A stretch of 64,000 nucleotides of DNA from Devosia sp. 67-54 (GTDB lineage: Bacteria; Pseudomonadota; Alphaproteobacteria; Rhizobiales; Devosiaceae), in assembly GCF_001899075.1 (NCBI RefSeq), contig NZ_MKVA01000011.1, positions 372,001-436,000 of the forward strand, read 5' to 3'. The notes under the pieces were generated by a model that worked only from the letters and a program-made list of their open reading frames with translations, did not search any database and was not told where the DNA came from. Position numbers and translations under genes: made by a program. This document shows, one piece after another, positions 1-64,000 of this stretch. Position 1 is the stretch's first letter, and each line of letters starts with the position of its first letter.

Positions 1-157
1 TGCGGACGGCGGCGGCGCAGGCCGGCAGATGATCGGCGCGCACCACGCGCTCGGCGACGAACGGGCCGCTGAGGAAGTAGGCGAAGCTGCCATAGGCCAG
101 GGCAGCGATCACCAGCGTCTTGGGCAGGATGCCGCCCAGGTTGAGATCGGGAAACAT
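1..157 (-). CDS. small membrane protein, partial (3' end outside window)
   Basis: The gene reads leftward from an ATG at 157 and leaves the window after 52 codons. A Shine-Dalgarno-like GGAGAA lies just upstream. The visible protein has one hydrophobic segment (about residues 9-28, TLVIAALAYGSFAYFLSGPF) followed by a short polar stretch. It starts 31 bases after the stop of the 433-residue membrane protein and is probably in one transcription unit with it and the HTH gene. I do not recognise the family. Confidence 0.55.
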   Translation of the reverse strand, partial: MFPDLNLGGILPKTLVIAALAYGSFAYFLSGPFVAERVVRADHLPACAAAVR

Positions 158-187
158 GGGATTCTCCTTTCGGGCGTGAGAGGGTGA

Positions 188-1489
188 TCAGTCCGGCCGA
201 CGGGCCTTGCGGCGCACGGTGGCCAGCCTGCCGCGGCCAGCGGCGACCAGGCTGGCCCCGTCATCGCCGTCGCCGGGCTTGCGCTGCGCGATGAGCCGCG
301 GCCGCGGCTGTTCGATCGCCGGAACGGCGGCGCGGAGCTTCGGCGCCGCCCTGCGCGGTTCGGCGGCCGGCGGCGGCGCGGCGGCGATGACGGCCTCGCG
401 GCGATAGATGTCCCAGCGCAGGCCCCAATAGGTGAACAGCCACAGGGTGCTCGGGAACACGATCTCCACCACGGCGGCGATCGCGGCCACCGGGATGAAA
501 TGCCCGATGAAGCCGAGCGTGTCGCCGACGCCGGGGCGCGGCGGGAAGGCTGGCGGCGGCTCGCCGGCCGTGGCCGTGATCGAGCCGACGACCGTCTCGA
601 GCACCTGCGCCTGCTTCTGCGTGATGGCGGCGAGCGCCGTGGTGGCTTCGGGCCGGTCGGCGACGGTGACGCCGGCTTTCACCTCCTCGGCATAGGCCGA
701 GATCAAGGCGAGCGGCATGGCTTCGGACAGTTGCGCCGCCTGCTGGCGAATGCGCGCATCGACGAGCTGAAGCTCGCCGCGGCGCGCCCAGATGTCCTCT
801 CCGTCATCGGCGAGAATGTGCTGATAGTCGGCTAGGGCGGCATCGAGCGCCGCGAGCGCGCTCGCCCGCGCGGCCTCGCCGGCAGTCAGTTGATCGCCCA
901 CGGTCTGGGCGCGGCCGGCGAGCGCGTCGAGGGCGCGCCACACCGGCCCCTGGCCGCCGCTCGCGCGGCCCGACACGCAGGAGCTTTGCTGCTCGCAATC
1001 GCGCTTGGCGCTGAGATCATCGACGATCGAGCGCAGGGCGGACGCGGCGCGGCCCGCTTCGGCCGCGCTCTGGGTGCGATCGCCGATAAAGGTAGCAAGC
1101 TCCGCGCCATGCCGCTGCATTTGCAGCACGGCCACGTCCTTGAGGACGAGGCCGGCATAGGTCGCGGTGAAGAGGCCCGCGCCGACCGCCAGCATCGAAA
1201 CGATGCTGACAATGGCGGCGCCGAGATACCCTTTGGCGGCTTGGGGCGCGCCATGCTCGATAGCGAGGCGGTTGACCGCATAGGCGACGACGCCGGCGCT
1301 CAGTGACAGCACCAGCGCCTTGGCGTTGCTCCACAGATCATGCCCCGAAATGATATTGGGCAACGCCAGGAACAGCAGCGTGGCGGAAAACACCACGCAC
1401 ACTGGAATCGCCCATTCGGTGAAGGGCGGTATCCGCTTGCGCGGCAATTGCATGGGACCGCGCTCAGCGGCCGGGTCGGGCTTGGACAT
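188..1489 (-). CDS. multi-pass membrane protein of unknown function
   Basis: This 433-residue protein has about three hydrophobic segments near the N-terminus (roughly residues 27-48, 56-75 and 88-113). A long soluble alanine-rich stretch follows (about 120-315) with heptad-like helical character, then one or two C-terminal segments (about 322-356) and a basic tail. The plan, with membrane anchors flanking a helical soluble region, fits an envelope sensor or scaffold, but no catalytic motif is visible and I do not recognise the family. GAGGAA upstream of the ATG supports the start. It lies 38 bases downstream of the HTH gene and is likely co-transcribed with it. Confidence 0.6.
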   Translation of the reverse strand: MSKPDPAAERGPMQLPRKRIPPFTEWAIPVCVVFSATLLFLALPNIISGHDLWSNAKALVLSLSAGVVAYAVNRLAIEHGAPQAAKGYLGAAIVSIVSMLAVGAGLFTATYAGLVLKDVAVLQMQRHGAELATFIGDRTQSAAEAGRAASALRSIVDDLSAKRDCEQQSSCVSGRASGGQGPVWRALDALAGRAQTVGDQLTAGEAARASALAALDAALADYQHILADDGEDIWARRGELQLVDARIRQQAAQLSEAMPLALISAYAEEVKAGVTVADRPEATTALAAITQKQAQVLETVVGSITATAGEPPPAFPPRPGVGDTLGFIGHFIPVAAIAAVVEIVFPSTLWLFTYWGLRWDIYRREAVIAAAPPPAAEPRRAAPKLRAAVPAIEQPRPRLIAQRKPGDGDDGASLVAAGRGRLATVRRKARRPD

Positions 1490-1527
1490 GGTCGGTTCCT
1501 CACAGATCGAAGGCGATAGGCCGCGTG

Positions 1528-1776
1528 CTATCTGATCGTGGGCTCGTCGCTATCGGAGCCCGGCAGGAGCGACTCGACCCATTCCCGCACGCCCGGCTCA
1601 TCGATGAATCGAGTCCACTCATCGACTTCGGCGGCGATCCAGATGCGCCCGTGCGAGTGGTGGCAGGCCGAAGACGGAAACACGCCCAGGTGCTCCAGCC
1701 AGAGCACGGCGCTCAGCGTGAAGCCCGTGCGGGCGACTACGTCGTCGGCGGTGTAGTGTGTGGTTGCATTGCGCAT
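1528..1776 (-). CDS. small helix-turn-helix DNA-binding protein (AlpA/MerR-like)
   Basis: The 82-residue product begins with YTADDVVARTGFTLSAVLWLE, the spacing of a winged-helix/MerR-type recognition unit as in AlpA or excisionase-like proteins. A GRIWIAAEVDEW stretch (about residues 44-55) follows, matching the wing and next helix of that fold. Such small regulators are common in prophages and integrative elements. It heads a leftward unit with two membrane-protein genes and is divergent from the gene at 1919. The family call rests on local similarity only. Confidence 0.5.
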   Translation of the reverse strand: MRNATTHYTADDVVARTGFTLSAVLWLEHLGVFPSSACHHSHGRIWIAAEVDEWTRFIDEPGVREWVESLLPGSDSDEPTIR

Positions 1777-1918
1777 GTCTTGTTCGTCCTGACAAAGCCG
1801 TTACGATTTCCGGCCAGGAACAAAGCTTGCGCACTGAGTGACGGACCGCTTTTTCCGGCTGGTCCTAGCTCAATAATCACGGACTTCCCCGAAGTCCCGA
1901 GACAGAGTTGTAACAACG

Positions 1919-3010
1919 ATGCCGCAGAAGGTGCTGAAGGGCGACTATGACGTGTACGCCCTGCAGCGGATCATCCAGAAGCTGAGCGACCTCGTGCGCT
2001 CGCACCCCAATCTGTCGCTAAGCCAGATCGCCGAGCGCATTTCGGCATGGGCCTCCCAGCCGTTCCACCGGGAGTATCTGGGCCGGCTTCGAGCCTACTC
2101 ACTGAACGACGCCCACATCAACACGATCGTTGAGTGGATCGTCGAATTCCATGATCCGGATTTCCGCAAGAAGCTGACGCCGGAAGCAATCTTCGGCGTG
2201 GTCGGGGAAGCGTCACGCGACTTCTATTTCCACTTCTCCCAGATCGATCCGTTCGAAGCTTGGGAGCAGGAGGTCTTCAACGCGTTCGCGGGGATATACA
2301 TCTGTGCGCCTGCGGACGATCGCAACTCCTACCTGCCGATGCCGGTGTTGCGGCGCTTCTTCGCTGACCCTGATGCCTTTCCACCAGACGTGCGGGTCAA
2401 GCGTGCGCTCGACATCAAGCAGTATGTTTCCGAACGCAGCATCCTGGTGCTGCGCGCCATGCCGATCGGCTACTACCATGCGGCGGAGTTTCCAATGTCG
2501 CTGCTTTTTCCACCAGGCTTCGCGCCGCTGGACGTCAAGATGGTCTACGAAGGAATCGGCATCGCGTCCGGCAACAGCGTCCGGGTATTCCTTCGTGAAT
2601 GTCTTTCGCGGGTGGGCAAGTCCCACTCGATCCTCATTCATCCAAAAGGTCGCGTTGAGGAGGCCAATCCCAGAAGCATTTCCATCAACGTGGGCGGAAA
2701 CGTGCGCAACGAAGTGCGGGCCGACTGGGAGAAGCTGAGCGACGATGACCTTCGCCATCTGCGCGCCGAGTTCGCCGAAACCATTGCCCTCGGCCATCAT
2801 CTGGCGGGAACGGCACAGATCGAATTGTCACCGCTGCCGAACGTCAAGAACCGGGTCGAGATGACCTTCACGCGAGATCAGGTCTATCATCGCAAGCCGC
2901 CAGACTTTCTCCGGCATGGCGATCTCCATTTCATTCGTCCCGATATCGAAAATCGCGACGAGATCGCACGGATCGTCGATAACCCGCTTGCCGTCGGGGC
3001 ACTTGAATGA
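1919..3010 (+). CDS. unrecognised protein with possible N-terminal HTH
   Basis: The 363-residue soluble protein has an N-terminal helical region (about residues 15-70) containing LSLSQIAERISAW and a following helix, which could be a helix-turn-helix. The larger rest (about 90-355) is mixed alpha/beta with no motif I recognise. It has no signal peptide or membrane segment. Its last codons overlap the start of the ankyrin gene at 3007 by four bases (ATGA), so the two are translationally coupled. The ribosome-binding site before the ATG is weak. A regulator with a ligand domain, or one part of an accessory module with the ankyrin genes, are both possible. Confidence 0.6.
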   Translation: MPQKVLKGDYDVYALQRIIQKLSDLVRSHPNLSLSQIAERISAWASQPFHREYLGRLRAYSLNDAHINTIVEWIVEFHDPDFRKKLTPEAIFGVVGEASRDFYFHFSQIDPFEAWEQEVFNAFAGIYICAPADDRNSYLPMPVLRRFFADPDAFPPDVRVKRALDIKQYVSERSILVLRAMPIGYYHAAEFPMSLLFPPGFAPLDVKMVYEGIGIASGNSVRVFLRECLSRVGKSHSILIHPKGRVEEANPRSISINVGGNVRNEVRADWEKLSDDDLRHLRAEFAETIALGHHLAGTAQIELSPLPNVKNRVEMTFTRDQVYHRKPPDFLRHGDLHFIRPDIENRDEIARIVDNPLAVGALE

Positions 3011-3453
3011 GCGTCGCCCCCAAACCAAAACCTACACCAAGACCGGCGCACCTTGAGCCCCAGGACGGGTCCCGTCTGGCGACACACGCGCTCTTGCGTG
3101 CCGCCTACATGGACGATCTCGACGAGGCGCGCGCCATTCTTGCCGCCGATCCCGAGCAGCTTAACAGGCAGGACCCTTATGCGGGTCTGACTGCGCTGCA
3201 CATCGCCATTTTCCGGCAAAATACCGGCATGGTCCGCCTGCTCGCCGGGCACCCTGGTAGCAAGGTCTCGATCGAGGACAATTTTGGCCGGACCGCCGCG
3301 AGCATGCTCACCTATACGTCGAACCACGAGATATTCGACATCATCCTGCAAGCCGCATCGCCAGAGGTGGATCGAGCCTGGCGCGACAGCGTGTTCGACG
3401 ACGGCCGCGCTGCCGGCAAAGTCATTTCTCTGCCAGATCCAAAGAAAAACTAG
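3007..3453 (+). CDS. ankyrin-repeat protein
   Basis: The 148-residue product has a polar, proline-rich start and then ankyrin-like repeats: residues about 27-50 (THALLRAAYMDDLDEARAIL), about 59-82 with the diagnostic GLTALHIAIFRQNTGMVRLL, and a degenerate third unit with NFGRTAASML. It has no signal peptide, so it should be a cytoplasmic protein-binding partner. It overlaps the preceding 363-residue gene by four bases. A homologous smaller gene follows at 3526, which suggests a local duplication. The partner or target is unknown. Confidence 0.65.
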   Translation: MSVAPKPKPTPRPAHLEPQDGSRLATHALLRAAYMDDLDEARAILAADPEQLNRQDPYAGLTALHIAIFRQNTGMVRLLAGHPGSKVSIEDNFGRTAASMLTYTSNHEIFDIILQAASPEVDRAWRDSVFDDGRAAGKVISLPDPKKN

Positions 3454-3525
3454 CACAATCAATGCACTATTGAGTAAATCTGTGCCGACTTTGAAATTAT
3501 ATTGTATACTTGGTAATGTATTTCT

Positions 3526-3879
3526 GTGGATGAAGAGAAAAACAATAATCAGACCGAAAACGGGCAACAACTGATCGATAGCGCAATGGCCGGAAATCTG
3601 GACCGTGCCATCGCCTGCCTGAAGAGCGATCCGGGCTGCGTGAACGCGCAGGATGCCGCGACCGGCGTCACGGCTCTACACGTCGCCATCGTGATGCAAG
3701 ACGCCCAGCTCGTCGCGCTACTGGTAGCCCAGCCTGATTGTGACCCCTGGATACGCGATCATATGAACCGGGCAGCGCCCGATATGCTGATCTACACACG
3801 CAATAGAACCATCTTCGATGCGGTCACGGCGAAAGCCTATCCGGAAGCGGAAAAGATGTGGCAGGAACTCAAACCTTGA
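3526..3879 (+). CDS. second ankyrin-repeat protein, paralogue of the gene at 3007
   Basis: The 117-residue product aligns along its length with the preceding ankyrin protein: VTALHVAIVMQDAQLVALL corresponds to LTALHIAIFRQNTGMVRLL, and the C-termini share the pattern LIYTRNRTIFDAV / LTYTSNHEIFDII. It begins with GTG at 3526; ATG at 3585 is an alternative. The 70-base gap before it is strikingly AT-rich compared with the surroundings and may hold a promoter. Tandem paralogues of this size suggest duplication and divergence of a binding protein. Confidence 0.55.
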   Translation: MDEEKNNNQTENGQQLIDSAMAGNLDRAIACLKSDPGCVNAQDAATGVTALHVAIVMQDAQLVALLVAQPDCDPWIRDHMNRAAPDMLIYTRNRTIFDAVTAKAYPEAEKMWQELKP

Positions 3880-4013
3880 ACAGCCGCGCCGCAGGAAAGC
3901 AGAGCGGCTGCTGACCCGCCGCAGGATCACGCGCCGTCAAATGACACCGGTATGATCCGATCGCCGCCTAGAACCTTCATGCATCGCTTCGCGCCGCTGA
4001 CGCGCAAGGTATG

Positions 4014-4080
4014 CCCTGAATGTCAGGGCCCCTTGGCAAGGGGCGCCCGCTGCGCGCGCCCCGTTGCATCCCCACCGGCT
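4014..4080. other. two-hairpin element, copy 1 (possible transfer-origin type structure)
   Basis: A perfect hairpin (CCCTGA, ATG loop, TCAGGG; 4014-4028) is followed by CTTGGCAA and a GC-rich hairpin whose arms are GGGGCGC and GCGCCCC around CCGCTGC-type sequence, then GTTGCATCCCC. The same arrangement recurs at 62131-62203, with compensating changes in the arms. It lies in the 3880-4258 interval, where I see no convincing gene. The resemblance to inverted repeats near plasmid/ICE transfer origins is inference. Confidence 0.45.
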
Positions 4081-4258
4081 TTCAACCGCATGAACCATCG
4101 AACCAACCTGCCTTTGGTCTTGCCTGATGGCCAGGAGTCCCACCTGCGACTTTCCGCTTCTCTATCGTTCCGGATGCTCCTACGAGTCTTCGCACGCCGG
4201 CAGGAGCGCAGGCTTGCGATCTTTCCTGCGCGTTTGATGACGCAACGCAAGGCATCGC

Positions 4259-4519
4259 ATGGACCGCCAGCCTCGATCGCCGACCAGATGCCGCCGAACC
4301 GGCGACGACCGCATCACCAAAGCCAGGCGATTGACTCTGGTCGGTGCGGTCGTGGATCAGGAGCTCGTCTATCTCGATCGCCTGATGAGCGACCTGATCG
4401 CCCTCGATCAGGGGCCTTTGACCGTGCCGCAGGTTTTCGAGGGGCTGGTCGCCTACAGGAGAGCAATCGCCGTCTTGTATGGCCGTCGGGAGGAACTGCG
4501 CCCGTGGGGCGTTGAATAG
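4259..4519 (+). CDS. small hypothetical protein
   Basis: The 86-residue reading frame has a helical core (about residues 25-75, LTLVGAVVDQELVYLDRLMSDLIALDQG and following) that looks protein-like, but the first 20 residues are arginine-rich and less convincing. I do not recognise the family. It lies between the two-hairpin element and the DUF4336 remnant, in a region with signs of rearrangement. It could be a real short gene or a remnant; no strong ribosome-binding site is visible. Confidence 0.35.
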   Translation: MDRQPRSPTRCRRTGDDRITKARRLTLVGAVVDQELVYLDRLMSDLIALDQGPLTVPQVFEGLVAYRRAIAVLYGRREELRPWGVE

Positions 4520-4536
4520 CCGGAACGGAGCGAGGG

Positions 4537-4800
4537 ATGTTTCTCACTCCCTATATCGCGGGCCAGATATGGCTGTGCCCCTATCCCGTTCGATTGGCGG
4601 GGACGAGGTTCGGGGCCCGCATGACGGTGATCCGTCTTGCCTCCGGTGAGCTCCTGCTGCATTCGCCCTGCCAGATCACGGCGGCCATCGCTGAGGAGAT
4701 TTCGGCGCTGGGTCCGGTCGCCCATATCGTTGCCCCGGGCAATTTCCATCACCTGTTTGTAGCAACGGCGCAGGCGGCGTTCCCGGGAGCCCGGCCCGCC
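4537..4800 (+). pseudogene. DUF4336 protein, 3' truncated
   Basis: Residues 10-85 of this frame (IWLCPYPVRLAGTRFGARMT through HIVAPGNFHHLFVATAQAAF) match the N-terminal part of DUF4336 proteins, which have a metallo-beta-lactamase-like fold and are usually over 200 residues. After about residue 85 the similarity stops and the sequence passes into an unrelated helicase fragment in the same reading frame. The gene therefore appears cut by recombination near 4800. The open 206-codon frame spanning both pieces is a chance fusion rather than a designed protein. Confidence 0.6.
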
Positions 4801-4810
4801 GCCGGCGGAG

Positions 4811-5157
4811 ATGAATGGCTCCAAGCGAAAGGCTCGGAACGCAATTTCGGTCGGCAAGTCCATCAATGTAGTGGTCGGCCCCCTGGAGTGGGCAAAACCT
4901 ATCTGATCTCCAAGTTGGTGAAGAGCATCTTCGAAGAGACACCTGATGCTCGCATTCTGGTGTCGGCCCAAAATCATGACACCCTCATGCACATGGAGGA
5001 CGAGCTCAGACAAGAACTAGGCACCACCACTGCGATCATGTTGAGGGTGGAGCGCTCGAACGTCGATGGTGATGAGAGCCAGCTTCGGGCGACACCTCTG
5101 CGTGCAGCTGCGATCGGCATCCGATGCCCTGATGGTGGGGAACATTCGGCTGGCTAG
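4811..5157 (+). pseudogene. superfamily-1-type helicase/ATPase fragment with frameshift
   Basis: A P-loop, GPPGVGKTYLISKLVKSIF, is followed by ARILVSAQNHDTLMHMEDEL, the arrangement of motif I and Ia in SF1 helicases. Before the P-loop, the homologous residues (RNAISVGKSINVVVGP) are in a different frame. One extra C in the CCCCC run near 4885 would restore a continuous NVVVGPPGVGKT. Motifs II-VI are missing, so this is a short internal remnant that ends by 5157. It abuts the truncated DUF4336 gene and marks a recombination scar. Confidence 0.6.
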
Positions 5158-5236
5158 ACACAGGGCTCACCTTGAATGGCAGGTTTAGGTTGGCGGGGTC
5201 GTGGGCAAACGTGACAGGGCAGTCAATGGATCAGCC

Positions 5237-6133
5237 TCATGCGGGCTCGGCATTGGGGCCGCTGAGCAGGACTTCGATCTCTTGGCGTAGGACTTCGAGA
5301 ACGTCGGGGTTGAGTCCGTCGCGGTGATGCAGGACGAACAATCGGCGCAGTGGCGGATCGATGATCGTCGCGGCGCTCAACCAGCCGGCGGTGCATTCGC
5401 GGGCGACGCTTTGCCAGGTGGCGACGGTGCTCCCCAATCCCGCCAGCACGGCTTCCTTGCGGGGCGCAGATCCATCGATCTCGGCGACGATGTTGAGTGA
5501 TACGCCGACCTCGAGCGCGGTATCGTCCATCAGCCGCCGCAGCGGATTGCCGACGAAGGGCAGCAGCAGCTTTTCGAGCTGCAGGTTCCGGAAGGCCACG
5601 GTCGATACCGGCGTCGCGGATGGCCTGGTGACGAGCACCAGTGAGTCCCACACGAGGGGGGTGCCGCCCCTCTTCCAATCGGAAAAACGCAGCACCGCGT
5701 CGAGCTGGCCTTCTTCCAGCATGGCTTCGGCCGTACGGTCGTTCATGCCGGCGATGCGCAATGTTAGGTCGGGCATGCGCTCGCTGATCTTCTTGATCAA
5801 TGCGGCGGCGATCGCGGTCAGCGACGGAGTGATCGCGAGGCTGATCACCGCGGGATAGCGGGCGCGGGCGGCCAGCCGATGAAATTCCGCCTCGGCGGTC
5901 GCGACCTGATCGAGGATGATGTCAGCGTGCTTGAGCAGGAGACGGCCTTCGTCAGTCAGCTCAACTCCGCGTGAGGACCGCTCGAACAGAGTGACGCCGA
6001 GCGATTGCTCGAGCTCGGCCGTGTGGTGCGTCAGCGCCGGCTGAGCGATGTTGAGCACGCGGGCGGCGCCCGACAGCGAGCCTTGCGCCGCGATCATGCG
6101 AAAATACCGAAGCCGCCTCAAATCCAGTGTCAT
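5237..6133 (-). CDS. LysR-family transcriptional regulator
   Basis: The 298-residue protein has the LysR winged HTH at residues 3-62 (RLRYFRMIAAQGSLSGAARVL, then QPALTHHTAELEQSLGVTLFE), followed by the periplasmic-binding-like effector domain (about 90-290). Length and layout are normal. It is divergent from the ABC/RraA/SDR operon starting at 6413. A 15-base LysR-type box lies between them at 6186-6200, so it most likely controls that operon and itself in response to a substrate or breakdown intermediate of the imported compound. Confidence 0.9.
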   Translation of the reverse strand: MTLDLRRLRYFRMIAAQGSLSGAARVLNIAQPALTHHTAELEQSLGVTLFERSSRGVELTDEGRLLLKHADIILDQVATAEAEFHRLAARARYPAVISLAITPSLTAIAAALIKKISERMPDLTLRIAGMNDRTAEAMLEEGQLDAVLRFSDWKRGGTPLVWDSLVLVTRPSATPVSTVAFRNLQLEKLLLPFVGNPLRRLMDDTALEVGVSLNIVAEIDGSAPRKEAVLAGLGSTVATWQSVARECTAGWLSAATIIDPPLRRLFVLHHRDGLNPDVLEVLRQEIEVLLSGPNAEPA

Positions 6134-6185
6134 TGTCTGTATCTAGCGCCTCCCGCGCCAGCCGGTACCGGCAACCGGCGCGACC

Positions 6186-6200
6186 ATAACGCGATCCTAT
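6186..6200. promoter_or_regulatory. candidate LysR box
   Basis: ATAACGCGATCCTAT has the ATA-N9-TAT dyad and the T-N11-A signature of LysR-type operators. It lies 53 bases upstream of the LysR start, inside the 279-base divergent intergenic region. The remainder of that region shows no gene. Confidence 0.5.
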
Positions 6201-6412
6201 GGACGATATCAAAACTCTCTAGTGGCCTTCGGCCCCCGACCGACTGATGATGATGACCACGCGTCAGGGCGCCGTTGCCCGGCGTCGGCACCGGACGACC
6301 GGAATGACACGGCTAGGCTGTCGCGCTCGGGAAAACGGGATGGCGGCCGGCATTTCCGCAGATTGCGGTGCCATCGGGCCAGTGGGAGTGGCGGAGTGAG
6401 ACACAGACAGAC

Positions 6413-8182
6413 ATGGCGCCGCTGGCCAACGAAGGCCGTGACGTGACCGTGGCCGAGTTTGCACCGGCGGACGCGCAATCATCGACGGCAAAATCCGCCG
6501 TTGGCCTGCGCTGGCTTCCCGAAGTCATCGTGCTGATCGCGGTCGGCTGGCTGGTCGTCGTGCCGCTGGGGATGATCGTCTATGGCAGCTTCCGCTCCGG
6601 CCCTCCCTATGTGGCGTCGCCGCTCAGCCTCGACAATTATGTCCGGATATTCACCAGTCCGTCGTACCGCACGGCCATCTTCAATACCCTTGTCGTCGGC
6701 ATCGCCTCGACGCTGATCAGCATGGTAGGCGGCACGGCGCTCGCCTGGATGACGACGCGCATCCGGCTTCCGGGCCTGCGCTTCATCCGGATCGCCGCCG
6801 GCCTGCCCTTCTTCATCTCGTCGTTTCTCGGCGCGATCGCCTGGGCCTATCTCGCCGCGCCGCGCTTCGGCCTGCTCAATCACGCGCTGCAGGCAATCTG
6901 GCCGGGCGGTCCGCAAATCAACATCTACAGCCTCGGCGGCATGGCCTGGGTGCACGGTCTCTACGACATGCCGATCGCCTTCCTGATGATGAGCGGCACC
7001 ATGACCGCCCTCGACGCGAGCATCGAGGAAAGCGCCCGTGTGGCCGGAGCGCGGCCGATGCGGGTGTTCCGCACGATCGTGGTGCCGCTGCTGATGCCGA
7101 GCTTCGTGTCGTCGGCGCTGCTGTGCTTCATCCATTCTGTCGAGTCCTATGCGGTGCCGGCGGTGCTCGGCACGCCTGTCGGCATCGACCTGCTGGCGAC
7201 GCGCATCGCCCTGGATCTGCAGAGCTCGCCGCCCGCCTACGGACCGGCCTCGGCCTCGGCCATGCTGCTGATGATTGTCGCCGTGATCGGCATGTATGGC
7301 TACTACCGGGCCACGCGCGTCCAGCAACGCTTCGTGACGGTCAGCGGCAAGGGCGTGGCGCTGCCGGCGGCCGCCCGCGGCTGGCCGGTGGCGCTCGGCG
7401 TCGCGCTGGCCTGGCTCTATGTCGTTCTCGCCGTAGTTCTGCCGATCGGCGTCGTCGCGATCGCCTCGTTCCAGAGCTATTGGGGCCAGCCGATCTTCGG
7501 CTTCACGCCGACCCTCAAGAACTACATCAGCGTGTTCAAGCTACCCAACTTCGAGCCGGCGTTGCAGAACACGCTGCTGCTGGCGATCGTCGGCCCCACG
7601 GTCACGGTGTTCTTCGGCTTCGTCATCGCCTATCTCAACCTGCGCCGGCCGTCGTTCCTGTCGCGGATCATCGACGGCATCGCAATCATCCCGCACGCCA
7701 GTCCCGGCCTCGTGATCGGGCTCGCGCTGTTGTGGACATATCTATTCATGCCCAACCCGATCTACGGCACGGTGTGGATCCTGCTGCTTGCACTCGTCAC
7801 GCGCTTCCTGCCCTATGCCGGCCGCCCCATCCATGCCGCGCTGCTGCAGCTAAGCCCCGAGCTGGAGGAGGCGTCGCGCGTCTCGGGCGCGAGTCCGCTG
7901 CGGACCTTCCTGTTCATTCTGATGCCACTCGCGGCACCGGCGCTGATCTCGGCCTGGCTTCTGCTCTACGTGGTGTTCATCCGCGAGATATCGACAGTGG
8001 TGCTGCTCATCACGCTGGGGACCAATTCGTTGCCAGTCCTGCTGTTCAACCTGTTCACTGATGGCTGGTACACGCAGGGCGCGGCGCTCGCGATCATCCA
8101 GTTGCTCATGATGGCGATCGGCTGGGTGGTTCTGTCGCGGTTCATCCGGCCGGCTGCGGGAGGCCAGATCAATGTCGCTTGA
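6413..8182 (+). CDS. ABC transporter permease, Fe3+/polyamine type, two fused domains
   Basis: The 589-residue inner-membrane protein contains two tandem permease domains with about six membrane segments each. Each half carries an EAA loop: EESARVAGARPMRVFRTIVV near residue 205 and LEEASRVSGASPLRTFLFIL near residue 485. This fused layout is that of the FbpB/AfuB-type permeases. I start it at ATG 6413; a longer frame from 6368 adds 15 polar residues without a better ribosome site. The stop overlaps the ATPase gene by 11 bases. With the RraA-like and SDR neighbours, the substrate is more likely an organic compound than iron. Confidence 0.88.
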   Translation: MAPLANEGRDVTVAEFAPADAQSSTAKSAVGLRWLPEVIVLIAVGWLVVVPLGMIVYGSFRSGPPYVASPLSLDNYVRIFTSPSYRTAIFNTLVVGIASTLISMVGGTALAWMTTRIRLPGLRFIRIAAGLPFFISSFLGAIAWAYLAAPRFGLLNHALQAIWPGGPQINIYSLGGMAWVHGLYDMPIAFLMMSGTMTALDASIEESARVAGARPMRVFRTIVVPLLMPSFVSSALLCFIHSVESYAVPAVLGTPVGIDLLATRIALDLQSSPPAYGPASASAMLLMIVAVIGMYGYYRATRVQQRFVTVSGKGVALPAAARGWPVALGVALAWLYVVLAVVLPIGVVAIASFQSYWGQPIFGFTPTLKNYISVFKLPNFEPALQNTLLLAIVGPTVTVFFGFVIAYLNLRRPSFLSRIIDGIAIIPHASPGLVIGLALLWTYLFMPNPIYGTVWILLLALVTRFLPYAGRPIHAALLQLSPELEEASRVSGASPLRTFLFILMPLAAPALISAWLLLYVVFIREISTVVLLITLGTNSLPVLLFNLFTDGWYTQGAALAIIQLLMMAIGWVVLSRFIRPAAGGQINVA

Positions 8183-9242
8183 AGTTCGTGTCGAACAGCT
8201 CAGCCGCATGTATGCGGGAAGCTTCGGGCTCAAGAGCCTGTCGTTCAAGGCGCCGCCCGGTTCGTTCCTGACCCTGCTTGGTCCCTCCGGTTGCGGCAAG
8301 ACGACGACGCTGCGGTGTCTCGCCGGGCTGGCGCGGCCGGATACTGGTGCGGTGTGGTTCGGCGACCGGCAGGTCAATGGGCCCGGCGTCTTCGTGCCGC
8401 CGGAACGCCGCGATCTAGGAATGGTGTTTCAGTCATACGCGCTATGGCCGCATATGACGGTGCTCGACAATATCGCTTACGGGTTGCGCAGCCGCCGTGA
8501 GGCGAAGGCGTCGATCGGCGAGCGGGTGCGCCGCACCGCCGAACGGCTTGGTATCGAGCAATATCTCGAGCGTTATCCGGCGCAGCTCAGCGGCGGCCAG
8601 CAGCAGCGCGTCGCGCTCGCCCGCAGCCTGGTCTACGAACCGGACCTGCTGCTGCTCGACGAGCCGCTCAGCAATCTCGATGCGCGGCTGCGCCAGCAGA
8701 TGCTCGAGGAGTTTACCGACATGCAGCGCCGCCTCGGCGTGACCACGATCTATGTCACCCATGACCAGGAGGAGGCGCTGGTGATGTCCACCCAAGTGCT
8801 GCTGCTCGACAGGGGTGACCTGGTGCAGGCCGCTCCCCCGCAGGAGCTGTTCGACCATCCGCGCAATCGCTTCGCCGCCGAGTTCATGGGGGAAGCCAAT
8901 TTCTTCGCCGGGACGGTTGCAGAACAGGGCGACAGCCGCATGGTGGTGCGGACCGGCGTGGACGGCCTCAATATCGTTGCGCCGCCCCTTCCCGTGAGGC
9001 GCGGCGCCGACGTCACGGTCATGGTCAGGCCGCATCGCATCAATGTGCGCCGTCAGTCGGATGACCTGCCGAACGCCTGGCCGGCGACGGTCCGGCATTC
9101 GACCTTCAGCGGTGGGGTGACGGCGATCGACCTCGATCTCTTCGGCCAGCCGCTGCGCGCCACGGCGCTCGACGGCATTGCCGCCGGCGAGAAAGTCTGG
9201 GTCAGCGTCGATCCGCAGAACGTGGTGATCCTCGATGCCTGA
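8172..9242 (+). CDS. ABC transporter ATP-binding protein (PotA/FbpC type)
   Basis: This 356-residue ATPase energises the importer encoded around it. Walker A GPSGCGKTT is at residues 37-45, the Q-loop in VFQSYALWPHMT at about 85-96, signature LSGGQQQR at 139-146 and Walker B LLLLDEP at 159-165. A C-terminal TOBE-like domain (about 280-356, FSGGVTAIDLDLFGQPL) completes the usual length for this subgroup. It overlaps the permease gene upstream and the SDR gene downstream, which indicates tight co-translation. Confidence 0.92.
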   Translation: MSLEVRVEQLSRMYAGSFGLKSLSFKAPPGSFLTLLGPSGCGKTTTLRCLAGLARPDTGAVWFGDRQVNGPGVFVPPERRDLGMVFQSYALWPHMTVLDNIAYGLRSRREAKASIGERVRRTAERLGIEQYLERYPAQLSGGQQQRVALARSLVYEPDLLLLDEPLSNLDARLRQQMLEEFTDMQRRLGVTTIYVTHDQEEALVMSTQVLLLDRGDLVQAAPPQELFDHPRNRFAAEFMGEANFFAGTVAEQGDSRMVVRTGVDGLNIVAPPLPVRRGADVTVMVRPHRINVRRQSDDLPNAWPATVRHSTFSGGVTAIDLDLFGQPLRATALDGIAAGEKVWVSVDPQNVVILDA

Positions 9243-10041
9243 GCGGACGACGAATTCTCCCGAGCCGACAGCCGGATTGCCCAGGCTGGCGAACAAGCGA
9301 GCCCTGGTGAACGGCTCGAGCCGCGGGATCGGCCGGGCGATTGCCGAACGGCTCGCAAGCGAGGGCGCCCGGGTGGTCGTCACCTACAATGCGCACAAGG
9401 ACGAAGCCGAGGCGGTGGTGGCCGGTATTGCGATGCGGCACGGCGAGGCGACTGCCATCAAGGCGGACACCAGCTCGGAATCCGACGTCGATCGCCTGAT
9501 CGGGCACACCATCGACACTCTTGGTGGCCTCGATATCTTCGTCAACAATGCCGGGGTGATGAGCTTGCCGGGCTTTTTCGACGTCACCAAGACGCAGTGG
9601 GATCGTACGCTCGCCATCAACCTCTCCGGCTGCTTTCTGGCCGGCCAGAAGGTGGCCCGGCAGATGCTCCAGCAGGGCGGCGGCGGCGCCATTGTCAACA
9701 TCAGTTCCGGCGGCGCCTTTGCCGCTTCGCCGGGCATGACCGCCTACAAGGTGTCCAAGGCCGGCGTGGAGATGCTGACGCGGCTGATGGCTCTCGAGCT
9801 CGCGCCTTACGGCGTGCGCGTCAACTCGATCGCACCCGGCCTGATCGCCACCGACATCAACAAGGATCGACTCGCGGACGAGGGCTATCGGGGCAAGCGG
9901 CTCAGTCAGATCCCGATGCGGGTCATCGGCGAGCCGGACGATATTGCGGCAGGGGTTCTGTATCTCGTTTCGGACGAGGCGAGACTGGTGTCTGGCGCCT
10001 GCCTCAGGATCGACGGCGGGCGGGCGGCCCTGACGCGCTAG
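9235..10041 (+). CDS. short-chain dehydrogenase/reductase
   Basis: The 268-residue protein has the classical SDR layout: NGSSRGIG at 26-33 for the nucleotide, NNAG at 104-107, and the catalytic serine (NISS, 157-158), Tyr171 and Lys175 in YKVSK. The first glycine-motif residue is N rather than T, a tolerated variant. The substrate cannot be read from sequence; relatives oxidise sugars, sugar acids or 3-oxoacyl groups. The start overlaps the end of the ABC ATPase gene, so it belongs to the same operon and probably acts on the imported compound. Confidence 0.88.
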   Translation: MPERTTNSPEPTAGLPRLANKRALVNGSSRGIGRAIAERLASEGARVVVTYNAHKDEAEAVVAGIAMRHGEATAIKADTSSESDVDRLIGHTIDTLGGLDIFVNNAGVMSLPGFFDVTKTQWDRTLAINLSGCFLAGQKVARQMLQQGGGGAIVNISSGGAFAASPGMTAYKVSKAGVEMLTRLMALELAPYGVRVNSIAPGLIATDINKDRLADEGYRGKRLSQIPMRVIGEPDDIAAGVLYLVSDEARLVSGACLRIDGGRAALTR

Positions 10042-10150
10042 AGAACAGCGCTCCAATCGAGAAGCTGTAGAGCCACTCCGGGCTCGATCGACTTAACGAC
10101 CGGACGGGGAACTGCCCGGGCAGCCTTCAGTCACTTGCATGAGGAAAAAC

Positions 10151-10894
10151 ATGAACGAGCACAGCAAACCCGCAACCCCGATGCCGGCCAAGCCCGACTG
10201 GCCGGGTCTCTATCCCGTTGTCGGCAAGAAGATCGTCAGGACGTTCGACCGCCCGAAACAGGAGATCGTGGATGTCTTCAAGGACTTCTTCCTGCCCGAC
10301 GTGGCCGGCCGGGTCGGCCCGATGTACACCATGAGCTACACGATCCGCCCGGGCTATTCGCCGATGCCTACCCTGGTCGGCACGGCCTGCACGGTAAAGG
10401 TGCAGCCGGGCGACAATCTGATGGTCAAGAAGGCCATCTACATGGCCCAGCCGGGCGACGTGATCGTCATCGATGCCCGCGGGCACATGGAGTGGTGCCT
10501 GGGCGGTGGCGAGATGATCATGGTCGCCAAGTCGCGTGGCGTGGCCGGCATCGTCGTCGATGGCGCCTATCGCGATCTCGACCAGATCGAGGAGCTTGGC
10601 TTCCCGATCTTCCTCAAGGGCATTTCGCCGGCGACGGGACCCAAGCAGGGGCCCGGCGAGCTGAATACCACCGTGTGCTGCGGCGGCGTCATCGTCAAGC
10701 CCGGCGACATCATCATGGGCGACCGCGAAGGCGTGATCGTGATCCCGCAGGAATATGCGCAGCGGGTAATCGACGAGGTGCGCAAGGTTCCCGAAAAGAC
10801 GATGGATTTCATCCTCAACGAGGACCGCGGCCGGCATGCCTATTTCGATGAGCTGCTGGCTTCGTACGAGTTCGACATCGTCGAGAAAGCCTAG
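10151..10894 (+). CDS. RraA-family lyase/aldolase-like protein
   Basis: The 247-residue product matches the RraA/HMG-aldolase fold: PTLVGTACTVK near residue 75, GDVIVIDARGHMEWCLGGGE around 108-125, and the family segment GVAGIVVDGAYRDLDQI around 133-150 that carries the conserved D/R residues. Many members are divalent-metal 4-hydroxy-4-methyl-2-oxoglutarate aldolases or oxaloacetate decarboxylases rather than RNase E regulators. I start at ATG 10151 because GAGGAA sits five bases upstream. Its position between transporter and SDR genes argues for a catabolic lyase. Confidence 0.85.
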   Translation: MNEHSKPATPMPAKPDWPGLYPVVGKKIVRTFDRPKQEIVDVFKDFFLPDVAGRVGPMYTMSYTIRPGYSPMPTLVGTACTVKVQPGDNLMVKKAIYMAQPGDVIVIDARGHMEWCLGGGEMIMVAKSRGVAGIVVDGAYRDLDQIEELGFPIFLKGISPATGPKQGPGELNTTVCCGGVIVKPGDIIMGDREGVIVIPQEYAQRVIDEVRKVPEKTMDFILNEDRGRHAYFDELLASYEFDIVEKA

Positions 10895-10989
10895 CCGTTG
10901 TCACAGCGGGGATGGCGGCCGACCGGCGGCCATCCCGTTATCGCCGCAAGGCAGAAGCATGCAAATCACTCTAATGCAGGAGGAAAACC

Positions 10990-12060
10990 ATGTTGATGTG
11001 TGGAGGAGCAGTCCAGCTCAAGCGGTGGAGCGCCGGCTGGGCTACAGCGTTGGTCCTGACGTTTGGAACGATCGGAGCGGTCGAGGCGCAGACGGTGCCG
11101 CCCGTGTCGTCCGATCTCGCCGGCAAAGGCGCGGCCGACGGCACCGTCGTCATCTATTCGTCGCAGACCACGCAGTTCCTTGACGGCCTCGTCGGAAATT
11201 TCAAGGCCGCCTATCCGGACGTGAAGATGCAATATCTCAAGGACAGCTCGTCCGGCATCGCCGAGCGGCTTCTGTCGGAAGAGGCCGCGGGCGTCCATAC
11301 CGCCGACGTCTATATCGCGTGGTGGGATACGGTGAGCCGCGTTATCGATGCCGGCGATACCGTGAGCTACACCCCCGAGCAGGCCAGCGCCTACGACGCG
11401 AGCCTGAGCGATCCCAAGGGCAACTGGCATATCGTCGGCTTCAATCCGCTGCTCATCGGCTACAACACGCAGTCGGTCGCCGAGGCCGATGTGCCCAAGA
11501 CCTGGCAGGATCTGCTCGATCCCAAATGGTCTGACAAAATCGGGACCTACGACCCGCGCATCGGCGGCGGCGCCTATGCCTACTATTATGGTATGTGGAA
11601 GCTCTATGGCGACGACTACTTCACCAGGCTCGCCGCCAACAAGCCGTTTGTGCAAGGCGCCAGTGCCGCGCTTGCCTCGGCCGTGGGCTCGGGTCAGCTA
11701 TCGCTGGCGTCGATCGGCTACACCGGCTGGTCGTCGCTGCTCGGCGAAGCGCCGATCGCGCTGATCATGCCCTCGGACGGGGTGCCAATGATGGATATGA
11801 TGGTGTCCATCGTGAAGGATGCGCCGCATGCCAATGCCGCCAAGCTATTCGTCTCATGGCTGATGAGCGAAGCCGGGCAGAAGGCCATTCCGAACAATGA
11901 ATCGGCCATCTACGCCGCCCTGCCGAGCATCGCGCCGCCGGCCGGCGTGCCGCCTTTGTCCGAGATCAAGCGGGTGCCGATCGACTACGCCGAGTACATC
12001 TCGCAGGCCGACGCCATTACGAAGAAGGCGTCGGAAGCCTTTGGGCTCAGCACCGATTGA
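10990..12060 (+). CDS. ABC transporter substrate-binding protein (Fe3+/putrescine-type fold)
   Basis: The 356-residue periplasmic protein starts after a strong GCAGGAGG site. Residues 1-34 form a signal peptide (hydrophobic WATALVLTFGTIGAVEA, cleavage after VEA). The mature part begins GTVVIYSSQTTQFLDGLVGNF and contains TWQDLLDPKWSDKIG, hallmarks of the FbpA-like class of binding proteins. It supplies ligand to the fused permease and ATPase encoded upstream. The family includes iron, thiamine, phosphonate and organic-acid binders; the ligand here is unknown. Confidence 0.88.
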   Translation: MLMCGGAVQLKRWSAGWATALVLTFGTIGAVEAQTVPPVSSDLAGKGAADGTVVIYSSQTTQFLDGLVGNFKAAYPDVKMQYLKDSSSGIAERLLSEEAAGVHTADVYIAWWDTVSRVIDAGDTVSYTPEQASAYDASLSDPKGNWHIVGFNPLLIGYNTQSVAEADVPKTWQDLLDPKWSDKIGTYDPRIGGGAYAYYYGMWKLYGDDYFTRLAANKPFVQGASAALASAVGSGQLSLASIGYTGWSSLLGEAPIALIMPSDGVPMMDMMVSIVKDAPHANAAKLFVSWLMSEAGQKAIPNNESAIYAALPSIAPPAGVPPLSEIKRVPIDYAEYISQADAITKKASEAFGLSTD

Positions 12061-12123
12061 AACCGTCGGGCCCGGCTACGCGCCGGGCCCGGCCTGTTGC
12101 CGTCAAGATCATCGGAGCATGAC

Positions 12124-12909
12124 GTGAACCTCGGAATTGAAGGCAAGACTGCGCTGGTTCTCGCCGGTGCCGGTGGACTTGGCCGTGCCATCGCGTTGTC
12201 TCTGGCCGAAGAGGGAGCCAATATCGCGCTGGCGGACGCCGACGAAACCGCTCTTGCAGCCGTGCTGCCGGCCATCGGGACAGCCGGCACGAAGCTGATG
12301 GCGCTGCCGTGGCGGCTCGGCGATTTGTCCGTGATAGACGCCAACATCGAGCGCATCGAGCGCGAGATCGGCTCCGTCGATATTGTGGTCAACATCACCG
12401 GCGGCCCGCCGCCGACGCCCGCGATCGACCAAGAGCCGGGACTGTGGCGCCGGCATTTCGATGAGATGGTGCTCTCCATTATCGCTGTTGCCGACCGCGT
12501 ATTGCCGGCGATGCGGCAGCGTAAATGGGGCCGCATCATCACCAGCACCTCGTCGGGGGTGATCGCGCCGATCCCGAACCTGGCAATTTCGAACGCGCTG
12601 CGGCTTGCGTTGGTCGGGTGGTCGAAATCGCTGGCGCGCGAGATCGCCGCCGAGGGCGTTACGGCCAACATCGTGGTTCCCGGCCGCATCTCCACCGGCC
12701 GCATTCGCTTCCTCGACGAAGAAAAGGCCAGGCGCGAAGGCAAAGCCGTCGCCGAGATCATGGCCGCCAGCACGTCGGCCATTCCCATGGCGCGCTACGG
12801 CGATCCCGACGAATATGCGGCCGTCGTCACGTTTCTCGCCAGCCAGCTTGCCTCCTATGTCACCGGCACCGTGATCCGCGTCGATGGTGGACTGGTCGCC
12901 AGTATTTGA
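12124..12909 (+). CDS. SDR-family protein lacking the catalytic tyrosine
   Basis: The 261-residue protein starts at GTG 12124, with CGGAG eight bases upstream. It has the Rossmann motif AGAGGLG (14-20) and ends with the usual SDR tail (YVTGTVIRVDGG). At the active site the serine is present (STSSG), but where classical SDRs have YxxxK the sequence reads PNLAISNALR, with no tyrosine and no lysine. It therefore belongs to a divergent SDR group whose chemistry may differ, or it may be non-catalytic. It is the last gene of the operon. Confidence 0.82.
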   Translation: MNLGIEGKTALVLAGAGGLGRAIALSLAEEGANIALADADETALAAVLPAIGTAGTKLMALPWRLGDLSVIDANIERIEREIGSVDIVVNITGGPPPTPAIDQEPGLWRRHFDEMVLSIIAVADRVLPAMRQRKWGRIITSTSSGVIAPIPNLAISNALRLALVGWSKSLAREIAAEGVTANIVVPGRISTGRIRFLDEEKARREGKAVAEIMAASTSAIPMARYGDPDEYAAVVTFLASQLASYVTGTVIRVDGGLVASI

Positions 12910-13151
12910 GTCTGCACGAACATGCGATCCGCGAAACCGCCTATCTGTTGCTAGCTGTTCCAATGCAGTCGGAATCTGATGCGGATTGGCGCGACCGTGC
13001 CGCAAGGACGAACGTACATCCGTTGACGAGCAACTTCGCCACGCACAAGATCCCTAAGATCAACGCCTGGCCGGCGCACGCCAGCATTGGCATGTCCACT
13101 TCGCTCCCTCCTCGGCGAGTTGGATTGGCCAGACAGAGGTAGTTTGCGAAG

Positions 13152-14153
13152 CTAACGCGCAAGCAACTGCAACGAGATGCGCACCGTTCCAATGCGGACC
13201 TCGATCTGACATCGCCACCCTTCATCGACCCGCACAACGAGGATGCTGGACTCTTCCGACAGGTCAAATCTGTCGACGAAGACCCTCACTTCCACCAAGC
13301 GCTTCAACGAGGACTGCTTCGGCGGTAGGCAACTGACCGCGCTGGGGTGGGGTAGGATCAGAAGCTTTGGAATATTGACGACCGAGGCAGGAACGCCGTG
13401 GCGGTGCTCCATCGATGCTAAGGAGGCCACAGGATAGGCATGTGGCTCGAGCTCAACGAGGAGCTGCTTGGTTGCCTGTTCTGGGTCGACATTGAGATCC
13501 TGCTTAAGTCGGGCCGCGTATCTGTTGAACAGCGTGCGGGGACCAGGTGTGCTATTCGAGGAGGCAGACGCGATCATCCTTTCGCGTAGAATTGCCTCAT
13601 CATAGGGGGCCTCCTCCTGGGCGCGCTGCAGGGCTCGCTCACCGATCTCTCCACCGACGCTCCGGGCTCCGGCTAGGGCCAAGGTCACGAACCGATCTCG
13701 CAGGGTCAAACGCTTCGAGTAAAGCCATGATTCGAGGGACTCTGGGACCGGATCGAGATCGGCCAGGAGGTCCCCGACGTAGAGCTCGAGCAGCCAGCGC
13801 AGCTCTGCCGCCGTTTGAGGTTCGTCTAGAGATTGGAACAGCAGCACGTCCGATGTGAGGGTTCCGCCATCCCGGGTCAGCATGTGTTCCGCCGACTGGA
13901 AGAGCTTGAGCCCGGCTCGCTCTTCCCACAATCGTGTGCGGCGGAGTGTTTCTCGCAGATTTCCCGCAGCTCGCGTCTCGCCGACCTCGCCCCAAAGGCT
14001 CAGAGCAACCGAAGCGCGATCCAATGCGCGACCGGGCTCCAAATCCAATAGAGCCGCCGCCACCAAGGCCATTCTTGGAGGTATTCCACTATCTGGGCCC
14101 GGAGCGCGCCCTGGTCCGAAGAGCTTTAGCAAGGTCCCTCTCGCTCGTAGCAA
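13152..14153 (-). CDS. SARP/BTAD-type transcriptional regulator, possibly truncated
   Basis: The 333-residue frame begins with a winged-helix-like region (LLKLFGPGRAPGP, VALSLWGEVGETRAAGNLRETLRRTRLW, residues about 8-80). A bacterial transcriptional activation domain follows (about 95-245, ending in LFNRYAARLKQDLNVDPEQATKQLL). This is the SARP arrangement. The last 80 residues do not continue convincingly into the longer C-terminal half found in many proteobacterial relatives, so the 3' end may be degenerate. The start is TTG 14153 without a clear ribosome site. The 240 bases between it and the SDR gene hold nothing I recognise. Confidence 0.6.
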   Translation of the reverse strand: MLRARGTLLKLFGPGRAPGPDSGIPPRMALVAAALLDLEPGRALDRASVALSLWGEVGETRAAGNLRETLRRTRLWEERAGLKLFQSAEHMLTRDGGTLTSDVLLFQSLDEPQTAAELRWLLELYVGDLLADLDPVPESLESWLYSKRLTLRDRFVTLALAGARSVGGEIGERALQRAQEEAPYDEAILRERMIASASSNSTPGPRTLFNRYAARLKQDLNVDPEQATKQLLVELEPHAYPVASLASMEHRHGVPASVVNIPKLLILPHPSAVSCLPPKQSSLKRLVEVRVFVDRFDLSEESSILVVRVDEGWRCQIEVRIGTVRISLQLLAR

Positions 14154-14947
14154 AGCCGCCGCTGGCGGCCTCGTGCCTACGCGACCTTAGGCTTTTGCAT
14201 TCGGAATGCCAGACTCTTGGGCTTCATCCGAGGAGACAAATCCCCTTGCGTTTGTCGCCGGTCGGCGCAGGCTAGTTGGTACAAATACTGATAGGATACT
14301 CTTGCTCGTAACGCCAAGCGTTTCAGCAGCGTTCCAACGTCATTCACTAAGTCTGAGAAAGACCCTGACGGTGTGATGCAAGGGCCCAAACCTGTCCAGG
14401 ATCGCTAGTGTTTTGTAGGCCGCCGGCAGTGCGAAGTGAGCCGGCAGCGGCCGGTTCGCCGGATCGGCAAGCCCACAAAGGGTAACACCAGTCGCGTGAT
14501 GAGATCGTAGAGCGCCGTGACATGCCATCGACGCGATGTGGTCGCCGCTCGCCTTGACGACTTTTATGATGTTGTCCTGCGACGACGGGCGAGCTTTGAA
14601 ACTTGGGCACTTACAGACCACACAACGGTAGCAGCTATAGTCGGTGCGGCTGCCTCTTGCGGACAGTAGTACGTAAAAGCCCTAATGTCATTTGACGGTA
14701 GAGCGGCGTTGCAGATGCGAGCTGGATCGTCGAAGTAATTTGCAGCCGATTTTCTGATCATTCGGTGATTGACGGGTCTAGGGCATCGTGACAGCGTAGT
14801 GATCGATTTGAAGACTAAGTAATTGCGTTGCGGCTCCGGGCGGGTCGAATCCCAGAACCTCGATGCGTGAAAGACGCCTTTCGGTGTACCGGAAGGTGAG
14901 GGGCTTGTTGCGGCCTATAGCTCAGAGTTGTGGCTGAGGGGGCAGTG
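14154..14947. other. non-coding or degenerate stretch
   Basis: About 800 bases without a supportable gene. GC content falls relative to the chromosome and short open frames occur on both strands, but none has a convincing start, ribosome site or family pattern. It sits inside the decaying insert between 12.9 and 18.9 kb. Confidence 0.4.
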
Positions 14948-15486
14948 ATGGCGGACGTTGCGGAGATCGTGCCGGAGGAGGCGCCGCGTGCCGAAGGTTA
15001 GCTCGGTGGGAGCGAGCTCAAGGTTATTCGGGCGACGCGGATCGCGGAGATCACTGAAATCCGCGACATCGCACATGAGTTTCATGCCGAGAGCCGCTAT
15101 GCACATCTGCCGTTTTCTGGGGAGAAGTTCGCGCTTCTGCAGCAACTCGGTTCTTCGGCTGGAGGAAAATCTGGCGCTCTATGTGCAGCATCACGGCCGG
15201 ACTATGGGCGTTCTGACCGCTGGTACCGGCGACTACTACCTGAGTGAGGGTGGACGCTTGGTCACCTCTACGTCATGTATGTCTCTGCCGGCATTCGAGA
15301 GACTCTTCTTGGCGGCAAGATCGGCATTCGCATGATCTGGATGGTGAGTAATTGGTGCGCGGGCAAAAGGCGGAGGAGCTGCATGTTCACTCGACGTCTG
15401 GAATCGCGCCGGAGCGAGCGGACAGACTGTTGCATCGGCTAGGTTTTGCGACGTCCGGCGGCAACTATGCGGTCTCTCTTCGATAG
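14948..15486 (+). pseudogene. GNAT acetyltransferase, multiply frameshifted
   Basis: Read across frames, the stretch encodes a GNAT protein. MADVAEIVPEEAPRAEG ends in a stop. Then come IAEITEIRDIAHEFHAESRY and LPFSGEKFALLQQL, followed in another frame by LALYVQHHGRTMGVLTAG. After further shifts the conserved C-terminus SGIAPERADRLLHRLGFATS precedes GGNYAVSLR and a stop. At least one nonsense change and several frameshifts are needed, so it is dead. The pattern resembles small GNAT proteins encoded in alphaproteobacterial prophages. Confidence 0.7.
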
Positions 15487-15539
15487 ACGAGCGACAAAGC
15501 AGACCGAAGTCGCACAGGATCGGAAGGAGGTTCCAATCG

Positions 15540-16385
15540 ATGGACGATGAAACCATTGGTCGCCGATCTATGGCAATTGTGAAAGTGGCCGCATTGGCAC
15601 CGGGTCTTGTTTGGATTCGAACAGTCCTTGGAACTAGACGGCTCAAGACCTGCCTAGTCCGAGCTTTGGGCATTGCACGAGGAACTTTGAGTTGCATCAT
15701 TTTCTGGTTTGGACTCGCAAGCGGTGCGTTTGCGGCGGACGACGGGGCCGCGCCACCCGAGGCGGTAGATCAGTACCAACAGTACGCGCGGCAACTATCC
15801 GAGTTTGTAGCGTACAATGTCGCTCATATTCGCGTCGGTCCTTTTTTGCGATCGGCTCCGGTCTTTGGCTTTTCACAGCTCAAGGGAATTACTGGCGATG
15901 AACTGACGGTCGTTAAGCGCAACTTGAGAAATTTTGGGATTGATCTCTCGCCCTCTGGTGCGAAGCCAAACTTCCTTTTCGTCACACCCGCCACCGCTGA
16001 TGAATTGCGTGGCATGTTGGTAGACCTAGGTGTGCCAAGGGATCAGGCAGGTGTAGAGTGGTCGGTCTTTTTGCAGAAGCATGATGCATGCTTCCTACAA
16101 ACATTGGACGAGATGGGCGAGGGGCGCGGAGCGGTCGCTCTTGCCGTCGCTAGAGCAGGCGCGACGCTTCCAAAGCCGGCTGTCTGTCTTAATAATACCG
16201 TGTTGAACGCACTCGGCTTGTACAGGAGTCTGGAGCAGTTCGTTTCAATTGAACCAAACCCATTTACCCGCTCGGTTGACGAGGAGTTCATTGCTCGTGT
16301 CACTCACTGCAAGAAATTTTCTAAGTCTCCTGATGCAGTCGCGGATTGCGTGCAGGCATCCTATTCGTTGCCTCAGGGCCACTAG
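15540..16385 (+). CDS. exported hypothetical protein
   Basis: The 281-residue product starts at an ATG with a strong AAGGAGG site. It has an unusually long N-terminal region and a hydrophobic segment at about 48-65 (LSCIIFWFGLASGAFAADD) ending in AFA, which suggests an extended signal peptide. The mature part has a few cysteines (HDACFLQ, KPAVCLNN, THCKKF, ADCVQAS) that could form disulfides in the periplasm. The family is unknown to me. It is 21 bases upstream of the Hint exoprotein gene and may once have been a partner of it. Confidence 0.65.
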   Translation: MDDETIGRRSMAIVKVAALAPGLVWIRTVLGTRRLKTCLVRALGIARGTLSCIIFWFGLASGAFAADDGAAPPEAVDQYQQYARQLSEFVAYNVAHIRVGPFLRSAPVFGFSQLKGITGDELTVVKRNLRNFGIDLSPSGAKPNFLFVTPATADELRGMLVDLGVPRDQAGVEWSVFLQKHDACFLQTLDEMGEGRGAVALAVARAGATLPKPAVCLNNTVLNALGLYRSLEQFVSIEPNPFTRSVDEEFIARVTHCKKFSKSPDAVADCVQASYSLPQGH

Positions 16386-16406
16386 CTATTAGAGGACAGT
16401 GCAAAA

Positions 16407-18618
16407 ATGGAAACCACCATTCTCTCACGCGAAGAGTATCTGAGTCGGCTTTCTAAGCTTCAGCTCGTGCCCAATTGGGGCAATCAGACTGGTTTGCAGT
16501 TCGAGGTGCAGGGGAATGCGGGGGTAAACTACTACTCCGCGCAGTATTCAACGCTTACGGGCGTATCGACCGATCAAGGTTTGACGCTGCAGTACACCGT
16601 TGGTGGCCTAAGCGCAGAAACTGAGATCTCCAACAGCGGCAATATTAAACAAGGCGGTACGTTCGAAACGCTCGGTGGATTGGAGTTCGAGGTCAACGGC
16701 GTCGTTGCCGGCTCGGAGCGCGGACAATTGGCGTATGGAGTAGGACGTCAAATTGGACCGTCGTTCCTTAACGTCTCTGTATCAGCTCTTGTCACGTCGC
16801 AAGGAAGCGAGACAGGCAACTATGATCGGCGCGCCTTCATTGACGAGGATGGCGTGATCCACATCAACGCGTTTAATTACAACACGCCGCTTGGCACGAC
16901 GATAACAAGCACAACTATCACGCCTGGTCTCAATGGAACTGCGACGCTCAGGACCTATGATCCTCAGCCATACATGCCATCTCAGTATAACCTACTGATG
17001 GGTGGTGACGGGGGAACCAATTCACAAGACATCTTTAGCGTCAATGCGCATTGCTTTGTTGCTGGCACACCTGTCTTGTTAGCGAACGGCCTGAGCAAGG
17101 CGATCGAAGAGATTGCGCCCAACGACCTTGTGGCTGCCTTCGATGAACGCACGGCCATCCTTGGCGCCCTTGGCGGCGGAAGAGTCGTTAGCGTGTTTCG
17201 GGGAATTACCGATACCTTGATACAACTCAACAATGGCCTGGTCGTTACGCCAGGACATCATTTTGTGGCCTCGGATGGAGGATTTCGGACGATCGAGAAC
17301 ATTCTCAAAGCAGGCGGCTTGATCGTGGCGGCGAACGGCGAGCTTTCGAAGGTTGAGGGGGAGTACGTCCGATATTCCGAAGCCACCGCGTCACTCTTTG
17401 AAGAAGCCGAAGGATACGCGCTGCCGGTCGAAGGAAGTGCGGCGCTGGCCCCGGAATATCGAAAGGGCTGGCGGACCTATAATTTCGAGGTTGAGGGGCT
17501 TCCACACCTACGTGGCCGGCGGCGCGCGAGTGCACAATACGTCGTACTTCACCGCGAGTGGCAAGGACATTCCTGTTGGGACGATCATACAAGGTAAAGA
17601 TGGCTATACGTGGGTAATGAACCCCGACGGCTCGATGACAAATAACGTGGGGTATACCACCCGAACCGCTGGGCAACCTCTATATATTTCTGCCGCGGCC
17701 GCCAGTATTCAAGAACGGCGCGACATCAGTCCGTCTGAGCAGTACAACATGGCATCAGAAGGTGCCTTCGCCCATGCGCAGATTACGGGGGACGGCCCTC
17801 CGGTCAAACTGGCATCGGGAAAGGTCGTCAATGCTGGCACCGTGTTCACGACCGGCGATGGCTATCGATTCATCGTCAACGACAATGGCTCGGTGACCGA
17901 TCTCGATACCGGCCACACGTCTGGCAATGGGACGACGCACTATGATCCCGACACCAATACGTGGGTGACCGTTGGGAGCGGTGGCAGCTCAACCGGATCG
18001 AGCGGCAGTTCAACGTCCAGCGGCAGCAGCAGCCCCAGCCAATCGGGCGCCAGCTCAACGCATGACGCTCTCATGGCGCAGCAGACGGACGGCTATCGAA
18101 CGGATCAGAATGGTGACGTTGTGATAGCAATGAACGGCGAGCCGGCGCGTTCAAATCCCATGCTGAATCAATGGGGAATGCTCAATCCAGTGGTTCTCGA
18201 TCTAGACGGCAACGGGATTTCGCTTACGGAGCAGAGCAGCTCGAACGTGTTCATGGACACGGCCGGCGACGGCAAGCAGCACCGGACGGCCTGGGCGGGC
18301 GCGGGCGACGGGGTGCTGGTGCGCGACGACGGCAATGATGGCATCATCTCGCGCCGGAACGAGATCGACTTCACGGCCTGGGACCCGACCGCCAAATCGG
18401 ACATGCAGGCGCTGCGGGACATCTTCGACACCAACCACAACAATCAGCTGGATTCCGGCGACGACGATTGGTCGCTGTTCAAGGTGATGGTGACCAATGC
18501 CGACGGCACCAATGCGAACTGGTGTACCTTCTTGGTTCGCTACCGGGCCTCATGTTCGACTGCTGCCTTGAGACTGGCGGAAGGGCGCTGGACCATGCGC
18601 GTCCTATTTGCGTTTTGA
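16407..18618 (+). pseudogene. Hint-domain calcium-binding exoprotein, frameshifted and 3' truncated
   Basis: Starting at ATG 16407 (AGAGGA upstream), about 200 residues of beta-rich sequence lead into a Hint domain: HCFVAGTPVLLANGLSKAIE, then VVTPGHHFVA, then TYNFEVEG. The last Hint strand, FHTYVAGGARVHNTS, is in the next frame; the GGGG run at 17495-17498 carries one extra G. Beyond it are two similar units (GTIIQGKDGYTWVMNPDGS and GTVFTTGDGYRFIVNDNGS), a Ser/Gly linker and a calcium-binding region (LDLDGNGISL, DTNHNNQLDSGDDDW). The frame becomes nonsense near 18520, so the C-terminal part is missing. The family is autoprocessing or autolytic exported proteins. Confidence 0.72.
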
Positions 18619-18851
18619 TGTTGCTGCTCGGATGTGTCGTCAGTATCGGGCGCCGACACTTATGTCGTCACCAAGGATTTCGAATACAGCAATGACAGGT
18701 TCCTCGGCGATGGTGGAAAGCCGATAGCCTGTATTATCACCCTTCTGGCACTGATGAAGAACGCCACGGAGACGGTGAATTTCCAGCTAATGGCATTCAG
18801 CAATACGGTTGGGATGGTTTCGGCCGGGGCGGGGTCAAGAAAGCAGAATAA
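18595..18851 (+). pseudogene. small exported protein or lipoprotein, broken by several frameshifts
   Basis: GGAAGG precedes ATG 18595. Joining frames gives MRVLFAF, LMLLLGCVVSI (a lipobox-like or signal segment), GADTYVVTKDFEYSNDRFL and then YYHPSGTDEERHGDGEFPAN, before GIQQYGWDGFGRGGVKKAE and TAA at 18849. Three single-base shifts in about 150 bases are required. The individual pieces look protein-like, and the reconstruction is inference. The product is unknown. Confidence 0.4.
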
Positions 18852-18929
18852 CCGGACCCCTGAGTCTCAAGTCACGATCCGTAAACACTGGGCTCCGCGA
18901 AGGCATCGGTGACGACGTGCCCCGTATCG

Positions 18930-19655
18930 TCAGCCAATAGGCGGCAAAAACAGGCCCGACCCCGCCAGCCACGAATGCGGCATCGTGGCGAAGGCCTGGG
19001 CGTATTGGGTGCCGCGCATGCACCCGCGCAGGCGATAAAGCGCGCTGTAGTAGTCGATGTAGGGGAACGAACTCAGTCCACGCGCCAGCTCGTATTTGAG
19101 CGCCGCGTCCCGCCACGGCTCGAATCCCGGCGTCACGTCCACCAGAAAGGCGGGATTGAAGTTCTCGTCGTCTTCCCAGTTCTCGCCGAACAGCAGCATT
19201 TGCGGGCCGTGGGCCGGGAGGCCCAGGTCGAGCGTGGGCAGCGACGCGAAAAATACCGCGTTGCGGACCACTTCGGACGCGGCGCGATGATCCTTGTGCC
19301 AGGAGCCATGCCAATGAGTGATCACGATCTCGGGCCGCGTTTCGCGAATGATCCTGGCCACCGCCTGCGCCGTCGCGTCATCGCTGGGCAGGAAGGCGTC
19401 AGGTTGGTCGAGCGTGCGCCAGGCGATGCCGAGCCGTTCGGCAGCCAGACTGGCCTCCTGCTTCTTCTGGGCCGCGTAGAGTTGCGTGGAGAGGCACCGG
19501 TGCCCCTGCTCGCCCATCGTCAGATGCAGGAACGTGACGGTCACCCCCTTGCTCGCGGCGACGAAGGCCAGCGGGCCGGCAATGACCTCGGCGTCGAAGG
19601 CATGCGCGCCGACGACGAGGATGGATTTGGCGCCGTAGAGCTGTTGCTCGATCAT
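18930..19655 (-). CDS. PIG-L/LmbE-family N-deacetylase
   Basis: The 241-residue protein has the PIG-L fold: LVVGAHAFDAEV near residue 13 in place of the usual AHPDDE zinc motif, then TFLHLTMGEQGHR and the second metal site THWHGSWHKDHRAA near residue 128. The first histidine and one acidic position of the metal site remain, so activity is plausible, but the motif is a variant. Its ATG overlaps the stop of the permease gene (ATGA). As the last gene of a sugar importer operon, it probably deacetylates an imported N-acetylated sugar. Confidence 0.85.
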   Translation of the reverse strand: MIEQQLYGAKSILVVGAHAFDAEVIAGPLAFVAASKGVTVTFLHLTMGEQGHRCLSTQLYAAQKKQEASLAAERLGIAWRTLDQPDAFLPSDDATAQAVARIIRETRPEIVITHWHGSWHKDHRAASEVVRNAVFFASLPTLDLGLPAHGPQMLLFGENWEDDENFNPAFLVDVTPGFEPWRDAALKYELARGLSSFPYIDYYSALYRLRGCMRGTQYAQAFATMPHSWLAGSGLFLPPIG

Positions 19656-20482
19656 TTGACCGCTCCGGTCGTGCCGATGCCCTCGCGGATTTGTCGTGCC
19701 ATGAGCAGATACATGGCAAGCACCGGCGCCAGCGAAATGGCAAGAGAGGCGAAGATGCTGCCCCAATCGGTGCGGAACTGCCCGATGAAGCTGGCGATGG
19801 TCAGTGGGATGGTCTTGTTCTCGTCCGAGAAGATGAAGATGAGGGGAAAGAAGAAGTCGTTCCAGACGGCAATCGCTGTGAAGATCGCGACGATCGCCGC
19901 TGCCGGCCACACCATGGGCAGGATGACCTGGAACAGGATTCGCACCTCGCCGGCCCCGTCGATCCGTGCCGCCTCTTCCAACTCGCGTGGCAGGGTGCGC
20001 ATGAAATTGGCGAAGATGAAGACGGCGAACGGGATGCGGATGGCGATGTAGACGAGGATGAGGCCAAACAGGCTGTCGATGAGGCCGAACGCCTTGACCA
20101 GGTTGAACAGCTCGACCGAGGCGAGGCGAATGGGCAGCATGATGCCGGCGAGGAACAGCAGCAGCATCCACGGCCCCCATTTCAAGTCGTAGCGGCTGAG
20201 CGGATAGGCTGCCATGGCCGACACCAGGACAGTTGCGACCACGGCGCACACGGTGACGACGAGACTGTTGATCAGGCCGCGCCCTAGATTGAGCGCGGTC
20301 CAGGCGGTGATGAAGTTGTCCGGCCCCCAGCGTGCGGGCAGCCCGAGCGGATCGGCGTAGATTTCGGCCGTCGACTTGAAGCACGACACCACCAGGGCAT
20401 AGAGCGGCAGCCCGACGGCGATCGCCCACAGCAGCAGCACGACCCAGCCCGGCAGCGTCTTGAGAAAGGCGGCGAGCTTCAT
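19652..20482 (-). CDS. sugar ABC transporter permease (MalG/UgpE type)
   Basis: The 276-residue membrane protein has six predicted segments and the EAA loop ELEEAARIDGAGEVRILFQV (about residues 178-198), followed by ILPMVWPA. Length and layout are standard for the second permease of CUT1 sugar importers. Its ATG overlaps the stop of the first permease gene and its stop overlaps the PIG-L start. No ATPase gene is present nearby, so a shared ATPase encoded elsewhere must serve this importer. Confidence 0.92.
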   Translation of the reverse strand: MKLAAFLKTLPGWVVLLLWAIAVGLPLYALVVSCFKSTAEIYADPLGLPARWGPDNFITAWTALNLGRGLINSLVVTVCAVVATVLVSAMAAYPLSRYDLKWGPWMLLLFLAGIMLPIRLASVELFNLVKAFGLIDSLFGLILVYIAIRIPFAVFIFANFMRTLPRELEEAARIDGAGEVRILFQVILPMVWPAAAIVAIFTAIAVWNDFFFPLIFIFSDENKTIPLTIASFIGQFRTDWGSIFASLAISLAPVLAMYLLMARQIREGIGTTGAVK

Positions 20483-21405
20483 GGCTGCACCGTGGCGCGG
20501 TCGAACATGCGCAGCAGGAACAGCGTTCCCGCCGTGACGATGACGAAAAGCGTCGTGCCCAGCGCCAGCGCCAGGCCGATGTCGGTGATGCCGGTGCCGC
20601 CGACCGACCCGAAGGCGAGCCGGTAGAAATAGGTCACCAGCGTATCGGTGGCGTAGTTCGGATCGCCCTGCACGCCCTCCATGACATAGACGATGTCGAA
20701 CTGGTTGAAGCTGTTGATGAAGGTCAGGGTGGTCACGGCGCTGATCGAGGGCACCATCAGCGGCAGCGCGATGGACCACAGGATGCGTGCGGTGTTGGCG
20801 CCATCGATGCGCGCCGCCTCGAACACCTCGGTCGAGATCTGGCGGAAGGCGGCGGCGAACACCAGCACCGGCAATCCCATCCAGTTCCAGGCATCGATCG
20901 CCATCAGCACCCACAGGGCAAAGGTGGAATCCGACAAGACGGTCAGCCGCCCCTCATGCAGGCCGGCGGAATTGAGCATCCATTCCACCAGGCCGTTGGG
21001 GGCCAGCAGCAGCCGCCAGAGCACCCCGACGATGACGGGGCTCAATACCGCGGGGAAGAAATAGACCGACTGCAGGAACATGCCGAATTTACGGCGCCAG
21101 AACAGAAGGTAGGCAAACAGCAACCCAACGACGTTCTGGAACAGCATGATCCCGAAGAACCAGGCGACGTTGTGCCAGAAGGCACCATAGAAGCGCGGCG
21201 CGTTCGGAAACACGAACAGCCGCGAGAAATTGCCGAAGCCGATGAACTCCAGATGGCGCAGCGCCCGCCAGTGAAAGAAGCTGCCCCATAGCGAAATCGC
21301 CAGTGGGTAGAGAACGAATACGCCATAGATGGCAAGGGCAGGCAGGATGAAGCCGATTGCCATCAGGTGCATCCTGCGGCGCTGTGCGCCCTGTCCTCCA
21401 GCCAT
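20479..21405 (-). CDS. sugar ABC transporter permease (MalF/UgpA type)
   Basis: The 308-residue protein has six membrane segments and the EAA loop VFEAARIDGANTARILWSIA (about residues 210-229), then LPLMVPSISAV. I place the start at ATG 21405, preceded by GGAGGGGCAGGAG; upstream in-frame codons are not membrane-protein-like. It forms the inner-membrane channel with the next gene downstream. The 80 bases between it and the binding-protein gene contain no other feature. Confidence 0.92.
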   Translation of the reverse strand: MAGGQGAQRRRMHLMAIGFILPALAIYGVFVLYPLAISLWGSFFHWRALRHLEFIGFGNFSRLFVFPNAPRFYGAFWHNVAWFFGIMLFQNVVGLLFAYLLFWRRKFGMFLQSVYFFPAVLSPVIVGVLWRLLLAPNGLVEWMLNSAGLHEGRLTVLSDSTFALWVLMAIDAWNWMGLPVLVFAAAFRQISTEVFEAARIDGANTARILWSIALPLMVPSISAVTTLTFINSFNQFDIVYVMEGVQGDPNYATDTLVTYFYRLAFGSVGGTGITDIGLALALGTTLFVIVTAGTLFLLRMFDRATVQP

Positions 21406-21487
21406 CTCCTGCCCCTCCTGTTGCCCCCGGTCGCGGTCCCGCGCCGGTGGAAGGCGGGCCGCAGCGCCTGGCCGCGGCCCGCCATCC

Positions 21488-22753
21488 TCATGCGCCTTCA
21501 GGCTTGAACCAGGTGCTGACACCCGCATCAATGTCCTCGGCGAGTTTCTGCGCCGTCATCTTGCCTGTCACCATGTCGATGATCTCGGACTGGATGATTG
21601 ACGAGGCCGTCGGCTGCTGCCAGCGGTAGCCGACCAGCGTCAGGTAGGGCGTCGAGTTCTGCTGCATGGCGATCATTGCCGACAGCACGGGATCGGTCGA
21701 CTTGATCTCGGGGCGGGCGGCCGGCCAGCCGACGGAATCGGCAAACAGCTGCGCAAACTCCAGCGACGCCATCCAGTTGAGCACCTTGAGCGCAGCATCC
21801 TTTTTCTGGCTGGTCTGAACCAGGCCATAGGAGCCGTCACAGAAAGCAGAGACGACGGGCTTGTCCGTCGCCGTGTCGCCTGGGAACGGAAATACCGAGA
21901 ACTTTAGATCGGCGTTCTGCGCCCGGAAGCTGCCGTTCTCGAACGAGCCGCCGAGGAACATCGCCGCCTTGCCGTTGACGAAGAGCTGCGTTGCTGCCGT
22001 GTAGTCGACACCGGCAAAACCGTCCTCGTAGTAGGGCAGCATGTCCTGGAAGCGCTGCAGCGCCGCAACGAAGCGCGGGTCGGTGAACTTGGCCTTGCCC
22101 GACATCATCTCGTCGTAGAAGCCGGCGCCATACACCGACGGGCCCAACACGCCAACGCCGAGTTCGAGCTCCCAGCCGGAACCATTGGCGCCGCCGGTGG
22201 CGATGGGAATGATGCCGGCGCCCTTGAGCTTTTTGCAGGTGTCGATGAGTTCGGCATAGGTGGTCGGCACCTTGGCGCCGACCTTGTCGAACAGCTCGGT
22301 GTTGTAGAAGACGCACAGAATCGGAATGGAATAGGGGACGCCATAGAACTTCCCGTCCGACTTGGCCAGGGCGCCGCCCGATGCCGCTTGCGGCATCGTC
22401 GCGATCTCTTTGACCGTATCGTTGAGTGGATCGAGGTAACCAGCTTCGACCAATGGCTGCAACTCGCCATAGGCCTTGAGTTGGGCGATGTCCGGCCCCT
22501 TGCCGCCGCGCAGAGCGGTGGACAGACGGTTCTGGTAGTCGGCGTCCGCGGTGAACTGCAGATCGACCTTCACGTCCGGCGTCTTGGCCTCGAACACATC
22601 GAACATCTTGCGCATCGCCGCCTGGTCGTCGGTCCGCCAGCTCCACAGCGTGACCGTATCGGCAGCATAGGCCGGGCGCGTGAGCGCGGTGCCGGCCGCG
22701 ATCGCCAGCGCGGAAGCGCCGGCGCCCTGGATGAACGTTCTCCTCGTCGTCAT
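21488..22753 (-). CDS. sugar ABC transporter substrate-binding protein
   Basis: The 421-residue protein starts with TTRRTFIQGAGASALAIAAG, a twin-arginine-like signal, cleaved near AYAADT. The mature part (VTLWSWRTDDQAAMRKMFDV and later LSTALRGGKGPDIAQL) is typical of family-1 sugar-binding proteins. ATG 22753 is chosen because GGAGAGA lies upstream; a GTG four codons earlier is possible. It delivers ligand to the two permeases encoded next. The PIG-L gene in the unit suggests an amino-sugar or N-acetylated ligand. Confidence 0.9.
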   Translation of the reverse strand: MTTRRTFIQGAGASALAIAAGTALTRPAYAADTVTLWSWRTDDQAAMRKMFDVFEAKTPDVKVDLQFTADADYQNRLSTALRGGKGPDIAQLKAYGELQPLVEAGYLDPLNDTVKEIATMPQAASGGALAKSDGKFYGVPYSIPILCVFYNTELFDKVGAKVPTTYAELIDTCKKLKGAGIIPIATGGANGSGWELELGVGVLGPSVYGAGFYDEMMSGKAKFTDPRFVAALQRFQDMLPYYEDGFAGVDYTAATQLFVNGKAAMFLGGSFENGSFRAQNADLKFSVFPFPGDTATDKPVVSAFCDGSYGLVQTSQKKDAALKVLNWMASLEFAQLFADSVGWPAARPEIKSTDPVLSAMIAMQQNSTPYLTLVGYRWQQPTASSIIQSEIIDMVTGKMTAQKLAEDIDAGVSTWFKPEGA

Positions 22754-22864
22754 TTCTCTCTCCACTTCAGTTGTGTGCTTCGGCCTTACGTGCCTCGCGA
22801 AGCCTGAGGTAAGTCCCCAGCGGTCGGTATCGGGAAATGGCAGTGATCGTTGGCCATCGGGGAT

Positions 22865-23599
22865 CTAGCTGTAGAGCACCGAGCGGATCTCGTAGCGATC
22901 CGCTCGCATGGTCGAGACGGTGAATTCGAATGGTCCCTTGTCATCGAGCGTCACGCGCTCGACGGCGAAGGCCGGGGTGCCGGCGGGTTGGCCGAGCAGC
23001 GCGGCGTCCTCCGCGCCGATCATTCCCACGCGATAGACCTCGCGCGCTTCCCGCGGCACGAGGCCAAACCTCGCGCGCAGCGTCTCGTAGAGCGAGCCGT
23101 CGGCAACCCAGCCGAGCAGGTCCGGAAAGCGGGGCGAGGGCAGATGGGCGGTCTGGATGCCGATCGGCGCGTCGTTGCCCAGGCGCAGCCGGCGCATGCG
23201 GGTCACCGGGCTCCCGACGTCAATCTCGAGCGCGGCGGCGACCTCCGTTGTGGCGGCGGATGTATCGGCGGAGAGCAAACGCGACCCGACGGCGAGCCCA
23301 AGGGTTGCCATCTCCTCGGTGAAACTGGTGAGGCCACGGGCGCCGGCGACCATCGTGGCGCTACGCACGAAGGTGCCGCGGCCCTGTTCCCGACGAACCA
23401 GACCTGCTTCCTCAAGCTTGCGCAGGGCATGGCGCACCGTAATGCGCGAAATGCCGAGCACGGCGCTCAGGCGGTCTTCGTTGGGGACTTGGGTGCCTAC
23501 CGGCCACTCGCCGCTCTCAATCGATGCCCGCAACGATTGCTCGGTCTGCCTCCAAAGCGGCTCCGGGCGGCGGCGATCGGGCCTGACGAGGTCGGCCAC
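22865..23599 (-). CDS. GntR/UTRA (HutC-type) transcriptional regulator
   Basis: The 244-residue regulator has a GntR winged helix (residues about 12-78: LRASIESGEWPVGTQVPNED, ISRITVRHALRKLEEAGLV, GRGTFV) and a UTRA ligand domain (about 92-238). It lies 111 bases upstream of the sugar importer genes on the same strand and is the likely repressor of that unit. A palindromic candidate operator sits about 135 bases ahead of its start, consistent with autoregulation. Confidence 0.9.
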   Translation of the reverse strand: MADLVRPDRRRPEPLWRQTEQSLRASIESGEWPVGTQVPNEDRLSAVLGISRITVRHALRKLEEAGLVRREQGRGTFVRSATMVAGARGLTSFTEEMATLGLAVGSRLLSADTSAATTEVAAALEIDVGSPVTRMRRLRLGNDAPIGIQTAHLPSPRFPDLLGWVADGSLYETLRARFGLVPREAREVYRVGMIGAEDAALLGQPAGTPAFAVERVTLDDKGPFEFTVSTMRADRYEIRSVLYS

Positions 23600-23732
23600 G
23601 TCTGCTGCCTAGCGGCCCGTGCTGGTTCTACCGAACCAGCGCCGCCAACGCGTCCGCACACCGAAGGCTGCTGACGTCCGTGTGGGCAAAACCATTGTCC
23701 CAACGCTCCAACTGAACAATCACAACGTTCTT

Positions 23733-23758
23733 ACGATATGACGTTATAACGATATGAC
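23733..23758. promoter_or_regulatory. candidate GntR/UTRA operator
   Basis: The decamer ACGATATGAC occurs twice, 16 bases apart (23733 and 23749). Between and across the copies lies the perfect palindrome CGTTATAACG (23742-23751), extendable to ATAT on both sides. It is an AT-rich island in GC-rich DNA upstream of the GntR gene. Confidence 0.5.
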
Positions 23759-23814
23759 ATCTGGTGTAAATGCCGAATGATGAATCCGTGGTGGTGCCCG
23801 CCTAAATGGCCGAA

Positions 23815-23865
23815 TGCGGCCGACCCGGGGCGTTTGACTGCCCGGGAGGAGGTGGGTCGGCCGCA
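23815..23865. repeat. 12-base perfect inverted repeat
   Basis: TGCGGCCGACCC at 23815-23826 pairs perfectly with GGGTCGGCCGCA at 23854-23865, with a second smaller stem possible inside. It could be a terminator or cruciform without a U-tract. The remaining bases up to 24176 hold no gene that I can support. Confidence 0.45.
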
Positions 23866-24176
23866 CCATGGGATGTCTCGGGTGACCGACGCGATGCAGG
23901 GCCATGCGGGGCGAACCGCATCTGACCTCCATGATGTGTCGCGGAGAGCCAAGAGTGTCATCGACGGAGGCCGGCTACCGCGTGTCCGAGCGAAGCCGAG
24001 CCCTTTGGTCTGCCTTTCTGCGCGACCTCATCTTCCCAGCGAGAACGGCATCAAGGTGATCGGCGAACCTTGAGTCGATCGAAAGCGCAACACCGGACCG
24101 AGCGGCGAGACTGGAAGGTAACGGACGCAAAGGGCCGGCATCCCCCGCGTTGGCGGCCGCTGCCGCTGCTGATCCG

Positions 24177-24743
24177 CTATTCGGGAGAGCCGGGGAGCAG
24201 TGCCTGCCATCGCAAGGTGGTTTCGGCCAGCGGCCAGAGTGCCGATACGCTGCGGACGAACGCGGCGGCGTCGGGGGCGGATGGGGGCAGTTGCACCCAG
24301 AGCAGAACATGGCCGTCGCCGGTGCGCAGCGCTGCGCCATCATCGCCGAACCTTGCATGGAACGGCGGCAGGGAGTCCCAATGCATCGGCAGCCGCGCCT
24401 GCTCCACGAGCGGCAGCGCCCGCGGCGCGGCGAACAGCCGCCGGTACCACGAAGTTCTGGCCGTCAGCGGCTTGCTCAGCAGCGTTGCCGCGCCGAACTG
24501 GGCGAGGGCGTCGATGACGCGCTGCAGCAGGCCGTCGGCGGCCTCGTCCCACGCCGCGTCAGTGTCGCCGAACAGCGTGAACCCGGCCGCCGCGAAACAG
24601 GCATCGTGGTTGACCGGCGCCGGCCAGATCGCCAGCAGCCGTCCGTCCGGCGCCAGCGCCGCGGCGTCCTCGGCGGGAACGCGCGACCAGTGGATTTCGA
24701 ACGGCAAGCGGGGGTCGGACGACATGATGGCGGAGATAGCCAT
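24177..24743 (-). CDS. hypothetical protein
   Basis: The 188-residue product is soluble, tryptophan- and alanine-rich (FEIHWSRVPAEDAAALAPDG, LFGDTDAAWDEAADGLLQRV), with no signal or membrane segment. Codon bias matches the host chromosome, which supports coding. ATG 24743 is used; ATG 24725 (MSSDPRLPF) is equally possible because neither has a good ribosome site. It is divergent from the MFS gene with a gap of about 50 bases. I do not recognise the family. Confidence 0.55.
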   Translation of the reverse strand: MAISAIMSSDPRLPFEIHWSRVPAEDAAALAPDGRLLAIWPAPVNHDACFAAAGFTLFGDTDAAWDEAADGLLQRVIDALAQFGAATLLSKPLTARTSWYRRLFAAPRALPLVEQARLPMHWDSLPPFHARFGDDGAALRTGDGHVLLWVQLPPSAPDAAAFVRSVSALWPLAETTLRWQALLPGSPE

Positions 24744-24796
24744 GGCCGCCGCCCCGGAGGCAAGCCCGCCGGGCGACCGGCATACGCCGCGCGGCG

Positions 24797-26140
24797 TTGA
24801 CCGCGGCCGCGCGCTGGTCCAGCTTGGCGGCCGGGCGGCCCCGGCGGCACGAGGCGGCCGCCTGCTGTCCTCCTGCCCGCCGTGCCGCGCCTGACCTGGG
24901 GGTCGTCATCATCGCTTCGTTCGGTTCGCGGCCGCCGCTTGCTCCGGTCCTGGTGGTGTGGCTGCTCGGCGTCTCCCAGATCGTCGGCTATGGAACGCTG
25001 TACTACAGCTACGCCATTCTTGCCGGCAAGGCCGCCGCCTCGCTGCACTGGCCCGAGCCGTGGCTGTTCGGCGCGTTTTCGCTCGGGCTGCTGCTGGGCG
25101 GCCTCGCCGCGCCCGAAATCGGCCGCCGCATCGACCGGCACAGCGCCGGGGCGGTGATGACGCTGGGCAGCGTCGTCGCGGCGCTGGCGCTGATCGTTGC
25201 GTCGCTGGCGCCCAATGGCCTGGTGTTCGCCGCCGCCGTGGTCGTCATGCAGGTGGCGGCGACGCTGGTGCTCTACGACGCCGCCTTCACCGCGCTGGTG
25301 CAGGCCGCGGGGGCAGGGGCGCATCAGCGCATCACCCAGCTCACGCTGATCGCCGGCTTCGCCTCGACCATCTTCTGGCCGCTGACGGCCTGGCTCACGA
25401 GCGTGCTCGACTGGCGGGCGATCTACCTCGTCTTCGCGCTCGCCAACCTTTTGCTCTGCGCGCCGCTGCACGCGCTGATCGCCCGCCGTCCGCGGCCGCC
25501 GGCGGCAGCGGGCGAGGCCGCGCGCGCTCCGGCGCCGCCGCGCGCCGACCGCTGGCTGATGTGGCTCATGACCCTCGGCTTTGCGCTCTCCGGCTTCGCG
25601 CTGTCGGGCGTCCTCGCCCAGATGGTGCCGCTGCTCACCGCCATCGGCCTTGGCGGCTCGGCGCTGTTCGTGTCGGCGCTGTTCGGCCCGGCGCAGTTCT
25701 GCATCCGCTTCGGCACCCTCTTCGCCGGCCGCAACCGCCATCCGATCGTGCCGGCGCTGGTGTCGCTCGCCGCCATCCCGGCCTCTCTGGCGCTGCTCGC
25801 CATCGGCGCGCCGGCCGTCGCGGCGGGCATCCTGTTCATCGTCGTCTTCGGCTTCGGCTCCGGCCTCAAGAGCATCGTCCAGGGCTCGCTGCCGCTGGCG
25901 CTGTTCGGCCCCGCCTCCTACGGCGCCCGGCTTGGCGTGATGGCCTCGGTGCGCCAGGTGCTGGCCTCGATCGCGCCCTTCATCCTCGCCTCCGCAATGG
26001 AGGCCATAGGGGCGCGGCCGGCCCTGTGGCTGGTCGCCGGCATCGGCCTGCTCGGTCTCGCCTGCCTCGCCGAGACGGCGCGGCGCATGCGGCGGCAGGC
26101 CGCCCGGCCGCACCCCGCATCCGGGCCGGCGGCGGGCTGA
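24797..26140 (+). CDS. MFS transporter
   Basis: The protein has twelve likely membrane segments beginning at APVLVVWLLGVSQIVGYGTLYYSYAI (about residue 50). The cytoplasmic loop APEIGRRIDRHS resembles motif A between segments 2 and 3, and a long polar loop near residue 235 separates the two halves. The reported start (TTG 24797) adds about 48 residues that do not look like transporter sequence; the true start may be an internal non-ATG codon near 24900. Substrate and direction are unknown. Confidence 0.75.
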   Translation: MTAAARWSSLAAGRPRRHEAAACCPPARRAAPDLGVVIIASFGSRPPLAPVLVVWLLGVSQIVGYGTLYYSYAILAGKAAASLHWPEPWLFGAFSLGLLLGGLAAPEIGRRIDRHSAGAVMTLGSVVAALALIVASLAPNGLVFAAAVVVMQVAATLVLYDAAFTALVQAAGAGAHQRITQLTLIAGFASTIFWPLTAWLTSVLDWRAIYLVFALANLLLCAPLHALIARRPRPPAAAGEAARAPAPPRADRWLMWLMTLGFALSGFALSGVLAQMVPLLTAIGLGGSALFVSALFGPAQFCIRFGTLFAGRNRHPIVPALVSLAAIPASLALLAIGAPAVAAGILFIVVFGFGSGLKSIVQGSLPLALFGPASYGARLGVMASVRQVLASIAPFILASAMEAIGARPALWLVAGIGLLGLACLAETARRMRRQAARPHPASGPAAG

Positions 26141-26240
26141 GCGCGGGCGGGCAGGGACCAAAGGCCGCGGCCGGGCGGCGGCTCGGCCGCGTTGTCAAAT
26201 CCGCGCCGCGCCTCTATCCCGGCTGCATCGTCCGGCCGGA

Positions 26241-26918
26241 ATGACCGCCATGCTGCGCCTCCCGACTGCCCTTGCCCTTGCCCTCGCGCTGCTGCTGGCG
26301 GCGCCGCTTGCCGCCTTCGGAGAGACCATGAGCGACACCCTGCACGCCGCCGCCGCCGCCAACGACGTAGCCCGCATCGAAACGCTGCTCGCCGCCGGCG
26401 CGCCGGTCGATGCGCGCGACGCCGGCGGCGCCACCGCGCTGCTGGTCGCCACCCACGCCAACCGCCTCGAGGCGGCCCGCGCGCTGATCGCCGCTGGCGC
26501 CGACGTCAACGCCAAGGACGACATCAGCGACAGCCCCTACCTCTATGCCGGGGCGCGCGGCCATCTCGAGATCCTGCGGCTGACGCTGGCGCATGGCGCC
26601 GACCTCGGCAGCACCAACCGCTTCGGCGGCACCGCGCTGATCCCGGCCGCCGAGCGCGGCCATGTCGAGACGGTGCGCACCCTGATCGCGGCGGGCGTCG
26701 ATGTCGACCACGTCAACAGGCTCGGCTGGACGGCGCTGCTCGAGGCCATCATCCTCGGCGATGGCGGCGAGCGGCACCAGCAGATCGTGGCGCTGCTGCT
26801 CGCGGCCGGCGCCGACGCCAGCCTCGCCGACGGCGAGGGGACGACGCCGCTGCAGCACGCCCGTTCGCGCGGCTATGCCGCCATCGAAGCCAGCCTCGTC
26901 GCCGCCGGCGCCCGCTGA
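26241..26918 (+). CDS. exported ankyrin-repeat protein
   Basis: The 225-residue protein has a signal peptide (MLRLPTALALALALLLAAPLAAFGE) and five to six ankyrin units of about 33 residues through its whole length: for example DARDAGGATALLVATHANRL, then ALIAAGADVNAKDD, and GGTALIPAAERGHVETVRTL. It should act as a periplasmic protein-protein interaction module. It is unrelated in detail to the cytoplasmic pair near 3 kb. It ends two bases before the convergent YeiH-type gene. Confidence 0.82.
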   Translation: MTAMLRLPTALALALALLLAAPLAAFGETMSDTLHAAAAANDVARIETLLAAGAPVDARDAGGATALLVATHANRLEAARALIAAGADVNAKDDISDSPYLYAGARGHLEILRLTLAHGADLGSTNRFGGTALIPAAERGHVETVRTLIAAGVDVDHVNRLGWTALLEAIILGDGGERHQQIVALLLAAGADASLADGEGTTPLQHARSRGYAAIEASLVAAGAR

Positions 26919-26919
26919 G

Positions 26920-27924
26920 CTATCCCAGGAGCCGCGCCGCCAGCGTGCCGAGCGCCACCAGCATGACGACGGAGATGGCGCCGGCCAGCAGCACCCGGCC
27001 GCCCGAGGCCAGCATCGCGCGGAGGTCGACCGACAGGCCGAGCGCTGCCATCGACACCAGCGTGAGCAGCGTCGACAGCGTGCGCAGCGGCGCTTCGGCC
27101 ACGTCGGGCACCAGTCCGACGCTGCGCGCCGCCATGGTGGCGAGAAAGCCCACCACGAACCACGGCACCAGGTGCGACCATGGCACCCGTGCCGCGCCGC
27201 CGGCGCCGCGCCTCAGCCCGATCAGCAGGATCACCGGGCCGAGCATCAGCACCCGGATCAGCTTCACCAGCGTGCCCACCTGCGCGCTCACCAGGCTGAC
27301 CGGCAGGGTGGCCGCCAGCACCTGCGGCACGGCATAGACGCTGAGCCCGGCGACCACGCCATACTGCCACTCGCTGAGGCCGAACAGCCGCATCGTGCCG
27401 GGCAGCACCAGCACCGCCACCACCCCCAGTGCCGCGGTGAAGGCGATGGCCGCGGCGACCTCGTCGGCCTCGGCCTCGATCACCGGCGCGGTGGCCATGA
27501 TGGCGGAATTGCCACAGATCGAATTGCCGCACGACACCAGCGTCGCCAGCCGGTCGTCGAGCCCCAGCAGCCGCCCGACGCCGTAGCTGAGCCCGAGCGA
27601 GACGATGACCACCGCCACCACCGCGCCGATCGTCGCCACCCCCGAGGCGGCGAGGCTCGCCGCGCTGATCGAGGCGCCGAGCAGCACGATGGCGATTTCG
27701 AGCACCGTCTTGGCGGCGAAATGCACGCCCGCCGCAAAGCGTTTGGGCAGGCCCCACAGCGTATGCAGCAGCGTGCCCAGCACGATGGCCAGCACCAGCC
27801 CGTCCACCCAGGCCGTGCCGAACAGCCGGGTTTCCGCCATCTCCAGCGCCTGCGCCCCGCCGGCGATTCCAATCGACAGCGCCAATCCAGGAAAAATGTC
27901 TGCGATTGCGCCACGATTGAGCAT
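26920..27924 (-). CDS. YeiH/UPF0324-family membrane protein (putative sulfate exporter family)
   Basis: The 334-residue protein has about ten membrane segments and the family segments TVLEIAIVLLGASISAASLA, CGNSICGNSAIMATAPVIEA and LSVYAVPQVLAA. This family is annotated as putative sulfate exporters, but transport has been shown for few members. The start at ATG 27924 gives a normal length. It is convergent with the ankyrin gene. An IR or terminator is not obvious between the two stops, which are only two bases apart. Confidence 0.85.
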   Translation of the reverse strand: MLNRGAIADIFPGLALSIGIAGGAQALEMAETRLFGTAWVDGLVLAIVLGTLLHTLWGLPKRFAAGVHFAAKTVLEIAIVLLGASISAASLAASGVATIGAVVAVVIVSLGLSYGVGRLLGLDDRLATLVSCGNSICGNSAIMATAPVIEAEADEVAAAIAFTAALGVVAVLVLPGTMRLFGLSEWQYGVVAGLSVYAVPQVLAATLPVSLVSAQVGTLVKLIRVLMLGPVILLIGLRRGAGGAARVPWSHLVPWFVVGFLATMAARSVGLVPDVAEAPLRTLSTLLTLVSMAALGLSVDLRAMLASGGRVLLAGAISVVMLVALGTLAARLLG

Positions 27925-28006
27925 GCTGTCCTCTGAGTCTTGGAGGTGACAGCATATCTTTGCGTCAGGCCGTTTCCAGCACCCAATCTGCCGCGGGTCG
28001 CCGGCG

Positions 28007-28390
28007 CTACATCTCGCCTTCGACGAAACCGAGGATGTTGCCCTCGCTGTCCTTGCACCAGGCGTTCCTGAGGCCGCCGAAATCGGCCACCCCGTCGACG
28101 GTCTTGAGGCCGGGCAGATCGTAGTCGAGAAACACCGCGCCGCGGCCGCGCAGCTCCCGCATGTCGGCGGCGAGGTCGGCGCTGTCGAAGCTGAGCAGCG
28201 TGTGCCCGGCGGTGCCGGCGAACTGCGTGGGATAGAGGAACACCCTTGTGCCGCCCAGATCGTACACGGCGCCCATCTCGCCGAACTCCTCGGCGGGCGT
28301 GAGGCCGAGCGTGTCGGCATACCAGCGCTTGGCGCGGGCAATGTCGCTGGCGGGCAGCATGGCGGTGGCCTGGCTGGCGGCGAAATTCAT
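28007..28390 (-). CDS. VOC-superfamily (glyoxalase-like) protein
   Basis: The 127-residue protein shows the vicinal-oxygen-chelate pattern: ATAMLPASDIARAKRWYADTLGL at the start, VFLYPTQFAGTAGHTLLSF in the middle, and WCKDSEGNILGFVEGEM at the end. GAGGAGG lies just upstream of ATG 28390. Members are metal-dependent lyases, dioxygenases or antibiotic-binding proteins, and sequence alone does not choose between them. Confidence 0.85.
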   Translation of the reverse strand: MNFAASQATAMLPASDIARAKRWYADTLGLTPAEEFGEMGAVYDLGGTRVFLYPTQFAGTAGHTLLSFDSADLAADMRELRGRGAVFLDYDLPGLKTVDGVADFGGLRNAWCKDSEGNILGFVEGEM

Positions 28391-28565
28391 GGCATCCTCC
28401 TCGGCTCGGGGCACGAGCTTAACGCCGATCCGCCGCGCCGGCTCCCCCCGGGGCTCCACCATTCGGTCGATTGCCAAGCCGGCAGCGGCTGGGCAACATT
28501 GCCGACCGGCGGATGAACGGCCCGTTCATCCGTGCTTCAGCGCGCCCGCGAGACGGTGGGCGCCG

Positions 28566-29030
28566 ATGCCATGGGAGGTCGGCGGGGTGCTCGGATCGTT
28601 GCGCGCTGTGCTGCTGGCGCTGCTGGCGGGGCTCGTCCTCGTCGCGCCGGTCCACGCCCGCGAGCAGCATTTCACCGCCGAACCCAGCGGCCAGATCAGC
28701 TTCGTCATGCCCTCGGGCAATGTCGGCTGCCTCTACACGCCGCGTGGCGGCACCGACACCTATGCCCCCGCCGATGGCGGCCCCGAGCTCAGCTGCGACC
28801 GGATCGCGCCCAGCTACGTCAACATGACGCTCGGCCCCCGCGGCCCGGCGGTGCTGACGCAAAACCCCGGCGAACAGTCCTGCTGCGGCGCCGACAACGT
28901 CTTCGCCTATGGCAACACCGCCCGGTTCGACGGGTTCGTGTGCACCTCCTCCACCGCAGGGCTCACCTGCGAGACCACCGACAAGCGGCACGGCTTCTGT
29001 GTCGCGAAATCGCGCCTGCTGCACTATTGA
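28566..29030 (+). CDS. exported cysteine-rich protein, DUF6636-like
   Basis: The 154-residue product has a signal peptide (LRAVLLALLAGLVLVAPVHA). A mature domain contains PSGNVGCLY, ELSCDR, EQSCCGADNVFAYG, FVCTSSTAGLTCET and GFCVAKSR. The spacing of paired cysteines and the PSGN..C / yG / C-SS-GLTC pattern match DUF6636. It is probably disulfide-stabilised in the periplasm. ATG 28566 or GTG 28587 could start it; the latter has GGGAGG nearby. It is followed 19 bases on by the VWA protein gene. Confidence 0.75.
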   Translation: MPWEVGGVLGSLRAVLLALLAGLVLVAPVHAREQHFTAEPSGQISFVMPSGNVGCLYTPRGGTDTYAPADGGPELSCDRIAPSYVNMTLGPRGPAVLTQNPGEQSCCGADNVFAYGNTARFDGFVCTSSTAGLTCETTDKRHGFCVAKSRLLHY

Positions 29031-29049
29031 CCCCACGAGGCTAGACCCG

Positions 29050-30702
29050 ATGCGTCCTCTGCTCCGCCTGTCCGCCGGCCTGCTGGCTGCCCTGCTCCTG
29101 TCGCTGCCGGCGCTCGCCGCCGACCGCGCCATCATCATCCTCGACGCCTCGGGCTCGATGTGGGCGCAGATCAACGGCAAGTCGCGCATCGAGATCGCCC
29201 GCGATACGCTCAAGCAGGTGCTGAGCGGCGTGCCCGACAGCCTCGAGCTCGGCTTCATGGCCTATGGCCATCGCAGCAAGGGCGACTGCAACGACATCGA
29301 GACGCTGGTCGAGCCGGCGATCGGCACCGCCGGCGCCATCGCCGCGTCCGCCATGGCGCTCAACCCCAAGGGCAAGACGCCGCTCTCGGCCGCTGTGAAG
29401 CTCGCCGCCGAAGAGCTCAGATACACCGAGGACAAGGCGACGGTGATCCTCATCACCGACGGCATCGAGACCTGCGACGCCGACCCCTGCGCGCTCGCCA
29501 GCGCACTCGCCAAGGACGGCGTCGACTTCAAGGTCGACGTGGTCGGCCTCGCCCTCAGCAAGGAAGAGGGCGAGCAGGTGCGCTGCCTCGCCGACAACAC
29601 CAACGGCAAATATCTGTCCGCCGACGACGCCGACGGCCTCAAGGACGCGCTGACCGACATGGTCAGCGACGTGGTCGAGACCGCCCCGCCGCCGCCCTCG
29701 TCCGAGGAGCCGGCCAACCCGTCGGTCAACTTCAAGCCCACCGCCGTGCTGAGCGAGGCGGGCGACCGCGTGCCCAACGACGCCAACGTCATCTGGGAGT
29801 TCCACAAGAAGGCCGCCGACGGCTCGGCCGGCGACTGGGTGCGCACCGAATACGGCGCTACCTATTCGGGCAGCATCCAGCCGGGCGACTACATCCTCGA
29901 CGTCAAGCTCGACTACGCCCATGTCGCGGTGCCGCTGACGATTGCCGCCGATGCCGTGGCCGATCCGGAAATCGACCTCGAGGCCGGCTACATCGACCTC
30001 AGCCCGCGCATCGCCGAGGGCGCCGACATCGACGGCAACGCCGCCGTTGCGCTCGAGTTCGCCGATGGCAACAGCACCACCTTCTACGGCGAGGCCAAGG
30101 GCTTCGTGCCCGCCGGCGACGTCAAGGTGAAGGTCACCATGGGCGCCGCCACGCTCACAGACACGATCGCCGTCAAGGCCGGCGAGAACGTCACCAGGGA
30201 TCTGGTGCTCGGCGCCGGCCATGCCGACATCACCGCCGTCTTCGCCGAGGGCCAGCCGGTCAACGACAGCGTGCTGTTCGTCGAGATCTTCGAGGCCAAA
30301 AAGGACATCCAGGGCAGGCGCAACAGCGTCGCCAACGGCTACGGGCCGACCATCTCCACCGACCTGCCGCCCGGCGACTACGTGGTGCAGGCCACCTACG
30401 ACGCCGTCAAGGTCGAGCAGCCGCTCACCATCAAGGCGGGCGAGGCGAGCGATCTGGTGATCGACCTCAACGCCGGCGCCCTCGCCGTCTCGGCCCCCAA
30501 TGCCGACTACGTCGAAGTGTTCTCTGCCAAAAAGGACATCCAGGGCCACCGCCTCTCCTTCGGCGGCAGCTACGACATGTCGGCCACCCGCACCCTGCCC
30601 GCCGGCGACTACCACGTGGTGGTCACCATGAAGGACACCTCCACCAGGGAAGCCGACACCACCATCAAGGTCGGCGAACGCACCGAGCTGACGGTCAAGT
30701 AG
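29050..30702 (+). CDS. exported von Willebrand factor A domain protein
   Basis: The 550-residue protein has a signal peptide ending LPALAAD and a VWA domain from residue about 24. The MIDAS motif is intact: DASGSMW, the threonine in GKTPLSAA, and ITDGIETCD. Three or more beta-sandwich repeats follow (about 230-545), each with a PPGDY or PAGDY turn (QPGDYILDVKLDY, PPGDYVVQATYD, PAGDYHVVVTMKD). VFVEIFEAKKDIQGRR and VEVFSAKKDIQGHR show that the last units are duplicates. It is likely a periplasmic metal-dependent adhesion or scaffold protein. Confidence 0.85.
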   Translation: MRPLLRLSAGLLAALLLSLPALAADRAIIILDASGSMWAQINGKSRIEIARDTLKQVLSGVPDSLELGFMAYGHRSKGDCNDIETLVEPAIGTAGAIAASAMALNPKGKTPLSAAVKLAAEELRYTEDKATVILITDGIETCDADPCALASALAKDGVDFKVDVVGLALSKEEGEQVRCLADNTNGKYLSADDADGLKDALTDMVSDVVETAPPPPSSEEPANPSVNFKPTAVLSEAGDRVPNDANVIWEFHKKAADGSAGDWVRTEYGATYSGSIQPGDYILDVKLDYAHVAVPLTIAADAVADPEIDLEAGYIDLSPRIAEGADIDGNAAVALEFADGNSTTFYGEAKGFVPAGDVKVKVTMGAATLTDTIAVKAGENVTRDLVLGAGHADITAVFAEGQPVNDSVLFVEIFEAKKDIQGRRNSVANGYGPTISTDLPPGDYVVQATYDAVKVEQPLTIKAGEASDLVIDLNAGALAVSAPNADYVEVFSAKKDIQGHRLSFGGSYDMSATRTLPAGDYHVVVTMKDTSTREADTTIKVGERTELTVK

Positions 30703-30724
30703 AACGACACTCTCAGTCGGGACT

Positions 30725-30772
30725 CCTCTCCCGTTTACGGGGGAGGGGGACCGGCGAAGCCGGTGAGGGGTG
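30725..30772. repeat. GC-rich palindromic intergenic repeat, divergent copy
   Basis: CCTCTCCCGTTTACGGGGGA forms a hairpin, followed by a second one (CCGGCGAAGCCGG). It lies between the VWA gene and the convergent WYL regulator gene and may serve as a terminator. It is related in style to the larger palindromes at 35.5-56.2 kb. Confidence 0.5.
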
Positions 30773-30827
30773 CGATTCCGAACCTTGCGCGCTGTCGCCG
30801 CATCGCCCGCAGGCGCCGACTAGACTC

Positions 30828-31820
30828 TCATTCCACGAGCCCATAGCTGCGTGCCAGCCGCGTTGCGATCTCGACCATCCGCGTCCGCAGCGTCTCCGGC
30901 GCCAGCACTTCCACCTCGGCGCCGACGCGGGTCATTTCGCGGCTGGCCCAGCGCTCTTCTTCCACCGGCACGTCGAGCGCGGCCCAGCCGTCGGCGTCGA
31001 AGGCCAGCGCCTGCGCCTCGATCGCGTCCTTGACGCGCTGGCTGATGTCCTTGAGGCGGGAGACGCCGATGCGCGTCGCCCGCACCCGCGCCACCCCCAC
31101 ATACACTTCGCGCTCGAACGCGGCGGTGCTCTCCTGCCAGTGCCGCGGCAGGTCGAACTCCGCCGGCCGCTCGAACTGCTCGTCGGTGAGGGTGAGCGCC
31201 TGGATCTGGCTCAGCCGGTAGGTGCGCATGCCGCTCTCGCGCCGGCCGACCAGGTACCAGACGCCGCCCTTGAGCACGAGGCCGAGCGGCTCGACCAGCC
31301 GCTCGCTCACCTGCGTCCAGCTGTCATAGGTGATCAGGATGCGCCGCTCGGTCCACACCGCCTCGGCCACGGCCTTGAGGAATTCGGGGCGCGGCCCGGT
31401 CGAGAACCAGCCCTTGGGGTCGAGATGGAAGCGCGACGACATGCGCGTCGCCTCGCTCTGCCAGTCGGCCGGCAGCGCCGCCAGGAGTTTCAGCTCCGCC
31501 GCCGCCACCTCGTCGCCGAGCCCCAGCTCGCTCGCCGGCCCCGGCAGGCCGGAGAGGAACAGCGCCCGCGCCTCCGGCGCCGTCAGTCCGGTCAGCCGCG
31601 TGCGCCAGCCGTCGAGCAGCGCGAAGCCGCCATTGCGCCCGATATCGGCATAGACCGGCACGCCGGCGGCGCTCAGCTGGTCGATGTCGCGATAAATGGT
31701 GCGCACCGACACTTCGAGCTCGTCGGCCAGCGCCTCGGCGCTCATCCGGCCCCGCGCCTGCAGCAGCATCATGATCGACAGCAGCCGGCTCGCGCGCATC
31801 TTTTCGGAGGTCCTCGCCAA
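30828..31820 (-). CDS. YafY/WYL-domain transcriptional regulator
   Basis: The 330-residue protein has an N-terminal HTH (residues about 8-62: ASRLLSIMMLLQARGRMSAE, LEVSVRTIYRDIDQLSAAGV) and a WYL domain (about 145-215: ILITYDSWTQVSERLVEPLG, then WYLVGRRESGMRTYRLSQI). WYL domains sense ligands. It is divergent from the NIPSNAP gene with 74 bases between starts, so regulation of that neighbour is plausible. Confidence 0.9.
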   Translation of the reverse strand: MARTSEKMRASRLLSIMMLLQARGRMSAEALADELEVSVRTIYRDIDQLSAAGVPVYADIGRNGGFALLDGWRTRLTGLTAPEARALFLSGLPGPASELGLGDEVAAAELKLLAALPADWQSEATRMSSRFHLDPKGWFSTGPRPEFLKAVAEAVWTERRILITYDSWTQVSERLVEPLGLVLKGGVWYLVGRRESGMRTYRLSQIQALTLTDEQFERPAEFDLPRHWQESTAAFEREVYVGVARVRATRIGVSRLKDISQRVKDAIEAQALAFDADGWAALDVPVEEERWASREMTRVGAEVEVLAPETLRTRMVEIATRLARSYGLVE

Positions 31821-31894
31821 AGGCTGACATTCGGTGTCAGGGATCGAGTCGTATCGTCTTTTTCCAACGCGGGAAAGAGCGAGGAGAGCGTCCC

Positions 31895-32551
31895 ATGACC
31901 TACCAATGGCTGAACCAGAGCGCGGCCTGCCCGGTGGTGGAGTTCCACGACATCCGGACCGAAAAGTTCCGGTCCGACAAGTATTTGTCGCTGCTCGAAA
32001 CGCGGCTGACGGCGCCTTTGGTGGCCGCCGGCGGGGTGGCGCTCGGCCACTTCCGGGTGGAGGACCATCCCGACCGCCTGCTGCTCCTGCGCGGCTTCGC
32101 CTCGATGCCGGCCCGCCGCCGGGCGCTGACCGCCTTCCACGCCGGCGCCGACTGGGCCGCGCACCGGCGCGAATCGGCCGACCTGCTGCACAATGAGCAG
32201 GTGCTGCTGACCCGCACCATCGTGCCCGCCGACGGCATCCGCCCCAGCCGTCCCGGCGAGCGTTGGGCGGTGATGATCTCGGAGGTCCGCTTCCCCGAGC
32301 AGATCGGCAATTATCAGCTCTGGCTCCGGCTGCTGCTGCGCAAGGCCGGGCTCGATCCGGTGGCGGCGTTCGCCACGCTCGAGGCGGTCAACGACGTGCC
32401 GGCGGTGCCGGTGGTCAAGAATCGCTCGCAGCACATCGTGCTGCTGCGCCGCTCCGGCGGCGTGCCGGAGCTGCCGCCCGAGCTGCGCGGCATGCTGCGC
32501 TATCCGCCGGAAATCCTGGGGCTCGAGCCGGCCCTGTCGCTGGTCTGGTGA
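31895..32551 (+). CDS. NIPSNAP-family protein
   Basis: The 218-residue protein has a NIPSNAP/dimeric-barrel-like N-terminal domain: CPVVEFHDIRTEKFRSDKYL, RLTAPLVAAGGVALGHFRVE, HPDRLLLLRGFASMPARRRA. A second, more divergent half (about 120-215, WAVMISEVRFPEQIGNYQLW) may repeat the fold. Function of bacterial members is unknown. Divergent transcription from a WYL regulator suggests ligand-induced expression. Confidence 0.7.
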   Translation: MTYQWLNQSAACPVVEFHDIRTEKFRSDKYLSLLETRLTAPLVAAGGVALGHFRVEDHPDRLLLLRGFASMPARRRALTAFHAGADWAAHRRESADLLHNEQVLLTRTIVPADGIRPSRPGERWAVMISEVRFPEQIGNYQLWLRLLLRKAGLDPVAAFATLEAVNDVPAVPVVKNRSQHIVLLRRSGGVPELPPELRGMLRYPPEILGLEPALSLVW

Positions 32552-32608
32552 CAAACGGGACGGGCTTGATCATTATGCCCGTCCCATGAACGGCGGCGGG
32601 GAAACTGG

Positions 32609-33427
32609 GTGAGCGACGAAGCCAATCTCGACGCCTATCTCAAGCGAATCAATTATGCGGGGTCGATCGCGCCCACGCTCGAGACGCTCGAGACGGTGCA
32701 CCGGCTGCATCCGGCGGTGATCCCGTTCGAGAACCTCAACCCGCTGATGGAGCTGCCGGTGCGGCTGCAGCTCAGCGACCTCGAACAGAAGCTGCTGATC
32801 GAGCGCCGCGGCGGCTACTGCCTCGAGCACAATCTGCTGCTCAAGGCCGTGCTCGAGGCGATGGACTTCAAGGTGACGGCGCTCGGCGCCGGCGTGCTGT
32901 GGGGCCAGCCGCCCGGCCACGAGCCCAGGGACCTGACCCATATGCTCCTGCTGGTCGATGTCGGCGGCGCCCCCTACATCGCCGATGTCGGTTTCGGCGG
33001 GCAGACGCCGACCCTGCCGCTGCGCCTGCGCGCCGATGTCGAGCAGGGGCCGGCCGGCGAGCGCTACCGGCTGAGCGGCGGCCACCCGAAATGGCGGCTC
33101 GACAGCGAGATCGCCGGCGAATGGATGCCGCTCTACGAATTCACCCTCGCCGAGCGCAGCCTCGACGACTACATCGCCATGAACGACGTCACCATGGGCC
33201 TGTTCCGCGACGACCTCGTCGCCTCGCGTATCGAGGGCGGCCGGCGCTACGCGCTGCGCAACACCCGCCTCAACATCCACGAGAACGGCGCCACCGAAAC
33301 CCGCACCCTCGGCAGCCTGCTCGAGCTGCGCGACGCGCTGACCAATGTGTTCGGCATCCAATTGCCCGAGACCGACCGGCTCGACCCGGCGCTCGAAAAG
33401 GCCCTCCGCCCCGAGGCCGCCGCCTGA
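32609..33427 (+). CDS. arylamine N-acetyltransferase
   Basis: The 272-residue enzyme transfers acetyl from acetyl-CoA to arylamines or hydrazines. The catalytic triad is visible: Cys71 in RRGGYCLEHN, His111 in LTHMLLLVDV and Asp126 in ADVGFGG. Length is typical of bacterial NATs. It starts with GTG. Its stop codon overlaps the ATG of the next gene (TGATG), so four genes to 35,440 are tightly packed and probably co-transcribed. Confidence 0.92.
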   Translation: MSDEANLDAYLKRINYAGSIAPTLETLETVHRLHPAVIPFENLNPLMELPVRLQLSDLEQKLLIERRGGYCLEHNLLLKAVLEAMDFKVTALGAGVLWGQPPGHEPRDLTHMLLLVDVGGAPYIADVGFGGQTPTLPLRLRADVEQGPAGERYRLSGGHPKWRLDSEIAGEWMPLYEFTLAERSLDDYIAMNDVTMGLFRDDLVASRIEGGRRYALRNTRLNIHENGATETRTLGSLLELRDALTNVFGIQLPETDRLDPALEKALRPEAAA

Positions 33428-34029
33428 TGTCCCCCGTTGTCGTCAATCCCGAGGCGGTCCGCGAATTCAAGGACCAGGCGGCGCTCGAGGCATGGTTCGC
33501 GCGGCACCACGCCAAGGCGCCCGAGCTCTGGCTCAAGCTGCACAAGAAGGCCTCGGGCCGGCCCTCGGTCAGCTACGCCGAAGCGCTAGACGTGGCGCTG
33601 TGCTGGGGCTGGATCGACGCCATCAAGAAATCCTTCGACGCCGACAGCTTCCTGCAGCGCTTCACGCCGCGCGGGCCCAGGAGCATCTGGTCGACGCGCA
33701 ACCAGGAGCACGTGGCGCGGCTGCTCGAGGCCGGGCGCATGCAGCCCTCCGGCCAGGCCGAGATCGACCGCGCCAGGGCCGATGGCCGCTGGGAGCGCGC
33801 CTATGGCGGCTCGAAGACCATGGAGTTTCCGCCCGACCTGCTCGCCGCCATCGCGGCCGAGCCGGCGGCGCTGGCGCTGTTCGAAAAGCTGACGGCGCAG
33901 AACCGCTTCGCGCTCGCCTTCCGCGTCCACAATCTGAAGACCGAGGCCGGCCGCAAAAACAAGATCGCGGCGTTCGTCGCCATGCTGAAGCGCGGCGAAA
34001 CCATCTACCCCAACGGCAAAGCCAAGTGA
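33427..34029 (+). CDS. YdeI-family protein
   Basis: The 200-residue protein matches the YdeI/OmpD-associated group: LEAWFARHHAKAPELWLKLH, the conserved SYAEALDVALCWGWIDAIKK, RFTPRGPRSIWSTRN, and a C-terminal helical segment ending LKRGETIYPNGKAK. Molecular role is poorly known. It overlaps the NAT gene at TGATG and the DUF1697 gene at GTGA. Confidence 0.85.
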   Translation: MSPVVVNPEAVREFKDQAALEAWFARHHAKAPELWLKLHKKASGRPSVSYAEALDVALCWGWIDAIKKSFDADSFLQRFTPRGPRSIWSTRNQEHVARLLEAGRMQPSGQAEIDRARADGRWERAYGGSKTMEFPPDLLAAIAAEPAALALFEKLTAQNRFALAFRVHNLKTEAGRKNKIAAFVAMLKRGETIYPNGKAK

Positions 34030-34550
34030 CCCGCTACATAGCCTTCCTGCGCGGGGTGAATCTCGGCAAGCGCACGGTCAAGAGCGCCGAGCTCAAGGCG
34101 GCGTTCGAGGCCATGGGCTTTGCCAATGTGAAGACGCTGCTGGCGAGCGGCAACGTGCTGTTCGACGCGGGCAGCGCCCGCGGCCTCAAGCAGAAGATCG
34201 AGGCCGGGCTCGAGGCCCGCTTCGGCTTTCCGGTCGGCACCGTGCTGCGCCCTCTCGACGAGCTCACCGCGATGGTCGCCGCCGATCCGTTCAAGCGGCA
34301 GGAGGGCGAGGACGCCAAGCTGCACGTCCTGCTGTTCGACGCCCCGATCCCGTCGACGCTGGCGCCCACGGGCCTGCCCGGCGATTTCGACGTCGCCGCC
34401 GTCACCGCGCGCGAAATCTTCTGCATCTTCTACCGCAAGCCCGACGGCACCTATACCGGCAACTCCAATTTCGACCTGGAAAAGCGCCTGCCCAAGGGCA
34501 CGCTGGTGACGATGCGCAACTGGAACACAATTCTGAAAGCTCTGGCATGA
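34026..34550 (+). CDS. DUF1697 protein
   Basis: The 174-residue product begins at GTG 34026 inside the end of the YdeI gene. It carries the DUF1697 signature RYIAFLRGVNLGKRTVKSAE, then FEAMGFANVKTLLASGNVLF and TYTGNSNFDLEKRL. No biochemical function is established for this family. The start codon overlaps the upstream stop, and its own stop overlaps the ribokinase ATG. Confidence 0.88.
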   Translation: MTRYIAFLRGVNLGKRTVKSAELKAAFEAMGFANVKTLLASGNVLFDAGSARGLKQKIEAGLEARFGFPVGTVLRPLDELTAMVAADPFKRQEGEDAKLHVLLFDAPIPSTLAPTGLPGDFDVAAVTAREIFCIFYRKPDGTYTGNSNFDLEKRLPKGTLVTMRNWNTILKALA

Positions 34551-35440
34551 TTACCGTACTCGGCTCCGTCAACCTCGACCTCATCGCGACGGTGAGCCGC
34601 ATCCCGCATCCCGGCGAGACCGTGCCGGGCACGAGCTTTGCCACCGCCCCGGGCGGCAAGGGCGCCAACCAGGCGCTGGCCGCCGCCCGCGCCGGCGGCA
34701 AGGTCAAGCTGGTGAGCGCCGCCGGCAAGGACCGCATGGGCGACGAGGCGCTGGCGCTGCTCAGGCAGGGCGGCGTCGATCTGGGCGCCGTGCGCCGGCT
34801 CGATCTGCAGCAGGGCGTCGCCATGATCATGGTCGATGCCGCCGGCGAGAACATCATCGGCATCGTGCCCGGCACCAACGGCACGCTGACCCCCGAGGAC
34901 GCCGACACCGCCGTCGCCGCGCTCACCGACCGCGACGTGCTGGTGGTGCAGCAGGAGATCCCGCAGGCCGCCACCATGCGGGCGCTGGGCGTCGCGCGCC
35001 TGCACGGCGCCACCACCATCCTCAACACCGCGCCGTTCCTCGACACCACCGCCGCGGTGGCCGGCACCGCCTCGATCGTGGTGGCCAACGAGACCGAATT
35101 CGCGCTGCTCTCGGGCGGCGAAATGGGCGATCTGCGCACCGCCATGAGCCTGTGGGCCCGCAGCCGCCGCCAGACCATCATCGTCACCTTGGGCCCCGAC
35201 GGCGCCGTGGCCGCGACCCCCGACGACATCATCGCCGTGCCGGCGCTCCCCGTCGAGCCGGTCGACACCGTCGGCGCCGGCGACACCTTCGTCGGCTACC
35301 TCGCCGCCGGCCTCGATGCCGGCCTCGACCTCGCCGCCGCGATGCGCCGCGCCGCCATTGCCGCCAGCCTCGCCTGCCTCAAGCCCGGCGCCCAGCCCGC
35401 CATCCCCCTGCTCGCCGAAGTCGAGGCGGCGTCGGCCTGA
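34547..35440 (+). CDS. rbsK: ribokinase-like PfkB sugar kinase
   Basis: The 297-residue enzyme has both PfkB signatures: GGKGANQALAAARAGG (about 36-51) and VDTVGAGDTFVGYLAAGLDA (about 244-263) with the catalytic Asp in GAGDTF. N-terminal LGSVNLDLIATVSRIPHPGE is typical of ribokinase. It should phosphorylate ribose or a related nucleoside-derived sugar with ATP. No ribose importer lies beside it; it is the last of four overlapping genes. Hairpin 35466-35499 follows the stop. Confidence 0.88.
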   Translation: MITVLGSVNLDLIATVSRIPHPGETVPGTSFATAPGGKGANQALAAARAGGKVKLVSAAGKDRMGDEALALLRQGGVDLGAVRRLDLQQGVAMIMVDAAGENIIGIVPGTNGTLTPEDADTAVAALTDRDVLVVQQEIPQAATMRALGVARLHGATTILNTAPFLDTTAAVAGTASIVVANETEFALLSGGEMGDLRTAMSLWARSRRQTIIVTLGPDGAVAATPDDIIAVPALPVEPVDTVGAGDTFVGYLAAGLDAGLDLAAAMRRAAIAASLACLKPGAQPAIPLLAEVEAASA

Positions 35441-35465
35441 CCACCACCGCAAATAAAGCTTCGGT

Positions 35466-35499
35466 TGGCCGATCGATCCCCCTTGGGACCGATCGGCCA
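35466..35499. terminator. hairpin downstream of the ribokinase gene
   Basis: TGGCCGATCG (35466) pairs perfectly with CGATCGGCCA (to 35499), with an inner TCCC/GGGA stem and a CCTT loop. Flanking AATAAAGCTTCG occurs on both sides (about 35452 and 35508) as a short direct repeat. A U-tract is lacking, so termination strength is uncertain. Confidence 0.5.
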
Positions 35500-35552
35500 G
35501 AGCACGAATAAAGCTTCGTTGGCCGAAAGAAACCCGCAGAACCGGTGGTCGC

Positions 35553-35672
35553 CGCCCCCACCCCCGGCCCCTCCCCGCAAGGGGGAGGGGAGCCCGACTG
35601 CACCGTCGTGGTCGCGGCTCCATCGCCCCCCTCCCCCTTGCGGGGAGGGGACGGGGGTGGGGGCCACGCGCA
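35553..35672. repeat. GC-rich palindromic intergenic repeat, full copy
   Basis: Two arms of CCCCTCCCCGCAAGGGGGAG type face each other around a roughly 30-base centre containing GACTG and GGCTCCATCGCC. Each arm is itself a hairpin, and the outer ends (CCCCCACCCCCGG / GGGGGTGGGGGCC) pair across the element. Copies or halves recur at 42625, 44161, 53186, 54224, 55342 and 56087. It occupies the gap between rbsK and the convergent lipoprotein gene. Confidence 0.75.
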
Positions 35673-35744
35673 CCGTGTTTCCGGTGGACGACAAGGAAAG
35701 CCGGTGCGGTCGTGGGGGGCAGCGCACCCGACCGTGTGAAACCG

Positions 35745-36314
35745 CTAGTCCAGCCCGACTTCGGCCAACAGCCCCTTGGCCTTGGCGGTGTAATAATACC
35801 CGCTGGCGTAGTTGCGCACCGCCTGGTCGGAATTGCGTTCGCCCACCTTGTAGGCGCCGCTCAGATATTTGACGCCGTAGCGCAGGTTGGTGTCGGCATC
35901 GAGCAGCCCGGAGGCGGAGCCGCGATAGCCCATGGATTGCGCCGTGTCGTAGCGGATCTGCATCAGCCCCCAATAGGGGCCGTTGCGCGCCTTGGGGTTG
36001 TAGCCGCTCTCGCGCACGATGATGCGGCGGATCAGCGCCTCGGGCACGTCGTATTCCGCCGCATAGCGGGCGATCATCCCGTCCATGTTGCGCGGCCCCG
36101 CCGCCACCGGCGCCACCTCGGCCAGCGCCACCGGCGCGGCCGCCACGTGCCGTGCGCTCACCGCGCTGCGCAGGCCCGGGGGCAGCGCGCTGGCGCAGCC
36201 GCCAAGCAGCGCCGCGACGCTTCCCGCCAAGATCATCCGCCCCAGTGCTCGCAACCGCCGACGCCCGAATTGTTTCCGATGCCGCGCTTTTAGCATTTCG
36301 CGCCGTGCCGGCAA
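35745..36314 (-). CDS. lytic transglycosylase lipoprotein
   Basis: The 189-residue frame contains a lipobox (VAALLGGC, Cys40) and an SLT domain from about residue 78. Catalytic Glu102 is in RESGYNPKA, and GLMQIRYDTAQSMGY and NLRYGVKYL are family-typical. It should cleave peptidoglycan glycan strands from the membrane surface. The 20 residues before the signal are arginine-rich; starts at ATG codons 7 or 27 of this frame are possible and would give a more normal lipoprotein signal. Confidence 0.85.
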   Translation of the reverse strand: MPARREMLKARHRKQFGRRRLRALGRMILAGSVAALLGGCASALPPGLRSAVSARHVAAAPVALAEVAPVAAGPRNMDGMIARYAAEYDVPEALIRRIIVRESGYNPKARNGPYWGLMQIRYDTAQSMGYRGSASGLLDADTNLRYGVKYLSGAYKVGERNSDQAVRNYASGYYYTAKAKGLLAEVGLD

Positions 36315-36401
36315 ATCGCGACATTTGACGCGGCCGCCGCCTTCTCATCGGCCGGCGCAGATGCTTGAATGATCCGGGCTGGTCTGCAGGCGGGCAGGGG
36401 G

Positions 36402-38321
36402 ATGGCCAAAGCGAAAAAGCCGCGGGGCGGGTGGGGCGACCGGCTGCGCTACGAGTTCGACAAGTCGATGGCGGCCGGCCCCGTCGCGCTGATCGGCTGG
36501 CTGGCGGTGATTTCGCTGGTCGTCATCGTGCTGGCGGCGGCGGTGATCGCGCTGCTGCGCCTCGCCCCCGACGGCGCCGCCCCGATGGGCTTCGGCGAGG
36601 CCGCCTGGGAAGCGCTGATGCGCACCCTCGATTCCGGCACCATGGGTGGCGACACCGGCTGGGGCTTCCGCGCCGTGATGCTGGCGGTGACGCTGGGCGG
36701 CATCTTCGTCGTCTCGGCGCTGATCGGCGTGCTCTCGAGCGGCCTCGAGGGCAAGCTCGACGAACTGCGCAAGGGCCGCTCCGACGTGCTCGAGACCGAC
36801 CACACCATCATCCTCAACTGGTCGCCCTCGATCTTCGACATCGTCACCGAGCTCAGCATCGCCAACCAGAGCCGGCGCCGGCCGCGCATCGTCATCATGG
36901 CCGACCGCGACAAGGTGGCGATGGAGGACGAGCTGGCGCGGAAAGTGCCGAACCTCGGGAACACCCGCATCATCTGCCGTTCCGGCGACCCCACCGATCT
37001 CGCCGACCTGCAGATCGTCGGCCCGCAGGCCAGCCGCTCCATCATCGTGGTGTCGCCCGAGGGCGCCGCCGACCCCGACAGCCGCGTCGTCAAGACCGTG
37101 CTGGCGCTGGTCAACGACCCGGCGCGCCGCCCCGGCAAATACCGCATCGCCGCCGAGATCCGCGACGCGCGCAACGCCGATCTGGCGCGGATCGTCGGCG
37201 GCGACGAGGTGCAGCTGGTGCTCGCCGACGAGCTCATCGCCCGCATCGTCGTCCACTCCTCGCGCCAGTCGGGGCTGAGCGCCGTCTATTCCGAGCTGCT
37301 CGATTTCGACGGCTGCGAGATCTACACCGCCGAGCAGAAGCCGATCGAGGGCTCGAGCTTCGGCGACGCGCTGATGGCCTATGACGGGTGCACGCTGATC
37401 GGCCTGTGCGACGCCACCGGCCGCGTCCACCTCAACCCGCCGATGGAAACCCACATCCAACCCGGCATGCAGGCCATCCTCATCGCCGAGGACGACACCA
37501 CCATCAAGGTCACCGCCAACCCGCCCAATGTCGACCACGCCGCCATCGGCCTCTACCGCCGCGAGGAGAAGGCGCCCGAGCGCACCCTGCTCCTGGGCTG
37601 GAACCGCCGCGGCTCGATGATCGCCTTCGAGCTCAGCCGCTACGTCGCCCCCGGCTCGGTGCTCACCATCGCCGCCGACACTCCCGAGCTGCAGCAGGAC
37701 GTGCGCGCGCTGATGATCGCCGGCAGCAATCTGCAGGTCGAATACGGCATCGTCGACACCGCCAGCCGCGCCGCGCTCGAAAGCCTCGACATACCTTCCT
37801 ATAACCACGTTCTGGTGCTCGGCTATTCCGACCATCTCGATGCCCAGGCCACCGATACCCGCACGCTGGTGACGCTGCTGCATCTGCGCAGGATCGCCGA
37901 GCAGGCCGGCAGCCGCATCAATGTGGTGAGCGAGATGGTCGACGTGCGCAACCGCGAGCTCGCCACCGTCACCCGCGCCGACGATTTCGTGGTCTCCAAC
38001 AAGCTGGTCAGCCTGATGCTGGCGCAGGCCAGCGAGAACGAGAACATCGGCGCCATCTTCGCCGATCTGCTCGACGAGCAGGGCAGCGAAATCTACATGC
38101 GGCCGGCCGAAGCCTATCTCGAGCTCGGCCAGGACATGAGCTTCTACACCGTAACCGAGGCCTGCCGCCGCCGCGGCGAAGTCGCCCTCGGCTACGTCAA
38201 GCAGCCCGTCCCCGGCACCGCCGACCCCCGCAACATGGGCGGCGTCGTCGTCAACCCCAGGAAATCGCAAACGCAATCCTACCAGGCCGGCGACCGTATC
38301 ATCGTTCTAGCGAGGGAGTAG
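36402..38321 (+). CDS. CASTOR/POLLUX-like ion channel with RCK-type domains
   Basis: The 639-residue protein has two N-terminal membrane segments (about 32-55 and 90-112, with a short loop between). A long cytoplasmic region follows with HTIILNWSPSIFDIVTELSI (about 132-151) and a second nucleotide-binding-like unit RTLLLGWNRRGSMIAFELSR (about 400-419). This double RCK layout is that of the CASTOR/POLLUX family of plant and bacterial cation channels. I start at ATG 36402 because AGGGGG sits directly upstream. The long cytoplasmic part suggests ligand or redox gating. Confidence 0.85.
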   Translation: MAKAKKPRGGWGDRLRYEFDKSMAAGPVALIGWLAVISLVVIVLAAAVIALLRLAPDGAAPMGFGEAAWEALMRTLDSGTMGGDTGWGFRAVMLAVTLGGIFVVSALIGVLSSGLEGKLDELRKGRSDVLETDHTIILNWSPSIFDIVTELSIANQSRRRPRIVIMADRDKVAMEDELARKVPNLGNTRIICRSGDPTDLADLQIVGPQASRSIIVVSPEGAADPDSRVVKTVLALVNDPARRPGKYRIAAEIRDARNADLARIVGGDEVQLVLADELIARIVVHSSRQSGLSAVYSELLDFDGCEIYTAEQKPIEGSSFGDALMAYDGCTLIGLCDATGRVHLNPPMETHIQPGMQAILIAEDDTTIKVTANPPNVDHAAIGLYRREEKAPERTLLLGWNRRGSMIAFELSRYVAPGSVLTIAADTPELQQDVRALMIAGSNLQVEYGIVDTASRAALESLDIPSYNHVLVLGYSDHLDAQATDTRTLVTLLHLRRIAEQAGSRINVVSEMVDVRNRELATVTRADDFVVSNKLVSLMLAQASENENIGAIFADLLDEQGSEIYMRPAEAYLELGQDMSFYTVTEACRRRGEVALGYVKQPVPGTADPRNMGGVVVNPRKSQTQSYQAGDRIIVLARE

Positions 38322-38330
38322 GGCGGTCTC

Positions 38331-39131
38331 TCATCGCGTGCCCTCCACGAACCGCAGCACCGCCGCGCGCCATGCGGCGGCGTCGTCGAGGTCGGCGCAG
38401 TGGCCGCCCGCCGCCAGCGTCACCACCTCGACGCCGGCCAGCTCGTGCGCCAGCCGGCGGGTCGAGCCCATGGCCCAGCCCACCAGCCAGTCCTTGCGGC
38501 AGTCGAGCAGCAGGATCGGCGCGGTCGCGGCGCGCACGCCCGGGCTCAAATCGTAGCGCCCCACCGTCCCGGCGATGGCGGCGATCACGTCGGGGCGGGT
38601 GGCGAGGATGTGCGCCGCCACGTAGTCCGCCGTCGGCCGGTGCCGCGACACCAGGAGCGCCATCATCCGGGCGATCACCCGCCGCGGCAGCAGCAGGAAG
38701 CCGAGCCCCACCCAGGCCTGCGTGATGGCGCCGTGCAGCCCGATGCGGTACGCCGTTCCATAGGTGGTGAGGCTCAAAAAGCGGTGCGCCGGCAGCAGGC
38801 TGAGCCCGACGATGCCGCCCAGCGAATTGCCCACCCAATGCACCCGCTCCAGCCCGGCATCGGCCAGCATCGCCGCGGCGTCGGCACCGAATCGGGCCAG
38901 CGAGAAGCTGGCGCGCGACACCTGCGCCGGCACGCCCGAGCGGCCATGCCCGCGCAGATCCGGCGTCAGCACGCGATAGCCGCGCGCCGCGAACCAGGCG
39001 GCGCTGTCGCGGAACTGCGCGCCCTCCATGGTGAGGCCGTGGCACAGCACCAGCGGCACGCCGTCGCGCGGCCCGCTGTCGTCATAGACCAGCCGCACCC
39101 CGTCATCGCTGCTGAAGCTGCGCTCGCTCAT
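38331..39131 (-). CDS. alpha/beta hydrolase
   Basis: The 266-residue enzyme has the alpha/beta-hydrolase pattern: LVLCHGLTMEGAQFRDSAAW (oxyanion HG motif), LTPDLRGHGRSG, nucleophile elbow GNSLGG near residue 96, and C-terminal AAGGHCADLDD with the catalytic His. It lacks a signal peptide. Relatives include 3-oxoadipate enol-lactonases and haloperoxidase-like esterases, and the substrate is unknown. It is convergent with the channel gene with nine bases between stops. Confidence 0.88.
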   Translation of the reverse strand: MSERSFSSDDGVRLVYDDSGPRDGVPLVLCHGLTMEGAQFRDSAAWFAARGYRVLTPDLRGHGRSGVPAQVSRASFSLARFGADAAAMLADAGLERVHWVGNSLGGIVGLSLLPAHRFLSLTTYGTAYRIGLHGAITQAWVGLGFLLLPRRVIARMMALLVSRHRPTADYVAAHILATRPDVIAAIAGTVGRYDLSPGVRAATAPILLLDCRKDWLVGWAMGSTRRLAHELAGVEVVTLAAGGHCADLDDAAAWRAAVLRFVEGTR

Positions 39132-39224
39132 GGCCGTCCCGCGCCTGCCGTGTCCGTCCGTTCATAAGGCGTTCATCGGGGCGCGGGCACAAGCCCCCGT
39201 TCATAAGAAGACCAGGAGACCACA

Positions 39225-39362
39225 ATGAAACTCGCCCAGCTTTTTGCCCGCCGGAAATCCCCGGCCCCGCAGCGCCGCCGCGCGCCGTCCGCCGAGCTCG
39301 TCGGCCGCTGGACCACCCGCGACTGGGCCGATCTGCCGGTGCATCACCCCCGCGCCGACTAG
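39225..39362 (+). CDS. 45-residue basic protein
   Basis: A short frame starts at ATG 39225, with AGGAG nine bases upstream. It encodes MKLAQLFARRKSPAP, a run of arginines, then LVGRWTTRDWADLPVHHPRA. The amphipathic N-terminus and tryptophan-rich C-terminus look like a genuine small protein rather than chance sequence. It stands alone between divergent and convergent neighbours, and I do not recognise the family. Confidence 0.5.
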   Translation: MKLAQLFARRKSPAPQRRRAPSAELVGRWTTRDWADLPVHHPRAD

Positions 39363-39375
39363 CGCCGGACCCGCC

Positions 39376-40227
39376 TCACTCGCACAGCCGGGCCGTGCAC
39401 GCCTTGCCGTGGCAGGCGAGGTCGAGATGCATGTTGTCCTGGTGGAAGCTGTCGGCATCGGGCGACAGCACCGTCATGAAATGCGTGCACGCCGCGTCGC
39501 GGGCGAAATGCAGGATGTCGCGGCCCTGCTCCGGCGTGCCGTTGAAGCCGGGCGCGATGCTGATCTTGCGCCCGTCGCTCAGCGCAAAGCCCATGATGTC
39601 GAGCGCGTCGGCGAAGGCGTGGAAGCTCAGATTGCCGCTCTTGGCGTGGTCGACATTGCGGCATTCGTAATTGGTGCTGACATTGATCGCCGCGAGGCGC
39701 GCCTTGTCGTGCGCGAACGCATAGCTGTCCACCTCCGCCACCCAGTCGGGCAGGGCGGTGGCCATGCCGCAATCGGTGGTGATCGTGGTGCTGAGCGGAA
39801 TGGACCGGCCATTGGCGGCCACGGCGCTGATCGCCAGCGGCGATTGCAGCCCGCATTGCCCCTCATGGATCGGCGGCAGCGCCTTGCCCTCCACCTTGCC
39901 CTGCATCAGCGCCGGACATGCCACCTGGTAGTCGCGCGGCGGCTTGGGCGGTTCGCTCGAGCTGGCGGGCGGTTCGGCGCTGGAGCTGGATGACGGCTCC
40001 GCGCTGGAACCGGAGGACGGCTCGGCACCGGACGCGGCGGGCGAGGCCGGCGGCTCCGATGCCGCCTCCTCCATCTGCGACGGCCGCTCGCGCGGCAGCG
40101 GCACGGCCGCGGAGGCCGCCTGGGCGCTGGGCTCCGGCCGGACGCGGGGCAGGGGAACGGTGCCCGCCGCCACCGCCATGGCAGGCGGGGCCAGCAGCAG
40201 CGCAAGCAGCAAGACGCGGTTCAGCAT
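39376..40227 (-). CDS. extensin-family exported protein
   Basis: The 283-residue protein has a signal peptide ([20 protein letters not shown]) and a low-complexity Pro/Ser linker (about 20-100, [16 protein letters not shown]). The extensin-like C-terminal domain shows [20 protein letters not shown], the conserved [17 protein letters not shown] and a cysteine pair near the end ([14 protein letters not shown]). I start at ATG 40227. Such proteins are thought to act at the cell wall. Function is otherwise unknown. Confidence 0.82.
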
Positions 40228-40413
40228 GCCTTTGCAACGCAGCCGGGGCGGCTCGGGTTGCCGCAGGCGCTCCGGCAAACCGTCGATCATTGCGCGCCGC
40301 CGCGCAAGCCCCATTTTGCCGGGGGGTGGAACATCGATCCGGCTTTTCGCGGGCGCGCCGACGGGCTTATGCTGGGCCGGTCGGGGGGCAACCCGTCATC
40401 ACGGAGCCAGTGC

Positions 40414-40860
40414 ATGTTCGAGGAATTCAAGAAATTCGCCCTCAGGGGCAACGTCGTCGATCTCGCCGTCGGCGTCATCATCGGCGCCGCCTTCGGCGCC
40501 ATCGTCACCTCGCTCGTCGGCGACATCATCATGCCGATCATCGGCGCGGTCACCGGCGGGCTCGACTTCTCCAACTACTACGTGCCCTTGTCGTCCAAGG
40601 TGCAGGCGGGCCTCGCCTATGCCGACGCCAAGAAGGAGGGCGCGGTGCTCGGCTACGGCAATTTCATCACCGTGGCCATCAACTTCCTCATCATCGCCTT
40701 CGTGCTGTTCCTCGTGATCCGCGGCATCAACATGATGACCAGCCGCATGAAGAAGGAGGAGGCCGCCGCGCCGCCGCCGCCGCCGGCCGAGGACGTGGTG
40801 CTGCTGGGCCAGATCCGCGACCAGCTCGCCTCGCTCAACAGCACCATGAAGAAGAGCTGA
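40414..40860 (+). CDS. mscL: large-conductance mechanosensitive channel
   Basis: The 148-residue protein is Msc[21 protein letters not shown] opens with the amphipathic helix and first transmembrane helix. Then come [34 protein letters not shown] (second helix) and a cytoplasmic bundle after a poly-proline stretch. It releases solutes on hypo-osmotic shock as a homopentamer. An ATG at 40414 gives the canonical start. A hairpin follows at 40898. Confidence 0.96.
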
Positions 40861-40897
40861 GCTCCAGCCGGAGCGGTTGCGCCACGCGCAGCAAAAA

Positions 40898-40923
40898 GGC
40901 CGCCGCCCACCCGGGCAGCGGCC
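40898..40923. terminator. GC-rich terminator between mscL and the helicase gene
   Basis: GGCCGCCGCCC and GGGCAGCGGCC form a stem with one mismatch around ACCC. Five A residues precede it (a U-tract for leftward transcripts) and TCTCTTGTTG follows, so it may act in both directions for these convergent genes. Confidence 0.6.
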
Positions 40924-40945
40924 TCTCTTGTTGTCGTGGCGTGCT

Positions 40946-42328
40946 TCAGGCGCCGTAGCGCACGCTGGCGCCCTGCGGCCGGGCCGCGGGCTTGCCCTGC
41001 GCCTTGCCCGCACTCTTGCGGCCGGGCGCGAACCGCGCCTTCGGCTTGCCGGCCGCCGGCTTGCCCGGGGCGTTGCCGTGCGCGCGGCGCTTGCCGCCTT
41101 CGGCGCGCCGCGCCCCCTCCGGCCGGCCCTGGCCGCGATGCGGCCGCGCCCCGGCGGGGCGTTCGCCCGCCGGCGCTTCGCCCGGCATCGGCTTCAGCTC
41201 GCCCGTCACCGGCAGGGTGCGGCGGATCAGCCGCTCCACCTCGCGCAGCTTCGCCCGCTCCTCGCCATTGACGAAGCTGATGGCGATGCCCGAGGCGCCG
41301 TTGCGCCCGGTGCGGCCGATGCGGTGCACGTAGTTCTCGGCGTCGTCCGGCAGCTCGTAATTGATCACATGGGTGATGTTGGGCACGTCGATGCCGCGCG
41401 CCGCGATGTCGGTGGCGACGAGGATGCGCGCCTGCCCCGAGGCGAACGCCTTGAGCGCCGCCTGCCGGGCATTCTGGCTCTTGTTGCCGTGGATGGCCGC
41501 GGCGTCGTGGCCGTCGATCTTCAGGTTCTTGGTCACCTTGTCGGCGCCGTGCTTGGTGCGCGAAAAGATGATGACACGCTCGAGCGCCGGGTCCTTGAGC
41601 AGCGTGTTGAGCTCGTCGCGCTTCTGCTTGGTGTGCGCGAGAATGACCTTCTGCTCGATCTTGACCACCGTGGTGGCCGGCGCCGAAGCCTCGACGCGCA
41701 CCGGCTCCTTCAGCAGCCCGCTCGCCAGCTTGGCGATCTCGTCCGACATCGTCGCCGAGAACATCGCCGTCTGCCGGCGCGGCCCGATGGCGGCGGCGAT
41801 CTGCTTGACGGCATGGATGAAGCCCATGTCGAGCATCCGGTCGGCCTCGTCGAGCACCAGCCAGCGCGTCTCGTTGAGGCGCAGCTTGCGGTCGTCGATC
41901 AGATCCTTGAGCCGGCCGGGGGTGGCGACGATCACGTCGACGCCGCGGGCGATCTTGTTGATCTGCGCCGAGCGCGACACGCCGCCCAGCACCAGCACGG
42001 TCGACAGTTTCTTCGGCCCGAGCGTGCGCAACACCTCGTCGATCTGCACCGCCAGCTCGCGCGTCGGCGCCAGGATCAGCGCCCGCGTCGTCAGCGGGTT
42101 GGCGCGGCCGCTCAGCGTGCTGAGCCCGGCGAGGATCGGCAGCCCGAAGGCCGCGGTCTTGCCCGAGCCGGTCTGCGCGATGCCGATGATGTCGCGGCCC
42201 TCGAGCTGCGGCCCGATGGCCTTGAGCTGGATCGCGGTGGGGGTGGCGAACCCGGCGGCATCGAGCGCGCTCAGCAGCGGCGCCGGCAGGCCGAGGTCGG
42301 AAAAAGTCTTGGTCACGTAAAATCTCAT
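40946..42328 (-). CDS. DEAD-box RNA helicase, RhlE-like
   Basis: The 460-residue helicase has all core motifs: AQTGSGKT (51-58), PTRELAVQ, LDEADRMLDMGF, FSATMS, TDIAARGIDVPNITHVINYE and HRIGRTGRNG. The basic low-complexity tail (about 370-460, rich in R, G, K, A) resembles RhlE-type RNA-binding tails. It remodels RNA in cold adaptation or ribosome assembly. ATG 42328 is used; GTG 42316 (MTKTFSDLGL) matches relatives and is equally possible. The 300 bases upstream contain no gene. Confidence 0.93.
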   Translation of the reverse strand: MRFYVTKTFSDLGLPAPLLSALDAAGFATPTAIQLKAIGPQLEGRDIIGIAQTGSGKTAAFGLPILAGLSTLSGRANPLTTRALILAPTRELAVQIDEVLRTLGPKKLSTVLVLGGVSRSAQINKIARGVDVIVATPGRLKDLIDDRKLRLNETRWLVLDEADRMLDMGFIHAVKQIAAAIGPRRQTAMFSATMSDEIAKLASGLLKEPVRVEASAPATTVVKIEQKVILAHTKQKRDELNTLLKDPALERVIIFSRTKHGADKVTKNLKIDGHDAAAIHGNKSQNARQAALKAFASGQARILVATDIAARGIDVPNITHVINYELPDDAENYVHRIGRTGRNGASGIAISFVNGEERAKLREVERLIRRTLPVTGELKPMPGEAPAGERPAGARPHRGQGRPEGARRAEGGKRRAHGNAPGKPAAGKPKARFAPGRKSAGKAQGKPAARPQGASVRYGA

Positions 42329-42624
42329 GTTTGGCCGGCGCGCCAGCCAATCGGCGCGCACGGCAGGAGGCCCGCGCTCTCGGCGGGCGTTGCATCAAGC
42401 AATGGCGACAGGAAGTGCCGCGGTTGCGTTTCCCACCCGGAACCCTGCGCGTTTCCGCGCTTCCGGGGGACTTCGCCGCTCACCGCATTGGCCGATAAGA
42501 AGAGAAGCCGGTCGCCCTGTGCTGCAGGCGAACCTGCGGGCGACGCTGGCTTATATGGGCAGAACCGCCCCGAACGCAAGCGCCGGGGTTGCATGGCGCC
42601 CATGAACGCCGATCCGGAGCGCGC

Positions 42625-42741
42625 CGCCCCCACCCCATCCCCTCCCCGCAAACGGGGGAGGGGGGGCCTGACTGGGACGTCAGAGAATGCGGTCCCATCG
42701 CCCCCCTCCCCCCTGCGGGGAGGGGCCGGGGGTGGGGGCAA
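42625..42741. repeat. GC-rich palindromic intergenic repeat, full copy
   Basis: Opposed arms CCCCTCCCCGCAAACGGGGG and CCCTCCCCCCTGCGGGGAGG flank a centre with GACTGGGACGTCAGAGAATG. It is the same element as at 35553. The gap 42329-42845 otherwise shows only the upstream region of the helicase gene. Confidence 0.75.
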
Positions 42742-42845
42742 CACACACCAGATTTCGTGAAGCGTTTGTCCCGCAGGACAGATCATCGACAGGCCGGGCC
42801 GGGGGCTCTAGCTTGCGCCCATAACCGCGCCAAAGGACCATGATC

Positions 42846-44093
42846 ATGGCCGAAACGCCCCGCAACTGGGCCGGAAACATCGCCTACGCCACCACCGACA
42901 TCCGGATGCCGCGCCACCGCGCCGAATTGCAGGACCTGGTTAAGCATGCGGGAAAATTGCGCGCCCTGGGCTCGCGCCATTCCTTCAACCGCATCGCCGA
43001 CAGCGACCACGCCATCGTCTCGCTCAAGGGCTTCGAGCGGCTCTACCGCCTCGACCCCGCCGCCCGCACCGTCACCGTCGACGGCGGCGCGACCTATGGC
43101 GATCTCTGCCCGCGCCTCGATGCCGACGGTTTCGCCCTCGCCAACCTCGCCTCGCTGCCGCACATCTCGATCGTCGGCGCCGTCGCCACCGCCACGCACG
43201 GCTCGGGCAATCTCAACCGCAACCTCGCTGCCGCCGTCGCCGCCCTCGAGCTGGTCACCGCCGGCGGCGACATCGTCACGCTGCGCCGCGGCGATGCCGA
43301 TTTCGCCGGCGCCGTGGTCGGGCTCGGTGCCCTGGGCATCGTCACCGCCATCACCCTCGACGTGGTGCCGCGCTTCGAGGTGCGCCAGAACGTCTATGTC
43401 GATCTGCCCTTTGCCGCCTATGTCGACAATTTCGACGCCATCACCGGCAGCGCCTATTCGGTCAGCGCCTTCACCCATTGGCGCGGCGACAGCATCGCCC
43501 ATGTCTGGCTGAAGAGCCTCGCCGACGCGCCGCCGCGCCCCGGCGAGCTGTTCGGCGCCCGCCCGGCCGACCGCCCCTACCACCCGATCGAAACGCTCGA
43601 TCCGGCGCCCGCCACCGAACAGCTCGGCGTGCCCGGCCCGTGGTACCTGCGGCTGCCGCACTTCCGCATCGAGTTCAGCCCCTCGGCCGGCGCCGAGCTG
43701 CAATCGGAATATTTCGTGCCGCGCCGCGATGGCCCCGCCGCGCTCCGCGCCCTGCACGCCGTGCAGGAGCGCTTCGCCGCGCCGCTGATGGTCTCGGAGC
43801 TGCGCACCGTCGCCGCCGACGAGCTGTGGCTGAGCTCGGCCCAGGGCCAGGATTGCCTTGCCTTCCACTTCACCTGGCAGCGCGACTGGCCCAGTGTGCA
43901 GCAGGTGCTGCCGGTCATCGAGCAGGCGCTCGCGCCCTTCGCCGTCCGCCCGCATTGGGGCAAGCTGTTCACGATGCATAAAGCCGACATCGCCGCCCGC
44001 TGGCCCAGGCTCGAGGCATTCAGGGAGCTGGCGCGGAAGTACGACCCCGAAGGCAAATTCCGCAACGCCTTCCTGACCGAAACCATATTCTAG
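42846..44093 (+). CDS. FAD-linked alditol/lactone oxidase-like protein
   Basis: The 415-residue flavoprotein has the PCMH FAD fold: LRALGSRHSFNRIADS (about 41-56; the His is the site of covalent FAD in relatives), VTVDGGATYGDL and SIVGAVATATHGSGN. The C-terminal ALO domain ends with HWGKLFTMHKADIAARWPRL. The nearest characterised relatives are alditol (xylitol/sorbitol) oxidases producing hydrogen peroxide. ATG 42846 suits the AAAGGA site; ATG 42840 is also in frame. No signal peptide, so cytoplasmic. Confidence 0.85.
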   Translation: MAETPRNWAGNIAYATTDIRMPRHRAELQDLVKHAGKLRALGSRHSFNRIADSDHAIVSLKGFERLYRLDPAARTVTVDGGATYGDLCPRLDADGFALANLASLPHISIVGAVATATHGSGNLNRNLAAAVAALELVTAGGDIVTLRRGDADFAGAVVGLGALGIVTAITLDVVPRFEVRQNVYVDLPFAAYVDNFDAITGSAYSVSAFTHWRGDSIAHVWLKSLADAPPRPGELFGARPADRPYHPIETLDPAPATEQLGVPGPWYLRLPHFRIEFSPSAGAELQSEYFVPRRDGPAALRALHAVQERFAAPLMVSELRTVAADELWLSSAQGQDCLAFHFTWQRDWPSVQQVLPVIEQALAPFAVRPHWGKLFTMHKADIAARWPRLEAFRELARKYDPEGKFRNAFLTETIF

Positions 44094-44160
44094 ATCAAAT
44101 ATATCGGTGCGCTTAGCTCCCTCCCCGCGATGGAGCCGCAGGCACAGATGGTGAAGTCAG

Positions 44161-44202
44161 GCCCCCCTCCCCCCTGCGGGGAGGGGCCGGGGGTGGGGGC
44201 CC
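44161..44202. repeat. GC-rich palindromic intergenic repeat, half copy
   Basis: CCCCCCTCCCCCCTGCGGGG and the following GAGGGGCCGGGGGTGGGGGC are the right arm of the family. A degraded left arm (CTCCCTCCCCGCGATGGAG) is visible from about 44116. Confidence 0.65.
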
Positions 44203-44223
44203 CAACCACCGGAGGCGCGATCC

Positions 44224-45273
44224 CTACAACCGCACCGCCATCCCCGTGCGCACGCTCTCGTCCGCCGCAAGGCAGATCCTGAGCGACTCCACCGCGTCCT
44301 GCATCTGCCGGCTCAGGTCCATGTCCTCGACGATGGCGCGATAGACGAAATCCTGTTCCAGGGCGCAGAGCCCGTCATGGCCGGCCTCCGCCGGCACCGC
44401 GATCAGCTCGTCCGCCTGCGCGAAGCCGCCCGCCGCGTCCAGCGCCGCGTGGTGCACTCTTATCCGGTCGGCGCGCGTATGCATTTCGAGGTCGTCCGAG
44501 CGCCCGCCCGGCGCCGGCACGATCGACACCGCGCCGTTGGGGCTCACCACGTCTTTGACGAAGAACGCCTCTTCCGACATCATCGGCCCCCAGCCGGCCT
44601 CGTACCAGGCGAGCGAGCCGTCGGCGAACAGCACCTGGAACTGCCCGTAATTGTACATGTCCGGCGCCACCTCCGGCGTCAGCCGCAATCCCATGCCGCG
44701 CACCTCCACCGCCTTGGCGTCGGTGATCTGGCACATCACGTCGACATAGTGCACGCCGCAATCGACGATCGGCGACGTCGTCTGCATCAGCGCCTTGTGC
44801 GTGCGCCAGCCGGAGCCGCTCGATTGCTGGTTGAGGTTCATGCGGAACACATAGGGTCCGCCCAGCCGCCGCGCCTCGGCGATCAGCCGCACCCAGCTCG
44901 GATGGTGCCGCAGGATATAGCCCACCACGAGCTTCCGCCCGTTGGCGTTCGCGGCCGCCACCACGCGCTCGGCGTCGGCCACGTTGGTGGCCAGCGGCTT
45001 TTCCACGAACACATGCGCGCCCTGCTCGAGCGCCATCACCGCGTAGTCGGCATGCGTGTCCGAATAGGTGTTGATCGACACCAGCTCCGGCCGCGTCTCG
45101 CGCAGCGCCGCGGCGTAGTCCGGCTGCACCGCATAGCCGGACAGCTCCGGGCTCAGCCGCGGCGTCGAGCGGTTGACGAGGCCCGCGATCTCGAACCCCT
45201 CATGCCGGTGATAGGCCAGCGCATGGCTGCGCCCCATCCCCCCGAGTCCCGCCACCAGCACCCGTATCGCCAT
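44224..45273 (-). CDS. Gfo/Idh/MocA-family oxidoreductase
   Basis: The 349-residue protein begins AIRVLVAGLGGMGRSHALAY, the NAD(P)-binding motif, and has the family lysine in EKPLATN (about residue 88). C-terminal beta-sheet sequence follows, with HYVDVMCQI carrying the usual histidine. It likely oxidises or epimerises a sugar or cyclitol. ATG 45273 follows a GGAGGA site. The 310 bases between this gene and the divergent MFS gene show no other gene. Confidence 0.9.
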   Translation of the reverse strand: MAIRVLVAGLGGMGRSHALAYHRHEGFEIAGLVNRSTPRLSPELSGYAVQPDYAAALRETRPELVSINTYSDTHADYAVMALEQGAHVFVEKPLATNVADAERVVAAANANGRKLVVGYILRHHPSWVRLIAEARRLGGPYVFRMNLNQQSSGSGWRTHKALMQTTSPIVDCGVHYVDVMCQITDAKAVEVRGMGLRLTPEVAPDMYNYGQFQVLFADGSLAWYEAGWGPMMSEEAFFVKDVVSPNGAVSIVPAPGGRSDDLEMHTRADRIRVHHAALDAAGGFAQADELIAVPAEAGHDGLCALEQDFVYRAIVEDMDLSRQMQDAVESLRICLAADESVRTGMAVRL

Positions 45274-45583
45274 CGCATCCTCCCTGCCGTCCGCCCACGC
45301 ACCTAGCAGCCAATCGGCGCCGGCAGAAGCCGCTTGCGGTGCGCGCCGCAGCGGCGTAAAGGGCGGCCGTCGCGAAAAGCGGCCGCCTCCCTTGATCCGC
45401 TCAGTGGCGGAGTAAGCAGGTGGACGAATTGTCGTCCAGGCGGTCAAGCACACGCCGGCCCTGCGCCTTGCGCCGGGTCCGGCCAGCGTCCCCCAGAACC
45501 CTGATCGCCTGACCCTGTCAGGCCACCGCAGCCATCCGGCGCCGCGCGCGGCGTCCGCATGCCTGCGCCACCGGAGCACGCCC

Positions 45584-46786
45584 ATGACCCGACCGCTCGT
45601 CGTCATCTACGCCGCCGTCGTCCTCGATGCCGTCGGCATCGGCCTCGTCTTTCCCATCCTGCCCGCGCTGCTCGCCGAGGTCGCGCACACGCCCGACGTC
45701 GCGCCCTATATCGGCGTCATGACCGCGCTCTACGCCGTCATGCAGTTCGTCTTCGCGCCGGTGCTGGGCGCCCTCAGCGACCGGCTGGGCCGCCGCCCGG
45801 TGCTGCTGCTCTCGCTCGCCGGCGCCGCGATCAACTACCTGCTGCTGGCCTTTGCCCCCAGCCTCTGGCTGCTGTTCGCCGGCCGCGCCATCGCCGGGCT
45901 CACCGGCGCCAATGTCTCGGTGGCCACCGCCTACATCACCGACATCTCCGCCGAGGATATGCGCGCCCGCCGCTTCGGCCTGCTCAGCGCCATGTTCGGC
46001 ATCGGCTTCGTCGTCGGCCCCGTGCTCGGCGGCCTGCTCGGCGATTACTGGCTGCGCCTGCCGTTCATCGCCGCGGCGCTGCTCAATGGCGGCAATCTGC
46101 TGCTGGCGCTGCTGCTGCTGCCGGAATCGCGCCGCCCGGGCGGCGGCCGCCTCGAGCTTGCGGCGCTCAACCCGCTGCGGCCGTTGCGCTGGGCGCTGTC
46201 GCTGCGCGGCCTGCTGCCGCTCATCGTGCTGTTCTTCCTGCTTAGCGCCACCGGCGAGGCCTATGGCGTCTGCTGGGCCCTGTGGGGCGGCGACGCCTTC
46301 GGCTGGAACGGGCTGTGGATCGGCCTGTCGCTGGGCGCCTTCGGCCTCTGCCAGGCGCTCGCCCAGGCCATCCTGCCCGGCCCGGCAGTGAAGCTTCTGG
46401 GCGAGCGGGCCGCCATTCTCGCCGGCATCGCCGGCGTGTCCGTGGCCCTCGTCGTCATGGCGCTGGCGCGGCAGGGCTGGGTGGTGTTCGCCGTCATGCC
46501 GGTCTTCGCCCTCGGCGGCATCGGCGTGCCGGCCCTGCAATCGCTCGCCACCCGCCAGGTCGACGCCGCCCGCCAGGGCCAGTTCCAGGGCGTTCTCGCC
46601 TCGATCGTCAGCCTCGCCTCGATCGTCGCCCCGCTCGGCTTCTCCAGCCTGTATGTGCTGGTCCGCCCCGTCTGGCCCGGCGCCGTCTGGCTTTCCGTCG
46701 TCGCCCTCTACGCCCTCGCCATCCCGCTGATCCTCGCCCTCAGGCTGAAGCCGGCCGCGCCCGCCGCCGGCCGATCTCCGGCTTAA
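45584..46786 (+). CDS. MFS exporter, TetA/TCR-like
   Basis: The 400-residue protein has twelve membrane segments. Motif A, GALSDRLGRRPVLLLSLAG, is between segments 2 and 3, and the start VIYAAVVLDAVGIGLVFPIL is characteristic of the tetracycline-resistance subfamily of drug/H+ antiporters. ARRFGLLSAMFGIGFVVGPV forms segment 5. Many chromosomal members confer no tetracycline resistance, so the substrate is open. No tetR-type regulator is adjacent. Confidence 0.88.
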   Translation: MTRPLVVIYAAVVLDAVGIGLVFPILPALLAEVAHTPDVAPYIGVMTALYAVMQFVFAPVLGALSDRLGRRPVLLLSLAGAAINYLLLAFAPSLWLLFAGRAIAGLTGANVSVATAYITDISAEDMRARRFGLLSAMFGIGFVVGPVLGGLLGDYWLRLPFIAAALLNGGNLLLALLLLPESRRPGGGRLELAALNPLRPLRWALSLRGLLPLIVLFFLLSATGEAYGVCWALWGGDAFGWNGLWIGLSLGAFGLCQALAQAILPGPAVKLLGERAAILAGIAGVSVALVVMALARQGWVVFAVMPVFALGGIGVPALQSLATRQVDAARQGQFQGVLASIVSLASIVAPLGFSSLYVLVRPVWPGAVWLSVVALYALAIPLILALRLKPAAPAAGRSPA

Positions 46787-46880
46787 CCTCCGATAAACCA
46801 AGTTTGCGCGGCCCCTGCCGGCCTGCTATCAGCCCGCTTCAGGCGGCTGCTCCCCGGCCGGCCGGACGATTCTGAGGCCC

Positions 46881-48686
46881 ATGTCCACCCCGCTCGACCA
46901 TATCCGCAACTTCTCCATCGTCGCCCATATCGACCACGGCAAGTCGACGCTGGCCGACCGGCTGATCCAGATGACCGGCGGCCTCGAGGCGCGCGAGATG
47001 AAGGAGCAGGTGCTCGATTCCATGGAGATCGAGCGCGAGCGCGGCATCACCATCAAGGCGCAGACCGTCCGCCTCAATTATCGCGCCAGGAATGGCGAGG
47101 ACTATGTCCTCAACCTTATCGACACCCCCGGCCACGTCGATTTCGCCTACGAGGTCAACCGCTCGCTCGCCGCCGTCGAGGGCAGCCTGCTGGTGGTCGA
47201 CGCCACCCAGGGCGTCGAGGCGCAGACCCTCGCCAACGTCTATCACGCGATGGAAGTCGACCACGAGATCGTGCCGGTCATCAACAAGGTCGACCTGCCC
47301 GCCGCCGACGTCGATCGCGTCAAGCAGCAGATCGAGGACGTGATCGGCCTCGACGCCTCCGACGCACTCGAGATTTCCGCCAAGACCGGGCTCGGCATCG
47401 ACACCGTGCTCGAGGCGATCGTGCACCGCCTGCCGGCCCCCAAGGGCGACCCCGCCGCGCCGCTCAAGGCGCTGCTGGTCGATAGCTGGTACGACACCTA
47501 TCTCGGCGTCGTCGTCCTCATCCGCGTCGTCGACGGCACCATCAAAAAGGGCCAGAAGATCCGGATGATGGCCACCAAGGCCGCCTACGAGCTCGACCGC
47601 GTCGGCGTGTTCACCCCCAAGCTGGTGGACGTCGGCGAGCTCGGCCCCGGCGAGATCGGCTTTTTCACCGCCGCCATCAAGCAGGTGGCCGACACCAATG
47701 TCGGCGACACCATCACCGACGACCGCCGCCCCACCGCCACCGCGCTCCCCGGCTTCCGCCCGGCGCAGCCCGTCGTGTTCTGCGGCCTCTTTCCCGTCGA
47801 CGCCTCCGATTTCGAGGAGCTGCGCGAGGCCATGGGCAAGCTGCGCCTCAACGACGCCAGCTTCTCGTTCGAGATGGAAACCTCCGCCGCCCTCGGCTTC
47901 GGCTTCCGCTGCGGCTTCCTTGGCCTCCTGCATCTCGAGATCATCCAGGAACGGCTGAGCCGCGAGTTCAACCTCGACCTCATCGCCACCGCCCCCTCGG
48001 TGGTCTACGAGATCGAGCTCACCTCCGGCGAAACCATCCAGCTCCACAACCCCGCCGACATGCCCGAGGTCACGCGCATCAAGGAAATCCGCGAGCCCTG
48101 GATCAAGGCCACCATCCTCACCCCGGACGAATATCTCGGCTCCATCCTGAAGCTCTGCCAGGACCGGCGCGGCATCCAGCGCAACATGACCTATGTCGGC
48201 AACCGCGCCATGATCGAATACGACCTGCCGCTCAACGAGGTGGTGTTCGATTTCTACGACCGCCTCAAATCCATCTCCGCCGGCTACGCCAGCTTCGACT
48301 ACACCCTCGCCGACTACCGCGCCGGCGATCTGGTGAAGCTCACCATCCTCGTCAACGCCGAGCCGGTCGACGCGCTATCCATGCTGGTCCACCGCCACGC
48401 CGCGGAAAGCCGTGGCAGGCAAATGTGCGAAAAGCTCAAGGACCTGATCCCCCCCCACCTCTTCGTCATCCCGATTCAAGCCGCCATCGGCGGCAAGATC
48501 ATCGCGAGGGAGACAGTGCGCGCCATGCGCAAGGACGTCACCGCCAAATGCTACGGCGGCGACGCCACCCGCAAACGCAAACTGCTGGAAAAGCAGAAGG
48601 CGGGCAAGAAACGCATGCGCCAGTTCGGCAGCGTGGAGATCCCGCAGGAAGCGTTCATCGCGGCGCTAAAGATGGATGATAATTGA
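46881..48686 (+). CDS. lepA: elongation factor 4
   Basis: The 601-residue GTPase is LepA/EF4, which acts on ribosomes to relieve stalling or back-translocation. G1 AHIDHGKST (15-23), G2/G3 [13 protein letters not shown] and DTPGHVDF, and NKVD (133-136) are intact. The LepA-specific C-terminal domain ends with [20 protein letters not shown] and [10 protein letters not shown]. Length is normal. Its stop overlaps the ATG of the next small gene (TGATG), so the two are coupled. Confidence 0.97.
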
Positions 48687-48928
48687 TGCGTATCTATCGG
48701 CTTCACGACGGCAAAAAATGGCCGCCCGCAAAGAAGGATGGCTTGTTTGTGCTAGGCGATCCACGCGCCGGTGACAAAAAGCATCACGAGAAGAACGAGG
48801 TGCTTGTTCGCACCGAGGAGGAAGCCATCCGGCTTCTCCGTGACGGCTTCTCCATTCGCATCGAAACCTCGACCCGGCCGAGCCTCGTAAGGCGCAATTT
48901 GTTCGTGGATGACTTTCGTCTTAGCTGA
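48686..48928 (+). CDS. small hypothetical protein coupled to lepA
   Basis: The 80-residue protein [20 protein letters not shown] through STRPSLVRRNLFVDDFRLS is charged and soluble, with no recognised domain. Its start codon overlaps the lepA stop by one base, which implies reinitiation after LepA. Base composition is slightly less GC-rich than lepA, which may indicate recent arrival. Function unknown. Confidence 0.6.
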   Translation: MRIYRLHDGKKWPPAKKDGLFVLGDPRAGDKKHHEKNEVLVRTEEEAIRLLRDGFSIRIETSTRPSLVRRNLFVDDFRLS

Positions 48929-49051
48929 GCGTTCGGCCGCCCGACGACCTCGCCGCCGATCTGAGCGCCGTGTTCGGCGCTACGGTGTATGGCCGGGGTC
49001 TTCCCCCGACACCGCGCCTCCGCTACCGTCCGCGCAGTGGAGGGATCGCGC

Positions 49052-49498
49052 ATGGCCAGTCTGCTGACATTGACCAGGGGGCTGGGCGTCCGCACGCTGG
49101 CGCGCGGCGAGGTGCTGATCGCCGCCGGCGACGAGCCGTCGGGCGACATGTATGTGCTCGAGGCCGGCCGCCTCGGCGTCGAGCGCGACGGTGTGCCGCT
49201 CGCGACCATCAGCGAGCCCGGCGCGCTGATCGGCGAAATGAGCGTGCTGCTGGGCACCGCCCACAGCGCCACCGTGCGGGCCGAGGCGGCGAGCAGCGTG
49301 CGCGTCATCGACAACGCCGTCGCCTTCATGGAGCGCACGCCGCTGGTGGCGCTGCATGTCGCGACGCTCGCCTGCGCCCGGCTCGATGCCACCAGCGCGC
49401 TCCTGGTCGAGATGCGCCGCGACGCCGGCAAGGCCGACCAATCCATGCTCGGCCGCCTGTTCGGCGCGCTGAACGGCACGCCGCGCCCCGGCGCCTGA
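49052..49498 (+). CDS. single-domain cyclic-nucleotide-binding protein
   Basis: The 148-residue protein is a stand-alone CNB fold: LARGEVLIAAGDEPSGDMYVLEAGRL, GALIGEMSVLLGTAHSATVRA with the phosphate-binding-cassette-like GEMSVLLGTAHSATV (about 66-80), and a C-terminal helix. It lacks the HTH of Crp/Fnr regulators and any effector domain. It could be a cAMP or cGMP sensor acting on partners. GGAGGG precedes ATG 49052. A second protein of the same design lies at 52408. Confidence 0.85.
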   Translation: MASLLTLTRGLGVRTLARGEVLIAAGDEPSGDMYVLEAGRLGVERDGVPLATISEPGALIGEMSVLLGTAHSATVRAEAASSVRVIDNAVAFMERTPLVALHVATLACARLDATSALLVEMRRDAGKADQSMLGRLFGALNGTPRPGA

Positions 49499-49593
49499 AG
49501 GCCGGCCCGCGCGCGCTCGCCGCACCCGCCGCCCGTGGACTTCGCCCGCGCCGCATGTGCTAGAACAGCGGCGCGCAACCCACGGAGGCTTTC

Positions 49594-50568
49594 ATGCAGA
49601 TCGGTATCGTCGGACTCGGGCGCATGGGGGCCAATATCGCGCGGCGGCTGCTGCAGGGCGGGCACGCGCCGGTGGTTTACGACATCGACGCCGCCGCCCG
49701 CACCGCGCTCGGCGGCGAGGGGGCGATACCCGCCGAAACGCTCGAGGCGCTGGTCGGCGCGCTCGCCGCGCCGCGCACCGTCTGGGTCATGCTGCCGGCC
49801 GGCAAGGTCACCGAGGGCACCATCGCTCATCTCGCCTCCATCCTCGGCGAAGGCGACACCGTCATCGACGGCGGCAACACCTACTACAAGGACGATGTGC
49901 GCCGCGCCGCCGAGCTCGAAAAATCCGGCATCCACTATATCGACGTCGGCACCTCGGGCGGCGTCTGGGGGCTCACCCGCGGCTATTGCATGATGATCGG
50001 CGGCCCCGATGCCGAAGTGCGCCGGCTCGACCCGATCTTCCGCACCCTGGCGCCCGGCGCCGGCGACATTCCCAGAACCCCCGACCGCGACGATCACGAT
50101 CCGCGTGCCGAGCTCGGCTACATCCATGCCGGGCCAGCCGGGGCCGGGCACTTCGTCAAGATGGTGCACAACGGCATCGAATACGGCATGATGCAGGCCT
50201 ATGGCGAAGGCTTCGACATCCTCAAGGGCAAGAACGCCGATCTATTGCCGCCCGGCGAGCGCTACGATCTGAAGCTCGCCGACGTCGCCGAAGTGTGGCG
50301 CCGCGGCTCGGTGATCTCCTCCTGGCTGCTCGACCTCGCCGCCGAGGCGCTGGCCAGGGATCCGGCGCTCGAAACCTTCTCCGGCTATGTCGAGGATTCC
50401 GGCGAAGGCCGCTGGACCGTCGAGGCCGCCATCGAGGAGGCGATCCCCGCCGAGGTGCTCACCGCCTCGCTCTACACCCGCTTCCGCTCGCGCCAGTCGC
50501 ACAATTTCGCCGAAAAGCTGCTGAGCGCCATGCGCTTCGGCTTCGGCGGCCACGTCGAGAAGAAATAG
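49594..50568 (+). CDS. gnd: 6-phosphogluconate dehydrogenase, short (YqeC/GntZ-like) type
   Basis: The 324-residue enzyme has the N-terminal Rossmann motif GLGRMG (7-12), [32 protein letters not shown], and the catalytic lysine region [20 protein letters not shown]. It is shorter than the classical 470-residue Gnd and matches the decarboxylating short form that is often NAD-dependent. It converts 6-phosphogluconate to ribulose 5-phosphate plus CO2. It stands alone, without zwf or edd nearby. Confidence 0.92.
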
Positions 50569-50583
50569 CCGCCCACCAGAACG

Positions 50584-51519
50584 CTATTCGCTCATCGCCG
50601 TGCACAGCGCGCTCATGTCCTTGAGCTCGGTCGGCGAAGCGCTCCACAGATCGTGCTCCACCGTCATGTCGAGCGCGCAGCGGCAATAGGCGGTGCAGAA
50701 TTGCGGCCCGCCGGCGCCCTCGGCCTTGCCCTTGCCGGCAAGGCAGCTCGCGGTGCAGCTCTGCGTGAAGCTCTCGAGCTTGGCCTGCTCTGCCGATTGC
50801 CGCCAATTGGCGATCGGCGTCACGATGCCGAACAGGATCGGCTGGTGCACCAGGTAGACGACAAGGCTCCAGCGCCCGAGGAGCGCCAGCCCGCGCACCG
50901 CCCGGCTGCCGCTCGACCAGCCGAAGGCCGGCGTGCCGCGCAGCACCCGCATGCCGAGCATGCCGAGCAGCATCACCCCCAGCCACGGGAACACCGGCAC
51001 CAGGTCGGCCGTCTCCGGCGTCACCCTGAACAAGCCGATCCAGTTGAGCCAGCGCGGATCGAACGCATCGGACGAAAACACCGCCGGCAGCCCCAGCGCC
51101 AATGCGGCCACCGCCGCGCCCGCCCATAGCGGCGCGCCGACCAGCGGCAGGCACAGCAGCGAGCCCAGCGCGATCATGTGCAGCACGCCGAAATAGGCGA
51201 GATCGTCGCCGAACAGGAACCACGTTCCGGCGCTCACCGCGGCGGCCGCGGCCACCAGCATCGCCTCGCGCCGCCAGAAGCCGCGCCAGGCGATGCCCTC
51301 GCCATGCGCCAACGTCAGCCCGGCGCCGGCGAGCAGCAGGAACGCCGTGAGGATCGCGCGCTGCGCCGTGATCCACACCGGATCGACGCCGATGCCGACA
51401 TTGATCAGGCCGTAATAATTGAGGTCCCAGCACAGATGGTAGGCGGCCATCGCCACCAGCGCCAGGCCGCGATAGACGTCGACCGCCTGCAGCCGCCGTC
51501 GTGCCGTCGTTTCACCCAT
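50584..51519 (-). CDS. DUF1624-type membrane acyltransferase-like protein
   Basis: The 311-residue protein has about eight membrane segments beginning RLQAVDVYRGLALVAMAAYH, matching the DUF1624/heparan-alpha-glucosaminide N-acetyltransferase-like family (DxxRG and H in the first segment). After the last segment (LVVYLVHQPILFGI) comes an unusual 60-residue tail with six cysteines (SCTASC, FCTAYCRC, LCTA). GAGGAG lies upstream of ATG 51519. The tail is not part of the usual family and may form a disulfide-rich periplasmic cap. Confidence 0.78.
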   Translation of the reverse strand: MGETTARRRLQAVDVYRGLALVAMAAYHLCWDLNYYGLINVGIGVDPVWITAQRAILTAFLLLAGAGLTLAHGEGIAWRGFWRREAMLVAAAAAVSAGTWFLFGDDLAYFGVLHMIALGSLLCLPLVGAPLWAGAAVAALALGLPAVFSSDAFDPRWLNWIGLFRVTPETADLVPVFPWLGVMLLGMLGMRVLRGTPAFGWSSGSRAVRGLALLGRWSLVVYLVHQPILFGIVTPIANWRQSAEQAKLESFTQSCTASCLAGKGKAEGAGGPQFCTAYCRCALDMTVEHDLWSASPTELKDMSALCTAMSE

Positions 51520-51722
51520 CGCGCGCTCCTCACCGGCCCGGCGCCGGCGCCCGCCGCGCGTCCGCCATGGCCGGCGCGGGGCCGCTCCCTCATGCCGAAA
51601 AATCGGCGCCGCCGGAAGGCCCCGCATATCCCCGCCGCCGCGAATTGTCGCGGGAACCGGGCCGCGGGCACCGGGGTTGGGGGGTGGAGGTCGCAAGTCC
51701 CGACAACACGAAAGGATTCCCC

Positions 51723-52325
51723 ATGCGCAAACTCCTCCTGGCCGGTGTCGCCGTGCTCAGCCTCGGCGCCGCCACCCTGCCCGCCGCCTATGCCGCGAGC
51801 ACCCTCGGCGCCGCGGCCGGCGCCACCACCGGCTCGACCCTCGGCTTCATCTTCGGCGGCCCGGTCGGCGCCATCATCGGCGGCTTTTCCGGCGCCGTCG
51901 TCGGCAGCACCGTTCCCGACACCTCGGTGACCTTCGCCGGCACCCATCCGGTCGAGCAGGTCTATCTCAAGGATCATGTGAAGGTCGGCTACAAGGTCGG
52001 CGGCACCGTCAAGCTCTACCCGATCGACGGCGACGACGCGCACGCCTATTTCTACGCCAACAACCGCGTCTGGATCGTCGACCGCAGCAGCGGCAAGATC
52101 GTCGCCTCGCCCGGCTTCGTCGTCTCCGACCGCACCGTCGCCTACGTCAAGGCGCACCCGACCGGCTCGGTCCGCTTCTCCGGCAGCCTGGCGCCCGGCG
52201 CGCATCTGAAGAGCAGCGTCCGGATCACCGCCATCCCCGACGCCCGCGGCTACGGCTACGTCTATCTCAACGACCGCCCGGCGCTGGTCGATACCGGCAG
52301 CCGCACCGTGGTCTGGGTCGAATAG
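51723..52325 (+). CDS. exported DUF1236 protein
   Basis: The 200-residue protein has a signal peptide (LLLAGVAVLSLGAATLPAAYA) and a glycine-zipper-like stretch (GSTLGFIFGGPVGAIIGGFS, about 37-57). Two C-terminal repeats follow, each with the DUF1236 pattern (VKLYPIDGDDAHAYFYANNR, then ARGYGYVYLNDRPALVDTGS). The family is common in Rhizobiales and likely sits in the outer envelope. ATG 51723 has AAAGGA upstream. Confidence 0.85.
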   Translation: MRKLLLAGVAVLSLGAATLPAAYAASTLGAAAGATTGSTLGFIFGGPVGAIIGGFSGAVVGSTVPDTSVTFAGTHPVEQVYLKDHVKVGYKVGGTVKLYPIDGDDAHAYFYANNRVWIVDRSSGKIVASPGFVVSDRTVAYVKAHPTGSVRFSGSLAPGAHLKSSVRITAIPDARGYGYVYLNDRPALVDTGSRTVVWVE

Positions 52326-52407
52326 CCTCCGGCGCCATCATCGGCTAGCATGCAAAGGCCGGGCCTTCGGGGTCCGGCCCTTGCGCATCGACCGAGAGGA
52401 CGCCGCC

Positions 52408-52821
52408 GTGCCCGCTCCCTGGCTCCGCCGCGACTGGATCGCCCCCGGCATGACCCTGATCGAGCAGGGCGGCAGCACCGGCCAGCTCTACGTCCTCAAG
52501 GACGGCCAGCTCGAAGTCTTGCGCGACGGCCGGCACGTCTCGACCATCCGGACGCCCGGCGCCGTGGTCGGCGAAATCAGCGTCCTGCTCGACATGCCGC
52601 AAAGCGCCACGGTACGCGCCGTCACCGCCGTCGACTATTTCGTCATCGACGACGCCATCGCCGTGCTCAACGCCCACCCCGACTGGCTGCTGCAGATCGC
52701 TCGCCTCTTGGCGCAGCGCGTCAACGCCACCACCGCGCTCCTCACCCGCGACAAGGCCGAGGAGCCGGCGCTGGTCCTGCCGCAGAATTTCATGTCGAGC
52801 TGGACCGACCCCGCGATATGA
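52408..52821 (+). CDS. second single-domain cyclic-nucleotide-binding protein
   Basis: The 137-residue protein parallels the one at 49052: [40 protein letters not shown] and a C-terminal helix ([18 protein letters not shown]). No HTH or catalytic domain is attached. I start at GTG 52408, preceded by GAGAGGA; a TTG at 52381 would extend it. It overlaps the SelW-like gene at ATGA, so the pair is translationally coupled, which suggests a functional link between nucleotide sensing and a thiol protein. Confidence 0.83.
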
Positions 52822-53126
52822 CCGCCGGCAAGCCCGTCCTGCGCATCACCTACTGCACCCAGTGCAACTGGCTGCTGCGCGCCGCCTGGATGGCGCAGGA
52901 GGCGCTCGCGACCTTCTCGCTCGAGCTGGGCGAGGTGGCGCTCGTTCCCGGCACCGGCGGCATCTTCCGGATCCACCTCGATGGCGCGCTGCTCTGGGAC
53001 CGCAGGCGCGACGGCGGCTTCCCCGATGTCCGGCAGCTCAAGCAGCTGCTGCGCGACCGCATCGATCCCGGCCGCGACCTCGGCCACATCGACCGCGCCG
53101 CAAAACCTGTTCCATCGGACGGCTGA
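52818..53126 (+). CDS. SelW/Rdx-family thioredoxin-fold protein
   Basis: The 102-residue protein has the Rdx pattern: [20 protein letters not shown] with a CxxC near residue 13, then [20 protein letters not shown] and [13 protein letters not shown]. Members are selenoprotein W-like thiol proteins; here both redox residues are cysteine. It is coupled by a four-base overlap to the CNB protein gene upstream. Its redox partner is unknown. Confidence 0.88.
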
Positions 53127-53185
53127 CGCCGCAAAAGCCGGCCGCGGGAAACGATCGAGCGGCCCGCGCCGACGCATCAGTCGGG

Positions 53186-53226
53186 CCCCCCCTCCCCCTT
53201 GCGGGGAGGGGCCGGGGGTGGGGGCC
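53186..53226. repeat. GC-rich palindromic intergenic repeat, half copy
   Basis: CCCCCCCTCCCCCTTGCGGG and the following GAGGGGCCGGGGGTGGGGGC are the right arm of the repeat family seen at 35553. It is preceded by GCATCAGTCGGG in place of the central segment. Confidence 0.7.
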
Positions 53227-53371
53227 ACGCCCACCGGCCGCGCCATCCACCAACCCCGCCAGCCCCACCGCCGCCAACCGCGCTTTCGCTTGCGGTTTAA
53301 CTGCTCTAGTGTCGCCGGCAAGCCTGCACCGGGGACGATGTGCAGGCACACGATCAGGGAGACTGCGCCTC

Positions 53372-54187
53372 ATGAGACACGCTTTGACCGCGCTCGCCGC
53401 GACGCTGTTCGCCGCCGCCGCCGCCATCGGTTCCGCCGCTGCCGCTGAGCTGCCCGACCTCAAGGGCCGCACCATCCAGGCGGTCACCGAGAACGCCTAC
53501 ACCCCGCTCAACTTCGCCGATCCGGCCACCGGCAAGGGCATCGGCTGGGAATACGACGCGGTCGACGAGATCGGTAAGCGCCTCAACGCGAAGATCAACT
53601 GGAACGTCATGTCGTGGGACACCATGATCCAGGCCGTGCATGACGGCCAGTTCGACATCGGCATGGACGGCATTTCCATCACCGACGAGCGCAAGGCGCA
53701 GGTCGATTTCTCCGACCCCTACATGGACAACAAGGAATACATGCTGGTCCGCCAAAGCGAGGATCGCATCAGGCAGCCGGGCGATCTCGTCACCAACACC
53801 GACCTCTTGATCGGCGCGCAGTCGGGCACCTCCGGCTTCTACGCCGCCGAAGGCCTGCTCAATCCCGACCTCAAGGACGGCGACACGCCCGACGACAGCC
53901 GCATCAAGCTGTTCGACACCTTCGGCGCCTCGGTGCAGGCGCTCAAGGCCGGCGACGTCGACATGGTGCTGATGGACCAGGCCTCGATCAACGGCTACAT
54001 CGCCGCCGATCCGGGCGTGTTCAAGACCGTGGGCGATCCGATCGGCTCGGACCAGTTCGGCTTCATCTTCAAGCCGGGCTCCGACCTCGTGGCCCCGGTC
54101 AACGCCGCCCTGGCATCGATGCAGGCCGACGGCACCCTCGACGCCCTGAACCGCAAATGGTTCTACGAGTACAGCGCCGCCAAATAG
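53372..54187 (+). CDS. amino-acid ABC transporter substrate-binding protein
   Basis: The 271-residue protein has a signal peptide ([22 protein letters not shown]). The mature family-3 pattern includes [59 protein letters not shown] and a C-terminal [13 protein letters not shown]. It likely binds polar or basic amino acids. The permease gene follows after a 300-base repeat-filled gap. No ATPase gene accompanies them. Confidence 0.9.
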
Positions 54188-54223
54188 CGGCGACGGGGCC
54201 CCATCGACAGTGCGCGTGGCCCC

Positions 54224-54465
54224 ACTCCCGTCCCCTCCCCGCAAGGGGGAGGGGGGCGATAGAGCCGCGAGCGAGATGTGGAAGTCAGGCTCCCCTCCCC
54301 CTTGCGGGGAGGGGTTGGGGGTGGGGGCCACACCCGCCACGCCCGCCACGCCACGTCGCGTCCGCTCCCATGGCGGGGAGGAGCGGGGGCCGGTGCCACG
54401 CTCCTCCGATGAAGCAGTCGGGCTCCCCTCCCCCTTGCGGGGAGGGGCCGGGGGTGGGGGCCAGG
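54224..54465. repeat. compound block of GC-rich palindromic repeats
   Basis: One full copy (54224-54330) is followed by a degenerate arm near 54369-54410 and a further right arm at 54421-54465. The block fills the gap between the binding-protein and permease genes of the amino-acid importer, and could tune expression between them by stem-loops in the mRNA. Confidence 0.7.
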
Positions 54466-54501
54466 CCCACCAGACAAGCATCCACAACCACAGCAGCGCA
54501 C

Positions 54502-55302
54502 ATGCAAGACCGTCACCGCCGACGCCTCGCCGATTTCCCGTACTGGCTGCTCGCCATCGCGCTGCTCGGCATCGTCGCGCTCTGGGCCATCGTCGCCGAC
54601 GGCGACTACACCCGCATCTTCCGGGCGCTGTCGGGCGGCGTGCTCACCACCATGTGGGTGACGCTGGTCGCCTTCGCCCTCGCCATCCTGCTCGGCCTTG
54701 CCGTCGCGCTGATGCGCACCTCCGGCCGGGCGCTGCTGGTGCAGCTCGCGACCTTCTACACCGAGCTGGTGCGCGGCATCCCCATCCTGGTGTTCCTGTT
54801 CTACATCGCCTTCGTCGGCGCTCCGGCCACCATCGTCGCCGCCAACTGGCTCACCGCGCCGCTGCAGCAGTTCGGCTGGATGCCGGCGCTCACCGTGCGC
54901 AATTTCGATCTCACCTGGCGCGCCATCGTGGCGCTGACGATCTGCTATTCGGCCTTCCTCGCCGAAATCTTCCGCGCCGGCATCGAGGCGGTGCCCGAGG
55001 GCCAGCTCGAGGCGGCGCGCGCCATGGGCCTGAGCCGCGGCCAGATTTTCCGCAGGATCGTCGCGCCGCAGGCCTTCCGCATCATCCTGCCGCCGCTCGG
55101 CAACGATTTCGTGTCGATGATCAAGGATTCGGCGCTCGTCTCCTCGCTGGGCGTCCAGGACATCACCCAGCTCGGCAAGGTCTATTCCGCCGCCACCTTC
55201 AAATTCTTCGAAACCTACAACGTCGTCGCCTTCCTCTACCTGACCATGACCATCTCGCTGTCGCTGGTCGTCCGCTACATCGAACACCGCATGAAGCGCT
55301 GA
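54502..55302 (+). CDS. amino-acid ABC transporter permease
   Basis: The 266-residue protein has about five to six membrane segments and the HisM/HisQ-type signature: FYTELVRGIPILVFLFYIAF, and the EAA loop EGQLEAARAMGLSRGQIFRR with VAPQAFRIILPPLGNDF. It forms the channel for the binding protein encoded upstream. ATG 54502 is used because membrane-protein sequence begins shortly after. The earlier in-frame codons come from the repeat block. Confidence 0.9.
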   Translation: MQDRHRRRLADFPYWLLAIALLGIVALWAIVADGDYTRIFRALSGGVLTTMWVTLVAFALAILLGLAVALMRTSGRALLVQLATFYTELVRGIPILVFLFYIAFVGAPATIVAANWLTAPLQQFGWMPALTVRNFDLTWRAIVALTICYSAFLAEIFRAGIEAVPEGQLEAARAMGLSRGQIFRRIVAPQAFRIILPPLGNDFVSMIKDSALVSSLGVQDITQLGKVYSAATFKFFETYNVVAFLYLTMTISLSLVVRYIEHRMKR

Positions 55303-55341
55303 TCCGGCTCTCTGCGTCGCACGACAGCCGCTGCGTGCCCC

Positions 55342-55422
55342 CCCACCTGACTGAAGCACTGGAGAATGCGGCTCCATCGCCCCCCTCCCCCTTGCGGGGA
55401 GGGGCCGGGGGTGGGGGCCACA
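55342..55422. repeat. GC-rich palindromic intergenic repeat, right arm with centre
   Basis: The central segment TGACTGAAGCACTGGAGAAT and GGCTCCATCGCC precede the arm CCCCCCTCCCCCTTGCGGGG. The centre is nearly identical to that in the copy at 56087. CACCGGATGCCGGCC also occurs twice just after it (55426-55485). Confidence 0.7.
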
Positions 55423-55551
55423 TCCACCGGATGCCGGCCAAGCCACCGGATACCCGGTGCCCCATCCACCGGATGCCGGCCCCCCACTTGCGCCCGCCCG
55501 GATCATCCCCACATCATCGCGGTCTTTGGCTCCGTCGAGGGAAACACGCTG

Positions 55552-56052
55552 ATGCTGACCAATCTCGCCCGCGCCGCCGGTGCGCTCGCGCTCGTCGTGC
55601 TGCTTGCCGCCTGCGGCAAGGACAATTCGACCGGCGTCGGCAAGATCAATGTCGACTGGACCGGCAACGACATCGCCATCGAGGCGGTGGAGGACCCCGA
55701 CGTGAAGGGCGTCGTCTGCCACGTCGCCTATTTCAACCGCAGCCTCATCGACCGCCTGCAGCAGGGCAACTGGTTCGAGGATCCGTCCTATTCGGCCATC
55801 GACTGCGCCGCCTCCGGGCCGGTGACGGTGGGCAACATCTCCACCTCCGCCGGCGGCCAGGAGATCTTCAAGCAGCAGCGCAGCCTGATCTTCAAATCGC
55901 TGCGCATCACCCGCATCTACGACAAGGCCAACAACACGCTGCTCTATCTCGCCCATGCCCGCGAGCTGCAGATGGGCTCGGGCAAGATGTCGCTCTCGGC
56001 CGTGCCGCTCAACGGCCTCGACGTCACCTGGAGCAACGGCAAGCCCAACTAA
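55552..56052 (+). CDS. creA: CreA-family lipoprotein
   Basis: The 166-residue protein has a lipobox (VVLLAACGK) and the CreA pattern: IEAVEDPDVKGVVCHVAYFN, SYSAIDCAASGPV, and EIFKQQRSLIFKSLRITRIY with YLAHARELQMGSGKMSLSAV. CreA proteins are periplasmic or secreted and their function is undefined. Length is normal. It is flanked on both sides by GC-rich palindromes. Confidence 0.88.
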   Translation: MLTNLARAAGALALVVLLAACGKDNSTGVGKINVDWTGNDIAIEAVEDPDVKGVVCHVAYFNRSLIDRLQQGNWFEDPSYSAIDCAASGPVTVGNISTSAGGQEIFKQQRSLIFKSLRITRIYDKANNTLLYLAHARELQMGSGKMSLSAVPLNGLDVTWSNGKPN

Positions 56053-56086
56053 GCATCTAGCGATGAGATAGAGCCCGCTGGCTGTT

Positions 56087-56200
56087 GCCCCCCACCCCAG
56101 CCCCTCCCCGCAAGGGGGAGGGGAGCCTGACTGAAGCACCGGAGAATGCGGCTCCATCGCCTCCCTCCCCCTTGCGGGGAGGGACCGAGGGTGGGGGCCT
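56087..56200. repeat. GC-rich palindromic intergenic repeat, full copy
   Basis: Arms CCCCTCCCCGCAAGGGGGAG and CCCTCCCCCTTGCGGGGAGG face each other around TGACTGAAGCACCGGAGAAT and GGCTCCATCGCC. This is one of the best-preserved copies. Confidence 0.75.
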
Positions 56201-56270
56201 CAACCACCGGACATGCGTCCGTTCGAAGCTGAAACGCTTTGGTGGTTGGGCGATCGGACGCCCCCACCAG

Positions 56271-56352
56271 GTGTCATCCCCGCGAAAGCGGGGACCCGAC
56301 CCTCGCCTTGCGCCAGCGTCGAATCGGGTCCCGGTCAAGCCGGGGATGACGT
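56271..56352. repeat. second type of palindromic repeat
   Basis: GTCATCCCCGCGAAAGCGGG at the left and CCGGTCAAGCCGGGGATGAC at the right form an inverted pair with inner hairpins. ACCCGACCCTCG and GAATCGGGTCCC pair within. It resembles a repeat widespread in alphaproteobacterial intergenic DNA and is distinct from the CCCCTCCCC family. Confidence 0.65.
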
Positions 56353-56476
56353 GCGGGCGAGCAACCATGCAGGCCACCCCATCGCGGCAATTTGCGACAA
56401 ATTCTGTCTCGGCCGGTAAGGCTGCCGCGAGCCTCGGGGTCGCATCCTTGGCGCCTGTCCATGACGAGGTGGTCCG

Positions 56477-56659
56477 ATGCCCGCGATTTTCGGCTTCTTC
56501 GATGGCGCCTATGCCTCGCTGATGGCGAGCGTGGTGGTGTTCGTCACGTTCTTCTGCATCGCCCGGGTGCTGCGCGCCCGCCAGGGCGTGGCTTTCGCGT
56601 TCGCCTTCGCCCCGCTGCTGCTGCTGTTCGCGCTCGAGGCGGCCGCCGCCAGTCTTTGA
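56477..56659 (+). CDS. small membrane protein
   Basis: The 60-residue product starts at ATG 56477 and has two hydrophobic segments (about 14-31, LMASVVVFVTFFCIARVL, and 38-58, VAFAFAFAPLLLLFALEAAA) separated by an RARQG turn. Such two-helix proteins are plausible inner-membrane accessory subunits. No family recognised; the gene is supported by host-like codon use and the hydrophobic pattern only. Confidence 0.5.
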   Translation: MPAIFGFFDGAYASLMASVVVFVTFFCIARVLRARQGVAFAFAFAPLLLLFALEAAAASL

Positions 56660-56828
56660 GGCGCTTCGGCCGCACTTCGCGCCGATCGGCCGCGGCGGGG
56701 AATGGCTTGGTCCGCCCGCCGCCGAAAACATAAAGAATTTTCCCGTCCGCCGCTGCCCCCGCCGCGCCCGAGCGCCGATATTCCCTTTCAGCATGGCCCG
56801 AGCGAGCGGGCCGGAAGGAACTGACGCA

Positions 56829-57464
56829 ATGGCACTTCTCATCGGCGACACCGCCCCCGATTTCGAGGCGGAAAGCACCCAGGGTCGCATCCACTTTTAC
56901 GACTACATCGACGGCAAATGGGCGGTGCTGTTCTCGCACCCCAAGAACTTCACCCCGATCTGCACCACCGAACTGGGCTACACCGCCAGGCTGAAGCCCG
57001 ATTTCGACAAGCGCGGCGTGGTCGTGCTCGGCGTCAGCGTCGACGAACTGAAGAACCACGACGCCTGGTCCAAGGACATCGAGGAGACGCAGGGCACTGC
57101 GCTCAACTTCCCGCTGCTCGCCGATCCGAGCCGCGAGATCGCCACCAAATACGGCATGATCCACCCCAATGCCGACACTTCGCTCACCGTGCGCGCCGTC
57201 TACGTCATCGGCCCGGACAAGAAGGTGAAGCTCAAGATCGAATACCCCGCCTCGACCGGCCGCAACTTCGACGAGATCCTGCGCGCCATCGACAGCCTGC
57301 AATTGACTGCGAAGCATTCGGTCGCGACCCCGGTGAACTGGAAGCCGGGCGAGGACGTGGTCATCGGCTCGGGCCTCACCGACGAGGCCGCCAGGGCGAA
57401 ATTCCCCGGTGGCTGGACGGCGCCGCGCCCCTATTTGCGCATCGTGCCGCAGCCGCAGGGCTGA
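56829..57464 (+). CDS. 1-Cys peroxiredoxin (Prx6-like)
   Basis: The 211-residue enzyme reduces peroxides. The peroxidatic cysteine is Cys45 in HPKNFTPICTTELGYTARLK, and GVSVDELKNHDAWSKDIEE and RNFDEILRAIDSLQ follow the Prx6 layout. A resolving cysteine is absent, as expected for 1-Cys types. ATG 56829 has GGAAGGAA upstream. A strong terminator follows at 57510. Confidence 0.93.
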   Translation: MALLIGDTAPDFEAESTQGRIHFYDYIDGKWAVLFSHPKNFTPICTTELGYTARLKPDFDKRGVVVLGVSVDELKNHDAWSKDIEETQGTALNFPLLADPSREIATKYGMIHPNADTSLTVRAVYVIGPDKKVKLKIEYPASTGRNFDEILRAIDSLQLTAKHSVATPVNWKPGEDVVIGSGLTDEAARAKFPGGWTAPRPYLRIVPQPQG

Positions 57465-57509
57465 GCCTGACGCGCGTTTCATCTCCTGGTCGTCTCCCGA
57501 CGAAGACTG

Positions 57510-57536
57510 CGGCCGCCTCCCGGGGCGGCCGTTTTT
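57510..57536 (+). terminator. Rho-independent terminator of the peroxiredoxin gene
   Basis: A perfect 8-base stem CGGCCGCC / GGCGGCCG with a TCCCGG loop is followed by TTTTT. Confidence 0.85.
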
Positions 57537-57550
57537 CTTGCCGCGGAGGT

Positions 57551-57817
57551 TTATGCGGGACCCTTCAGCGCGTGACGGATCGCGCCGAGCAGCATCATGA
57601 TCCGCGCAAACCCCATCAGCAGCAGCCCGCCGAGGAACGGCATCAGCGCCCAGTTCAGCGACGCCGCGGCGCGCCCCAGCGCCGGCAGCACGGCGTCGAG
57701 CCCGGAAGTGTAGGCGGCCATGAGGCTCTGCACGAGCGCCGGGGCGTCGAACGCCGCCAGCACCACCGTGACGACGACCGAGATCAGCCCGATCAGATAC
57801 AGCAGGATGGCAATCAT
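57551..57817 (-). CDS. small membrane protein of unknown function
   Basis: The 88-residue protein has two hydrophobic segments: ILLYLIGLISVVVTVVLAAF (about 4-23) and LMPFLGGLLLMGFARIMMLL (about 58-77). These flank a short amphipathic stretch. The base composition fits the chromosome. No family recognised. It is convergent with the peroxiredoxin gene across the terminator. Confidence 0.6.
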   Translation of the reverse strand: MIAILLYLIGLISVVVTVVLAAFDAPALVQSLMAAYTSGLDAVLPALGRAAASLNWALMPFLGGLLLMGFARIMMLLGAIRHALKGPA

Positions 57818-57948
57818 CTCCGGCCCCCGGCCCGGTCGCTAATCCGTCGAGTAAACGGGCCGCCCGCTTCGCCGTCAATCGCACCCGGCGGCGATGTGCA
57901 CGGCAAAGCGCGACGTCGACCCGCGATAACCGGACACAGTGTCAGGGC

Positions 57949-58272
57949 TCACAATTGGTCCTGGCGGAGGAAGACGCGCACCCGCCGCGACCGTCCGGCC
58001 CAGGCGAGCAGCAGTCCGGGCACCCCGATCACCGCCCAGCCGGGGCAGCCCAGCAGCGCCTCCACCGCCGGCTGCAGCACCGGCCCGAACAGCCGGCTCG
58101 TCAGGAAATCATGAACCGCCGCAAGGCTTTGCGGGTGCATCTGGGTCCAGCTGTCGCGCAGCGGCGTGATCACGATGGCGTTGGCGCCCAGCGATTTGGT
58201 GCCGTCGATGATCACCAGGATCACCGCGCAGGCGATCAGCAATGTACCGATGATCCGGAGCAGGAGCCGCAT
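57949..58272 (-). CDS. membrane protein of unknown function
   Basis: The 107-residue protein begins [20 protein letters not shown], a membrane anchor. Next comes a polar stretch, [37 protein letters not shown], and a second membrane segment ([18 protein letters not shown]). It ends in basic residues. I start at ATG 58272; the longer upstream frame has no gene-like character. Its 3' part is read in another frame by the run-on of the recombinase gene. Confidence 0.65.
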
Positions 58273-60148
58273 GCCGCCACTTTCCACCACCGGAACCACG
58301 ACGTCCGGTAAACCACCATGGAGTGCGGCCCTTTTTGCATGCTGCATCCGGCCGGCACAAGGTGTGCCGCCGCCGCGCCGGCACCGCTCCACAGCCCATG
58401 TTTTCCGGCCTTGCGGCGCCGCCCTCCATGAGTATATTGCCCCCGCCTTTGGAGGGGTGTTCCGCCCCCTCGTCCCGCCCCGTGCGGCAAAGGCCGATGT
58501 CGCCGGCGCCCGCCGCGCGGAGAGATGGCCGAGTGGTCGAAGGCGCACGCCTGGAAAGTGTGTAGGCGGGTAACCGTCTCAAGGGTTCGAATCCCTTTCT
58601 CTCCGCCATTCCTTCAACACCCTCGCCAAGACCACCTAACACATTGAATGGTAAGGTGGTTTCTGGGGTTCGAAAACCCGTTTTCGCGCTGTAAGCCAGT
58701 TTGTCCGAAAACGTCATTCTCAGCACCAGTCTGCGGTAGTCGTAGCGACCCGAATCCCAGAGTTTGGAAGGGTTTGCGAGGAACTCGAAGGCGAGTTCGA
58801 ACAACTCGTCGAACTTGCCTGCCTTCGGCAACGTCTGCCCTGCCTTTTCGAGCAGCACCAGCTTAGTGCGCTCGTGTTCCGCGATGCGCGCTTCGCAGGC
58901 CCGCACAACCGCGTCCGTCGTGCTCTCGACGATGCGATCCACGAGCCGTGCTATGCTTGTCTCAACGGTTGCAAGCTCGCGCTTGTAGTGTGCCGCCATG
59001 GCACTCGCCTGAGCACTTCGCTGATCCCAGGCGTCCTTGAACATCGCCATGGCGAGGTCCATCAGCTTTGCAGAGGGCGTGAGCTGGTCGAGGACACCTG
59101 CGAACTCTCCTTCGATCACGTCACGGCGGATCGACTTGCGGTACTCGCTGCACCCGCGCTTGAAGCACATGTAATAGGGATGCTTCGCGCCGGTCTTGCT
59201 GGTGGACCAGCATGCGGTCAGCGGGTGGTCACAAGAGGCGCAGACCACAGCGCCACGCAGCGGAAAATCGACATTGAGGTCGGTGCGCATAGGCGCACGT
59301 GACCCGTCGATGAGCCGCTGCTGGATGCGTTCGAAGGTCTCGTAGCTCACGAGACCCTCATGACGCCCCTTGCGTCGCGTTACGCCCCAGTCGGCCTTCT
59401 CGACTACGCCGCCATAAAGCACATTGGTGAGCAGGTCATGCGCCTGCTGGTTCGTTATGCGCGTGCGGCGACCCTTACTGAAGTCGGGGTGCTCATTGAG
59501 CCAACGCGCCAGCTCCGCCTGTGAACAGAGCCGGCCAGTTGCGAAGGCCTCAAGACCCTCGGCGATCACCGATGCTTCCGGTTCGACACGCACAAGGATA
59601 TTGCCGACGCCTGCGACGCGTTCCTGGCGCATGCCGCGCGGCGGGATGAATGGCCAGAACCCGTTCAGCAGTCGTCCCTTCATGCGGTCCTTGGTCTGCT
59701 CTGCATTCTGCTCGCGCTGATACTGGGCAGTGGACATCATGAGATTCTCGACCAGGCGCTCGGCCGAGCTGTCGCCGAACTTCATGTTCGGGCTTTCCAG
59801 CCGCCCGCCCGCCGCCGTCAGAAGGTCCCGCAAATCCCAGTGCCCGCGAATGTCGCGTGAAAAGCGATTGGGATGATCCACGATGACGACGAGCTTGTCG
59901 GCGCGGCGGGTGCGCAGGAACTTGATGAGCGCCCCCATTGCGGGGCGGTCGGTCACGCCGCCCGTGACATTGTCACGGAAGACCTCGACCACATCATACC
60001 CCATGCGCTCGGCATACTGACGACAGGTCGCTTCCTGCGACGCGAGGCCATCGCCCTTCCGCACCTGATTGGGGCTGCTGACGCGTGCATAGATGATCGC
60101 GCGCTTGTCGGCGCGATCCATTTCAAAGTCCCACTCAGTATGGCTCAT
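58109..60148 (-). CDS. serine recombinase (large, integrase-like), reading frame runs through tRNA-Ser
   Basis: About 513 residues form a large serine recombinase. [20 protein letters not shown] carries the catalytic Ser24, and [20 protein letters not shown], a recombinase domain with [17 protein letters not shown], and a zinc-ribbon ([17 protein letters not shown]) with coiled coil follow. GGAGG precedes ATG 60148. The C-terminus near [13 protein letters not shown] then continues as [20 protein letters not shown], the antisense of tRNA-Ser, and stays open to 58109, antisense to a neighbouring gene. The added 160 residues come from host DNA. It presumably excises or integrates the element. 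Confidence 0.85.
58519..58608 (+). tRNA. tRNA-Ser (GGA)
   Basis: The cloverleaf is complete: acceptor GGAGAGA/TCTCTCC, D arm with GCCGAGTGGTCGAAGGC, and anticodon stem CACGC/GTGTG around loop CTGGAAA with GGA at 58553-58555. A long variable arm typical of tRNA-Ser and T arm AAGGGTTCGAATCCCTT follow. The discriminator is G, and CCA is encoded (58606-58608). It reads UCC and UCU. The adjacent recombinase marks its 3' end as an integration site. Confidence 0.97.
58575..58608. other. presumed attachment-site core at the 3' end of tRNA-Ser
   Basis: The T-arm and acceptor 3' half lie next to a serine recombinase gene pointing at the tRNA, the usual position of an att core. I found no second copy of GGGTTCGAATCCCTT to the right within the window, so the other end must lie beyond 64000 or be altered. 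Boundaries are approximate. Confidence 0.5.
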
Positions 60149-60548
60149 GAGTCCTCCATTCACGCGGCGCACGGGATGAGCGCGCCTCGTCGGTTTGTTT
60201 TGCGGTTTCGGATTGTCCGGGTACCGATACTACCATCGCGGCAGTCGCGGTGCCTTCAATTACCTTGGACTTATCCATAGCCTGCTGGATCGGGCTCGTT
60301 CCGAACCCGAGATCAACGAAGCCGACCACGATGACCCAAAGCGACTCCAGAAGCTCCTTGCCCTGCGCTTCCGTGAGTTCGCTGTCCTCCAGATATGGCA
60401 GGTACTTGCTCACATCGAAGTTCAGAGCCGTTCGCCCCTCGCCGACAGTGTCGGGATCGTTGAAAACCTGAATCTGGGAGTGGCTCGGCAGCCCGTCGCT
60501 TGCGACGGGGAATGACCCGGCGGCGCTATTGAATTTGTCCTTTATCAT
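60135..60548 (-). CDS. hypothetical protein overlapping the recombinase gene
   Basis: The 137-residue protein contains DVSKYLPYLEDSELTEAQGK and ELLESLWVIVVGFVDLGFG (about 45-83), a helical pattern I associate with short genes that precede serine recombinases in alphaproteobacterial integrated elements. Its last 14 bases overlap the recombinase start, so the two are coupled. It may act as an accessory or directionality factor; this is inference from position. Confidence 0.6.
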   Translation of the reverse strand: MIKDKFNSAAGSFPVASDGLPSHSQIQVFNDPDTVGEGRTALNFDVSKYLPYLEDSELTEAQGKELLESLWVIVVGFVDLGFGTSPIQQAMDKSKVIEGTATAAMVVSVPGQSETAKQTDEARSSRAPREWRTHEPY

Positions 60549-61226
60549 CTGCCGTCTCCGATCTCAGTTATTCAGTCAGTTACTCCGGGCCGTTGCTGGC
60601 AATGTCCCTAGTTTAATACTGCCATTCACAGCCATATGACTGCAAGTTATTTCACATATTGCTGGTTGAACCTATGATTGGACTTCAACCCGCAGTTGTA
60701 TCGCTGGGGACTGAGAGCGTGCCGCATTGGCGGAGCGCGCGACGGGCGAATGACGGAGTCATCTGCCGGGGTCACAACGACCACGCCGAACGGCGGCAGC
60801 ATTGCCACTCAGTTCCGGATTAATGGGTTTTGCTCAGCTCCCGGATCGGGAGCACCCCAGCGAGACACCAGAAAAATAGCGCCGACGACGGTGCGTTGGG
60901 AAGCGGAATCTCGGTGAAGATTTGGTGACAGGTTAACCCGCTGCCTTCATTGGGCAATCCGCGTTTCGTCCAGGCATTTGCATCGAGAAAAGTCGGGGCC
61001 TGTTGGCAGTACCGCACATCTCGTCTCGCGTCCTCCGGGGCATCGAACACGGCTTCATTGGTGGGGCCTGCCGCAAGCTGATCGACGATCAACGCGCTCG
61101 CTTCCGCGCTTCGCTTGTGCAGCAGCGCCCCTTCGGGCGTTGGCGTGTGATCGGTCGATCCCGCGCTTGCGGCTCTACGTCCCCATGAAGCCGGGCACGG
61201 TGCCCGGCGAAAAGAAGGAGACTGGA
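60549..61226. other. region without a supportable gene
   Basis: The first 110 bases are AT-rich and probably hold the promoter for the recombinase unit. A leftward open frame at 60820-61239 contains a protein-like stretch (TNEAVFDAPEDARRDVRYCQ) but has no convincing start, so I regard it as a remnant. Confidence 0.4.
61190..61208. promoter_or_regulatory. perfect palindrome in the leader of the 80-residue gene
   Basis: GCCGGGCACGGTGCCCGGC is a 9-1-9 perfect palindrome ending a few bases before the AAGGAG ribosome site of the gene at 61227. It could be an operator or a translation-control hairpin. Confidence 0.4.
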
Positions 61227-61469
61227 ATGACCGATACAAGCAACAGAACCCACCCGACCCACACGATCTATAAAGTGCTCGGCGACGGTGAAACCGCCCG
61301 ATGGATCAAGGTGGGCGTCGCGTTCCCCCACAAGGACAAAAAGGGCCTCGCTCTCATGTTCGACGGCATTCCCGTCGATGGCCGCATCGCCCTTCGGGTG
61401 AACAAGCCCCGCGACCAGGAACAGGCACCGAGTGCGCGTTCCAACAACCGTCAGCCGCGACCGAACTGA
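61227..61469 (+). CDS. small hypothetical protein typical of mobile elements
   Basis: The 80-residue protein starts at an ATG with AAGGAG upstream. It has a compact domain (THTIYKVLGDGETARWIKVG, VAFPHKDKKGLALMFDGIPV, DGRIALRV) and a polar tail. It resembles short conserved proteins next to DUF736-type genes on plasmids and integrative elements, but I cannot name the family. A terminator follows at 61488. Confidence 0.6.
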   Translation: MTDTSNRTHPTHTIYKVLGDGETARWIKVGVAFPHKDKKGLALMFDGIPVDGRIALRVNKPRDQEQAPSARSNNRQPRPN

Positions 61470-61487
61470 ACAGCCCCCTCGATCCCG

Positions 61488-61519
61488 AAAGGCCCTGCCG
61501 GTGGACGGCGGGGCCTTTT
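61488..61519. terminator. bidirectional terminator between the 80-residue gene and crcB
   Basis: AAAGGCCCTGCCG and CGGCGGGGCCTTTT form a stem with a GTGGA loop. Both strands end in a U-rich tract, which suits the two convergent genes. Confidence 0.75.
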
Positions 61520-61528
61520 CGCATGCGC

Positions 61529-61924
61529 TCAGGATGCACCGGCCAGAAGCGCGCGCACGAGCATCAGGCCGAGCAGGAGCGCGCCAAGCGACACGAACAC
61601 CGAGGCGGCGGCATAGCCGACCGCCGCGCCGAACTGTCCGCGTTCGACCAGCAGCACCGTGTCGAGTGAAAACGCCGAGAACGTCGTGTACCCGCCGAGC
61701 ACCCCCGTCGTCAGAAACAGCCGCCATTCCTGCGGCAGACCCGAGCGCTGCGCAAAATACTCGGCGATGATCGCCATGATGAAGCAGCCCGACACATTCA
61801 CCACCAGCGTCCCCATCGGGAAGCCGGTCCCGGCTATCGTGCCCACCACGATGTTCATCCCATGCCGGGCCATGCCGCCAAGCCCGGCCCCGACGAACAC
61901 AATCACAAATCCAAGAGCGCCCAT
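61529..61924 (-). CDS. crcB: fluoride exporter CrcB/Fluc
   Basis: The 131-residue membrane protein has four segments and the Fluc motifs: VFVGAGLGGMARHGMNIVVG, GTLVVNVSGCFIMAIIAEYF (the NxxG motif) and TTGVLGGYTTFSAFSLDTVL (the TTFSxF motif). It exports fluoride as a dual-topology dimer. I start at ATG 61924. A fluoride riboswitch lies about 95 bases upstream, so expression is fluoride-induced. Its presence in a tRNA-bounded element makes fluoride resistance a cargo trait. Confidence 0.94.
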   Translation of the reverse strand: MGALGFVIVFVGAGLGGMARHGMNIVVGTIAGTGFPMGTLVVNVSGCFIMAIIAEYFAQRSGLPQEWRLFLTTGVLGGYTTFSAFSLDTVLLVERGQFGAAVGYAAASVFVSLGALLLGLMLVRALLAGAS

Positions 61925-62017
61925 GGCCACCCCTTCAAGTTGGAGGCCGGGTCCGGTTCGTTCAGGAGGGGTCTTCGCAAAAACATCCCACCGCGACGAA
62001 GCCTTGCAGCCTCTCGT

Positions 62018-62070
62018 TGCAGCAGGAGTTATCAGCCACGACGGCGGTTATCGGGGAGCCCCATCCCCAT
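62018..62070 (-). promoter_or_regulatory. fluoride riboswitch (crcB motif)
   Basis: On the minus strand the sequence reads GGGGATGGGGCTCCCCGATA, then ACCGCCGTCGTGGCTGATAA and CTCCTGC, matching the conserved GATG, CC-AAC and GGCTGAT-A--CCT-C elements of the crcB motif. A T-run (GTTTTTGCG on the minus strand, near 61980) downstream could be part of a terminator expression platform. Confidence 0.82.
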
Positions 62071-62130
62071 CATCAGCAAGAATACCAGAGCAGCAGGGTC
62101 AAGGTCAAAACCCCCCGCAGAAGGATGCGC

Positions 62131-62203
62131 AAGATGTGTGTGGTAGTACCACACATCTTGGCAAAGGGGCCCGCTGCGCGCCCCTGTTGCATACCCCCGG
62201 CCT
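62131..62203. other. two-hairpin element, copy 2 (possible transfer-origin type structure)
   Basis: AAGATGTGTG and CACACATCTT form a perfect 10-base stem (62131-62159), followed by TTGGCAAAGGGG and a hairpin AGGGGC / GCCCCT around CCGCTGCGC, then GTTGCATACCCCCGG. It matches the element at 4014-4080 in order, spacing and flanking words (CTTGGCAA, GTTGCAT), while the stems have compensating differences. Confidence 0.45.
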
Positions 62204-62240
62204 GCGGCGCGGCCTCGGCATTGAGCCTCGTCGCACCGCC

Positions 62241-62486
62241 AACCGTATCGCCGGTTGATCCACTCGTCGGACTTGGAGACGTGCCTCTCCACCGACACCG
62301 TCTGGCCGTTTCATCGCCACTGAGGGGAGCCGTCGCGCTCCCCTGCAGAACCCCATCGACATGAAGGGCGTATCGCCGCCCCTCATGACACCCGCTCGCC
62401 GGACCTGGAGCCTTCCCGCTCCACCGGCACCGGACCATGGAGGAACGTCCGCCGTTCCATCGCGCTCGCGGGAGCCTTCGTGCTCC
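62241..62486. repeat. array of short hairpins with 4-base core stems and about 8-base loops
   Basis: At least seven units follow one plan: AACC-GTATCGCC-GGTT (62241), GGAG-ACGTGCCT-CTCC (62275), GGAG-CCGTCGCG-CTCC (62326), GGGC-GTATCGCC-GCCC (62366), GGAG-CCTTCCCG-CTCC (62407), GGAA-CGTCCGCCG-TTCC (62442) and GGAG-CCTTCGTG-CTCC (62471). Spacing is 51, then 40, 41, 35 and 29 bases over the last six units. Several stems extend by one or two bases, and stem sequences change while pairing is kept. No gene is evident from 61925 to 62640 on either strand. Confidence 0.5.
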
Positions 62487-62644
62487 CCGAGACCCCCATG
62501 ACCAACCGTGCGCCGATTGGATGCCGCCACCGTGGTTGCCGGTGGAGCGCAATGCAAGGTTGGGCGAGCGCCAGCATCTGCGGTCAGCGACCGTTCGACC
62601 GTCGGGCGGGCCGCCCTTCTAGTCTAGTCGCCAAAGGCGGAATT

Positions 62645-62673
62645 TTGACGAATACAACCCCGTACGGCATAAT
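62645..62673 (+). promoter_or_regulatory. candidate sigma-70 promoter for the gene at 62706
   Basis: TTGACG (62645) and CATAAT (62668) are separated by 17 bases in an AT-rich patch that interrupts GC-rich DNA. The start codon lies 33 bases downstream of the -10. Confidence 0.5.
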
Positions 62674-62705
62674 ATCTGACAGTGTTCAACTAACGTGGAG
62701 ATTGC

Positions 62706-63461
62706 ATGAAAACAATTACTATTGAAGAACTTTATTTTGCAGATGCTGTGAAAGTAATTTCATCTGCGCAGAAATACATAATTCCCATCCCGGAGCTTTC
62801 AGATGGCGAGCCTCTGATCTACCCAGGCGGATCGAGAGGGAAGGATGGTTCTCTCGTAGAGGGCATGCCGATCGTTGACTGGCAGGGAAATGCCATCGGG
62901 CAGTCGGGGGTCGTTTTCTACAACGGCAAGGACCGAGCGGTGCAGGCGGCGAGAGGCGACGGCAGCGGCGTGATCATTATGAATGAAGTGAATGATCAGC
63001 AGGCAAAGAAGCTTACGTCCTTCATCGAGCAACTCGCAGGGACACCAGAGGCTTTGTCCCTCGCCCAGATCAAGGCCGTTCTCGAAATGGCGAGAGGGCT
63101 TGGCCTGGAGGATACGTACAATTCCGATCGCGGCTTTGTGCAGAGCAAAATGAGCCCTGTTGGAGATCTGGGGGCCGATGGATTTGGGCTGCACAAGCGG
63201 GACGACCGGGACATTTGCCCGGCAATCCGACTGACTGGAGAAGGAACGTTCGCAGGTCCAGCGGCGACACCTCAACAGTTCAGGGATGGGGCAGTAATCG
63301 TTCGGCAGGGCGACAACTATCGTCTGATTCAAAGCGATGTCTTTGAACGGACCTATCGCCACTCGGACAATTCTGCGGTGCGTACCGAGGAGCTTCCCGT
63401 GGGTACGTTGCGCCCGTCTTCCCAACAGAAGGCAGAACTCGCGGCCACGGCCGCCCTGTAA
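62706..63461 (+). CDS. hypothetical protein of the tRNA-Ser element
   Basis: The 251-residue soluble protein starts at an ATG with GTGGAG upstream. The N-terminal part (FADAVKVISSAQKYIIPIPE, WQGNAIGQSGVVFYNGKDRA) resembles an ADP-ribosyl- or nucleotide-type fold only loosely; the middle is helical (AKKLTSFIEQLAGTPEAL) and the end is polar. I do not recognise it. Base composition is lower in GC than the host, consistent with horizontal transfer. A strong hairpin follows its stop. Confidence 0.65.
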   Translation: MKTITIEELYFADAVKVISSAQKYIIPIPELSDGEPLIYPGGSRGKDGSLVEGMPIVDWQGNAIGQSGVVFYNGKDRAVQAARGDGSGVIIMNEVNDQQAKKLTSFIEQLAGTPEALSLAQIKAVLEMARGLGLEDTYNSDRGFVQSKMSPVGDLGADGFGLHKRDDRDICPAIRLTGEGTFAGPAATPQQFRDGAVIVRQGDNYRLIQSDVFERTYRHSDNSAVRTEELPVGTLRPSSQQKAELAATAAL

Positions 63462-63473
63462 CTATACATTGGT

Positions 63474-63509
63474 CTCAAGGTGCGCCCCACGAGCCCGGCG
63501 CACCTTGAG
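63474..63509. terminator. 13-base perfect hairpin after the 251-residue gene
   Basis: CTCAAGGTGCGCC (63474-63486) pairs with GGCGCACCTTGAG (63497-63509) around a 10-base loop. There is no U-tract, so it is a terminator or mRNA-end stabiliser. Confidence 0.65.
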
Positions 63510-63647
63510 GCGCTGCCAGCATTCGGCGTCGAGCCGCGCCCATTGCGGCCACCATTCGTCCGCTGCCCGGGGCTCCAAGGCGTCATCGCTCGCCGCCCCT
63601 GATCAGATGAGAAAGTCCTTCATACTTCAAGTAGATATTCGGAAATT

Positions 63648-63691
63648 TTGACATATTCATAATAGTTATTGTATATTTGCCATAATGGCAA
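63648..63691 (+). promoter_or_regulatory. promoter with overlapping palindromic operator
   Basis: TTGACA (63648) and GTATAT (63671) have 17-base spacing. Directly after the -10 is the perfect palindrome TTGCCATAATGGCAA (63677-63691), with ATTG and CAAT further out. Repression by a protein bound at the palindrome would block transcription of the gene at 63707. Confidence 0.6.
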
Positions 63692-63706
63692 CAATAGCGA
63701 GGAAAT

Positions 63707-64000
63707 ATGCGAAATACAGAACAGTTGGCACAAGAATTTTCGGATCACATCAAAACTGCCCTGCGCCGTCTGGCCGACGAACAGCCGGTTCTGGATGATC
63801 GGCATGGTCACCTGATTGACCGGGACAGCTTCTCTGCATTCGCTGAGGCTGGCTTGGCCGGAGCCGACCGAGCCATGCTACATCAGGTGCTGCATGACAT
63901 GAAGAGCCGCGTATTCCTTGGCATGAACAATGTTTCAGCCTCTGCCGGGCTGGATGGAATGACCCTGTTTGGAGCGGTTTGGGCCTACGCGTTAAAGAAG
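63707..64000 (+). CDS. unrecognised protein, partial (3' end outside window)
   Basis: The gene starts at ATG 63707 with GCGAGGA upstream and is open to the window end (98 codons). The visible part is helical and charged (LAQEFSDHIKTALRRLADEQ, then AEAGLAGADRAMLHQVLHDM). It has no signal peptide and I do not recognise the family. The palindromic operator in its promoter suggests tight or autoregulated expression, as in regulators or toxin-antitoxin genes. Confidence 0.6.
   Translation, partial: MRNTEQLAQEFSDHIKTALRRLADEQPVLDDRHGHLIDRDSFSAFAEAGLAGADRAMLHQVLHDMKSRVFLGMNNVSASAGLDGMTLFGAVWAYALKK

What the first reader, a model, noticed from the sequence alone, without database searches (positions are those of the whole stretch)
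62241..62486. Array of at least seven covarying short hairpins in the integrated element
Units share a 4-base core stem and about 8-base loop, and two units have the identical loop GTATCGCC with completely different stems (AACC/GGTT and GGGC/GCCC). Changes that keep pairing suggest selection on structure. The array lies between crcB and a gene with its own promoter, in a stretch with no credible ORF. It could be a structured RNA, a replication or transfer control region, or a recombination-site cluster.
Basis: partly seen in the sequence, partly recalled or inferred. Interest (0 to 1): 0.7.

Follow-up and report, generated by a model that had tools for sequence, protein, structure and literature searches.

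The report
Hairpin array in defence-carrying mobile islands
A stretch of DNA built from many small hairpins is a conserved, unnamed part of a family of gene islands that move between Alphaproteobacteria and carry anti-phage genes; its folding is clearly under selection, most likely as an RNA, but what it does is unknown.

Summary
The array is real and longer than reported: window 62129 to about 62560, nine hairpins (eight strong) behind conserved 'leader' hairpins. Stems covary (16 of 23 leader pairs changed on both sides; 0 of 500 shuffles as high); loops are kept. Indels are rarely in threes, so it is not coding. No Rfam match. Internal mismatches are A.C 31 to G.T 0 on +, so the minus strand is what folds. 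The island is a 31.4-kb integrative mobilizable element at tRNA-Ser: serine recombinase, array, Mza defence genes, ArdC, coupling protein, relaxase. Ten leader-bearing genomes share much of this plan. Starting from the relaxase instead, 13 of 14 elements have the leader (three weakly) and 6 a full array. Defence families lie right of the array, hardly left. The array's strand flips relative to the relaxase, against a transfer-origin role and for RNA; yet no minus-strand promoter was found. Function is inferred only.

The parts
62129..62161 (.). leader hairpin H1: palindrome with GTAGTAC centre; in relatives the arms covary and the centre is TAGTA or TACTA, so it shows no strand preference
62160..62190 (-). 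leader hairpin H2: GCAA-GGGG / CCCC-GTTGC type with conserved loop CGCTGCGC (+ strand)
62204..62239 (-). leader hairpin H3: two stacked helices, apical loop TCAAT on the minus strand
62240..62257 (-). H4, CAACCG-tatcgc-CGGTTG
62266..62296 (-). array unit L (core TGGAGA-cgtgcc-TCTCCA at 62274-62291, outer GTCGG/CCGAC)
62303..62319 (-). array unit, TGGC-cgtttcatc-GCCA (weak, 4 bp)
62323..62344 (-). array unit, AGGGGAGC-cgtcgc-GCTCCCCT
62360..62387 (-). array unit C, 11-nt arms with hexaloop tatcgc; one internal A.C on + (G.U/G.T on minus)
62398..62428 (-). array unit L (core TGGAGC-cttccc-GCTCCA at 62406-62423, outer GCCGG/CCGGC)
62442..62458 (-). array unit, GGAACG-tccgc-CGTTCC
62470..62487 (-). 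array unit E, GGGAGC-cttcgt-GCTCCC
62502..62520 (-). array unit D, CCAA...TTGG type, imperfect here
62527..62545 (-). array unit S, CCACCG-tggttgc-CGGTGG; last recognisable unit
58519..58608 (+). tRNA-Ser(gga), integration target
58599..58614 (+). left copy of the 16-bp direct repeat CTCTCCGCCATTCCTT (attL); right copy at C11:461956, outside the window
58640..60172 (-). large serine recombinase of the element (frame stays open to 58109, through the tRNA; the true end was not determined)
60135..60548 (-). small protein next to the recombinase; relatives sit beside it in other elements
61529..61930 (-). crcB (PF02537)
62016..62077 (-). fluoride riboswitch of crcB, not part of the array
62706..63461 (+). 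251-aa cargo gene, no Pfam or PADLOC match

Best explanation
The array is a conserved non-coding module of a family of alphaproteobacterial integrative mobilizable elements (IMEs). It has a nearly universal leader of two hairpins (H1, H2) and, in many elements, a run of further hairpins that combine about a dozen unit types with fixed loops and spacers but freely changing, covarying stems. Defence cargo follows it. The folded strand is the minus strand in window coordinates. The mechanism I hold most likely is that this strand is made as a structured RNA, read from the cargo side towards the leader. It would offer many copies of a few hexaloops (GCGAUA, GCGAAG, AGGAAC and similar), so as to bind and titrate or scaffold one RNA-binding protein in a multivalent way, much as CsrB-type RNAs work, for a regulatory purpose of the element. 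SHOWN: structure, covariation, strand, distribution, element context, position next to defence cargo. INFERRED: that the molecule is RNA rather than single-stranded DNA. Only PROPOSED: the multivalent protein-binding role and its target.
For: Covariation: 95.9% of 1604 cells paired, 16 of 23 pairs with double changes, 0 of 500 shuffles as high, sliding the partner drops pairing to 33-53%. Strand: among unique loop-anchored hairpins, internal single mismatches are A.C 31 against G.T 0 on +; all hairpins of 116 arrays, 63 against 9; leader read on minus, G.T 65 against A.C 13, with one pair present as CG 27, UG 20, UA 19. Acceptor stems of 28 distinct tRNAs as positive control: G.T 14, A.C 4. 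Non-coding. Relaxase right of the array in 10 of 10 leader-anchored genomes; leader-like match in 13 of 14 relaxase-anchored elements, none on reversed sequence. Leader + in 8 and - in 5 relative to the relaxase, as a transcribed unit may do but a T-strand element should not. Defence families right of the array, hardly left.
Against: No sigma-70-like signal on the minus strand at the right end: 4.3% of 94 regions above the 95th shuffle percentile, against 13.8% on +; the test is weak. The right end is ragged and differs between loci, so a fixed RNA 5' end is hard to place. No T-run after H1 for a terminator. No RNA-seq could be consulted. G.T pairs are also tolerated in single-stranded DNA. 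H1 shows no strand preference. 7 of the 13 relaxase-anchored leaders have little or no array behind them. The multivalent-binding idea has no direct test here.
Confidence: 0.48

Rival explanations
1. Single-stranded-DNA element of conjugation: the hairpins fold in the transferred or nicked strand and serve as relaxase, priming (ssi/sso) or single-strand promoter (Frpo-like) sites.
For: Every leader-anchored element examined has a relaxase (10 of 10) and 9 of 10 a coupling protein left of the array. G.T tolerance also fits DNA. No promoter is needed. A weak motif TTA...GACC borders the sharp left edge.
Against: Orientation relative to the relaxase is not fixed: + in 8, - in 5 of 13. Stems are not conserved in sequence, so no promoter boxes lie in them, unlike Frpo (for its definition). 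With a recalled MOBP nic motif near mobC the T-strand would be +, the wrong strand, but no clear nic site was found across elements.
Confidence: 0.24
2. Cargo-loading site: hairpins act as recombination sites or homology tracts at which defence modules are exchanged, as attC sites do in integrons.
For: Defence families are right of the array, hardly left. Arrays share a prefix and then diverge, often at spacers. In the home island a second, partial array lies behind two cargo genes, with 95% identity over 80 bp to the end of array 1.
Against: Separate second arrays within the fetched stretch are rare: 4 of 122 loci, the home island among them. The right borders printed (75 of 111) show no common motif by eye. 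No integron integrase was among the recurrent neighbours; attC consensus was not tested.
Confidence: 0.14
3. No function: selfish or neutral palindromes kept perfect by template-switch correction, so pairing is preserved without selection on a fold.
For: Pairing is very strict (WC 2297 of 2369 cells) and units shuffle and decay; several elements keep only the leader.
Against: Loops and spacers are conserved across the class, the strand bias of mismatches is extreme (31:0), and the leader is kept in 13 of 14 elements chosen by their relaxase.
Confidence: 0.08
4. Bidirectional control region: the leader (with its GTAGTAC palindromes) is operator DNA between a minus-strand transfer block and plus-strand cargo, and the array is a long leader of one of the two operons.
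For: Where a coupling protein was found (21 of 124 loci) it is on minus in 21 and left of the leader in 20; leader and coupling protein are on opposite strands in 11 of 12 elements where both were seen; H1 is strand-symmetric and similar palindromes recur upstream.
Against: The nearest left ORF is + in 56 and - in 53 loci (ORFs chosen by length, so noisy). In some elements, the home island included, the coupling protein lies right of the array. An operator would conserve its arms, which here covary.
Confidence: 0.06

Closest known systems
CsrB/RsmZ-type sponge RNAs (recalled)
   Same: string of short hairpins, few conserved loops, variable stems and number
   Different: only a minority of loops hold GGA on the minus strand (AGGAAC, GGGACG, GCGGA); the commonest, GCGATA and GCGAAG, do not
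REP/BIME palindromic repeats (abstract of PMC3733652 seen)
   Same: short palindromes in arrays outside genes, in Alphaproteobacteria
   Different: one leader per genome in 15 of 16 genomes, two in one, against high copy for REPs; tied to one element family
Frpo/ssi single-strand promoters (passages of PMC11541004 seen)
   Same: structured non-coding DNA of conjugative elements that also carry anti-restriction genes
   Different: Frpo carries -35/-10 boxes in its fold; here stem sequence is free and loops are fixed
Large ornate RNAs of mobile elements such as GOLLD, ROOL, HEARO (recalled)
   Same: several hundred nucleotides, non-coding, on mobile DNA
   Different: no Rfam match; modular number and order of units rather than one fixed fold

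Membership tests
Known Rfam RNA family | score above the family's cut-off | tested here: not met
   window at gathering cut-offs: only tRNA and the fluoride riboswitch; 62100-62640 at E up to 5, none; 7 relatives at E up to 0.1, two tRNAs and one sub-threshold hit opposite a tRNA
REP/BIME repeats | high copy number in one genome | tested here: not met
   2 leaders in the home genome; 1 in 15 of 16 and 2 in 1 of 16 other genomes, all chosen as leader carriers
REP/BIME repeats | GTAG or CGTC tag at one end of the palindrome | not tested
   GTAG occurs inside the H1 centre (seen by eye)
Frpo-like single-strand promoter | -35 and -10 boxes held in the fold | tested here: not met
   stems vary freely in sequence
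oriT | fixed orientation to the relaxase gene (an expectation, recalled) | tested here: not met
   + in 8 and - in 5 of 13 elements
oriT | nicked by the element's relaxase | not testable with these tools
   needs biochemistry or mating
CsrB/RsmZ sponge RNA | GGA in most hairpin loops (recalled) | tested here: not met
   loop counts
Integron attC | attC core sites and a cognate IntI | not tested
   no integrase of that type appeared among recurrent neighbours
Structured RNA | covariation with wobble intermediates on one strand | tested here: met
Structured RNA | a transcript | not testable with these tools
   no expression data on hand; promoter scan negative
Integrative mobilizable element (the island) | recombinase, att repeats at a target, relaxase | tested here: met

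The most novel reading that the evidence does not exclude
A new class of modular, multivalent structured RNA, carried by a class-wide family of mobilizable islands at the border of their defence cargo. Selection holds loop identity and base pairing while units are shuffled, and the RNA governs transfer, cargo expression or a host RNA-binding protein.
Probability: 0.35. Interest if true: 0.88.

Novelty: categorically new. Interest (0 to 1): 0.74.

Why it matters
It is a strongly selected non-coding structure in a widespread vehicle of anti-phage defence genes. It has no match in Rfam, and the eight paper searches made here listed nothing on it (openly licensed papers only). If it is an RNA it would be a new kind of regulator or scaffold carried by mobile islands. 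In any case its leader motif is a handle for finding these islands and their defence cargo in genomes.

Tried and rejected
Coding sequence: rejected, indels not in threes. Known RNA: rejected. The fluoride riboswitch accounts for most of the plasmid hits at query 87-177 (window 61986-62076) and is separate from the array. Phage origin: no phage record for the window's stretch, 2 viral contigs with the leader (L137, L138 not examined). Plus-strand RNA: rejected by mismatch polarity. oriT/T-strand role: disfavoured by flipped arrays. Looking for oriT by a conserved nic motif beside mobC gave no clear site. A direct-repeat search for att sites in the 10 islands found none of 18 bp or more (whose tRNA part failed and was redone). 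Minus-strand promoter: not found. Eight paper searches for the array, its sequence or the element listed nothing on it.

Weak points of my own work. The att core is only 16 bp, and a 15-bp match to the neighbouring bases also lies elsewhere (C11:414975); the call on attR rests on its place at the end of the mobility genes. The tRNA antisense line is out of register and was not used. The query LSR_L017 was cut at guessed coordinates and is unreliable; the window recombinase carries the claim. MobC was named by eye. In one search the 14 G.T at columns 89/110 sit beside alignment gaps and may be partly misalignment. Mismatch and indel counts come from related sequences and are not independent events. 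ORFs in my neighbour counts were picked by length alone and some, above all on the left, will be spurious (the window's own left ORF is antisense to real genes). The first left control used shorter ORFs than the right set; one search repeats it with the same cut-offs. The 10 islands were chosen because they carry the leader, so the leader being shared by all of them is no evidence by itself. Of 30 relaxase matches listed (home genome included) I took 14, with ordinary-length relaxases and mostly on long contigs. Of 74 leaders listed I aligned 71 (L044, L064, L129 left out); leaders without a recognisable H1 or H4 were left out of the alignments (72 of 99 rows with H1 were used). Of the 118 stretches only 80 titles were shown.

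Full report
CHECK. In 62221-62590 there are 9 non-overlapping hairpins, 8 with six or more Watson-Crick pairs, against a mean of 1.36 and a maximum of 5 in 200 dinucleotide shuffles. The two GTATCGCC loops with different stems are at 62241-62256 and 62366-62381. The real left edge is at 62129, where two further hairpins, H1 and H2, form what I call the leader.

RELATIVES. blastn found non-coding relatives on alphaproteobacterial plasmids (Devosia, Bradyrhizobium, Tritonibacter, two Rhizobium species). No feature is annotated under them, save that the Tritonibacter record has no annotation at all. All but the Bradyrhizobium one begin with a similar leader. Of the 80 titles shown, five are labelled Gammaproteobacteria, Chromatiales or Nitrosomonas; the rest are Alphaproteobacteria as far as their names tell. 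Counts on drawn samples: 4 of 385 genomes of the class, home genome included, and 1 of 398 of the phylum, the home genome; the reversed pattern found none. Among 16 carriers, 15 have one leader and 1 has two. Viral contigs gave 2, phage records none for the window's stretch.

ANATOMY. Conservation starts sharply at GCAAG of H1. H1 and H2 are followed by H3 and H4 and then by units of about a dozen types, reordered between loci. The right end is ragged: median end 349 nt from the leader in 111 loci. A few loci hold the leader alone. Relatives share a prefix of the array and then part, often at the spacers GACCA or GAGAC (45 of 198 pairs printed). Indels are rarely multiples of three, 377 of 7104 pairwise events, so the array is not coding.

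COVARIATION AND STRAND. In 70 distinct rows of H4-H3-H2, 95.9% of 1604 cells pair, 16 of 23 pairs show changes on both sides, and no measure is reached in 500 shuffles; sliding the partners drops pairing to 33-53%. Mismatches are polar. Internal single mismatches in unique loop-anchored hairpins read on the + strand are A.C 31 and G.T 0, besides other types (AA 13, GA 7, CC 5, CT 5, GG 4, TC 2, TT 2). Over all hairpins of 116 arrays the figures are 63 against 9, while three shuffles show no such bias (5:5, 11:8, 7:8). Leaders read on the minus strand give G.T 65 against A.C 13, and one pair occurs as CG 27, UG 20, UA 19. Acceptor stems of 28 distinct tRNAs from the sequences on hand, read in sense, give G.T 14 and A.C 4. 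A first count on 72 leaders read on + gave WC 2297, A.C 21, G.U 10, other 41, the same direction but weaker. So the minus strand is the one that folds. H1 is an exception: its centre is TAGTA or TACTA and shows no strand.

THE ISLAND. A 16-bp direct repeat links the 3' end of tRNA-Ser (window 58599) with C11:461956, 31.4 kb away. Between them lie a large serine recombinase, a small protein, crcB with its riboswitch, the array, two genes of unknown function, a second partial array, a 578-aa protein without Pfam match, a DNA methylase and Vsr with MzaB, C, D and E homologues, a Fic protein, a patatin, an IrrE-like protein, ArdC, a coupling protein and a MobA/VirD2-type relaxase, and a MobC-like protein (by eye).

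THE FAMILY. In 10 other genomes with 40 kb read around the leader, a homologous relaxase lies right of the array in 10 of 10, ArdC in 8, a coupling protein left of it in 9, and the recombinase within the 12 kb read on the left in 5; where found, each has the same strand throughout. These ten were picked because they carry the leader. For a test without that choice I started from the relaxase: 19 of 111 genomes of the order have one at E up to 1e-60, 30 matches in all with the home one. I fetched 6.5-40 kb left of 14 of them. A leader-like match lies in 13 of 14: ten well supported (53-120 of 122 leader queries), three weak (G824a 30, G844a 16, G817 1), and none in G853, read for only 20 kb; the same queries on the reversed sequences give none. 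A full array follows in six (G845, G788, G786, G769, G847, G844b); the other seven keep little beyond H1-H2 or H2-H3. Relative to the relaxase, the leader is + in 8 and - in 5, while the recombinase is on the relaxase's strand in all 11 elements where it was found. Leader and coupling protein are on opposite strands in 11 of 12 elements where both were seen; G847 is the exception.

NEIGHBOURS. The first ORF right of the array matches restriction and defence families: N6_Mtase 12, ResIII 12, MmeI helicase spacer 10, DEAD 10, Eco57I 7 of 107. In PADLOC 464 models are hit, the commonest (mad2) by 22 of 107. The first ORF left, chosen with the same cut-offs, hits 9 PADLOC models, none by more than 2 of 100, and mad2 by 1 (with shorter ORFs, 4 models, at most 2 of 106), and no Pfam family in more than 4 of 106. 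Within 4.5 kb left, on the minus strand, a coupling protein is found in 20 and a serine recombinase in 16 of 124 loci, two near-identical pairs included. The nearest left ORF is + in 56 and - in 53; the nearest right ORF is + in 75 and - in 36.

MECHANISM. The strand polarity needs a folded single strand: RNA or DNA. A T-strand or oriT role predicts a fixed orientation to the relaxase, which is not seen, so I favour RNA. Against it stands the lack of a visible minus-strand promoter and of a fixed 5' end. Repeated presentation of a few hexaloops suggests multivalent protein binding; this step is a proposal only. The link to defence cargo may mean control of, or exchange of, that cargo.

KNOWN KINDS. 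Tests against Rfam, REP/BIME, Frpo, oriT and CsrB-type RNAs each fail on a feature I take as defining or expected (membership table); attC was not tested. Papers: search listings for all eight searches, the abstract of PMC3733652, and passages of PMC11541004 and PMC11104534 were seen; no paper was read whole. I call it categorically new because no tested kind fits; if it proves to be an RNA, a stricter reader may call it a new RNA class.

Noticed in passing
window 4029-4090 (C11:376033): A second leader in the home genome, with almost no array after it, between a gene also found left of other leaders and a gene that looks like a LysR-type regulator; probably a relic of another element.
   Followed up: partly
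L008 2490-2760 (C11:436390-436660): Second, partial hairpin array without leader behind two cargo genes; shares 95% identity over 80 bp with the end of array 1 and runs on further.
   Followed up: partly
L008 4751-13875: Mza-type defence system (MzaB, C, D, E by PADLOC, with DNA methylase and Vsr) as cargo of the island.
   Followed up: partly
loci, 20-75 bp left of the leader: In some loci further small palindromes with GTAGTAC/GTACTAC centres and variable arms, of the form TNGTNNNACNA (recalled as a GntR/FadR-type site).
   Followed up: no
G745 island, 9938-10102 right of leader (just left of ArdC): Another stretch shared by up to 6 other islands ahead of ArdC, perhaps a conserved control region.
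   Followed up: no
L024, L116, L127, L128 left of the leader: Extra H1-like pieces (such as GCGAGATGTG or GCAAGATGTG) a few tens of bases further left, as if part of the leader had been duplicated.
   Followed up: no
window 54160-56270: Overlapping ORFs on both strands share motifs like [12 protein letters not shown] and PPPCGEGLGVGA, which suggests a dispersed palindromic repeat in the host genome.
   Followed up: no
L007 3540-4920: On a Novosphingobium plasmid crcB with a riboswitch-like match sits beside a DUF6118 gene and Ti-type traA; crcB may be a recurrent passenger of alphaproteobacterial mobile elements.
   Followed up: no
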